A stretch of 36,184 bases of DNA from positions 1-36,184 of the forward strand of contig NZ_NKXO01000033.1 of NCBI RefSeq assembly GCF_002843425.1. The letters run 5' to 3'. A program made the position numbers and the translations under genes. Source of the stretch: Raineya orbicola. Lineage in GTDB: Bacteria > Bacteroidota > Bacteroidia > Cytophagales > Thermonemataceae. Below the pieces are notes generated by a model that did no database searches, was not told where the DNA came from, and saw nothing but the letters and a program-made list of their open reading frames with translations. How positions within the stretch are numbered: the first letter of the stretch is position 1; every line of letters starts with the position of its first letter. This document shows, one piece after another, positions 1 through 36,184 of the stretch.

Positions 1-67
1 GCTATAAGTATTTTTTTTATACCTCACAAAAAAACAATAAGGATTTTCTTAATGATGAAATCTTTCT

Positions 68-75
68 TAATTTTG
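68..75 (+). promoter_or_regulatory. Possible -7 promoter element (TAATTTTG)
   Basis: TAATTTTG fits the Bacteroidota -7 consensus TAnnTTTG. No TTTG is seen at the expected -33 spacing, so it is a weak candidate. If used, the TTTC tract and inverted repeat would lie in the transcribed leader of the gene at 253. Confidence 0.3.
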
Positions 76-127
76 TTAAATTAAACGCCGTCAATATCCA
101 CTAATTCATAACTTGGCGGTCATATTG

Positions 128-224
<97 letters not shown>

Positions 225-252
225 GTTTTTAACATCTTAATTTTTAGGATTT

Positions 253-615
253 ATGAAAGTTTTTTCTAAAATTGCCTTACTTGTTGTTATTTTATTTGTA
301 AGTGGAGCTTTTATTCTTAAAAGGAATTGTCATAGTTGCAATGATGATTTACAAAGAATAATAAGTCAGATTAAACAGAAAGCTAAATTGAAAAAAGCCT
401 TGCTTGTACAAGAACAATATTTTCAGCCCGATGAAGGCAACAATGAACGTAAAGTCGTATGGCAAGGAGGTTTTAGTTATTGTGATGGTAAGTGCTTTGC
501 AGTAGTTACCGTTACAGCAAATTGCTTTTTAGGGTATTGTTGGGGATTTCAAGCAACCTCTTCGGGTGATAAGGATTGTGAATGTGGGACTTTTTGCCCC
601 TGTACCGTAGAATAA
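253..615 (+). CDS. Small exported cysteine-rich protein of unknown function
   Basis: A 120-residue protein that I do not recognise. Residues 1-22 form a basic then hydrophobic signal peptide or membrane anchor (MKVFSKIALLVVILF), followed by a lysine-rich stretch (about 40-48). The rest is cysteine-rich: ten Cys at about 26, 29, 77, 81, 91, 96, 109, 111, 115 and 117, the last four within the final twelve residues (CECGTFCPC). This pattern suggests a disulphide-bonded or metal-binding small exported protein. It is preceded by the TTTC-hairpin element and ends 13 bases before the next gene, so the two are probably co-transcribed. Only the signal and cysteine pattern are seen; a role as peptide, toxin or adhesin would be a guess. 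Confidence 0.72.
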   Translation: MKVFSKIALLVVILFVSGAFILKRNCHSCNDDLQRIISQIKQKAKLKKALLVQEQYFQPDEGNNERKVVWQGGFSYCDGKCFAVVTVTANCFLGYCWGFQATSSGDKDCECGTFCPCTVE

Positions 616-628
616 TTGATTAAAATAT

Positions 629-1558
629 ATGTGTGCCAAAAATTGCTTTTATTTTTTATCTTTACTTATAAACACCGAAATTTTAGCTCAAATCAAGGGA
701 TTTGTGTATGAAAAAAACACCCAAACTCCCATTAGCGGGGTTTGGGTGTTTGAAAAGAAAAATGGAAAAACTACACAAACAGATGCAAAAGGCTATTTTA
801 TTCTTGAAACACCCTTAAAGGCGGGCGACACGATATTTTTTTCAAAAATTAATTTTAGTAACTCGTATGTTGTATTCAAACCTCAAATAGATACATTAAA
901 AATTGAACTTGAAAACTATGAGAAAATAGAAGAAATTGAAGTTAGTATTCCAAAATTTCGTCATAGGCGAAAGGTGGGCGATTTACGAACTCCGTTCACA
1001 GGAATACTCGGCATAGGAGCTAATACAAATTTATTTGTTCAGGGGAGTAATCCAATAGTTAGCTATATTCCGAACAAGACTGCTAAAAAAGGACAAATTA
1101 CAAAAGTGTATGTAAAATTTACTACCAGAACCATTAAATTTTTGGAAAAAAGTATCACAAGCAATCAGTTGCAGAAAAGGGCTTTGAAAAATCCTGAATA
1201 CATTAAAATCAAGGTTTTGTGCTATTCCGTAGATGAGCATAAACGCCCTTTTCAGCCACTTGTAGAAAAAGAAATGCTCTTTTTTATACGAGATTTCAAA
1301 CCACAATGGCTTGATATTTCAATGTTTCAAGTTCCTTTCCCTGAAAATGGAGCTTTTGTAGGTATGCAAATAATGGAAGTAAAAGGCGAAGAAGGTTGGG
1401 GAAATGTTTATATACCTCTTTTATTTTCCCATCACGATGAAAATGATATGTTCTATCAGAGCAATGGAAAGTGGCTATTGCAAGAAAACAAAGGTAGCAT
1501 TTTAGGCAAAGAAAAATTTTACACTTTTGGTTTTGCAGCAGAAGTGATGTATGAGTGA
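629..1558 (+). CDS. Carboxypeptidase-regulatory-like domain protein, probably exported
   Basis: A 309-residue protein. A weak signal peptide (ending LAQ, about residue 21) is followed by a transthyretin-like carboxypeptidase D regulatory domain at about 22-95: IKGFVYEKNTQTPISGVWV, then TDAKGYFIL, a pattern shared with the N-termini of SusC-type receptors. After a linker (IEEIEVSI) comes a domain of about 200 residues with no motif I can name. There is no visible protease site, TonB plug or barrel, so it is probably a periplasmic or surface beta-sandwich protein. The start lies 13 bases after the upstream cysteine-rich gene. The signal peptide lacks a strong basic N-region, so the start is the least certain part. 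Confidence 0.75.
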   Translation: MCAKNCFYFLSLLINTEILAQIKGFVYEKNTQTPISGVWVFEKKNGKTTQTDAKGYFILETPLKAGDTIFFSKINFSNSYVVFKPQIDTLKIELENYEKIEEIEVSIPKFRHRRKVGDLRTPFTGILGIGANTNLFVQGSNPIVSYIPNKTAKKGQITKVYVKFTTRTIKFLEKSITSNQLQKRALKNPEYIKIKVLCYSVDEHKRPFQPLVEKEMLFFIRDFKPQWLDISMFQVPFPENGAFVGMQIMEVKGEEGWGNVYIPLLFSHHDENDMFYQSNGKWLLQENKGSILGKEKFYTFGFAAEVMYE

Positions 1559-1595
1559 GATAAAGAAGGTTTTTTACTACAAAAGCCATATTTTG

Positions 1596-1603
1596 TAGAT
1601 TTG
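1596..1603 (+). promoter_or_regulatory. Possible -7 promoter element (TAGATTTG)
   Basis: TAGATTTG fits TAnnTTTG and lies 23 bases before the second TTTC-hairpin element, the same relative arrangement as TAATTTTG before copy 1. No clear -33 TTTG is seen. Confidence 0.3.
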
Positions 1604-1625
1604 TTGTAATTATTTAACATAAATT

Positions 1626-1711
1626 TAACAAAAATTTAATATAAAAAATTTCTTTCTTTCTTTCTTTCTTTGCCCAACTAAACTTCGGGGCCCTAAAAGT
1701 TTAGGAGTTTT
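1626..1711 (+). repeat. Microsatellite-hairpin element, copy 2
   Basis: The same AT-rich block as copy 1 is followed by five TTTC units (1649-1668), TTTGCCCAA, and an inverted repeat: CTAAACTT (1678-1685) pairs with AAGTTTAG (1697-1704) around a loop containing GGGCCC, then GAGTTTTTT. Relative to copy 1 one T-A pair is C-G on both arms, a compensatory change, and the loop hexamer is again palindromic but different (GGGCCC for GAGCTC). It lies just upstream of the small exported protein gene at 1751. Confidence 0.8.
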
Positions 1712-1750
1712 TTGTGAAATCTTAAATTCCTAATTTTTATAAAAAAAGTA

Positions 1751-2044
1751 ATGTTTGTTTTGGTAATGTTTTTAGCAATTCTTAATTTTGGAAATGCTGA
1801 AGGAAAATTAAAAGTTGCAACAAAAGAAAAATTTGCTTACAATAGTCAATATCAATTGGCATTTAACGCAGATAACAAGCCTAAATGGTGCAATGAAGCG
1901 TTTGTTACTTTTTCTTGTGGTATCACTGCTATTGCTACGTTTTGTAATGTTACAGCTGAACAATTTATGTTTTCTTTGATGCTTGCAGATATGGCATTTT
2001 GTCAGCAAGGTGCAGATTATTTCCTTATTACTTTCCCGAATTAA
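1751..2044 (+). CDS. Small exported protein of unknown function with a degraded start region
   Basis: A 97-residue protein that I do not recognise. A hydrophobic N-terminus (MFVLVMFLAILNFGNAEG) looks like a signal peptide cut after GNA, and the mature part has four Cys (about 47, 56, 65, 84). Read upstream in the same frame, the DNA gives ATA AAA AAA GTA ATG, i.e. I-K-K-V-M: the usual basic signal-peptide start is present but its first codon is ATA, not ATG. The ATG at 1751 is the first normal start and leaves a signal without lysines. The gene may therefore be weakly expressed or decaying, or initiate at ATA. It follows copy 2 of the TTTC-hairpin element and precedes a hairpin at 2061-2090. 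Confidence 0.6.
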   Translation: MFVLVMFLAILNFGNAEGKLKVATKEKFAYNSQYQLAFNADNKPKWCNEAFVTFSCGITAIATFCNVTAEQFMFSLMLADMAFCQQGADYFLITFPN

Positions 2045-2060
2045 TTTTTTGTTTTGCAAA

Positions 2061-2090
2061 GGGAGTATCCTTATTTAAGGATACTCTCCT
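2061..2090 (+). terminator. Strong hairpin after the small exported gene
   Basis: GAGTATCCTTA (2063-2073) pairs perfectly with TAAGGATACTC (2076-2086), extendable by flanking GG/CC around a bulge. No U-run follows, so it may be a transcript end, a processing or stability hairpin, or an attenuator before the GLPGLI genes. Confidence 0.55.
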
Positions 2091-2119
2091 TCAAAGTAAA
2101 ACTCAAAACATAAAGATAT

Positions 2120-2992
2120 ATGAAAAAAATATTTTTACTACTGGTATGCAATTTATTGAGCGTAGAATTTCTTACTGCCCAAACTAAATTAGGAAAAGGA
2201 GAGTTTAGAGCGGTATATCTTGCCAAAAAGGTGGCTGATACCACTAAACCTGCATATATTACAACAGATACAATGTTTTTGGAATTTTCCAAAACAAGGT
2301 CAGTGTATTACAATCCGACATACAGAGCATTAGATTCTATTGCTTTAAGTAGAACACAAAAAGCAATGAAAGCATCACAGTCAGGAGCACCAATAAAATT
2401 AAATTTCAGTGATAATTTACTTTCTAATATGCGAAACAAAAATAGCAACGTGATAGCTCATTGTTACCCTACTAACCAAAAGCTAACATTTTATACCCAT
2501 AACTTACCAGGCAAGGCGTTTACGTACGAAGAAGAGTATCCTCTTTTTCAGTGGCAAATGAGTGATGAAACACAAACTATCAAAGGCTATCTTTGTAAAA
2601 AAGCAACTACAACATTTAGAGGTAGAACCTGGGAAGTATGGTACACTTTAGATATACCTACACCTTTTGGAGTTTGGAAATTTTATGGATTACCTGGGCT
2701 CATTGTTTTAGCCAAAGATAGTAAAAATCATTTTATTTTTGAGTTATTGGGCTTAAAACGCTTGCCTACTGACTATGAAATGACAACGCACTATGACTAC
2801 GGAGAACCAAGAAATTTTATTAAAATTACTCACAAACAATATATGCAAGAACTAAAAAAATACCTTGAAGACCCTATGGGATATATATCTCAAGCTATGA
2901 TGAATACGCCTGTACAAATTGAAATGAAAGATAAAGAAGGACGCCCAATACCCAAACGAAAAATTACCTATAACCCTATTGAATATGAGTAA
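2120..2992 (+). CDS. GLPGLI family protein (first of two)
   Basis: A 290-residue exported protein of the GLPGLI family, which is widespread in Bacteroidota and of unknown function. It has a clear signal peptide (MKKIFLLLVCNLLSVEFLTAQ) and the family hallmark KFYGLPGLIV at about residues 190-200. The most conserved block (about 136-204) covers a QWQM-DET segment, GYLCKKATT, the TWEVWYT motif and the GLPGL motif. Such proteins are predicted periplasmic or surface proteins, often encoded beside a carboxypeptidase-regulatory-like TonB-receptor homologue, as here. Its neighbour at 3058 is a paralogue with an almost identical core. Confidence 0.92.
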   Translation: MKKIFLLLVCNLLSVEFLTAQTKLGKGEFRAVYLAKKVADTTKPAYITTDTMFLEFSKTRSVYYNPTYRALDSIALSRTQKAMKASQSGAPIKLNFSDNLLSNMRNKNSNVIAHCYPTNQKLTFYTHNLPGKAFTYEEEYPLFQWQMSDETQTIKGYLCKKATTTFRGRTWEVWYTLDIPTPFGVWKFYGLPGLIVLAKDSKNHFIFELLGLKRLPTDYEMTTHYDYGEPRNFIKITHKQYMQELKKYLEDPMGYISQAMMNTPVQIEMKDKEGRPIPKRKITYNPIEYE

Positions 2993-3057
2993 AAAAACAA
3001 ATAAATTATGCTGAATAAATTTCTCAAGCCTTACTAAAAAACTGCAAAACAAAGTGT

Positions 3058-3906
3058 ATGTTTCGCTTGATATTAGTAGTTTTGATAATCAGTTTGATAA
3101 ATACAAACGCTTTTTCTCAAGTCCGTTTAGGAAAAGGAGAATTAAGAGCTATTTACAGCGTAAAAGTAGTAGTTGATACTACTAAACCTACTCAAATTTC
3201 TACGGATACGATGTTTTTAGAATTTTCTAAAACTCGTTCAGTGTTTTATAATCCTGCCCGTAGAATAGCTGACTCAGTGGCTTATATGCAATTACAAAAG
3301 TCAATGGCAACCAAATCTACTTTTAATTTTGGAGGGGTAGCAGGAAGCTTGCGTAAGAATAGCACTGTCATTGTGCATCAGTACCCTAACGATAAAAAAC
3401 TTACATTCTATACCCAAAATCTCATCGGAAAAAGTTTTATGTACGAAGAGGAATATCCTCTTTTTCAGTGGCAAATGAGTGATGAAACACAAACCATTAA
3501 AGGTTATCTTTGTAAAAAAGCAACTACAACGTTTAGAGGTAGAACCTGGGAAGTGTGGTACACTTTGGATATACCTACCCCCTTTGGGGTTTGGAAATTT
3601 TACGGATTACCGGGGCTTGTTGTTTTAGCCAAAGATAGTAAAAATCATTATACTTTTGAACTTTTAGGTTTAAGCCGTCTGCCTGCTGGTTATGAAATGA
3701 AAACCCATTATGAAGGCGAGCCTATCGCTTTTTCTAAAATTACTCACAAAAAATATATGATAGAACTCAAAAAGTATGTGGAAGACCCCATAGGTTATAT
3801 GTCGGCTGCACTAATGAACGCCCCCGTACAGGTAGAATTGAGAGATAACCAAGGCAAACCACAACCCCGACCCAAATACCCATTCAATCCCATAGAATAC
3901 GAATAA
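3058..3906 (+). CDS. GLPGLI family protein (second of two)
   Basis: A 282-residue paralogue of the preceding gene. Its signal peptide (residues 1-20, ending AFSQ) is different, while the central 69 residues match the first copy except for one Ile-to-Val change inside the motif (GLPGLV). The N- and C-terminal thirds have diverged more, and the alanine-rich insert before the core differs. The stop codon is one base before the start of the barrel gene at 3908, so the two are probably translationally coupled. Pairing with an outer-membrane barrel suggests a shared envelope function; the actual role is unknown. Confidence 0.92.
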   Translation: MFRLILVVLIISLINTNAFSQVRLGKGELRAIYSVKVVVDTTKPTQISTDTMFLEFSKTRSVFYNPARRIADSVAYMQLQKSMATKSTFNFGGVAGSLRKNSTVIVHQYPNDKKLTFYTQNLIGKSFMYEEEYPLFQWQMSDETQTIKGYLCKKATTTFRGRTWEVWYTLDIPTPFGVWKFYGLPGLVVLAKDSKNHYTFELLGLSRLPAGYEMKTHYEGEPIAFSKITHKKYMIELKKYVEDPIGYMSAALMNAPVQVELRDNQGKPQPRPKYPFNPIEYE

Positions 3907-3907
3907 A

Positions 3908-6541
3908 ATGCGTTTGTATTGGAGCATATTGTGCTTACAACTTTTTTCCCATATTTCCTTTGGTCAAATTATGATAGAAGGTTCTTTGCAAGATAGCAAA
4001 GAACCTGTCGTAAATGCTACGGTGCTTTTATACGCTTCGGGCAACGAAAAAATTCTTGCCTATACCTTTTCCGATGCCAAAGGAAAATTTCGGTTTTCAG
4101 TTTCTGCAAATACCGATAGTTTGGAAATAGAAATCAGGCATATTTCTTACGAAAAAATCCGACAAAAAATTCCCGCCATTTCCCAAAAACTACATTTCAC
4201 ACTCAAAGAAAGCTCAACGGAAATTAAGGAAATTGAGATAAAACTCAATCCCGTAACGATTCGTAGCGATACAACTACCTATAATGTAAGAAGTTTTGCT
4301 AGCAAAGCCGATAGAAACATCAAAGATGTACTTGCCAAAATGCCTGGCGTAGAAGTTGGCGACAATGGACTTATTAAATACAAAGGAAAACCTATCAGCA
4401 AGTTTTATATTGAAAACTTGGATATGCTCGGCAAACGCTACAATATAGCTTCGGAAAATGTGCCTTGGGAAATGGTAGATGAAGTTGAGTTTTACGAAAA
4501 TCATCAGGATATCAAACTATTGGATAGTTTGGGCATCAAGGGTTCAAATCCTGCTCTCAATTTGCGTCTGACCGAAAAAGCCAAAAAAAGTATCGCTTTG
4601 AACGGCGAAACAGGTTTAGGCTTGCCTTTCTTACTTTGGGATACTAAAATAGTTGCCTTGAAATTTTTTCGTAATCATCAGTTTATCAATGTTTTGCAAA
4701 GTGATAATATCGGCAAAGATTCTGAAAAAAATCTTACCGAACACACTATTTCTTTGGAACAACTTTTACTACGCCGCTTTCCGCAACGCCGTAACGATTT
4801 GTTACAACTATCACAAATTTCTAATCCTCCTTTGGAACGCAGTCGCTATCTTTTCAACCAAACAGCCAGTAGCAGTTTGAATGGAGTTGTAAAAATGCCT
4901 CATTCTGCTCAAATGCGTTATCATTTTACGTACTTGTTGCAAAATAACCAAACTCGCTCGGAATTGCGTCAGCAAATTTTTTTCCCAACAGATACAATTG
5001 CCTTCGCGGAAAAACAAGTTTTTACTCAAAGACAGCATCTCTTGCAAGGTGAAATAGAATATGAAAAAAATTTAAAAAATGCTTACACAAAAAATGTTTT
5101 CATAGCCAAAAAATATTGGGAAAATCAGGAGGCTAATGCTAATTTGTTCGGTATTTTGAACATCAATCAGAAGCTAAACAACCCTTATTTTCAAGTAGCA
5201 AACGAGTATAAAAACTATCGCTTGCAAGCAGGCAAGGTAGTACAATGGGTTTCTAATTCTTATTTCAGATTTTTACCTCAAAATTTGCAGGTAAGTCCTA
5301 ATTTGTGGCAGGTGGGCGGGCAAAATAGCTCTACGCAATTTGTGAAGGGTTCAATTTTGCAAACTGAAAATTTTAGAATTAACTCGCAAGAATGGAATAA
5401 ATTTCATTTCCGAAGTCAAACAGGCTTGCGACTTGCTCACAGAAATCTAGAAAGTTTTGTGCTTTTGCAAAATAACGAAGGAGGCAAAGATACCCTTCAA
5501 AATAATTTACAAGACTTTGCCTATCAGCTTTTTACAAACATCAATGCTGAAAGAAAAATAAACAAACAACTTACACTCAATACCAATGCCGAATACGCAC
5601 CGCTTGCCCTATGGCAAAATACAGAAATAGGGCTACGCAATAATTTTTTTCATCAATACTTTTGGAGAATAAACCTTTCAAGACGTTTGCAAGGTTGGAT
5701 TTTTTCGGCGGGAGGCAGTTATAGCAATGAAGTAGAAGACGAAACACACTGGTTCAATACAGAAGGGATTTTTCAGACTTATCGGAGTATTTTTCGCAAT
5801 GGCTTACTTGTGCCTGAACGAAAAAGCTGGCAAACAATGGGCAATATTTTTTACAACAATATTTTGGGAGGCTGGAGTTGGAATACTGATGTAATTTTTT
5901 TACAAGGTTTTCAAAACTATCGCTATGACCTAAAATTCACGGGTATTGTAGAAAATAGGCAAATAATAGCCCTGCAAACACCTTTTCAGAATATAATGGT
6001 AAATACACGCTTCAATAAGTATTTTTACAAGGCTCGTACAAACATAGCTCTTTCGGGAACTTTTATGCAAAATCAGTTTTTGCAAAGACAAAATAATCAG
6101 GATTTTACATCAGTTTTTCAGAATTGGCAGGCGGAGGGAAAAATGATTTGCAACTATTGGTCTTTTTTGAATTTACAAGCACAAAGCCGTTTGAATGTGC
6201 TTCAAACAGAGATTAACGGACAAAAAACTCCTCAAACTTTGCAATTGCGTCATCAGGTGTATGCTAACATTATCATTAAGCAATGGATACTTACTGCTAA
6301 ATGGTACAGTTTTCAATCTTTTCAGCAAAGACAAAGTTTAAGCAATCAATTTATAGATGTTTCTTTACAGAGAAAATTTCCCAAATGGGAAACAGAATTG
6401 CAGATTTTCAATCTAACGAACCAGCAAAATCTTATTTTAGCCCAAATACAAGAAAACAATTTCAGAGAAACGCTCTTTACGCTTCGCCCTTTGAATGTTT
6501 TACTGAAAGTTACTTGGAGGTTAGGACAGGGAGGTAATTAA
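3908..6541 (+). CDS. TonB-dependent-receptor-like outer membrane protein with N-terminal regulatory-like domain
   Basis: An 877-residue outer-membrane protein. Signal peptide MRLYWSILCLQLFSHISFGQ; carboxypeptidase-regulatory-like domain at about 21-105 (MIEGSLQDSKEPVVNATVLL, SDAKGKFRFS); plug-like domain at about 112-225 (ADRNIKDVLAKMPGVEV, GKPISKFYIENLDMLGKRY); the remainder is a beta-barrel rich in alternating aromatic and polar strands. This is the type commonly encoded next to GLPGLI proteins in Bacteroidota. No SusD partner is adjacent, so it is not a normal glycan-uptake pair. Its substrate cannot be deduced. A separate C-terminal fragment of a similar protein lies at 34840-36078. Confidence 0.9.
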   Translation: MRLYWSILCLQLFSHISFGQIMIEGSLQDSKEPVVNATVLLYASGNEKILAYTFSDAKGKFRFSVSANTDSLEIEIRHISYEKIRQKIPAISQKLHFTLKESSTEIKEIEIKLNPVTIRSDTTTYNVRSFASKADRNIKDVLAKMPGVEVGDNGLIKYKGKPISKFYIENLDMLGKRYNIASENVPWEMVDEVEFYENHQDIKLLDSLGIKGSNPALNLRLTEKAKKSIALNGETGLGLPFLLWDTKIVALKFFRNHQFINVLQSDNIGKDSEKNLTEHTISLEQLLLRRFPQRRNDLLQLSQISNPPLERSRYLFNQTASSSLNGVVKMPHSAQMRYHFTYLLQNNQTRSELRQQIFFPTDTIAFAEKQVFTQRQHLLQGEIEYEKNLKNAYTKNVFIAKKYWENQEANANLFGILNINQKLNNPYFQVANEYKNYRLQAGKVVQWVSNSYFRFLPQNLQVSPNLWQVGGQNSSTQFVKGSILQTENFRINSQEWNKFHFRSQTGLRLAHRNLESFVLLQNNEGGKDTLQNNLQDFAYQLFTNINAERKINKQLTLNTNAEYAPLALWQNTEIGLRNNFFHQYFWRINLSRRLQGWIFSAGGSYSNEVEDETHWFNTEGIFQTYRSIFRNGLLVPERKSWQTMGNIFYNNILGGWSWNTDVIFLQGFQNYRYDLKFTGIVENRQIIALQTPFQNIMVNTRFNKYFYKARTNIALSGTFMQNQFLQRQNNQDFTSVFQNWQAEGKMICNYWSFLNLQAQSRLNVLQTEINGQKTPQTLQLRHQVYANIIIKQWILTAKWYSFQSFQQRQSLSNQFIDVSLQRKFPKWETELQIFNLTNQQNLILAQIQENNFRETLFTLRPLNVLLKVTWRLGQGGN

Positions 6542-6574
6542 CAAAAATTTAACACAAAAAATTTCTTTCTTTTC
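6539..6574 (+). repeat. Decayed copy 3 of the TTTC-hairpin element
   Basis: Starting at the TAA stop of the barrel gene, TAACAAAAATTTAA leads to an A-run and two TTTC units (6562-6569), then TTTTC. The hairpin half is absent. The rest of the gap to 6709 is AT-rich and shows no gene. It may mark the edge of a lost or moved unit of this gene family. Confidence 0.6.
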
Positions 6575-6709
6575 TATCAAGAATAAATCACGTTTTTTTG
6601 TTGTTTTTCACGAAGAATAAATAGAAAATTACAAAACTAAATCAACCTCTAAAAATAAATTCTAAACAACTTCAAACTAAAAAAGACAAAACAAAAGTGA
6701 TAGATTTTT

Positions 6710-6749
6710 CCCAAACGAGGACTTTTCTTAATACAAGTCCTTGTTTGGG
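6710..6749 (-). terminator. Hairpin 3' of nuoD
   Basis: CCCAAAC.AGGACTT pairs with AAGTCCT.GTTTGGG (one G-T position) around a ten-base loop, three bases beyond the nuoD stop codon. Neither side has a strong U-run, but it lies between convergent transcription units and probably ends or protects both messages. Confidence 0.7.
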
Positions 6750-6752
6750 TTA

Positions 6753-8012
6753 TTAAGCGTCCAATTCTCCTGCAATTACATTGAGGCTACTCATAATCAT
6801 AATGGCATCGGAAATTTGCTGTCCTTTGCACATTTCGGTGTAAGCCTGATAGTAAATAAAACAAGGACGGCGGAAATGCAAGCGATAGGGTGTTCTGCCT
6901 CCATCAGAAATCAGGTAAAAACCTAATTCACCATTTCCCCCTTCTACGCAATGATATACCTCACCCACAGGAGCATCAATTTCGCCCATCACAATTTTGA
7001 AGTGGTAAATGAGAGCCTCCATATTTTTATAGACTTCTTGCTTGGGAGGCAAATAATAACGGGAGTCATTGGCGTGATAGCTACCTTCGGCTTTGGGAAG
7101 TTTATCCATTGCTTGCTGAATGATACGCAAACTTTGCCACATCTCTTCGTTACGTACCATAAAGCGGTCGTAGGTATCGCCGTTTTCGCCCACAGGAATA
7201 TCAAACTCAAAATCCTGATAACCTGAATAAGGCTCATTGACACGCACATCATAATCTACGCCGCAAGCACGCAAATTAGGTCCTGTAAATCCATAATTTA
7301 AGGCTCTTTCGGCGGAGATAGCCCCAACGCCTATGGTTCTATCCATAAAAATACGATTGCGGTTGAAAAGTGTTTCAAATTCCTTGAGTACAGCAGGAAA
7401 TTCTTTCAGCAGTTTCTTGATACCTGCAATAGCTTTTTCTGAAAAATCTCTTTCCAAACCGCCAATTCTACCCATATTGGTGGTGAGCCTTGCTCCGCAA
7501 ACTTCTTCATAAATGTCGTAGATATGCTCACGCCACTGATAAATATACAAAAATCCTGAAAAAGCCCCGCTATCTACGCCTAAAATACCATTACAAATGA
7601 TATGGTCTGCGATGCGAGCCAGTTCCATCAGAATTATACGCATATATTGAGCTTTTTGAGGAACTTGCACGCCCAGAAGTTTTTCTACGGTCATCCACCA
7701 GCCCATATTGTTGATAGGGGAGGAGCAGTAATTCATTCTATCGGTAAGCGTAGTAATTTGATAAAAAGGTCTTTGTTCTGCAATTTTTTCAAAAGCTCTA
7801 TGAATATAGCCTACGGTAGATTCACCTGCTACGATTTTTTCGCCGTCCATTAGCAACACATTCTGAAAAATGCCGTGTGTGGCAGGGTGAGTAGGACCCA
7901 AGTTGAGCGTTGTTAGCTCATTCATATACATTGCGTCCTCAATTTTGGTGCTTTTATAGCCAATGCTATCCAACATTTGAGGGTCTTTTTCCACAGGAAC
8001 TATGTTTGCCAT
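6753..8012 (-). CDS. nuoD: NADH-quinone oxidoreductase subunit D
   Basis: 419 residues, the 49-kDa quinone-site subunit of respiratory complex I on the cytoplasmic arm. Family signatures are plain: LGPTHPATHG near residue 38, GYIHRAFEKIAEQRPFYQ near 68, DRMNYCSSP, VDSGAFSGFLY and RIGGLERDF. It is full length and not fused to NuoC, unlike the NuoCD form in some bacteria. The start MANIVPVEK gives normal length. It follows nuoI after a gap of about 118 bases that shows no gene. Other nuo genes are not in the window, so complex I is encoded at more than one site or the operon has been broken up. Confidence 0.97.
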   Translation of the reverse strand: MANIVPVEKDPQMLDSIGYKSTKIEDAMYMNELTTLNLGPTHPATHGIFQNVLLMDGEKIVAGESTVGYIHRAFEKIAEQRPFYQITTLTDRMNYCSSPINNMGWWMTVEKLLGVQVPQKAQYMRIILMELARIADHIICNGILGVDSGAFSGFLYIYQWREHIYDIYEEVCGARLTTNMGRIGGLERDFSEKAIAGIKKLLKEFPAVLKEFETLFNRNRIFMDRTIGVGAISAERALNYGFTGPNLRACGVDYDVRVNEPYSGYQDFEFDIPVGENGDTYDRFMVRNEEMWQSLRIIQQAMDKLPKAEGSYHANDSRYYLPPKQEVYKNMEALIYHFKIVMGEIDAPVGEVYHCVEGGNGELGFYLISDGGRTPYRLHFRRPCFIYYQAYTEMCKGQQISDAIMIMSSLNVIAGELDA

Positions 8013-8130
8013 ATTTGTAGCTATGAGAAATTAGAACACAAGAAACAGAATAAAAATAAGACTATCAATTCAACTTCAATATTAACAAATATGTTTGGAG
8101 TAGCCAAAAAAAATGCGTTTTTTCTACAAT

Positions 8131-8799
8131 TCAGCCTTTGGGTTTGAATTTAGGCTTAAAAACTACTTTGGGCTTGGTTTCGGTATTTTCTTCATTTTCA
8201 TTTTTTTGTGTTTCTACTTTTTCTTTGGTAGTTTGCTTTTTGGCTTCTTCCTTTTCTTTGAGATATTGCTCGTAAAGGGCTTTTTTTTCTGCGATTTCGG
8301 CTTCGCTCATATGGGCAAAATGAAAGTTGTGCAAAGTTATATCCGAAACGGTGTAATCGTACTCGTCAGTCATAATGAGACACTCCGTAGGGCAAACCGT
8401 AGTACAAAGCCCACAGAAACAGCATTTTGCCATATCAATATCAAATTTGGCGGCGTAAATGCGTTTGCTTGTGCCGTCAGAGGTTTTGCCAAATTCTTCG
8501 GTAGCTTTGATAGCTTCAATTTCAATGCAATTGACAGGGCAAATTTTGGCACATTTATCACAAACGATGCAATCGTCTATTTCGTTATGCAGTTTGTAGC
8601 GTCCTATTTCGGGAGTAGGGAGTTTTTCCTTGGGGTATTCTAATGTTACTTTGCCTGTATTTTGCTCAAAATAGGTTTTTTCAGTAATAAAAATAGGTTT
8701 CGGCTTACGAAAAGCCTTACGAAAATGCTTAAAAGTAATCTGAAACCCTAGTAAAGTAGTTTTTATAGCCTGAATGATATTTTGAAAATATTGTTTCAT
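8131..8799 (-). CDS. nuoI: NADH-quinone oxidoreductase subunit I (2 x [4Fe-4S])
   Basis: 222 residues from the chosen start MKQYFQN. It carries two ferredoxin-type motifs, CIVCDKCAKICP and CCFCGLCTTVCP, which bind the two 4Fe-4S clusters passing electrons towards the quinone site. An upstream in-frame start would add nine residues but is less like NuoI; the chosen ATG gives an ATGA overlap with the upstream sensor gene, pointing to translational coupling. The C-terminus has a charged low-complexity tail (about 165-222, Glu/Lys-rich then KPKFKPKG) beyond the usual family end. Confidence 0.95.
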   Translation of the reverse strand: MKQYFQNIIQAIKTTLLGFQITFKHFRKAFRKPKPIFITEKTYFEQNTGKVTLEYPKEKLPTPEIGRYKLHNEIDDCIVCDKCAKICPVNCIEIEAIKATEEFGKTSDGTSKRIYAAKFDIDMAKCCFCGLCTTVCPTECLIMTDEYDYTVSDITLHNFHFAHMSEAEIAEKKALYEQYLKEKEEAKKQTTKEKVETQKNENEENTETKPKVVFKPKFKPKG

Positions 8800-9461
8800 T
8801 GCATCATATACACAAATCCTAACCAAGCTCCCACAACAATAATAGCTACAATTACAATACCCATTGCAAGGTATAAAGCCAAACGAATGCTATTTGCTTC
8901 GGCAATAGACTCGTTACGAAGTTCTTCGCCGATTTTGAGCTGTACATCAGTAATGCGATGAATAGGCTCAATAATTTTCTTAAATTCTTCAGATGCTTCC
9001 GTGCTAAATAAAGTTTTTGCTCCTTCGGCATCGGTAGTAAAGAGCTTAATAATTTCGTTTTCTAATTGTTTATACTTAAAAATTTCTTTTCGGTAGGTTA
9101 TTAGAAAGCGATTTTCTTCCTCTACTAAATGGCTTTCTGCATATTTGGAAGCTAATGAGTCAATGCTTTTGTGGTTTTTTTCAATTTTGCTTAAAATTTC
9201 TTTTCGCATAAGCGAATCGTCAAGGTAAAGATACTCCTCCAAAAGCAAGCGGTTTTCATAGAGTTTTTCTGTAAGATTAGCCATTTCTACGGCAGGCAAA
9301 AGGCGGTCGTGATACAAAGCATTTACATCTTCGGCTACCCGATTGATACCCATAATGCCAATGAGCGAGATAGTCATAATGATACCCGTAATGATAGCAA
9401 AAATTACAAAGACCTGCCTACGTATGCCTGTTTTTTTGTACCAATTTGTCGCAAAAGCCAT
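8796..9461 (-). CDS. Membrane-anchored four-helix-bundle (MCP ligand-binding-like) protein without output domain
   Basis: 221 residues. One membrane helix at about 17-39 and a second at about 193-216 flank a mostly helical periplasmic segment of about 150 residues rich in Leu, Glu and Lys, the layout of the four-helix-bundle sensor of methyl-accepting chemotaxis proteins (NRVAEDVNALYHDRLLPAVE near the first helix is typical). The protein ends within a few residues of the second helix: no HAMP, signalling hairpin, kinase or cyclase follows. A canonical promoter lies just upstream, and its stop overlaps nuoI by ATGA, so it is transcribed with complex I genes. It may pass a signal to a partner or stabilise the membrane; the role is unknown. 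Confidence 0.8.
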   Translation of the reverse strand: MAFATNWYKKTGIRRQVFVIFAIITGIIMTISLIGIMGINRVAEDVNALYHDRLLPAVEMANLTEKLYENRLLLEEYLYLDDSLMRKEILSKIEKNHKSIDSLASKYAESHLVEEENRFLITYRKEIFKYKQLENEIIKLFTTDAEGAKTLFSTEASEEFKKIIEPIHRITDVQLKIGEELRNESIAEANSIRLALYLAMGIVIVAIIVVGAWLGFVYMMQ

Positions 9462-9480
9462 TTCGAGATTTTTTTTCAGC

Positions 9481-9511
9481 CAAAACTACTAATAAAGTTA
9501 GAAAGTTCAAA
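9481..9511 (-). promoter_or_regulatory. Canonical Bacteroidota promoter of the sensor-nuoI-nuoD operon
   Basis: Read on the minus strand: TTTG (9511-9508), 19 bases, then TAGTTTTG (9488-9481). This matches the -33/-7 consensus with ideal spacing. The predicted transcript start is only about 15 bases before the sensor start codon at 9461. Confidence 0.8.
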
Positions 9512-9562
9512 AGTTTTGTAGGCTCAAAAGTTTGAAACTATGATTAGGAAACCACAAATTAG

Positions 9563-12500
9563 CTATTCTGAAATTGATATTAGCGGTAGTTCAATATAAA
9601 AACAAGTACCAATATCTTTTTCTGTTTCAAACCATATTTTTCCGCCTGCGTGTTCAATGCCTTGTTTAGCAAGAGCCAGTCCGATGCCCGAACCTGTAAA
9701 TTTGGTACTAAAATTGGGCAGAAAAACCTTATGCTGTATCTCTTCGGGAATACCACTGCCATTGTCGCGAATTTCTATGTGTACTTTATTATCATCTGTT
9801 TTGTAAAGAGCAACAAAAATTTCGGGATTTCTATCGCTTGGAACAGCTTGCTTGGCATTCAGAATGATGTTGGTAAAAATTTGTGTCATCAGTTGCTTAT
9901 CACCTTTTACTATAAATTTACCTTTTTCAAGATGGCGAATTAGGTGGATATCGGTATCATTTTCATAAAGCAAAAGGGTTTGTCTGAGTATGTAGGCAAT
10001 ATCAAATTCTTCGCTTTTTGGTTCACTCATACGTGCAAAAGAAGCAAAAGAGGAAGCAATTTCGCTGAGCAAATCAATTTGTTCAAGTAGAGTTTCAAAA
10101 GGTTTTTCTGTAATGGTTTTCATCTGTGGAAAATCTCTACTGATACGCATTTTCAGGTGTTCGAGGGTAAGTTTCATTGGTGTCAGCGGATTTTTGATTT
10201 CGTGAGCTACTTGTTTTGCCATTTGTCGCCAAGCGGCTTCTTTTTCTGATTGTGCCAGTGCTTTTTTGCTTGCATCTAACTTAATAAGCATTTTGTTGTA
10301 CTCATTTACAAGCAAACCTATCTCATCGTCAGAATCCCATTGTAGGGGTTCGTTGGTAGTTTGTAGGGTTGTACGGCGAATTTTTTGGGTAATAATTGCC
10401 AAAGGCTCAGTAAGAAGGTTAGAAGTGAAGTAGGAAGTGATTACAAAAATGAGGAAAATAATCGTGAAAATATTGATGATAGTGGTAAAAATACCTGTAA
10501 GTTTTTTATCTCTTTCATCTTCGGCATCAAAAAATGGTATATTGAGAATAGCTAAAAGCTGATTATTTTCAAAGGAGCGAATAGCCCAATAAACGGCTTT
10601 GTAGTTCAAGTTTCCGATATTTTCAGCAAGCATAGTGCTATTTTCTTTTCGTTCTACAACTTGCCACAAGGCTTCGGGAGCTATGTTTTTAGAAAGCAAA
10701 CGACTTTCGTAAATGGCAGGCTGGCTGGTAACTAATAATTTGCCTTGCGTATCAAACAGGTTTAAGTCTGATTGAGCATACAAAGCTACGCTATTCACTT
10801 CTCTTTGCAATTCTTCTCTGGTTTTCATTTGCTCTGCATAGCTTTGCATAGCACTCAAAAGGCTATTAGAGGCGTTTTCAGCTTTTTGCAAAAATTTTTG
10901 GTTCAAATCATTTTCGTACGTCCTACTTACTACTTGCAAAGTAGTGATACTAAAAATAACCAAAGGAAAGAAAAATGCAAGATTCAGAAATATCTGAATA
11001 CGCGTAGCCAAGGTAATTTTTTTGCGTTGGTAATAATTGATAAGCCCGTATATCGAAAGAATAAGAGCTACTAATGTAATAAGCAAAAGAAATAAGAGCG
11101 AAAAATTAGCAAAAGTATTTTTGAAAGCATACTCGGGCAAAGAAATTACCACTATTTTTCCATTTTCACCTCGGAAGGCAAAATGCTTGTAGCCCTGAAA
11201 TTCGTAGCCTTGTTGATATAGCTTTTGAATACGGAAAAGTCCTTCTTTGAAATTTTTGTAATAATTACAATCTCCTTGTGAGTAAATCAGTTGGCTATTT
11301 TGTTGAGGGGCATTATTGGTTCTGAAAATGGCGTACGACAAATTACTAATTTTGGTATTTTCTTGAGTTTTTTCGTTGCGTAGCAATACAGGATATACTT
11401 TGAAAGAGGTAGTTTTTCGTTTTTTAAGTGTAATAATTACATAACCTAAAATTTGTCCTGATTGCTTGATTTCTATGAAATCAATATACATTCTAAAAAG
11501 GTTAAGGTCAATTTTTTGCTCTATAGCTTGGGTTTCGTTGATAAAAAAGCGGTCAGTTCTATCAGTGCGGAATTGTGGCTTTTGATAGGTTTCTACCCAA
11601 TCGGCATAACGTATTTGCGTATTCTTGCTAATAGGAAACCCTACGTTATCAAATACTAAAACATCAACTTCATAATCAGGAAATTCGTTTTTTATGTATT
11701 GCTTGCGAATACGCTTTTCAATGGTACTTTTATCTACAACCGATAGCGAAGCCTTGAAAAAAAGTTTGAGAGGCAAATCCAACTGAATTTCCTCAACGAT
11801 ATTATCCAAAGTAAGCTCTGTTTTGAAATCCTTGGATAAGAGTAAATTTTCGGCAAATCTGCCAATTGCTTTTTTTTGGGTTTGCGTAGAAAAATAGCGA
11901 AGGGCATACGTTCCTGCTATGGCACACCACAGCGAGCCTATCAGCAGATACAAAATAGAGATATTGCGAAAGCGATATAGAAATTGAGGTAAGCGGAAAA
12001 AGTACAAAATCAGTAGATATATGCCATTGAGTAAGCTTAAAAATGGCTCAAAATTGCCAGTAAAGTAGGCAATAGAAGAATGTAAAATAGTCGCAAGCCC
12101 GAAAAGAAGAGCAAATTTGGGGTAGTCGTTATCAAGAAAACGTATGAGTAGTCGTCCTACAAGGTGTAAGAGTAGAAAATAAATTGTGGAAAGTACTACA
12201 AAGACCCCAAAAGCCGCCCAATGGGGCAAATGAAAGTGAATATTTTGTGAAATATCTAATACGAGTTGCGAATTGGTAAAAATAGAGCTAAATATACCAA
12301 AAACCTCATAAAATGAAACGTAGCTCAAAAAGATAAGCATTAGCGAAGCCCAATATTTAGCCCCAATTTTTTTCTTTGGACTGATTTTCTGAAAAATAAG
12401 AGTTTTTGGAAAATTTCTTTGTAATAGAAACACTATCCACAAGCCTAAAAATAAGTTGATGAGTAAATCTCCCAACGAGGGCGACCAAAACGAGGAAGCG

Positions 12501-13357
12501 TAGAGTTGTGGGTTGAATAAATCGGTTTCCCAAAAGCTGTAAGGAATTAGGTTTTTAAGCATCAGCCAACGTACCAATAGCCAATAAAGCACGAAAAAGG
12601 CAATAAAAAACTCATATAATTTTTTTCGTTGGAAAAAAGCTTGCCATTTCCAAATAAAAATAAAAAGCATTACAAAAGCTCCAGCATTACAAATGAGTGA
12701 TAGAGCAAACCAGTACAAGTGAGGGGCTTCTTTTCGGGTAGAATATGATAATGAAAAAAGGTATTCGCCTTTTTCTATTTCTGTGAAAATTTGCTTGGAA
12801 GTAGGGGTTTTGCTAATTTCAAGCTGTTCGGAAGGAAAAATATTTGGATTTATTTGGCTGGTGAGATATTTGTTTTGCAAACTATACCGAACTTGTAAAG
12901 GCAGATAGGTGTAAATTTCAATTCTACTGCCTTCGTTAGTTTTGAAAAATTCTCTATGGAAAATATAAAATCCATTTTGCAGTTCAAAGAATTTGAGGGT
13001 ATAATTGCCTGTTATTAAATCATAATCAGGAATAAAGCGATTATCCGACCAAAAAAGGAGTTGTTCGTTTCTGAAAATAATACAAGGGTAGCGATGTTTT
13101 TTCTTAACTTCTATAAGACTAATTACATTATTTTCCTGAAAAAGCTCTTCAATTTCTTTGCTTTCTTGTCTTAAAACCTCTATTTCGCCAATTACACGCT
13201 TTTGAATATAATCCTTGTATTTTTCATCAATACTGATAGGTTCTTGATTTTGATGTATCCAAAAAGTTCCTCCACCAAGCAAAAACAAAAGGAAAGCCCA
13301 TAATAAACTGGGTAAGTGATGACGAGTAAAGAATTTTAGTATTCTTTTCAAAAGCAT
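9563..13357 (-). CDS. Large NtrY-like membrane sensor histidine kinase
   Basis: 1264 residues, unusually long. An N-terminal membrane helix (about 17-34) is followed by a periplasmic region to about 210, a block of several membrane helices to about 480, a second extracytoplasmic region (about 490-745), further helices near 750-810, a third sensor region, a helix near 955-975 (FTIIFLIFVITSYF) and a HAMP-like linker. The kinase core is complete: phospho-acceptor His near 1052 in AHEIKNPLTP, N-box (NIILNAKQA, about 1163), DNGSGIP, FLPNFSTK and GSGIGLAL. The core resembles NtrY. No response regulator is encoded nearby, so the partner is unknown. The ettA terminator lies just upstream, so it has its own transcription start. 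Confidence 0.9.
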   Translation of the reverse strand: MLLKRILKFFTRHHLPSLLWAFLLFLLGGGTFWIHQNQEPISIDEKYKDYIQKRVIGEIEVLRQESKEIEELFQENNVISLIEVKKKHRYPCIIFRNEQLLFWSDNRFIPDYDLITGNYTLKFFELQNGFYIFHREFFKTNEGSRIEIYTYLPLQVRYSLQNKYLTSQINPNIFPSEQLEISKTPTSKQIFTEIEKGEYLFSLSYSTRKEAPHLYWFALSLICNAGAFVMLFIFIWKWQAFFQRKKLYEFFIAFFVLYWLLVRWLMLKNLIPYSFWETDLFNPQLYASSFWSPSLGDLLINLFLGLWIVFLLQRNFPKTLIFQKISPKKKIGAKYWASLMLIFLSYVSFYEVFGIFSSIFTNSQLVLDISQNIHFHLPHWAAFGVFVVLSTIYFLLLHLVGRLLIRFLDNDYPKFALLFGLATILHSSIAYFTGNFEPFLSLLNGIYLLILYFFRLPQFLYRFRNISILYLLIGSLWCAIAGTYALRYFSTQTQKKAIGRFAENLLLSKDFKTELTLDNIVEEIQLDLPLKLFFKASLSVVDKSTIEKRIRKQYIKNEFPDYEVDVLVFDNVGFPISKNTQIRYADWVETYQKPQFRTDRTDRFFINETQAIEQKIDLNLFRMYIDFIEIKQSGQILGYVIITLKKRKTTSFKVYPVLLRNEKTQENTKISNLSYAIFRTNNAPQQNSQLIYSQGDCNYYKNFKEGLFRIQKLYQQGYEFQGYKHFAFRGENGKIVVISLPEYAFKNTFANFSLLFLLLITLVALILSIYGLINYYQRKKITLATRIQIFLNLAFFFPLVIFSITTLQVVSRTYENDLNQKFLQKAENASNSLLSAMQSYAEQMKTREELQREVNSVALYAQSDLNLFDTQGKLLVTSQPAIYESRLLSKNIAPEALWQVVERKENSTMLAENIGNLNYKAVYWAIRSFENNQLLAILNIPFFDAEDERDKKLTGIFTTIINIFTIIFLIFVITSYFTSNLLTEPLAIITQKIRRTTLQTTNEPLQWDSDDEIGLLVNEYNKMLIKLDASKKALAQSEKEAAWRQMAKQVAHEIKNPLTPMKLTLEHLKMRISRDFPQMKTITEKPFETLLEQIDLLSEIASSFASFARMSEPKSEEFDIAYILRQTLLLYENDTDIHLIRHLEKGKFIVKGDKQLMTQIFTNIILNAKQAVPSDRNPEIFVALYKTDDNKVHIEIRDNGSGIPEEIQHKVFLPNFSTKFTGSGIGLALAKQGIEHAGGKIWFETEKDIGTCFYIELPLISISE

Positions 13358-13373
13358 AATTCTGTAAAGACAA

Positions 13374-13407
13374 AACTTCCCGAAAATTAAGAAACTTTCG
13401 GGAAGTT
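13374..13407 (-). terminator. Terminator of ettA
   Basis: A perfect 12-base stem, AACTTCCCGAAA with TTTCGGGAAGTT, around a ten-base loop, followed on the minus strand by TTGTCTTTA. It sits about 20 bases after the ettA stop and just before the histidine kinase start. Confidence 0.85.
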
Positions 13408-13426
13408 AGAGAAAAGTAGCCTTAAA

Positions 13427-15091
13427 TTACACCAATTTTTTATATTTTATACGTTGTGGGGCATCGTTCCCTAAGCGTTTTTTGCGGTTTTCTTCGTATT
13501 CGCTGTAATTACCCTCAAAGAAATATACCTGCGAATTGCCCTCAAAAGCGAGAATATGCGTACAAATTCTATCCAAAAACCACCTATCGTGAGAAATAAT
13601 TACAGCACAACCGCCAAAATTTTCAAGGGCTTCTTCTAATGCACGCAACGTATTTACATCTAAATCGTTAGTAGGTTCGTCTAAAAGCAGTAGGTTTCCG
13701 CCTTCTTTGAGGGTCATAGCCAGATGCACTCTGTTTCTTTCTCCTCCTGAAAGCACACCAATTTTCTTTTCTTGGTCGTTCCCTGTAAAGTTGAATTTAC
13801 TCACATAAGCTCGTGCATTCACTTGTGTATTTCCGAGTTGTATCCACTCATTGCCTTCTGAAATTGCCTGATAGACGGTTTTTTCAGGGTCTAAATTGTC
13901 GTGCTCTTGATCTACGTAAGCAATTTTTACGGTTTCGCCGATTTCAAAAGTACCGCTATCGGGTTTTTCTTTGCCTGTAATCAATTTGAAAAGTGTAGTT
14001 TTCCCTGCTCCATTCGGACCGATTACGCCTACGATGCCTGCGGGAGGCAGAGTAAAGCTAAGATTCTCAAACAAAAGTTTATCACCATAAGCCTTGCTCA
14101 CGTTGTTTGCAATGATAACTTTATTACCCAAGCGGGGTCCGGGTGGAATGTACAACTCTAATTTGGCTTCTTTTTCTTTGGTTTCTTCGGAGAGCAGTTT
14201 TTCATAGGCACTCAAACGTGCTTTGGATTTCGCCTGACGAGCTTTGGGTGCCATACGTACCCATTCCAGTTCTCTTTCGAGTGTTTTCATACGTTTGGTT
14301 TCAGATTTTTCTTCTTGTGCCAAACGTTTCTGTTTTTGCTCTAACCAAGAAGAATAATTACCTTTCCAAGGAATACCCTCGCCTCTATCCAGCTCTAAAA
14401 TCCAACCTGCTACATTGTCCAAAAAGTATCGGTCGTGAGTTACGGCGATTACGGTGCCTTTGTATTCTTGCAGATGTCTTTCGAGCCATTGTACTGATTC
14501 AGCGTCTAAATGGTTGGTGGGTTCATCGAGCAGAAGTACATCGGGTTGTTGCAGAAGCAAACGACACAAAGCTACACGGCGTTTTTCGCCCCCTGAAAGG
14601 TTGGCAATAATGGCATCAGGAGGGGGGCAACGCAAAGCGTCCATTGCTTTTTCAAGGCGGGCATCCAATGTCCAAGCGTCCAAATGGTCAAGTTTTTCTT
14701 GGACTTCGGCTTGGCGAGCAATGAGTTTATCAAAATCGGCATCAGGTTCGGCAAAAGCCGCATTGATTTCGTCAAATTCTTTCAGTAGCCTTACGATTTC
14801 AGCAACGCCTTCTTCTACAACCTCACGCACCGTCTTAGATTTGTCAAATTCGGGTTCTTGGGGTAAATAACCAGCTGTATAATTGCCATTGAAAACCACT
14901 TCGCCTTGATAATCCTTATCAATACCTGCAATAATTTTCATTAACGTTGATTTCCCTGAACCATTAAGCCCAAGAATACCAATTTTGGCACCATAAAAAA
15001 ATGAAAGATAGATATTTTTCAAAACTTGTTTATTGGGCGGAAAAATCTTATTTACTCCCGCCATTGAAAAGATGATTTTTTCGTCTTGCAT
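13427..15091 (-). CDS. ettA: Energy-dependent translational throttle protein EttA (ABC-F)
   Basis: 554 residues, the usual EttA length, with two ABC ATPase domains and no membrane segments. First domain: Walker A GLNGSGKST, signature LSGGEKRR, Walker B LLLDEPTNHLD. Linker (about 250-320) with the ABC-F Arg/Lys-rich helical P-site interaction segment (ERELEWVRMAPKARQ). Second domain: GPNGAGKTT, LSGGERNR, LLLDEPTNDLD. EttA binds the ribosomal E site and gates the first elongation steps according to ATP/ADP level. It is a single-gene unit with its own terminator. Confidence 0.95.
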   Translation of the reverse strand: MQDEKIIFSMAGVNKIFPPNKQVLKNIYLSFFYGAKIGILGLNGSGKSTLMKIIAGIDKDYQGEVVFNGNYTAGYLPQEPEFDKSKTVREVVEEGVAEIVRLLKEFDEINAAFAEPDADFDKLIARQAEVQEKLDHLDAWTLDARLEKAMDALRCPPPDAIIANLSGGEKRRVALCRLLLQQPDVLLLDEPTNHLDAESVQWLERHLQEYKGTVIAVTHDRYFLDNVAGWILELDRGEGIPWKGNYSSWLEQKQKRLAQEEKSETKRMKTLERELEWVRMAPKARQAKSKARLSAYEKLLSEETKEKEAKLELYIPPGPRLGNKVIIANNVSKAYGDKLLFENLSFTLPPAGIVGVIGPNGAGKTTLFKLITGKEKPDSGTFEIGETVKIAYVDQEHDNLDPEKTVYQAISEGNEWIQLGNTQVNARAYVSKFNFTGNDQEKKIGVLSGGERNRVHLAMTLKEGGNLLLLDEPTNDLDVNTLRALEEALENFGGCAVIISHDRWFLDRICTHILAFEGNSQVYFFEGNYSEYEENRKKRLGNDAPQRIKYKKLV

Positions 15092-15114
15092 AAAAACTTT
15101 TTTTGAATTGCAGG

Positions 15115-15122
15115 CAAAATTA
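15115..15122 (-). promoter_or_regulatory. Candidate -7 element for ettA
   Basis: TAATTTTG on the minus strand, 24 bases before the ettA start. No TTTG at the -33 position. Confidence 0.45.
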
Positions 15123-15196
15123 AAATATTTTGGCTAATTTTAATACATTTCGGGTGTGGCTTTTTGAAATAATTACGTTTTTGTAGTTTTTTCTTG

Positions 15197-15204
15197 TATC
15201 TTTG
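15197..15204 (+). promoter_or_regulatory. -7 element for the CAP-domain gene
   Basis: TATCTTTG fits TAnnTTTG and lies 43 bases before the preferred ATG at 15248. It lies inside any longer reading of the gene, which argues for the internal start. Confidence 0.55.
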
Positions 15205-15247
15205 TCCAAAATTATCCTATCAAAATTGCTTCTACGAAAGTTGTTCT

Positions 15248-15811
15248 ATGAAAAAAAGTTTTTTTCTGATTTTTATTCTTTTACTGCATTGGAAGGCTTT
15301 ACTTGCCCAAGATAATGCCGTAAAAGAAGCCATTGAATATTTGAATAAAATCCGTAAAAATCCTGCTTGGTATAGCAAAGAAATCGGCGTGGATTTATCT
15401 ACAATACAAGCTCGTCCTGCTTTGCAGTGGAACGATACACTGGCTCGTGTAGCACAGGCAAAAGCCGAAGATATGCTCAAACGCAAATATTTTGACCATA
15501 CCACTCCCGAAGGCAAAGGCATTAATATCTTGATTTACGAAGCAGGTTACGGCATACCCAAAGAATGGACAGAGCCCGCAAGTAGCAACTATTTTGAATC
15601 TATTGTCGCAGGAGTTACTACTCCCAAAGAAGGCATTGTATATTTGTTAAAAGATAAAGGAGAAATAGACCATCGCAAAGCAGGGCATCGTAGCCACCTT
15701 TTGGGAATAGATAAGTTCTATGCAAATCTTACAGATATTGGTATAGGTTGGGTAAAAGGAGGAAGTTTGGGTTCTTATTTATGTGTAATTATTGCAAAAA
15801 AGAAATGGTAA
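15248..15811 (+). CDS. Exported CAP-domain (SCP/PR1-like) protein
   Basis: 187 residues from MKKSFFLIFILLL, which gives a normal signal peptide ending LLAQ; an upstream in-frame ATG at 15194 would bury it and lies before the promoter. The rest is one CAP domain: AVKEAIEYLNKIRKNP, a core ARVAQAKAEDML, FDHTTPEGK, and a C-terminal HRSHLLG with a following GIGW strand. Bacterial CAP proteins are exported and of uncertain function. It has its own promoter and terminator. Confidence 0.9.
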   Translation: MKKSFFLIFILLLHWKALLAQDNAVKEAIEYLNKIRKNPAWYSKEIGVDLSTIQARPALQWNDTLARVAQAKAEDMLKRKYFDHTTPEGKGINILIYEAGYGIPKEWTEPASSNYFESIVAGVTTPKEGIVYLLKDKGEIDHRKAGHRSHLLGIDKFYANLTDIGIGWVKGGSLGSYLCVIIAKKKW

Positions 15812-15824
15812 TAAGAAATTTTTG

Positions 15825-15854
15825 AGCAAATTTTGGCAAAAAATTTGCTTTTTT
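15825..15854 (+). terminator. Intrinsic terminator of the CAP-domain gene
   Basis: AGCAAATTTT pairs perfectly with AAAATTTGCT around a five-base loop (GGCAA) and runs into six T. Confidence 0.88.
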
Positions 15855-15907
15855 AATGATTTGCAGATATTTTCGCAAGAAAGTTGATTTTAGCTTAAAA
15901 ACTTACG

Positions 15908-15915
15908 TAATTTTG
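15908..15915 (+). promoter_or_regulatory. -7 element for the PorP/SprF-SPOR gene
   Basis: TAATTTTG, 25 bases before the start codon at 15941. A TTG lies about 21 bases upstream (15884-15886), within the range tolerated for the -33 element. Confidence 0.55.
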
Positions 15916-15940
15916 CGAAAAATATCTCAAATTTAATTCA

Positions 15941-17446
15941 ATGAAACAATTTATACGTATTTTCATTTTTATGGCTTTTTTGAGCAATTTTGTGTATGCA
16001 CAAGGTTTGCCAAATACGCCATTTCATTTGCATAACTTCAATAATTACCATTTGCTCAATCCAGCGGCGGCAGGTTTGCAACCTGTATTTGGTTCGGGGG
16101 AAGACCCGCTCTTTTTCTTTACTTTTCATAGACAGCAAATAGGCTCTTTTCAGAATGTACCTACCTATGCTTCATTGAGTTTTAATAAGTATATCTACAA
16201 AAGAGGTGCCCCCAAATTAGATGAGTATGGCAGGCAACTTCGGGATAAAAGAGGCAAACCTCTTTATGAAGAAGAACTTACGCCCAATGCTATTGGTGGA
16301 AACGTGTATAATTTTTCTCGTAGTATCTGGCGAACAACGGGGCTTTGGTTTTCGTATGCACGCGAAGTAAAGGTAAAGTTTATGGAAAATCTTTTCGGGG
16401 TGCCTGTTGAAAATTTACGTTTGGGGCTTGCTATGGGAATGGAAAATGATGGATTTAATATCCCTGATGGCACTACTATTGATGACCCTACCATTCTGAA
16501 CAGGAGGGATAAATTTGCTCGTCCTGTGGGGCAATTTGGTTTAATGTACGTTTTTGGGGGTAAATCAGGACCTTTCAGTGCTTGGGAATTTGGAGCAGGT
16601 TTGCCTCGTTTGTTCAAGCCTTCTTCAACTTATAATTACGAAGGTTTTTTTCCTGTGGCAAATTGGTTTGTTTCGCTGGCTCGGCAGTTTAGTACCGACA
16701 AAATTATGTTTTGGAGTATGAAACCTATGCTCATTTACCGAAGTTTTGATAATAAAACTTCTACCTTTGAAATTAACAATACTTTCAACTATGTAAATGA
16801 TAAAAAACAACACTGGTTTGGGGCAAGTTGGATAAAAGACTATGGCTTTGCCCTAATGGCTGGCACAAAATTTTATTACTCTAAATTTGGTATCAGTTAT
16901 ATTTTCAAATTTAATGATGAGCAAGCGGGCTTCAATAAAAACCCCGTTCACGAAATACAACTCATCTACAATCTTCGCAAACTTTCCAGTTTGGATACTG
17001 CTTTCATCAATATGGAGCCTCCTCCCCAAGATACAACGCTATATGATGATGATGTAGCTATGGAGGAGATAATCATTAAAGATACTGTGGCAGAAAAGGA
17101 TAGTATTATCATAGAAACCGAGTTTCCTGTCCACCCCGATACACTTTCCGAAGCCTCTCGTGAGCAGTTACGTCAGAAATTTTACCGCAATTATGTAATT
17201 TTAGGTGCATTCTCTATCAAAGAAAATGCAGAACGCAGGCAAAGAGAACTTATTTCGCGTTACAAGTTCAAGGCGAAAATACGGCAAAGCCCTATCAATA
17301 ATTTCTATGAAGTGTATGTAATGGCTTCGGATAATTTTGATAAAGCCGACAAATTCGCTTTGCAACTTCAAAAACGTTTCAAAGATAGAACTATTTGGAT
17401 TCTTTGTGTGCCGAGAAAACCTGACGAACAGCAAGAAGATGAATAA
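15941..17446 (+). CDS. PorP/SprF family outer membrane protein with C-terminal SPOR-like domain
   Basis: 501 residues. A signal peptide (MKQFIRIFIFMAFLSNFVYA) is followed by the PorP/SprF start LHNFNNYHLLNPAAAG and a barrel-like region to about 350, the family linked to type IX secretion and gliding in Bacteroidota. After an acidic linker (about 355-410) the last 85 residues read as a SPOR domain: NYVILGAFSIKENAERRQRE, a central EVYVMAS strand and a final helix and strand to about 490. SPOR domains bind denuded peptidoglycan, so the protein may tether an outer-membrane barrel to the cell wall. It stands alone, with no other secretion gene adjacent. Confidence 0.85.
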   Translation: MKQFIRIFIFMAFLSNFVYAQGLPNTPFHLHNFNNYHLLNPAAAGLQPVFGSGEDPLFFFTFHRQQIGSFQNVPTYASLSFNKYIYKRGAPKLDEYGRQLRDKRGKPLYEEELTPNAIGGNVYNFSRSIWRTTGLWFSYAREVKVKFMENLFGVPVENLRLGLAMGMENDGFNIPDGTTIDDPTILNRRDKFARPVGQFGLMYVFGGKSGPFSAWEFGAGLPRLFKPSSTYNYEGFFPVANWFVSLARQFSTDKIMFWSMKPMLIYRSFDNKTSTFEINNTFNYVNDKKQHWFGASWIKDYGFALMAGTKFYYSKFGISYIFKFNDEQAGFNKNPVHEIQLIYNLRKLSSLDTAFINMEPPPQDTTLYDDDVAMEEIIIKDTVAEKDSIIIETEFPVHPDTLSEASREQLRQKFYRNYVILGAFSIKENAERRQRELISRYKFKAKIRQSPINNFYEVYVMASDNFDKADKFALQLQKRFKDRTIWILCVPRKPDEQQEDE

Positions 17447-17449
17447 AGC

Positions 17450-17803
17450 TCAAAAGCAATCCTGAAAATGCTCTATATTTCCATTTTCAATGATTGCAAT
17501 AATATCAAAGCGAATATTTCCTTGCCAGTTTTTCTCAAAGATAAAATTTTCGGCGGTTTGGCGAAGCAGTGTTTTTTTCTTCTCCGAGATGGTCTGTTCG
17601 GGGTAGCCGAAATTTGCATTTTTACGATAGCGAACCTCTACAAACACAAGCCAACCTGCTTTTTGAGCAATTATATCAATTTCGCCCTTGCCAAAACGAT
17701 AGTTTTGGGCAAGAATTTCATAACCATTTTCTTGCAAAAAAACTTTGGCTTGGTTTTCGTAAAAAAAGCCTTTTTCAAGAGTTTTTAGGGCTTTTTTCAT
17801 CAT
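17450..17803 (-). CDS. yraN: YraN family (UPF0102) endonuclease-fold protein
   Basis: 117 residues, the normal family size. Signatures: ENQAKVFLQENGYEILAQNY, GKGEIDIIA and VFVEVRYRKNANFG, the restriction-endonuclease-like core with Glu/Asp and the E-V-R catalytic-type motif. The cellular role is unclear. Two consecutive ATG codons (17803, 17800) are possible starts; either overlaps the end of the MscS gene by 26-29 bases, so the two are co-transcribed. It converges on the PorP/SprF gene with only three bases between stops. Confidence 0.9.
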   Translation of the reverse strand: MMKKALKTLEKGFFYENQAKVFLQENGYEILAQNYRFGKGEIDIIAQKAGWLVFVEVRYRKNANFGYPEQTISEKKKTLLRQTAENFIFEKNWQGNIRFDIIAIIENGNIEHFQDCF

Positions 17804-18920
17804 TTTTTACAAAAATAGTGCGTGTAGGGAAGGCAAATTCAGCCCCATTGTGAGTGATGATTTCGTGAATTTTGAAATTGATTTCATCTTTCACTCGCAT
17901 AAAATCAAAAAAGTCATTAGTAATTACAAAATAATAAATCTGAATTTTGAGAGCGTGCTGACTAAACTCTGAGAAAAATACTTGGCTGTTCTCGTCTGTG
18001 CGGGGGTGTTGGTGTAAATAGTCGTATATTTCGTCTCGTATGGCTTTTAGTACAGGCATTGGGGTCTGGTAAGTGAGGTCTAACTCAAACATAGCCCGCC
18101 AAGTTGCTCGGTTAGTAAGATTATCCACAGGTTTATCTACCATTGTTTTATTAGGCAAAGTAACAATGGAACGCTCAATAGTACGTATGCGAGTGGTACG
18201 AAAACCAACTTTTTCCACTCTACCAATGATATTATCCACTTTCACCAAATCGCCTGTAATGAAAGGCTTATCTAAAAAAATGGTAAAGGAGGCAAAAAGG
18301 TTTTCAAGGGTTTCTTTTCCTGCCAGTGCTACTGCCAAGCCACCAATCCCCAAACCTGTAATAATAGCATTTACGTTGAGATTTAGGATATTGCTCAATG
18401 TAAAAATCAGAATTATCAGTACGATAACTACTTTGCTAATTTCTTTCAGGTATGGAATGATGTGGTCGTCCATTCGTGATTCTGTCAGACGGGCTTTTTG
18501 CATAAAATATAAGCCCCAAAAATTGATGACTCGTAGTACAAAAAGCGTAAAAAGTACTACCAAAAATACTTGATAAGATTTGTTAAGTAAAAAATGCAAA
18601 CCAAACTGATTGCTGGGGGCTAAATTCCAAGATTTGGGGAAGTTGAGTTGCTGAAAAGCAATATAAAAAAACATAAACACTAAAAAACGCTTGATAGATT
18701 TTTGCGTAAAAAGGATAAAATTGCTCAAAACATTTTTATCGCTATCGGCTTTTCGGATAAAAATCTTTGAAATAAGGCGTAAGATGAGAGGAGCTAAAAT
18801 GCCCTTGAACAGCACGGCTACCAAAATAAAAGCAAAAAAAGCCGCAATTTGTGAAGGTTTATTTTCTAAAATACTACCTTCAAAATAGCGATTTACCCAT
18901 TCAAACATAGCTTGATGCAT
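17775..18920 (-). CDS. MscS-family mechanosensitive channel
   Basis: 381 residues. Several hydrophobic helices in the first 190 residues end in the pore-lining helix with the small-residue pattern GLGIGGLAVALAGKE (near 190-204). The MscS beta domain follows (FITGDLVKVDNIIGRVEKVG, RTTRIRT, TLPNKTMVDKPVDN) and then the C-terminal alpha/beta part. It releases solutes through the inner membrane on osmotic downshock. ATG codons at residues 1 and 5 are both possible starts. The upstream gap of about 270 bases (18921-19190) holds no gene except a structured hairpin. Confidence 0.93.
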   Translation of the reverse strand: MHQAMFEWVNRYFEGSILENKPSQIAAFFAFILVAVLFKGILAPLILRLISKIFIRKADSDKNVLSNFILFTQKSIKRFLVFMFFYIAFQQLNFPKSWNLAPSNQFGLHFLLNKSYQVFLVVLFTLFVLRVINFWGLYFMQKARLTESRMDDHIIPYLKEISKVVIVLIILIFTLSNILNLNVNAIITGLGIGGLAVALAGKETLENLFASFTIFLDKPFITGDLVKVDNIIGRVEKVGFRTTRIRTIERSIVTLPNKTMVDKPVDNLTNRATWRAMFELDLTYQTPMPVLKAIRDEIYDYLHQHPRTDENSQVFFSEFSQHALKIQIYYFVITNDFFDFMRVKDEINFKIHEIITHNGAEFAFPTRTIFVKNDEKSPKNS

Positions 18921-19082
18921 TTAGGTTTTCGGTACGAAATTAAGAAAATCTCGCACTTGGAAAGTGATTTTTTACAAAAATCCAAACAAATTTTTCTAAT
19001 GATAGTTTTATAGCTGATTAAAGTAATTTTCAAAGGTTCAAAAAAAAAATTCTCAAAAAAATTTCAGTTAGATACAAAAAAA

Positions 19083-19153
19083 GATGTGCCGAAATGTGCA
19101 ATATAGGGCAATGATGAGCAGACCGCTATAAGCACACCAAAAATCGGCACATC
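19083..19153 (-). terminator. Long bipartite hairpin ending in a U-run
   Basis: The outer arms GATGTGCCGA (19083-19092) and TCGGCACATC (19144-19153) pair perfectly. Inside them TGTGC pairs with GCACA and TATAG with CTATA, leaving a loop of about 19 bases. On the minus strand the structure runs into seven T (19082-19076), as an intrinsic terminator would. It lies 3' of the gene at 19191-19574. The nested second stem is more than a terminator needs, so a small RNA or regulatory element is possible. Confidence 0.7.
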
Positions 19154-19190
19154 AAGATTTTTATGAAAAGTCTAAAAAATGAGGAAATTT

Positions 19191-19574
19191 TTAGGTGTTA
19201 TTACGAATGCTACGCACGTAAGCAATAAAATCACTTTGTATTCCCCAATCTTTGGCTATTTTAAGGAGTGAAGTAGCTTCAATTTCACTTACATAGCCTT
19301 TGCTACGATTAGCGTCCCAAATCTGACGTATGATTTCAAGTCTTTGCTCTTTGGAGAATTCACCTATAATTGTATTGAAAAAACCTCTGGCTCTATCGAA
19401 AGCACTTAAATCATCTTCTAAAATGAATTGATTTACCCAATGTAGCTCTTCTGTTCCGTTAATTTGCTCGGCAGTTTCTTTAAGAATTTTTTGCTCATCT
19501 TCATCTAATCCGTGATAGTTGAAAATGACTGATTTAAGCAAAAGTAAAACTTTTTTATAGTGGGAACTGGGCAT
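19191..19574 (-). CDS. Small helical protein, TerB-like by pattern
   Basis: 127 residues from MPSSHYKKVL, preferred over an upstream start that would add MCKCKFTL. It is predicted all-helical and soluble. The second half (FNTIIGEFSKEQRLEIIRQI, DANRSKGYVSEIEATSLL, then a final KIAKDWGI helix) resembles the tandem helix pairs of TerB/DjlA-type domains, in which an acidic turn and a conserved E precede a helix. I do not recognise a definite family. It lies between menB and the MscS gene with terminators on both sides, so it is transcribed alone. Confidence 0.6.
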   Translation of the reverse strand: MPSSHYKKVLLLLKSVIFNYHGLDEDEQKILKETAEQINGTEELHWVNQFILEDDLSAFDRARGFFNTIIGEFSKEQRLEIIRQIWDANRSKGYVSEIEATSLLKIAKDWGIQSDFIAYVRSIRNNT

Positions 19575-19659
19575 TAGGGTAAATTTACACTTACACACAC
19601 AAACCGCAAGTTAATGTGATTTTTTTAATCAAAAAAGAGTTTTTTCAAAAAAATAAAAA

Positions 19660-19680
19660 AATCCCGAAAAAATCGGGATT
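19660..19680 (-). terminator. Intrinsic terminator of menB
   Basis: AATCCCGA pairs with TCGGGATT around a five-base loop; the minus strand continues into a run of T. It begins six bases after the menB stop. Confidence 0.9.
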
Positions 19681-19685
19681 GAGCA

Positions 19686-20507
19686 TTAAGGAAATTTTGG
19701 ATATTTTTGAAAATTAGGCTTACGTTTTTCCAGAAAAGCATTTTTCCCTTCTTGGGCTTCTTCGGTAAGATAGTAAAGCAAAGTAGCATTCCCTGCAAGC
19801 TCTTGAATACCTGCCTGTCCATCAAGTTCGGCATTCAAACCTACTTTAATCATTCTCAGAGCAAGCGGACTTAATTGTTGAATTTCCCTGCACCATTGTA
19901 CTACTTCTTCTTCCAATTTTTCCAGAGGCACTACGGCATTCACAAGTCCCATTTCCAGTGCTTGTTGGGCATTATACTGCCTACACAGAAACCAAATTTC
20001 ACGAGCTTTTTTTTGCCCTACAATACGAGCCAAATAGGAAGCCCCAAAACCTGCATCAAAACTACCTACTCGGGGTCCTGTTTGCCCGAAAATGGCATTT
20101 TCGGAGGCTATACTCAAATCGCACACTACGTGAAGCACGTGTCCGCCACCAATGGCATAACCATTGACCATAGCAATTACAGGTTTAGGCAAAGAGCGAA
20201 TTTTCTTTTGTAAATCTAATACATTGAGGCGAGGAACACCGTCTTCGCCTACATAGCCGCCTATGCCTTTTACGTTCTGGTCTCCACCGCTACAAAAGGC
20301 TTTATCGCCTTCTCCTGTAAGCACTACAACGTTGATTTTATTGCTGTAACGGCAGTAATCTACTGCTTCAATCATTTGCATTACGGTTTCGGGGCGAAAA
20401 GCATTCCGATAGCGAGGGCGGTTGATAGTAATTTTGCCAATACCTTCAAAATATTCAAATTTGATGTCGCTGTATTCTTTAATAGTTTCCCAAGGAAATT
20501 TTGACAT
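19686..20507 (-). CDS. menB: 1,4-dihydroxy-2-naphthoyl-CoA synthase
   Basis: 273 residues, a crotonase-fold enzyme that closes the naphthoquinone ring of O-succinylbenzoyl-CoA in menaquinone synthesis. Signatures: [25 protein letters not shown] with oxyanion-hole glycines, [20 protein letters not shown], and [15 protein letters not shown], which is diagnostic for MenB over other enoyl-CoA hydratases. Menaquinone is the expected acceptor for the complex I encoded elsewhere in the window. No other men gene is adjacent. It has its own promoter element and terminator. Confidence 0.97.
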
Positions 20508-20531
20508 AGCTTTTGAGGGTTAAAAATTGCA

Positions 20532-20539
20532 CAAAAATA
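20532..20539 (-). promoter_or_regulatory. -7 element for menB
   Basis: TATTTTTG on the minus strand, 25 bases before the menB start. No clear -33 TTTG. Confidence 0.45.
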
Positions 20540-20604
20540 AAATTACTCTGCACATTTTGCATAGTTTTTAGAAAACTTTTGAACAAAGAATTTGTTTGCA
20601 AAAC

Positions 20605-21318
20605 TCAAATTTCAATGCTTTTAGTAGGTTGGCGATTTACTTCCAAGATTTTGGTGGTAGCCAGTTGCAAGACGTATTCTACTTGTTCGTCTATGGTCAT
20701 ATAAGTTGTATCCAGAAAATGAGCATCTTCTGCTTTTCGTAAAGGGCTTTCGGTGCGGGTGGTATCAATGCGGTCGCGAGTTTGGAGATTTTCAATAATT
20801 TCGTCCAAATCCACAATTTCATCTTTTTCAATGAGTTCTTTTTGCCTGCGAATAGCACGTGTGTAGAGTTCGGCGGTCATAAAAACTTTTACTTCGGCAT
20901 CGGGGAAAACTACCGTGCCAATATCTCTGCCGTCCATAACCACTCCTCTTTTTTTACCCATTTTTTGTTGCTGTCGTACCATTGCTTTTCGTACATCAGG
21001 AATGGCACTCACTTGGCTTACTCTTTCAGAAATGTACATTTTTCTGATTTCCTCTTCTACATTCAAATTATTGAGGAAAGTATCCGATTTTTGGGTATTA
21101 GGGTTAAAGTGGAAAGAAATTTCAATATTTTCAAGGGCTTCGGCAATGGCTTTGGGGTTGGTGAGTTCTACATAATTTTCATAAAAATAAAGTGTAACGG
21201 CTCGGTACATTGCACCTGTATCAATGTAGGTGTAGCCCAAAGCAGAGGCGACGAGTTTTGCCGTGGAACTTTTACCGCAAGCCGAATAGCCGTCTAGTGC
21301 TATGATAATTTTTCGCAT
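20605..21318 (-). CDS. cmk: (d)CMP kinase
   Basis: 237 residues. It phosphorylates CMP and dCMP with ATP in pyrimidine recycling. Seen: P-loop ALDGYSACGKSSTAK at the N-terminus, YIDTGAMYRA, VVMDGRDIGTVVFPDA and the lid region RTRTESPLRKAEDAH-type motif (residues about 195-210), all in family order and spacing. It lies between menB and the mini-lipoprotein operon; a terminator upstream separates it from the latter. Confidence 0.97.
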   Translation of the reverse strand: MRKIIIALDGYSACGKSSTAKLVASALGYTYIDTGAMYRAVTLYFYENYVELTNPKAIAEALENIEISFHFNPNTQKSDTFLNNLNVEEEIRKMYISERVSQVSAIPDVRKAMVRQQQKMGKKRGVVMDGRDIGTVVFPDAEVKVFMTAELYTRAIRRQKELIEKDEIVDLDEIIENLQTRDRIDTTRTESPLRKAEDAHFLDTTYMTIDEQVEYVLQLATTKILEVNRQPTKSIEI

Positions 21319-21334
21319 AAAGTTATAAATTAAA

Positions 21335-21361
21335 ACCTACAAGGGATAAAACCTTATAGGT
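21335..21361 (-). terminator. Terminator of the mini-lipoprotein operon
   Basis: On the minus strand ACCTATAAGG pairs with CCTTGTAGGT (one U-G) around a seven-base loop, then TTTTAATTT. The pairing is complete only as minus-strand RNA, matching the direction of the lipoprotein genes. Confidence 0.75.
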
Positions 21362-21374
21362 CTGTGTTTATGTG

Positions 21375-21539
21375 CTAACAATCTTTGATAGGGCAGGGTA
21401 TTCGCCCTGATTTAGGTATTTTCCCATTTCTTCTGCGTGGAGGTGCTTTATAGCTTTGGCAAGCCTCTATGGTAAAAATCATCAGCAACCCAACAATGCA
21501 AGGAAGAAAAGGGATTCTCTTTAAAAATTTTGTTGCCAT
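21375..21539 (-). CDS. Mini-lipoprotein 3 (54 residues), basic and proline-rich
   Basis: A complete small gene that is easily overlooked because of its size. It starts MATKFLKRIPFLPCIVG, runs through a hydrophobic signal to a lipobox ending TIEAC (Cys 27), then SYKAPPRRRNGKIPKSG and ends CPIKDC. The mature part has a stretch of prolines and arginines and two further Cys. Its ATG overlaps the stop of the preceding mini-lipoprotein by one base (TAATG), strongly suggesting translational coupling, and a terminator follows. No function is recognised; the mature part is not homologous to its two neighbours beyond being short and basic. Confidence 0.8.
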   Translation of the reverse strand: MATKFLKRIPFLPCIVGLLMIFTIEACQSYKAPPRRRNGKIPKSGRIPCPIKDC

Positions 21540-21733
21540 TATCTTCTGCTACTTCTTGGATAACCTGTGTAGGTGCGTAAATTTATATCACGAGAGCGTT
21601 TCGTATAACGTATCCACGTTTGGCTATCATAGCCGCCGTGTCTGCGGCGATACGCATAACTATCTACGGTGCAAGATTCGGCAATAAGTACCAAAAATGC
21701 AAAAAAAAGAAAATAAATTAGTGATTTTTTCAT
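21539..21733 (-). CDS. Mini-lipoprotein 2 (64 residues)
   Basis: Starts MKKSLIYFLFFAFL; the signal ends in a lipobox-like AESC (Cys 21). The mature part is Arg- and Tyr-rich and shares SYAYRR, HGGYDSQTWI with mini-lipoprotein 1. A longer start 39 bases upstream is possible but would place extra residues before an otherwise normal signal peptide and overlap the upstream gene. The shared core is encoded by 55 bases with only two differences, so the pair is a recent tandem duplication. No function is recognised. Confidence 0.78.
   Translation of the reverse strand: MKKSLIYFLFFAFLVLIAESCTVDSYAYRRRHGGYDSQTWIRYTKRSRDINLRTYTGYPRSSRR
21610..21664. repeat. Tandem duplication core, copy B
   Basis: 55 bases matching 21792-21846 at 53 positions; they encode the shared HGGYDSQTWI region of the two mini-lipoproteins. 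The copies start 182 bases apart. Confidence 0.9.
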
Positions 21734-21747
21734 ATTCAAACTTTTGT

Positions 21748-21912
21748 TTAACGAGCTTTCTTGTTGTACCAATAAGGATAATGTCTTTTAGGTATCCACG
21801 TTTGGCTATCATAGCCGCCGTGCTTGCGGCGATACGCATAACTATCACTTCCACAGGAAAATAAAGCTATTGTGCAAGCCAAACACAATAAAACAAGCCA
21901 CAACTTTTTCAT
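21748..21912 (-). CDS. Mini-lipoprotein 1 (54 residues)
   Basis: Starts MKKLWLVLLCLACTIA; lipobox LFSC (Cys 20). The mature part of 34 residues is GSDSYAYRRKHGGYDSQTWI followed by a basic, aromatic tail. Paralogue of mini-lipoprotein 2, 14 bases upstream of it. The first gene of a three-gene operon that diverges from rnpB. Small, basic, tyrosine-rich outer-membrane-type lipoproteins like this are of unknown function. Confidence 0.8.
   Translation of the reverse strand: MKKLWLVLLCLACTIALFSCGSDSYAYRRKHGGYDSQTWIPKRHYPYWYNKKAR
21792..21846. repeat. Tandem duplication core, copy A
   Basis: Partner of 21610-21664. The only difference is a CT/TC swap. Confidence 0.9.
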
Positions 21913-22000
21913 AAAACAATATTTTTTACAAATATTCAGATTTTTTGAGAAAAAGCCAAAACTTCTTGCCAAAATTTTCTGAAAAAGGCATAAAAATTGC

Positions 22001-22008
22001 TAAATTTG
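22001..22008 (+). promoter_or_regulatory. -7 element of rnpB
   Basis: TAAATTTG fits TAnnTTTG and ends five bases before the first base of helix P1 of RNase P RNA, the right place for transcription to begin at the mature 5' end. The -33 region (TTTTCTG) is imperfect. Confidence 0.65.
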
Positions 22009-22012
22009 CCTG

Positions 22013-22378
22013 CTACAAGTCGTCTTATCGCTTGGCTCTAAGCCAAGAGGAAAGTCCGGGCAACACAGAGCAACCTGCTTCCTAACAGGAAGGCGGTAGG
22101 CTTGCCTACTGACAGAAAGTGCCACAGAAAACAAACCGCCGCAAGGTAAGGGTGAAAAGGTGGTGTAAGAGACCACCGCTTTGCTGGCGACAGCAAAGGC
22201 AGGGCAAACCTCAGGTGTTGAAAGACCAAATAAGTTGGCATTAGCAACTATCTTGCTACAAAGGTGGCTCGCCTGTAGCCAACGGGTAGGTCGATAGAGG
22301 CTTATTGCGAAATAAGCCCTAGATAAATGATAAGACGTGCCCCCAAAGCACGACAGAACCCGGCTTATAGACTTGTAG
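22013..22378 (+). ncRNA. rnpB: RNase P RNA (bacterial type A)
   Basis: The catalytic RNA that trims the 5' leader of tRNA precursors. Ends are set by helix P1: CTACAAGTC (22013-22021) pairs perfectly with GACTTGTAG (22370-22378). Conserved core segments appear in order: GAGGAAAGTCCGGGC, ACAGAAA, GGTAAGGGTGAAAAGG, AGATAAATGATAAGACG and ACAGAACCCGGCTTA. About 366 bases, normal for the class. It is followed by nine T (22379-22387), so P1 plus the T-run can serve as terminator. Reading frames overlapping it on the minus strand are spurious. Confidence 0.97.
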
Positions 22379-22491
22379 TTTTTTTTTGCCTCTCATAAAA
22401 ATTTTTTCAATCTAATTGCTTAATTTGGGGGTAATTATAAAAATATTTTAGATAATTCTTTGAGAATTAAGAAAAAACTCCTACCTTTGCA

Positions 22492-22499
22492 CTCCTAAA
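22492..22499 (+). promoter_or_regulatory. -7 element of rpsA
   Basis: TACCTTTG, 67 bases before the start codon. Leaves a 5' leader of about 60 bases containing the hairpin at 22521-22545. Confidence 0.6.
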
Positions 22500-22520
22500 A
22501 ATCAATGTTCAACTAAAATT

Positions 22521-22545
22521 TCAGCTTGCTTGCCCCGCAGGCTGA
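22521..22545 (+). promoter_or_regulatory. Leader hairpin of rpsA
   Basis: TCAGCTTGC pairs with GCAGGCTGA (one wobble) around a seven-base C-rich loop, 21 bases before the ATG. In E. coli the rpsA leader folds into hairpins used for feedback control by S1; a similar role here is inference. Confidence 0.45.
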
Positions 22546-22566
22546 TGTAAAAAGGGCAAAAACGTT

Positions 22567-24375
22567 ATGAATCAAACAAACACAGATTTTAACTGGGACG
22601 TTGTAGAAGGCATCAAAGGCTTCGGTAGTAGCTATTCTGAAGCCGAACGCAAAAAAATGCTTGAAATGTACGGCTCTACACTTGCCGAAGTAGAAGAAGG
22701 CAAAGTAGTAAAAGGTAGAGTGGTTACCATTACCGACCGCGAGGTACTTGTAGATATTGGCTTCAAAGCCGATGGTACTATTCCTCGCTCCGAATTCAGA
22801 GATACCCCTGAACTAAAAGTGGGTGATGAAATTGATGTGTATGTAGAAAAAAGAGAAAGCAAAACAGGACAAATAGAGCTTTCTCGCAAAAAAGCCAAGC
22901 TCCTGATTGCTTGGGAAAAAATCAAAGAAGCCTATGAAAATGATTTAGTAATTGAGGGCTTCGTAAAACGCCGTACCAAAGGTGGTTTGGTAGTAGATGT
23001 GTTTGGTGTTGAATCTTTCTTGCCCGGCTCACAAATTGATGTGAAACCTATTCGTGATTTTGATGTGTTTGTAGGCAAGAAAATGGAAGTGAAAGTTGTA
23101 AAAATTAACTATTCTAACGATAACGTTGTTGTTTCGCACAAAGTACTTATTGAAAAAGACCTTGAAGAGCAACGCAGTCAGATTCTTGCTAATCTTGAAA
23201 GAGGACAAGTCTTGGAAGGCGTTATCAAGAATATGACCAACTTCGGCGTGTTTATTGATTTGGGTGGTGTTGATGGACTTTTGCATATTACAGATATTTC
23301 TTGGGGCAGAATTTCACACCCCGAAGAAATGCTCGCCCTTGACCAAAAGGTGCGTGTGGTTGTGCTTGATTTTGATGATGAGAAAAAACGCATCTCTTTG
23401 GGAATGAAGCAACTTACCCCTCACCCTTGGGAATCATTAGACCCTGCTATTGAGGTGGGTTCTCGTGTGAAGGGTAAAATTGTGAATGTAGCCGATTATG
23501 GTGCTTTCCTTGAAATTATGCCCGGGGTAGAAGGTCTTATCCACGTTTCAGAAATGTCTTGGTCGCAACATTTGCGTAATCCACAAGATTTCTTGAAAAT
23601 TGGTGATGAGGTGGAGGCTGTTGTACTTGCTCTTGACCGCGAAGAGCGTAAGATGTCTTTGGGCATTAAGCAACTCACCGAAGACCCTTGGACTAAACCC
23701 GATATGGCTGTAAAATATGCCGTGGGCACAGTGCATAAAGGTATAGTTCGCAATCTTACCAATTTCGGTTTGTTCTTGGAACTTGAAGAAGGTGTAGATG
23801 GACTTGTGCACGTTTCAGACCTTTCTTGGACAAAGAAAATTAAAAGTCCGTCAGAGTTTGTGAAAGTAGGCGATGAACTGGAAGTGAAAGTATTAGAGTT
23901 AGATTTAGAAAATCGCCGTTTGGCTCTCGGACACAAACAACTTGAAGAAAATCCTTGGGATACTTTTGAAAACATCTTTACCGAAGGTTCTGTGCATCAA
24001 TGTACTATTCAAGCCAAAACCGATAAAGGTGCTGTTTTAGAACTTCCTTATGGTATCGAGGGCTTCTGTAATACCAAAAACTTGGTAAAAGCCGATGGCA
24101 CTCAGCCCGAAGTAGGTGAAACCTTGGATTTCAAAGTAGTAGAGTTTGTGAAAGGCGAAAAGAAAATTGTTCTTTCGCACTTGGCTACTTACGCCGAAGA
24201 AAAGAAAGAGAAAAAAGGTAAAACCAAAGAAAAAGAAACCGAAGAGAACGTTACTTTGGAAAACTTACCTGCTGAAACACTTGCCGATACCGCGGTGGTA
24301 GAAGAAACCAAGAAAAAAAGAGGTAGAAAGAAAAAATCAGAAACCGAAGGTTCGGAAGAAAATACAACTTCATAA
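22567..24375 (+). CDS. rpsA: 30S ribosomal protein S1
   Basis: 602 residues with six S1 RNA-binding domains in tandem (roughly 40-105, 120-190, 205-275, 290-365, 380-450, 465-530), each with the G-V-x-N-x-x-x-x-G-x-F/L pattern, for example KNMTNFGVFIDLGGVDGLLH and VRNLTNFGLFLELEEGVDGL. It binds mRNA on the small subunit for initiation; this matters in Bacteroidota because Shine-Dalgarno sites are rare. The last 65 residues are a Lys/Glu-rich low-complexity tail with a basic cluster (KKKRGRKKK). It has its own promoter element, leader hairpin and terminator. Confidence 0.97.
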   Translation: MNQTNTDFNWDVVEGIKGFGSSYSEAERKKMLEMYGSTLAEVEEGKVVKGRVVTITDREVLVDIGFKADGTIPRSEFRDTPELKVGDEIDVYVEKRESKTGQIELSRKKAKLLIAWEKIKEAYENDLVIEGFVKRRTKGGLVVDVFGVESFLPGSQIDVKPIRDFDVFVGKKMEVKVVKINYSNDNVVVSHKVLIEKDLEEQRSQILANLERGQVLEGVIKNMTNFGVFIDLGGVDGLLHITDISWGRISHPEEMLALDQKVRVVVLDFDDEKKRISLGMKQLTPHPWESLDPAIEVGSRVKGKIVNVADYGAFLEIMPGVEGLIHVSEMSWSQHLRNPQDFLKIGDEVEAVVLALDREERKMSLGIKQLTEDPWTKPDMAVKYAVGTVHKGIVRNLTNFGLFLELEEGVDGLVHVSDLSWTKKIKSPSEFVKVGDELEVKVLELDLENRRLALGHKQLEENPWDTFENIFTEGSVHQCTIQAKTDKGAVLELPYGIEGFCNTKNLVKADGTQPEVGETLDFKVVEFVKGEKKIVLSHLATYAEEKKEKKGKTKEKETEENVTLENLPAETLADTAVVEETKKKRGRKKKSETEGSEENTTS

Positions 24376-24385
24376 CACCTAATCC

Positions 24386-24417
24386 AAAAGGGGCGGCATA
24401 CAAATCCGCCCTTTTTT
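24386..24417 (+). terminator. Intrinsic terminator of rpsA
   Basis: GGGCGG (24391-24396) pairs with CCGCCC (24406-24411), flanked by A- and T-runs that extend the stem, then six T. It begins ten bases after the rpsA stop. Confidence 0.9.
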
Positions 24418-24510
24418 CATATCAAAAAATGACTTTCCTCATAGCTATTTTATTGCTCATCTATTTACTTGCAATCTGTTAGCCATTGGCAAAATTTCTT
24501 TTACCCAAAC

Positions 24511-24546
24511 GTCTAATTATCTAATATCTAATTGTCTAACATCTAA
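24511..24546 (+). repeat. Short irregular TCTAA repeats
   Basis: Five TCTAA units in about 36 bases (TCTAAT, TCTAAT, TCTAAT, TCTAAC, TCTAAA) separated by one or two bases, ending just before the ATG at 24550. Probably simple AT-rich leader sequence; no match to a known operator. The rest of the gap from 24418 shows only a 17-codon hydrophobic frame. Confidence 0.5.
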
Positions 24547-24549
24547 AAT

Positions 24550-25218
24550 ATGCTGGGTTTAGCCTTTCTCACAGGACTTTTCGGCAGTTTGCATTGTGTA
24601 GGAATGTGCGGTGCGATAGCTCTTACGCTCCCTGCTCGCAGTTTTTTAGGAAATTTTTTGTATAATGCAGGGCGGGTAATTTCTTACAGCCTTATGGGTT
24701 TTTTGCTGGGGAGTTTAGGAAAAGGGCTTGCAATTATAGGATTTCAGCAAGGCTTAGCGATTGTAGGGGGGAGTATGGTAATTCTAATAGCCATTTTTCC
24801 TAAATTGCTTCGTTTTACGTGGTTTAATGAAGGCTTTACGAAACTTAAACAATTATTCAAGCCTTTTTACCAACGTAAAAATCATTTTTCTTTACTAATG
24901 ATTGGTGTTTTGAACGGATTTTTGCCTTGTGGGTTGGTATATCTTGCAATAATGGCTTCGGTAGTTTTGGCTGATGCTTGGCAAGGAATGCTGTATATGT
25001 TTTTTTTTGGTTTAGGAACAATTCCTATGATGCAAAGTTTAGCCCTCTACAAAAGTTTGCTTTCGCAACATTGGAGAATGAGGCTTTTCAAATGGATGCC
25101 CGCCTTTGCAGTAATGATAGGGATTTTGATGATTTTAAGAGGCTTAAATTTAGGTATCCCTTATGTAAGTCCTCATTTTGAAAAACAAAATGTAATGGAA
25201 TGTCATTCTACAAAATAG
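24550..25218 (+). CDS. SafE/TauE-like (DsbD-related) inner membrane protein
   Basis: 222 residues with about six membrane helices. The N-terminal motif GLFGSLHCVGMCG and the mid-protein NGFLPCGLVYLAI mark the 'sulfite exporter TauE/SafE' family related to the DsbD/CcdA transmembrane fold, with Cys residues in both halves (HC.GMCG; PCG) suited to thiol or metal chemistry. In Bacteroidota this gene often lies at the end of the cbb3 oxidase (cco/fix) cluster; none is visible here. The C-terminus ends with a Cys-His pair (ECHSTK). True substrate unknown; the family name should not be read as proof of sulfite export. Confidence 0.88.
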   Translation: MLGLAFLTGLFGSLHCVGMCGAIALTLPARSFLGNFLYNAGRVISYSLMGFLLGSLGKGLAIIGFQQGLAIVGGSMVILIAIFPKLLRFTWFNEGFTKLKQLFKPFYQRKNHFSLLMIGVLNGFLPCGLVYLAIMASVVLADAWQGMLYMFFFGLGTIPMMQSLALYKSLLSQHWRMRLFKWMPAFAVMIGILMILRGLNLGIPYVSPHFEKQNVMECHSTK

Positions 25219-25221
25219 GTA

Positions 25222-25596
25222 TCAATATTGTCCTGTACGTAGTAGCACCAAAGTACAAGCGTGCAAACACTCAATACCTGCATTTTGAGCAAGTTTTTCA
25301 AGTTCGGGATTTTCGGTATTCGGATTAAAAATCAGTCGTTTGGGTTGTGTTTGTAAAATATAATCGTACCATTCGGCTTGATTGGCTCTACCTACATACA
25401 ACGTAATAGTATGAATATCGCTGAAAATCTGCGTCTTATCTTGTATAATTTTCTGCCCAAATACTTCACCTTTTTTTATGCCTACCAAAACAATCGGATA
25501 GCCTTTTTGCGAAAGCATTTGAGCCGCCAAATATGCGTAGCGTTCAGGGTTAGGGGTGGCTCCTAAAATCAGTGTTTTTGGGATTTCAACTATCAT
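25222..25596 (-). CDS. CoA-binding domain protein (YccU-like)
   Basis: 124 residues from MIVEIPKTLILGATPNP. This start forms an ATGA overlap with the upstream amine oxidase stop and gives the family's normal N-terminus; longer frames upstream run inside that gene. The Rossmann-type fold shows GATPNPERYAY, a KGYPIVLVG strand and C-terminal NPELEKLAQNAGIECLHACT, typical of YccU-type CoA-binding proteins. Function is unknown. It converges on the SafE-like gene with three bases between stops. Confidence 0.88.
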   Translation of the reverse strand: MIVEIPKTLILGATPNPERYAYLAAQMLSQKGYPIVLVGIKKGEVFGQKIIQDKTQIFSDIHTITLYVGRANQAEWYDYILQTQPKRLIFNPNTENPELEKLAQNAGIECLHACTLVLLRTGQY

Positions 25597-26963
25597 TTTC
25601 CTATTAGTTTTTCTGCAATTTCTTTGCCTGTTTGTGCTGCACCTTCCATAAAACCTTGCCATTCGGCTAAATGTTCGCCAGCAAAAAATACATTCTTGAA
25701 CGGTTGGGCTAATGTCTGCCTTATGTTGAACCATTGTCCTAACTGATACAAAGCATAAGCTCCTTGGGTATAGGCATCGCTTCCCCAATAATAGCCCGTA
25801 ATGTCTTCTATAAGAGCCTCAATATTTCCAAAAATGGGTTGTAAGGTATCAATAACAACTTTTTTACGAGCCTCCTTATTTTTACGAGCCAGAATATAAG
25901 CCTTATCGCCTATGGCGTAAAAATGTAGGATACCTTTGGAATTAGCTTGATTTTGGGTAGTATGAAATACGAAATGCCCTTCTAAATCGGTGCAGAGGGC
26001 AAAATCTTCTCGTTGCCAAAAACGCTCACGAAAAAGCACTGCCATTTTGATAATCCGAGCATACTGCAATTGCTGTAATGCTAATTTTTTACTTTCAGGC
26101 AAAGTAGGTTCAAAATTGATTTGAGCGAGAGCATACACAGGCAAAGTGCAAATAACTTTATCGGCTTCATAAGTACTTGCATCTTCACAAATAACTTCCA
26201 CTTTTTTGCTTTGTTGGCGAATAACTTTCACTTTTTTACCTAAAAAAGTATTATTTTCGCCAACTTTTTGAGCCAGAGCCTTGATAATACTGCTATTACC
26301 ACCTTGAATCTTGTAGTCCATTTCATTATATTGGCTAGAATCTGCATACTCTGATAGTGCGGCAAAAGCAGAAGTAAAATGAATACTCTCACCGAAATCG
26401 GTGCTATCGTTTAATTCACGACAGGTGAGTTCCTGCTCTGGAATACCATTATTCACAAGAAAACGCCACCAACTGATTTGGTCAAGTTTTTTTTGTTCTT
26501 TTTCAGACATTTTCCGAAAATCGGCAAAGATTTTTTGAAGTTTTAAGCTCCACTCTTTGGAAAAAGGCATAGTTTCGGCTTTGTACATCTTATTTTCTAA
26601 AAACCAATCAATTTGAAACTGATGCTTGACAAGAGGTAAATTCAATTCTTGGCATATTTGTTTGATTGTATTGTGCGAATCGCCCACCCACTCAGCTCCT
26701 AATTCTGTATGCAGTTGTTCGTTTCGGGGGAAAAAATACGTAAAAATTCGCCCACCTATACGTGTTCGGGCTTCTAAAAGTTTTACAGGTACATTATTCT
26801 TACTCAAAACATAGGCGGCAGAAAGTCCCGCCAAACCTGCACCGAGAATGAGTACCTTCTCGCCTTTTTTCAATCTTTCAAAATCACTCCATTCGGGTAG
26901 ATGCGTGAGATAAGTTGAAGTAGCCAATAGAGAGGTTTTTTTGAGGAAATCACGTCTTTGCAT
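25593..26963 (-). CDS. Flavin monoamine oxidase family protein with Tat-type signal
   Basis: 456 residues. Begins MQRRDFLKKTS, a twin-arginine signal (RRDFLK), so it is probably folded with FAD and exported to the periplasm. The FAD-binding Rossmann motif LGAGLAGLSAAYVLS (about 40-54), a RIGGRIFTY motif and the C-terminal FAGEHLAEWQGFMEGAAQTG are typical of the MAO/polyamine oxidase/amino acid oxidase superfamily. It would oxidise a primary or secondary amine or an amino acid, giving peroxide. It starts three bases after the channel gene and overlaps the CoA-binding gene by ATGA, so all three form one operon. Confidence 0.9.
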   Translation of the reverse strand: MQRRDFLKKTSLLATSTYLTHLPEWSDFERLKKGEKVLILGAGLAGLSAAYVLSKNNVPVKLLEARTRIGGRIFTYFFPRNEQLHTELGAEWVGDSHNTIKQICQELNLPLVKHQFQIDWFLENKMYKAETMPFSKEWSLKLQKIFADFRKMSEKEQKKLDQISWWRFLVNNGIPEQELTCRELNDSTDFGESIHFTSAFAALSEYADSSQYNEMDYKIQGGNSSIIKALAQKVGENNTFLGKKVKVIRQQSKKVEVICEDASTYEADKVICTLPVYALAQINFEPTLPESKKLALQQLQYARIIKMAVLFRERFWQREDFALCTDLEGHFVFHTTQNQANSKGILHFYAIGDKAYILARKNKEARKKVVIDTLQPIFGNIEALIEDITGYYWGSDAYTQGAYALYQLGQWFNIRQTLAQPFKNVFFAGEHLAEWQGFMEGAAQTGKEIAEKLIGK

Positions 26964-26966
26964 ACA

Positions 26967-27917
26967 TCATACATTTTTAAGAGCCATCAGGATAAAAACA
27001 AGATTAAATATGACGTAAGTACCTCCTACGAGCCAAGCTAACACTTTATCAGTGAGATTAGAAAGTTTTTCTAAGCCAGAGTCATCTTGACGGAGCGAAA
27101 GAGCTGAAAAAGCAATAATTACGAAAATCATAATAAAGGTAAGTCCGTGCAACCAATCTACTATGGTAAGGGTAGAACCTTCGGGTAAATAGCTATCAAT
27201 TACGTACTTATTACCAACGCCTGCAAATAGCCCCCCCACAGGAAGCCCAAAGCGTGGTTCGGCGTGGCTGGGATCTATGAAAAAACTGACATAAGAAATG
27301 GCAAAAGCTACATACATTCCCAAAAACAACTTAAAAAACAAACCCCAAGCGTCTCTTTTAATATCAATCACTATGGCAAACTGGGCATAATTGCTTTCAT
27401 TTTTCGGAGCTGTATAATCGCCAAAAGTGGTATTGTAGCGATTGATGCGGGTTTTTACTTTGAAATTAGTGATTTTCCAACCTGCTACTTCCAAGTTTGG
27501 GTCGAAAGATTTACCCGAAGTATCGGGTAGAAAGATAAGGCTTTGAGCATCAAATTGAGGATTTTCTATTAGGATTTGCAAAGTTTGCTTATCAAAAGGG
27601 AAGTTGCTGATGTTCCACTTTTGCGTCATTGTTGCTTGAATTTTGAACTGATACCAGTTTCTACTATCAAGGCTATCGTGAATTTCATTATCAATGTGAA
27701 ACTCTTTGGCATTAGGGATTTCAATAGCATCAGAGGCTTTTTCTATGACAGATTTTTGTACCGTCCAGAGCCAAAAACGTGCTACATACTCTTCTTTACG
27801 AAAATCTAAATCGTGAATATTGATAATGTAACAACCTATTCGCACCGTATCAGGTGCTTTTTGGGCATAAAGGTACTGAATGGAGCAGAAAAATAACCAA
27901 AATAGCTTTCGTAGCAT
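26967..27917 (-). CDS. Bacterial pentameric ligand-gated ion channel homologue
   Basis: 316 residues. Signal peptide (MLRKLFWLFFCSIQYLYAQ), an extracellular beta-sandwich to about 188 with the family hallmark WNISNFPFDKQTLQI (about 101-115), and four membrane helices: about 189-214, 221-243, 251-275 and 290-313, with M1 starting AWGLFFKLFLG and M2 preceded by DPSHAEPRFGLPVGG. The loop equivalent to the animal Cys-loop has no cysteine pair, as in prokaryotic members such as GLIC and ELIC. It should form a ligand-opened pore in the inner membrane. It is the first gene of an operon with an exported amine oxidase. Ligand and ion are unknown. Confidence 0.88.
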   Translation of the reverse strand: MLRKLFWLFFCSIQYLYAQKAPDTVRIGCYIINIHDLDFRKEEYVARFWLWTVQKSVIEKASDAIEIPNAKEFHIDNEIHDSLDSRNWYQFKIQATMTQKWNISNFPFDKQTLQILIENPQFDAQSLIFLPDTSGKSFDPNLEVAGWKITNFKVKTRINRYNTTFGDYTAPKNESNYAQFAIVIDIKRDAWGLFFKLFLGMYVAFAISYVSFFIDPSHAEPRFGLPVGGLFAGVGNKYVIDSYLPEGSTLTIVDWLHGLTFIMIFVIIAFSALSLRQDDSGLEKLSNLTDKVLAWLVGGTYVIFNLVFILMALKNV

Positions 27918-28043
27918 AAAAACAATTTATGCTTCCAAGCTAAAAATTTTTATAGAAAAACACAACAAGTCCTCCTTGAAAATGCAATAAAACAACAAAA
28001 TCAAAAGTGATATTGCCTGCTAAGGTTTAAGAGCAATTTGAAA

Positions 28044-28889
28044 TTATAGTGGTTTTACTTCTTGCCACTCTTTGGTGTCGGTATTGGTATAATTGTAGCT
28101 GTTATCTATTACGTTTTTGTAGTAAAATTTACCTTCTTGTTTTTTTACGGCAATCCAACTTTTAAGATTGGGGAAATTGAGTTTGGTGAGTTTGCGAACC
28201 TCATCAATATACACACAACGCACTTCTAAAAAGATAGCTCCGTCCTTCATATTGTCCAGAACTCTTTTGAATAGTTTTGCCGCTAATTTATTATCTTTGA
28301 TAGGGGAATACATATACAAGAAATCGGCTTTTTGAAAAAAGTTGCCGTCTATTTCCAAAGCGTCGCCTTGGGTTATTTCTATTTCTTGGGAAAAGTTTTT
28401 CAGGTTTTCTTTGCTTTCAGCTACCGATTCGGGGCTGTATTCTAATCCGTAGGCTTTTTCAAAGCCTAAACAAAGGGCAGTAAAAAGTTTTTCACCATTA
28501 CCCGAACCAATATCCATAAAAACTTTTTGTTGAGGCTCTTTGAGTATCATTACGGTTTCTACGAAGCGTGCTAAATTGAAGCGTATTGCCGCCCAGAATT
28601 CTTCTTTGGCGGGGGTTTTGTTGTAGGTTTTTTGTGAAAATACCGCTGACGCAAATTTACTTCGCAAAGCCGCATCATCTATTACTCTGCAAAACTCTAC
28701 AATTTCTCGTTCGGTGATGTTGAGTTTTTCAATTTCTTTACGCAAAAAATCAGGATTAAAGAAAATTTTGGCTTGCCGAAAGAAAGTATCTTTACTAAAA
28801 GTTGCTTTTTGTGTAATAGGAGTTGTTTCTTTACAAGAAAACAAAAAATTACAAAGTAGCAAACCCGATAGAAACAAGATTTTTTTCAT
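28044..28889 (-). CDS. Methyltransferase-fold protein with a lipoprotein signal
   Basis: 281 residues from MKKILFLSG (a TTG two codons earlier is the alternative). The N-terminus is a lipoprotein signal with lipobox LFSC (Cys 19) followed by KETT. The rest looks like a class I SAM-dependent methyltransferase: motif I VFMDIGSGNGEKL (about 123-135), motif post-I YGLEYSPESV, then ITQGDALEI, ADFLYMYSP and FLEVRC in order. The sequence is loosely DOT1-like. Methyl donor is cytoplasmic, so a lipid-anchored enzyme in the envelope is unexpected. Transcribed after the PaaE-like gene, 43 bases away. Function unknown. Confidence 0.78.
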   Translation of the reverse strand: MKKILFLSGLLLCNFLFSCKETTPITQKATFSKDTFFRQAKIFFNPDFLRKEIEKLNITEREIVEFCRVIDDAALRSKFASAVFSQKTYNKTPAKEEFWAAIRFNLARFVETVMILKEPQQKVFMDIGSGNGEKLFTALCLGFEKAYGLEYSPESVAESKENLKNFSQEIEITQGDALEIDGNFFQKADFLYMYSPIKDNKLAAKLFKRVLDNMKDGAIFLEVRCVYIDEVRKLTKLNFPNLKSWIAVKKQEGKFYYKNVIDNSYNYTNTDTKEWQEVKPL

Positions 28890-28932
28890 AAGCAAATTTT
28901 TGATAAGTTAGTTGGTTATTTTTGTGTAAAAA

Positions 28933-29982
28933 TCAATCAATTTCAATAACTACATCATCAGAAAGTGGGTGAGCCACACAAGTAAGCACTACGCCATCTT
29001 TAATTTCTTGCTCGGTGAGGCAGTCGTCTTCGGTCATCATTACTTTACCTGAAACACATTTACCCATACAAGCCGTACAAAGCCCACTTTGGCAGGAGTA
29101 AGGCAAATCAATATCCAAAGCCAGAGCCGCATCTAAAATACTCTGATGAGGGGCAACCTTGAAATGGTACGTTTCGCCGTCATACTTCACCGTAACCGCT
29201 CTTTCTACCATTTTATTGCCACTTTCTTCAATTTTTCTTTGAGCCGATTCTTCAATAGAAGCTGTAAAACTTTCTTTTTTGGGTAAGGCTAAATTTTTCT
29301 CTTTACAAACCTCCTCAATGGTTTGCATCATACCTGCAGGTCCGCACATCCATTGCGAGAGTGGTAAATTGTTGGGAATTTCTGCTAAAATCGTTTCTAC
29401 TTTGTTTTTGTCCAATCTGCCTGTCAGACCCTTCCAGCAGTTGAGGGGTTGGCTCAAAACGTGCAAAATACGCAATCTATCAGAATTTTGAGCTTCCAGT
29501 CGGTTGAGTTCTTGCCTAAAAATAATGCTTTCTTCGTTTCGGCTTGCATATACGAGCAAAATCCTGCTTTTCGGCTCAACGTGTAGAATAGATTTTACCA
29601 TAGAAATAATCGGCGTAATACCACTGCCACCTGCCCAAAATACATATTGCAAGGCATTTTCAGGCTTGATGTCAGGTGTAAAAACGCCCATTGGTTCAAG
29701 GCTTTCCAAAATATCTCCTACTTGTAAGCTATCATTGAGCAAGTTAGAGATTTTGCCGTCTTTTATGCGTTTGATACCAATTTTGAGATTTTTATCGGTA
29801 AAAGGCGAACTCGCCAGTGAATAAGCTCGGCGAATAGTATCATTACCAAAATGTAAATTAAGCGTGAGAAATTGCCCTGCTTTGTAAGAAATAGGTTCGG
29901 GGCTGATATTTTCAAAAACTACACTAATGGTGTCTGATGTTTCGTGGATAATTTCCTGTACTTTGAGCTGATATTTTTTCAT
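28933..29982 (-). CDS. PaaE-like ferredoxin-NAD(P)H oxidoreductase
   Basis: 349 residues from MKKYQLKVQEI; a TTG at 30000 would only add six residues. Three modules: FAD-binding domain (RRAYSLASSP near 60), NAD(P)H-binding domain (GGSGITPIISM near 125, CGPAGMM near 220) and a C-terminal plant-type [2Fe-2S] domain (SCQSGLCTACMGKC with a fourth Cys in LTCV). This order is that of PaaE and of the reductases of multi-component oxygenases. It passes electrons from NAD(P)H to an unknown partner; no oxygenase is adjacent, so paaE is not assigned. It diverges from the GWxTD gene. Confidence 0.9.
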   Translation of the reverse strand: MKKYQLKVQEIIHETSDTISVVFENISPEPISYKAGQFLTLNLHFGNDTIRRAYSLASSPFTDKNLKIGIKRIKDGKISNLLNDSLQVGDILESLEPMGVFTPDIKPENALQYVFWAGGSGITPIISMVKSILHVEPKSRILLVYASRNEESIIFRQELNRLEAQNSDRLRILHVLSQPLNCWKGLTGRLDKNKVETILAEIPNNLPLSQWMCGPAGMMQTIEEVCKEKNLALPKKESFTASIEESAQRKIEESGNKMVERAVTVKYDGETYHFKVAPHQSILDAALALDIDLPYSCQSGLCTACMGKCVSGKVMMTEDDCLTEQEIKDGVVLTCVAHPLSDDVVIEID

Positions 29983-30074
29983 TGCTTGAAGGTTTTGCAA
30001 AGAAAACTCTAATAAAGCGATTTTTGTTGCAATTTATGAATTTTTGCACGGAACTTGTAAAGCATTTTGAAAGT

Positions 30075-30105
30075 TTTGTTTTTTAAGATTTTTTGCGTAA
30101 GTTTG
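30075..30105 (+). promoter_or_regulatory. Canonical promoter of the GWxTD gene
   Basis: TTTG (30075-30078), 19 bases, TAAGTTTG (30098-30105): both elements at ideal spacing. The start point falls a few bases before the ATG at 30121, and the promoter lies inside the longer frame that starts at 30067, which rules against that start. Confidence 0.82.
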
Positions 30106-30120
30106 TCTAAATATACGCTT

Positions 30121-31362
30121 ATGTTTCGCATTGTATTGCTTTTCTGCTTGTTTCATTCTTTATTGAGCATAGCTCAAGAAAATAGAGTACTTACCACTTC
30201 GGGATTTACACTCAGGTATCTAACTTTGGATAACGGCGATAAAATTCGTCTTTTTGTGCAAATTCCTCATAATCGTTTTATGCCTGCTTCTGCTGACAAA
30301 TTTCTCCAACGATTTGAATTGTATTATCAGATACGGGAGGATTTGGCGACAGCCGCCTCCAATTTACAACCCAAAAGTGCCAAAGTAAATTGGCAAGAGG
30401 CTAAAATAAAATTAGATGAAAACGAAGGAATTAAGTTAGGTTTTGATATTCCTAAAAGTGAAAATTCGCCTACGGGTTTGCTCATCTTGGATTTTATTGA
30501 TTTGCAAGAGTCAAAAAAGCATCAGGTTTCTTTTCGCGTGGCTTTTGCCCAAACCAAAGTGCGAGAAATGTATGCTATTTTCAAAGAAAATGATGAATTT
30601 CCGCTTATCAGTGGCTTTGTAAGAGCAAATGAGAAATTTCAAATTCGTAGCATAGGCGGTGAATACTCTAATTTTTATGTAACCAAAATCAAGCATACGT
30701 ATCCTCCCGCCCAATTGCCTATGAATATCAGCAAACCTGTGCAAAATAAAGAATTAGAAGTAGAACGCAGTTTTGAAGCCAAAAGCAATGAATGGCTACA
30801 ATGGGAAGAAGGCTTGTATATCATCAAACAAAATCCTAATGCTTTCTATGGCTTGGGCTTACGCATAGAACCTGCGGATTTTCCTAAAATTCGCACCAAA
30901 GAACAACTTGCCGAAGCTCTTACTTATCTTGCTGTGGCTTCAGAAATAAAAGAAATACAGGAAGCAGAAGATTTGAAAAAAGCTGTTGATGCTTTTTGGC
31001 TATCTTTGTCAAGGGCTGATGTAACAAAAGCCAAAGAAATGGTCAAAAAATATTATGCTCGCATTCGTAAGGCAAACTATTTGTTTGGCTCTTTCAAAGA
31101 AGGCTGGAAAACAGATATGGGAATGATTTATGCCATTTTTGGCGAACCTGACGAGATAATTTGGGACAAAGATAGCCAACGCTGGATTTACATAGGCAAT
31201 AATAATTTTCAGGCAGGCAGAAATTACACCAAAATTACGTTTAATTTCCTCCGCCGACCTAATCAGTTTTTTGAGGATTATTACCTTTTGGTTCGTTATG
31301 TAGAATATGATGAAGTGTGGCTCAAAACCATACAGGCACTGCGGCAAGGAGTAGGATTGTGA
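30121..31362 (+). CDS. GWxTD domain protein, exported
   Basis: 413 residues from MFRIVLLFCLFHSLLSIAQ, a clean signal peptide; the in-frame ATG at 30067 lies upstream of the promoter. The last 86 residues hold the GWxTD domain: FKEGWKTDMGMIYAIFGEPD (GW at about 328), then QRWIYIGNNNF. Before it lies a beta-rich region of unknown function. The family is widespread in Bacteroidota and other envelope-rich phyla and is of unknown function. First gene of a + strand run but separated from the next by 138 bases with its own -7 element. Confidence 0.88.
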   Translation: MFRIVLLFCLFHSLLSIAQENRVLTTSGFTLRYLTLDNGDKIRLFVQIPHNRFMPASADKFLQRFELYYQIREDLATAASNLQPKSAKVNWQEAKIKLDENEGIKLGFDIPKSENSPTGLLILDFIDLQESKKHQVSFRVAFAQTKVREMYAIFKENDEFPLISGFVRANEKFQIRSIGGEYSNFYVTKIKHTYPPAQLPMNISKPVQNKELEVERSFEAKSNEWLQWEEGLYIIKQNPNAFYGLGLRIEPADFPKIRTKEQLAEALTYLAVASEIKEIQEAEDLKKAVDAFWLSLSRADVTKAKEMVKKYYARIRKANYLFGSFKEGWKTDMGMIYAIFGEPDEIIWDKDSQRWIYIGNNNFQAGRNYTKITFNFLRRPNQFFEDYYLLVRYVEYDEVWLKTIQALRQGVGL

Positions 31363-31465
31363 GAGTAGAGATTAGAATTAGATACAAGACATAAGACAGA
31401 AAGCATTAAAAAAGCAAGGTTTGAACTTTTAGAATGGCAAACTTTCATACCTTAAACTTTTTTTG

Positions 31466-31473
31466 TAGTTTTG
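31466..31473 (+). promoter_or_regulatory. -7 element of the DUF4293-rnhA-ABC run
   Basis: TAGTTTTG, 27 bases before the start at 31501. No clear -33 TTTG. Confidence 0.45.
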
Positions 31474-31500
31474 TAACGAAATCTGAAAATTTTTACCTGT

Positions 31501-31974
31501 ATGATACAACGTATTCAAAGTGTATTTTTGGCGGCAATTGCCTTTGTAATGACTTTCTTTCTTTTTCTGCCTATATGGACAAAAAAAGATACGCAATCAG
31601 GAATTGAGCTTATCATCAATGCGAGTGGCTTAAAAAAACTAAAAGGAGAGGAGGTATTGGAAGAGAAATCGGCAATTTATATTTTTATTCTGGGCTTTAT
31701 AGCAGTGATTTTGAGCGTAATTTCGCTATTGAGCTATCGCCATCGCCCTCGTCAGATTTTCCTCAATCTTCTTAATTCCTTACTCATTGCTTCTGCTACG
31801 GTGGCTTCGGCGTTGCTTATCAACGATGCTGAAAAATTGCTTCTACCCGAACAAAAAGGAGAGTTTCAGATTGGGCTTTTTCTGCCTGTGGTGGCACTTA
31901 TTTGTAATATGATTGCCAACCGATTTATTCGTAGAGATGAAAATTTAGTTCGTTCTGCTGATAGAATTCGCTGA
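31501..31974 (+). CDS. DUF4293 membrane protein
   Basis: 157 residues. It starts MIQRIQSVFLAAIAFVMTFF, the fixed N-terminus of DUF4293, and has four hydrophobic helices (about 8-26, 62-80, 88-106, 122-140) with a soluble loop between the first two. The family is specific to Bacteroidota and has no known function. Its TGA stop overlaps the ATG of the ribonuclease H gene by one base, so the two are coupled. Confidence 0.88.
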   Translation: MIQRIQSVFLAAIAFVMTFFLFLPIWTKKDTQSGIELIINASGLKKLKGEEVLEEKSAIYIFILGFIAVILSVISLLSYRHRPRQIFLNLLNSLLIASATVASALLINDAEKLLLPEQKGEFQIGLFLPVVALICNMIANRFIRRDENLVRSADRIR

Positions 31975-32576
31975 TGGCTCAAAAATATTACGTAGTTTGG
32001 GAAGGGAGAAACAAAGGCATTTACAACTCTTGGCAAGAGTGCAAAAGCCAAGTTGAGGGTTTTCAGGGGGCAAAATACAAATCTTTTGAAAATTTGACAG
32101 AAGCACAAAAAGCCTTTGCAGAGCCTTATCAAAATTTTGTAGGCAAAAAAACTACCCCGAAACCTGATTTGCCTTATCCTGAAGCTATTTGCGTAGATGC
32201 CGCCTGCAATACCCAAACAGGTGATATGGAATACAGAGGGGTGCATTATCCTTCGGGGAAAGTTCTTTTTCATCAAAAAGGCTTTCAAGATGCTACCAAT
32301 AATATGGGCGAGTTTTTGGCAATAGTTCACGCTTTGGCGTATTTGCAAAAACAAAATTCCAATATTCCTGTTTTTACTGATAGCAAAACCGCTTTGAGTT
32401 GGCTCAAACGTAAAAAATGCAATACCGAAAAAATTCCTACCCCCCGCAATCAGCCTGTTTTTGAGCTAATTCGCCGTGCAGAAACGTGGCTACAAAATAA
32501 TTCTTTTGAAAACTCCGTTTTGAAGTGGGAAACGGAAAAGTGGGGCGAAATACCCGCAGATTTTGGGAGAAAATAA
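31974..32576 (+). CDS. Ribonuclease H with N-terminal hybrid-binding domain
   Basis: 200 residues. The N-terminal 45 residues form the RNA-DNA hybrid-binding (viroplasmin-type) domain (KYYVVWEGRNKGIYNSW). The RNase H fold follows with catalytic acids at about D75 (CVDAAC), E113 (NNMGEF), D136 (FTDS) and D196 (PADFGRK). It removes RNA from RNA-DNA hybrids. Length and domain order fit the bacterial type with an N-terminal hybrid-binding domain. It is coupled to the DUF4293 gene and lies 18 bases before the ABC exporter. Confidence 0.93.
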   Translation: MAQKYYVVWEGRNKGIYNSWQECKSQVEGFQGAKYKSFENLTEAQKAFAEPYQNFVGKKTTPKPDLPYPEAICVDAACNTQTGDMEYRGVHYPSGKVLFHQKGFQDATNNMGEFLAIVHALAYLQKQNSNIPVFTDSKTALSWLKRKKCNTEKIPTPRNQPVFELIRRAETWLQNNSFENSVLKWETEKWGEIPADFGRK

Positions 32577-32594
32577 GATAATTCGGCTAAAACC

Positions 32595-34361
32595 TTGGAA
32601 AAAGAAAAAAGCAAAATCGGACGTATCGTTGATACAAAAATCATCAAAAGGCTATACGCTTATACCAAGCCCTACCGCTTTACTTTTTATGGCGTTGTAT
32701 TGCTCACACTACTGATTGCTGTTTTGGGTCCTATCCGTCCTTATTTGGTGCAGTATGCCGTAGATAATTATATGATTGAAGGCAAAGAAAATTTGCTTTT
32801 GCAAATTACCTGGGTAATGATAGCTCTTTTAGCTCTGCAAACTATCGTGCAATACGCACACACGTATTATTCGGGTTGGCTCGGACAAACCATTATCAAA
32901 GATATTCGCTTGCAATTGTACCAAAAGATTTTGAGCTTGCGTCTCAAATTTTTTGATAAAACCCCCATTGGTAGGCTTGTTACTCGCAATATTTCCGATA
33001 TTGAAACGCTTTCTAATGTTTTTGGTGATGGCATTGCCGCAATTGTTGCTGATATTTTACAAATTTTGGCAATTCTTGTAATGATGTTCCTTACTAATTG
33101 GCGTCTTACGCTTGTGAGCCTTTCAATGCTTCCTTTTTTGTTGATTACTACTTACATTTTCAAGGAAAAAATCAAGGTTGCTTTTGCACAAGTGCGAACT
33201 GCCGTAGCTAACCTAAATACATTTGTGCAAGAGCATATATCGGGAATGAACATTGTGCAGATTTTTGCAATGGAGGAGCAGGAAGCTCAAAAATTTAACG
33301 AAATCAACAAAGAGCATCGCAAAGCGAATTTGAAATCGGTTTTGTATTATTCGGTGTATTTTCCTGTGGCTGAAATTATTAGTGCCGCAGGTACAGGTCT
33401 TTTGGTGTGGTACGGAGCGGGTGAAGTGATAGAAGAATACACTACTTTGGGCGTGCTGATTGCCTTTATGATGTATATTTCATTATTTTTCCGTCCTATC
33501 CGAATGATAGCCGATCGCTTCAATACACTGCAACTTGCTATTGTAAGTTCTGAAAGAGTGCTTAATCTTTTGGATAATCAGGAAGATGTAATGCCTAATG
33601 GAAATCTGCGTCCTAATGGCTTGCAAGGTGATATACGTTTTGAGAACGTTTGGTTTGCCTACAATGATGAACATTGGGTACTCAAAGATGTTTCTTTTCA
33701 CGCCCGTCCTGGTGAAACCATTGCTTTTGTAGGAGCAACAGGGGCAGGGAAATCGTCCATTATCAATCTTATCAATCGTTTTTATGAAATTCAGCGAGGG
33801 CAAATTCTTATTGATAATACGCCTATTCAGCAGTATGACCTTGCTACTCTTCGTTCTCATATAGGGGTAGTTCTGCAAGATGTTTTTCTTTTTTCGGGTT
33901 CTATTCGGGAAAATATCACTTTGGGCAACCCTGATATTTCAGATGAAACCATTTGGCAAGCCGCTGAACTGGTTGGGGCTAAAAGTTTTATTGAAAAACT
34001 GAACGGAGGTTTAGATTATCAAGTAATGGAAAGAGGGGCAACGCTTTCCGTAGGGCAAAGACAACTTATTTCTTTCATTCGGGCTATGGTGTATAAACCT
34101 GAAATTATTATTCTGGACGAGGCTACTTCTTCGGTAGATACTGAAACCGAGGAACTTATTCAAGAAGCTATCGCTAAACTAATGCAAGGTAGAACCGCTA
34201 TCGTGATAGCTCACAGGCTTTCTACTATCCAGCACGCCGATAAGATTATTGTTTTGGATAAAGGGGAAATCAAAGAAATAGGCACTCACGAGGAACTCCT
34301 CAAACAAAACGGATACTATGCTAAACTTTATCAAATGCAATTTGTAGGAGAATATGTATAA
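32595..34361 (+). CDS. ABC exporter, fused permease and ATPase (MsbA-like)
   Basis: 588 residues. Six membrane helices in about 1-320, then an ATPase with Walker A GATGAGKSS (about 380), signature LSVGQRQ (about 484), Walker B IIILDEATS (about 505) and H-loop IAHRLST (about 539). A dimer would export a lipid, drug or peptide; the substrate is not deducible and msbA is not assigned. The start is a TTG at 32595: no ATG or GTG lies between the previous stop and it, and the next in-frame Met is about 60 residues in, past the first helix. It ends at a shared terminator. Confidence 0.93.
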   Translation: MEKEKSKIGRIVDTKIIKRLYAYTKPYRFTFYGVVLLTLLIAVLGPIRPYLVQYAVDNYMIEGKENLLLQITWVMIALLALQTIVQYAHTYYSGWLGQTIIKDIRLQLYQKILSLRLKFFDKTPIGRLVTRNISDIETLSNVFGDGIAAIVADILQILAILVMMFLTNWRLTLVSLSMLPFLLITTYIFKEKIKVAFAQVRTAVANLNTFVQEHISGMNIVQIFAMEEQEAQKFNEINKEHRKANLKSVLYYSVYFPVAEIISAAGTGLLVWYGAGEVIEEYTTLGVLIAFMMYISLFFRPIRMIADRFNTLQLAIVSSERVLNLLDNQEDVMPNGNLRPNGLQGDIRFENVWFAYNDEHWVLKDVSFHARPGETIAFVGATGAGKSSIINLINRFYEIQRGQILIDNTPIQQYDLATLRSHIGVVLQDVFLFSGSIRENITLGNPDISDETIWQAAELVGAKSFIEKLNGGLDYQVMERGATLSVGQRQLISFIRAMVYKPEIIILDEATSSVDTETEELIQEAIAKLMQGRTAIVIAHRLSTIQHADKIIVLDKGEIKEIGTHEELLKQNGYYAKLYQMQFVGEYV

Positions 34362-34398
34362 AAAACGACTTCATTTATTTTTTCAATGAAGTCGTTTT
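34362..34398 (+). terminator. Bidirectional terminator between convergent genes
   Basis: A perfect 14-base stem, AAAACGACTTCATT with AATGAAGTCGTTTT, around a nine-base loop. Its A and T edges allow it to work on both strands. It starts one base after the ABC exporter and serves the SCP2 gene from the other side. Confidence 0.93.
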
Positions 34399-34424
34399 GG
34401 TAATTTTTACAAAATTATAAGTTC

Positions 34425-34724
34425 TTATCCTCCAATGAGTTGCATAACTTTCATTGCTACGCCCATATCGCCTTTCACTTTGATTTTCCCCATCATAAAG
34501 GCATTCATAGCGTTGAGGTTGCCTTCTAAAAGTTTTACGGCATCGCTTGCCGAAAGGCTTACGGTGCAGTCGGCATCTTTATCTTCTTGGCTGATTACAT
34601 TAGGGACTTGCTTGGCATCAACGTAGAGTGTGCCTTCATCTGTTACAAATTTCACGGTTGCGTTCAAACGGCTATCTTCACCTACGATAGCAATGACCTT
34701 TTCTTGAAATACAGGAAAATTCAT
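34425..34724 (-). CDS. SCP2 sterol-binding domain protein
   Basis: 99 residues, one SCP2 domain and nothing else. Seen: ATVKFVTDEGTLYVDA, then ADCTVSLSASDAVKLLEG and the C-terminal GKIKVKGDMGVAMKVMQLIG pattern of the family. Stand-alone bacterial SCP2 proteins bind hydrophobic ligands such as fatty acids; no sterol pathway is implied. The start gives normal length. It has a promoter element at 34766-34773 and shares a terminator with the ABC exporter. Confidence 0.93.
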   Translation of the reverse strand: MNFPVFQEKVIAIVGEDSRLNATVKFVTDEGTLYVDAKQVPNVISQEDKDADCTVSLSASDAVKLLEGNLNAMNAFMMGKIKVKGDMGVAMKVMQLIGG

Positions 34725-34765
34725 CTTTGTTCTGTGTTTATGGTTGGAAACAAATTTTTGTTTTG

Positions 34766-34773
34766 CAAAACTA
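34766..34773 (-). promoter_or_regulatory. -7 element of the SCP2 gene
   Basis: TAGTTTTG on the minus strand, 42 bases before the start at 34724. A CAAA lies on the + strand at 34786 but at too short a spacing. Confidence 0.45.
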
Positions 34774-34839
34774 TAAAAAACATTTCAAAAAAAGCAGGGA
34801 AATGAGCGTTTTTTTTCTAACGAGTTTTTCTTAACCATT

Positions 34840-36078
34840 TTACCACTTAAACTTCACTCTGCCCATTATCCAGCGTCCTTGAAGCAGTTGCGAAGAACTT
34901 TGTACGGCGATGTTAGAAGGATTAAGTTGGAAAAGGGCGTCATTATCCAAAAGGTTGTAAATTTCCAAACCTAATTGTAATTTTTTTAGCTGATAGGTAA
35001 GTTCGGTATCAAAAAAGTAAAGCGATTGATGAATTTGCCGAGAACGAAAATCTAATTTTTCAGCGGAGAAAGCCCATTGTAATTTTTTCTGAAAACCTTG
35101 AAACACTCCCGAAAAACGATAAGTAATATTCCAATTTTCAGTGGAAGCCACTTCGGTAAGGAACTGATTTTCCATAATGTTATAGGAAACTTGTGCGAAT
35201 GCTTCTAAATTAAAATGCCCCTCAAATAAACTCCTGTATTGCAACTTACTGAATACCGACCTGAAAATATTATTGCCTAAAACGAAATTATTAACTTGAT
35301 TGTTGTAGTTCTGATACGTAAAAGCATTGAGCCAACGAAAACCCGAAAGCCAAGAATGTACATATTTATCTAGTGTCAGGCTTATGTTTGCCATTTCATT
35401 TTTAGGAAAAATTTGGTTTTGCATTATAGTAAAATCTTGCTCTATCTGAGAGGCTGTGCCATAGTAATTGCTTTGCCTGTTGTAAGAGCCATATAAAACT
35501 ACACTTTGCAGATGTTGTAAGTCGTCAAAGTTGAAAATAAAGGTTACCCGATGCATAGGCACAAAGCGAACATCTTCAGTGCCACTACGAAAACTCCTGT
35601 AATTTACAAGCCAATAGCCATTTAGCAGATTTTGCAGAGTTGGGTTTTGCCAAGTGAAATTATAGGAAAGTTGAGAAATGATTTTTTTTACTTTCCAAGA
35701 AAAACTTACATTAGGTTCAACAAAAGATATTGCACTTTTCTTTGCTCCTAAACCTATCCATTTATGCTTCCAAAATAAACTTGAAGCAACAGAGTTGAAG
35801 GAGGTAGGAAAATAAGATAAGGTTGTTCCGAAAGCATTTTCAGCAGTTTGTAAATCTACCTGATTGCGGTAAGCAGGGTTGGCGAATTCTAACTCATTGC
35901 CCCAAAGTTGGTACAAAATTTTAGTAAAACCTTCAATTTGCTGAAAGTTACTTTCGGCAAGTAGTTTCAAAGTTAGTTTAGGGGCAATTTTTTCAATATA
36001 CTCTCCTGTACATTGCAAAGAATTACCCGGTAGGCGGTTGTTTTGGCGTACAACATTAACGTGAATTATAAGTCTAAC
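34840..36078 (-). pseudogene. C-terminal barrel fragment of a TonB-dependent-receptor-like protein
   Basis: An open frame of about 412 codons running from a stop at 36079-36081 to 34840. The first possible start is a TTG at 36018; the frame remains coding-like before it (NRLPGNSLQ), so the 5' part appears lost rather than merely unread. It has no signal peptide, regulatory-like domain or plug. It resembles the last 400 residues of the barrel protein at 3908-6541: matching end architecture (FDTELTYQLKKLQLGLEIYN against VSLQRKFPKWETELQIFN) and a final strand ending in alternating aromatics. A half barrel should not fold in the outer membrane, so it is probably a remnant. No GLPGLI gene adjoins it. 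Confidence 0.75.
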
Positions 36079-36132
36079 TTATTGTTTTCAAGGGATTTAA
36101 ATAAAAAAACTTAGGGTAATTGAAAAAATGAT

Positions 36133-36140
36133 TAACTTTG
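36133..36140 (+). promoter_or_regulatory. -7 element for the gene at the right edge
   Basis: TAACTTTG, 27 bases before the ATG at 36168. No TTTG at the -33 position. Confidence 0.45.
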
Positions 36141-36167
36141 AGTTGTACTTTTTAAATATTTAATCAT

Positions 36168-36184
36168 ATGAGTCAATTACCTCT
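36168..36184 (+). CDS. Start of a gene leaving the window (MSQLP...)
   Basis: An ATG opens a frame reading MSQLP that is cut by the window edge. The promoter element at the right distance is the only support. Nothing can be said of the product. Confidence 0.4.

Follow-up and report, generated by a model that had tools for sequence, protein, structure and literature searches.

The locus considered here lies in a 36,184-nucleotide stretch of a Raineya orbicola contig (NZ_NKXO01000033.1), hereafter the window, where a gene for a putative ligand-gated channel is directly followed by one for a flavin amine oxidase. This raises the question of whether the two genes form a functional pair, as a preliminary description had proposed, or are neighbours without a shared function.

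The locus and its two proteins

The relevant features are the following:
28044–28895, minus strand: methyltransferase-like gene upstream of the channel (PF13847, E 9.7e-10)
26964–28043, minus strand: 1080-nt segment without counterpart in the related genome G003 (channel, 126-nt upstream gap and 3-nt gap)
26967–27917, minus strand: channel ORF of 316 aa (P0001), pentameric ligand-gated, Pro-loop type by profile and model evidence
27861–27917, minus strand: signal-like N-terminal helix of the channel, residues 1–19 as read from the sequence (helix 2–17 in the model)
27591–27602, minus strand: FPFD Pro-loop motif, residues 106–109 (motif definition from PMC4795631)
27558–27566, minus strand: loop B, from E118 (ELIC Glu131 position) to P120 (ELIC Phe133 position), alignment ungapped from FPFD
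27183–27260, minus strand: M2 pore helix and start of the M2-M3 loop, residues 220–245, EPRFGLPVGGLFAGVGNKYVIDSYLP
26964–26966, minus strand: intergenic gap of 3 nt between the channel stop (TGA) and the oxidase ATG
25593–26963, minus strand: flavin amine oxidase ORF of the MAO type, 456 aa (P0002), matching PF01593
26940–26957, minus strand: twin-arginine start RRDFLK, residues 3–8 (R-R-x-F in 5/5 alignment rows)
26046–26048, minus strand: K306, counterpart of the conserved flavin-side lysine in the MAO-A alignment
25755–25757, minus strand: Y403, first aromatic-cage position (MAO-A alignment)
25650–25652, minus strand: F438, second aromatic-cage position (MAO-A alignment)
25222–25596, minus strand: CoA-binding protein gene (PF13380 CoA_binding_2, E 8e-22), its start overlapping the oxidase stop by 4 nt

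Pfam Neur_chan_LBD matches the channel below threshold (E 0.0034; 17.3 bits, cut-off 26), the window genome searched with PF02931 gave no match at E 0.001, nor did any control genome match, and the NCBIfam model LGIC_1 matches at E 7.7e-10, far under its curated cut-off. Compared with PDB sequences, the channel-family profile finds GLIC as the best solved relative by sequence (E 1.1e-13), and the AlphaFold model (pLDDT 89.5) has an extracellular beta-sandwich domain and, after it, four transmembrane helices, with GluCl (Z 24.9, 2.1 A over 282 residues) and GLIC (Z 23.9) among structural matches that are tied within 1. The [F/Y]PxD loop with its absolutely conserved P defines the Pro-loop superfamily (PMC4795631), and P and D of this loop are present in all 65 channels compared, as are the pre-M1 arginine (R188) and the M2-M3 loop proline (P245), while the beta-9 aromatic (W147) is W in 64 and Y in one. 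The M1 proline is absent, Gly200 occupying its position in 65/65; this proline is found in 77% of the superfamily, being common rather than universal, and is substituted by Gly in 5% (PMC4795631). The only cysteines of P0001 are at positions 11 and 29, none of them near the FPFD loop, and identity as a Cys-loop receptor proper was rejected because the two loop-flanking cysteines are missing. Judged by sequence and model, the protein is predicted to be a Cys-less Pro-loop pentameric ligand-gated channel; of its earlier labelling as a pentameric Cys-loop-type homologue, the pentameric-channel family stands and the Cys-loop does not.

The oxidase matches PF01593 at E 6.7e-67 (227 bits; cut-off 19.8). 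The K306, Y403 and F438 positions, which we take to have the roles of the flavin-side lysine and aromatic cage of MAO, are kept in 35/35 oxidases counted, a residue table from which the outgroup oxidases G143 and G330 were left out. W92, also found in 35/35, aligns with the arginine of an ancestral L-amino-acid oxidase; the arginine of the GAMR motif binds the carboxylate in such enzymes, and with W92 in its place identity as an L-amino-acid oxidase was rejected. A predicted structure of the oxidase (pLDDT 60.7, from a five-row alignment) was dropped. With regard to export, TatC was found in all 11 genomes examined, including that of the window, and Pfam TAT_signal matches the oxidase orthologue of G650 (E 1.6e-5), while the window oxidase gave no match to it when searched to E 1. 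The twin-arginine start, TatC and the match in G650 make Tat export probable. The preliminary description of a Tat-exported flavin amine oxidase three bases on is borne out in its enzyme family and in the 3-nt gap, and in its export as a probability only.

The CoA-binding gene is a third gene within 25222–27917, on which the preliminary description was silent. A CoA-binding gene also lies 3' of the oxidase in G003, whereas in G002, a congener, an enoyl-CoA-hydratase-like gene is found there; because the gene following the oxidase differs, the CoA-binding gene was rejected as a third member of the conserved unit. The flanking genes at the locus likewise differ between G000 and G002.

Distribution of the pair

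In a sample of 390 genomes of the order, 46 carried the channel, 23 the oxidase and seven both, a modest co-occurrence (p 0.011, kinship ignored), the two genes being adjacent in 2/7 and unlinked in 5/7. These counts follow the dropping of 11 of 57 channel genomes (matches weaker than 1e-60) and 3 of 26 oxidase genomes (weaker than 1e-170), and the absences, such as that of the oxidase at E 1e-60 from 39 of the 46 channel genomes, are a loose first look both here and in the phylum sample of 395, since only the best 4–5 candidates per genome were scored. Of the weak PF01593-like matches (E 1e-10 to 1e-54) that the 46 channel genomes also gave, none is adjacent to a channel. The pair is conserved in G002; in G003, the nearest relative that has the oxidase, the same operon is found with the channel cleanly missing, the methyltransferase stop lying 2 or 5 nt from the oxidase ATG. 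Of the 33 channel loci studied in the order set, two adjoin the oxidase and most have other neighbours, which vary between lineages. The channel of G015, which belongs to another family, nests among those of the window genus, and G015 has no oxidase. A single-protein scan of genome contigs returned one further locus, in a Flammeovirgaceae MAG record.

In the distant family f66 of the same phylum, by comparison, the channel is followed by an orthologous oxidase in all 14 genomes with both genes, spread over three genera, in the order and strand of the window and with gaps of 6–25 nt (3–40 nt over all 16 linked loci found); the genes flanking these pairs are unlike those of the window. Both genes occur in three genomes of the phylum sample and are adjacent in 3/3 (co-occurrence p 0.009, kinship ignored), while in the sister family f60 (29 genomes) the oxidase is found in nine, the channel in four and both in none. 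An FMN reductase is present in 5/6 f66 loci read at length, the sixth contig starting 172 nt before the channel; it was considered as a third partner in this family, and it does not occur in the window. In G776 (L125) a FAD-protein fragment (E 3e-5), taken for another family, lies one gene from a second channel.

A single clade of linked genes was rejected both for the oxidases (p-AU 1.4e-4; broken G772 oxidase left out of the tree) and for the channels (p-AU 4.9e-6), in two-tree AU tests of which the channel one involves long branches. The linkage therefore arose twice, or is ancient and was often lost, and transfer of channel and oxidase together between f66 and the window genus is rejected within the same bounds. 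The survey of adjacency that the preliminary description had called for thus gave a divided but positive answer: linkage holds in G002 and in 14/14 genomes of f66 and fails in five of seven double carriers, in G003 and at 31 of 33 loci. Adjacency is conserved beyond the window yet clearly not obligatory, and a universal channel-oxidase operon is rejected by the unlinked double carriers and by G003; the distribution suggests that the functional pairing is real without being obligatory.

The ligand pocket and known systems

In Dickeya (Erwinia) chrysanthemi the gene for ELIC shares an operon with that for a putative amino-acid decarboxylase (PMC3119659), and because the two genes adjoin, the receptor-with-enzyme principle has a precedent. 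The two cases have in common a Cys-less bacterial channel, an operon enzyme that could process an amine ligand, and an acidic loop B (E118 at the Glu131 position). They differ in the enzyme, a putative decarboxylase there and here an oxidase that begins with a twin-arginine motif, and in the channel: that of the window has no loop-B aromatic and is closer to GLIC in sequence, whereas the f66-linked channels have the aromatic.

The pocket was compared position by position. At the ELIC Glu131 position an acidic residue is found in 65/65 channels (E in 59, D in 6). The Phe133 position is Pro120 in the window channel and a proline in G002, whereas it is F or Y in 14/14 f66-linked channels and in 0/51 others, the unlinked sister G789 included; the alanine mutant of ELIC Phe133 was unresponsive (PMC3119659). 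On the complementary side, the Asn103 position is Gln90 in the window channel (single-sequence alignment, ungapped to FPFD), alignments disagree on the counterpart of loop-A Glu77, and the loop-C candidates for Tyr174/Phe187 are Y161 (65/65) and Y/F177 (63/65), in an unsure alignment register. At the position of GLIC Arg105 a basic residue is present in 65/65 channels, which is not decisive because ELIC also has Arg there (ELIC residue 105 in the alignment with the window channel). Lys71, kept in 49/51 non-f66 channels and lost in 14/14 f66-linked ones, was dropped as a ligand argument, matching GLIC Arg77 (a ligand site) in one alignment and GLIC Arg85 in another. The f66-linked channel profile has as its best PDB row 6cdu, whose extracellular part we take to be ELIC.

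The preliminary description had reasoned from ELIC to an amine ligand. The loop-B acid is kept, and this argument is nevertheless weak for the window channel, because Pro120 replaces the loop-B aromatic and GLIC rather than ELIC leads the sequence matches (Gln90 for Asn103 pointing the same way); it is better for the f66-linked channels, whose residues shift in the direction of ELIC. The change in the f66 pocket is a single evolutionary event, which counts against the paired-function reading. The ligand of the window channel may bear a carboxylate in addition to an amine, a simple short primary amine of the ELIC kind being less likely.

By our own reading the M2 of the window channel aligns with that of GLIC (Gloeobacter violaceus) ungapped from the -2' Glu to the M2-M3 proline, but it is rich in glycine (GLPVGGLFAxVGNKY), and Gly200 takes the place of the M1 proline; GLIC is not known to have an oxidase partner. 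Tasneem et al. (PMC549065) described bacterial channels with ligand-handling neighbours (PBP-II, Cache domains, a Na+/H+ symporter), but 'oxidase' and 'amine' occur 0 times in its main text, as far as available to us. Human MAO-A/B and the Tat-exported NicA2 and Pnao share with the window oxidase the PF01593 fold, the flavin-side Lys and the aromatic cage, and NicA2 and Pnao also the twin-arginine signal (PMC12224317); unlike these, the window oxidase has A402 rather than Cys at the covalent-flavin position and a channel as neighbour, and the nearby genes that were scanned include none for cytochrome c. Among open-licence papers, preprints excluded, nothing relevant on a channel-oxidase operon was found, and the literature search returned no paper on PDB 7EME.

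Competing readings and their meaning

The reading that we favour, tentatively and at somewhat less than an even chance, is that channel and oxidase work as a functional pair, are made from a single operon and act on the same or a related pool of compounds. What is established is the identity of the genes, their order, their 3-nt spacing and the independent conservation of the pair in a distant family. The channel would assemble as a homopentamer and form a pore, probably selective for cations, in the inner membrane, its ligand site facing the periplasm, where the oxidase, probably exported by Tat, would oxidise a small amine-bearing compound. Both would share the same or a chemically related pool, whose level the channel would convert into ion flux and which the oxidase would either lower by clearance or convert into the next signal. 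Such coupling is expected to be useful but dispensable, because either gene also occurs alone.

It is quite possible, if still doubtful, that these are patchy, mobile single genes without a common ligand, placed side by side in the window genus and in f66 alike by chance or for the sake of co-expression. The rarity of the linkage (2/33 loci), its absence from most double carriers (5/7), the clean lack of the channel in G003, neighbours that shift by lineage and flanks that differ between G000 and G002 all fit this; on the other hand, the same partner, order and strand recur in distant f66, together in 14/14 genomes of three genera, and by our own estimate a named partner would lie directly downstream by chance about once in several thousand (genome of ~3000 genes). 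A rather improbable alternative is that the enzyme feeds the receptor, clearing nothing, with the channel sensing an oxidase product (aldehyde or acid, ammonium, hydrogen peroxide) or a carboxylate or amino acid. The nearness of the window channel to GLIC, whose extracellular sites bind carboxylates (PMC10859675), its missing loop-B aromatic and the basic residue at the Arg105 position speak for it, while the Arg shared by ELIC, the acidic E118 and the ELIC-ward drift of the f66-linked channels speak against it.

We consider it very improbable that the oxidase is a periplasmic amine dehydrogenase or oxidase for respiration or catabolism, with the channel handling the ion or pH consequences. 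Tat flavin amine oxidoreductases that have cytochrome c as a neighbour act as dehydrogenases, but most Tat enzymes without one reacted fast with oxygen (PMC12224317), and a Pfam scan of seven window proteins revealed no cytochrome c. The paired-function reading also has a bolder form, which we regard as unlikely, in which the Pro-loop channel and a periplasmic MAO-type oxidase would be a bacterial counterpart of a transmitter receptor and its clearance enzyme, brought into one operon at least twice in the phylum, and in one lineage the pocket would have been adapted to what the oxidase degrades (the ELIC-type loop-B aromatic gained on the branch where linkage appears).

According to a 2016 superfamily survey (PMC4795631), none of the pLGICs of unicellular organisms had a known biological role. 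With an operon partner that recurs and whose chemistry is known, the search for a ligand can concentrate on amines and amino compounds, in genomes that are now named; those of f66, with 14/14 linked and an ELIC-like loop B, suit such tests better than the window does. If the ligand proved identical with the substrate, bacteria would have a synapse-like layout of receptor and clearance enzyme built from the same two protein superfamilies; that shared ligand is a guess, and the keeping of the pair in a distant family makes the job of bacterial receptor channels testable.

Gene order and identity of the two products

The channel and oxidase genes are embedded in a run of minus-strand genes:

28044-28895, minus strand: methyltransferase-like gene, 126 nt upstream of the channel gene
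27917-26967, minus strand: channel gene, 316 aa
26963-25593, minus strand: oxidase gene, 456 aa, 3 nt after the channel gene
after the oxidase gene, minus strand: CoA-binding protein gene, 124 aa, overlapping the oxidase stop by 4 nt

The three-base spacing given in the preliminary description is thus confirmed. The methyltransferase-like protein has a lipoprotein-like N-terminus (LLLCNFLFSC), as it does in the congener G003, which is unusual for a SAM enzyme. Elsewhere, 8796-9461 (minus strand), beside respiratory complex I genes, encodes by our own reading a small membrane protein with two helices, which resembles the stand-alone sensor part of a chemoreceptor lacking the signalling domain, and 2120-6541 (plus strand) holds two similar adjacent genes, presumably of the GLPGLI kind, followed by a large outer-membrane-receptor-like gene.

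The oxidase belongs to PF01593 (E 6.7e-67), its closest solved sequence being 7EME (E 2.4e-48) and the next MAO-A (E 6e-35). Its K306, Y403 and F438 align with what we take to be the flavin-side Lys and two aromatic-cage residues of MAO-A, and Trp92 stands where L-amino-acid oxidases have their carboxylate-binding Arg. Tat export, as proposed earlier, is predicted from the twin-arginine start MQRRDFLKK and the TatC encoded in the genome.

The Pfam match of the channel barely registers (E 0.0034). Its AlphaFold model (pLDDT 89.5) shows the strands and the four transmembrane helices that such a channel should have and matches GluCl in VIA with Z 24.9 over 282 residues, GABA-A and glycine receptors and GLIC being tied with it within about 1 in Z, and the family profile finds GLIC among PDB sequences at E 1.1e-13; judged from model and sequence together, a ligand-gated channel fold is beyond doubt. 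Of the superfamily motifs (PMC4795631), FPxD, the beta-9 Trp, the pre-M1 Arg and the M2-M3 Pro are present, the M1 proline is replaced by Gly and the Cys pair is absent: this is a Cys-less Pro-loop channel, not a Cys-loop one.

The M2 consensus in the window's order is RFGLPVGGLFAxVGNKYxIDSxLP, with Gly6', Phe9' and Tyr16' invariant in 65/65 channels. Position -2' is an acid in 59 of the 65 and a gap in 6, which by the usual rule hints at cation selectivity, and only hints, because that rule is not safe for prokaryotes (PMC4795631, section 14). Across the subfamily M2 is glycine-rich and strongly conserved and contains the motif GNKY, replaced by ASQY in the linked channels of f66, a distant family of the phylum; D254 and H257 in M3 are invariant. 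The pore is more conserved than the ligand domain, the opposite of what would be expected if only ligand specificity mattered.

Distribution and history of the linkage

Profiles of 12 channels (A1) and five oxidases (A2) were searched against 390 genomes of the window's order, where the channel was found in 57 (E 1e-10; 46 better than 1e-60) and the oxidase in 26 (E 1e-60; 23 better than 1e-170). Seven genomes (G000, the window genome, G002, G004, G031, G046, G110 and G160) carry both, against about 2.7 expected at random (Fisher p 0.011, kinship ignored). The genes adjoin in G000 and G002, of one genus; the remaining five genomes have them on different contigs, with no channel in the oxidase flanks. 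Of 33 channel loci read with at least about 1.5 kb of flanking sequence, only those of G000 and G002 adjoin the oxidase. The third congener, G003 (92% complete; 79% identical vs 56% for G002), has the oxidase, and no channel was found in it. On two of its contigs the oxidase ATG follows the methyltransferase stop after 2 or 5 nt, a junction spanning 1080 nt in the window, and with G002 as reference this is more simply explained by G003 having lost the channel. The two contigs (L073, L032) are 87% identical over 242 nt, and probably represent two strains in one assembly.

Across a sample of 395 genomes from the phylum, the channel occurs in 24 (E 1e-10) and the oxidase in 8 (E 1e-60), with both, always adjacent, in three (G000, G650 and G684; p 0.009 with kinship ignored, the latter two being of one genus). 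Among 44 genomes of G650's order the channel was found in 18 and the oxidase in 23. In f66 (15 genomes, three genera) 14 carry both, and in 14/14 the oxidase directly follows the channel on the same strand, 6-25 nt away; neither gene was found in the fifteenth (64% complete). Its sister family f60 (29 genomes) has the oxidase in 9, the channel in 4 and both in none. An FMN reductase gene lies upstream of the channel in 5 of 6 f66 loci read at length, and only the pair itself is common to f66 and the window. The adjacency at issue in the preliminary description is kept in the window genome and its congener G002 and throughout the f66 double carriers, but not in most double carriers of the window's order. 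In one f66 genome (G772, L117) the oxidase frame is broken and the adjoining channel frame intact. Besides the linked channel, several f66 genomes encode another of its subfamily that is unlinked (L105, L106, L125-L128); it keeps Lys71, lacks the loop-B aromatic and can serve as a natural control.

Oxidases linked in f66 group together in a 37-row tree, closest to those of G658 and f60, which are unlinked, and at a distance from the window genus. A 65-row tree of the channels places the unlinked G789 of f60 as sister to the f66-linked ones (100/100), and the window genus's channels fall among unlinked ones of their own order. A single clade of linked genes was rejected by AU tests for oxidases (with G003, p-AU 1.4e-4) and channels (p-AU 4.9e-6), so the linkage either arose twice or is ancient with many losses, and either says more than one chance juxtaposition would. 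The channel of G015 (L037), from another family and a genome without the oxidase, nests inside those of the window genus, a placement suggesting that the channel is also transferred by itself.

Ligand site and proposed working

Residue comparison was limited to positions whose register is set by the gap-free part of the alignment around FPxD, alignment of loop A being unsafe; the reference was 6cdu, whose extracellular part is that of ELIC. In alignment with it, E118, P120 and Q90 correspond to Glu131, Phe133 and Asn103. The 6cdu numbering agrees with the residues named in PMC3119659 (section 7), which places Glu131 and Phe133 in loop B and Asn103 in beta-6 and reports that the cysteamine response is gone in alanine mutants of each. 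Position 118 is acidic and position 92 basic in 65/65 channels. Position 120 is F or Y in 14/14 f66-linked channels and aromatic in 0/51 others, window-genus rows included (Pro in both linked channels of that genus, Ile in G789); among 119 extracellular positions class-fixed in f66-linked channels, 13, including 120, differ in class from G789. The f66-linked profile matches 6cdu best among PDB entries (E 3e-10), a hint only, as 6cdu carries a GABA-A membrane part; ELIC itself (2vl0) scores 3e-5 and the first GLIC row 7e-5. Of the ELIC-type amine gating proposed earlier, the window channel thus keeps the acid but has Pro for Phe133 and Gln for Asn103, and with the loop-B aromatic and the 6cdu match the amine idea fits f66 better than the window.

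The 3-nt gap suggests a single transcript; of its two products, the receptor channel would sit in the inner membrane and the amine oxidase in the periplasm, and both would encounter one pool of small compounds. ELIC offers the nearest precedent, its gene also sharing an operon with an enzyme gene, there a putative amino-acid decarboxylase rather than an oxidase; in section 10 of PMC3119659 the authors suggest that this enzyme might process the ligand. No publication on a channel-oxidase operon was found in the open-licence literature, preprints aside. The window oxidase is plausibly an oxygen-using clearance enzyme, since superfamily enzymes with a Tat signal and no neighbouring cytochrome c are described in PMC12224317 as mostly reacting fast with oxygen. 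That channel and oxidase form a functional pair is a real possibility, which we hold tentatively and at slightly less than even likelihood; that together they make up a full receptor-plus-clearance circuit seems rather unlikely.
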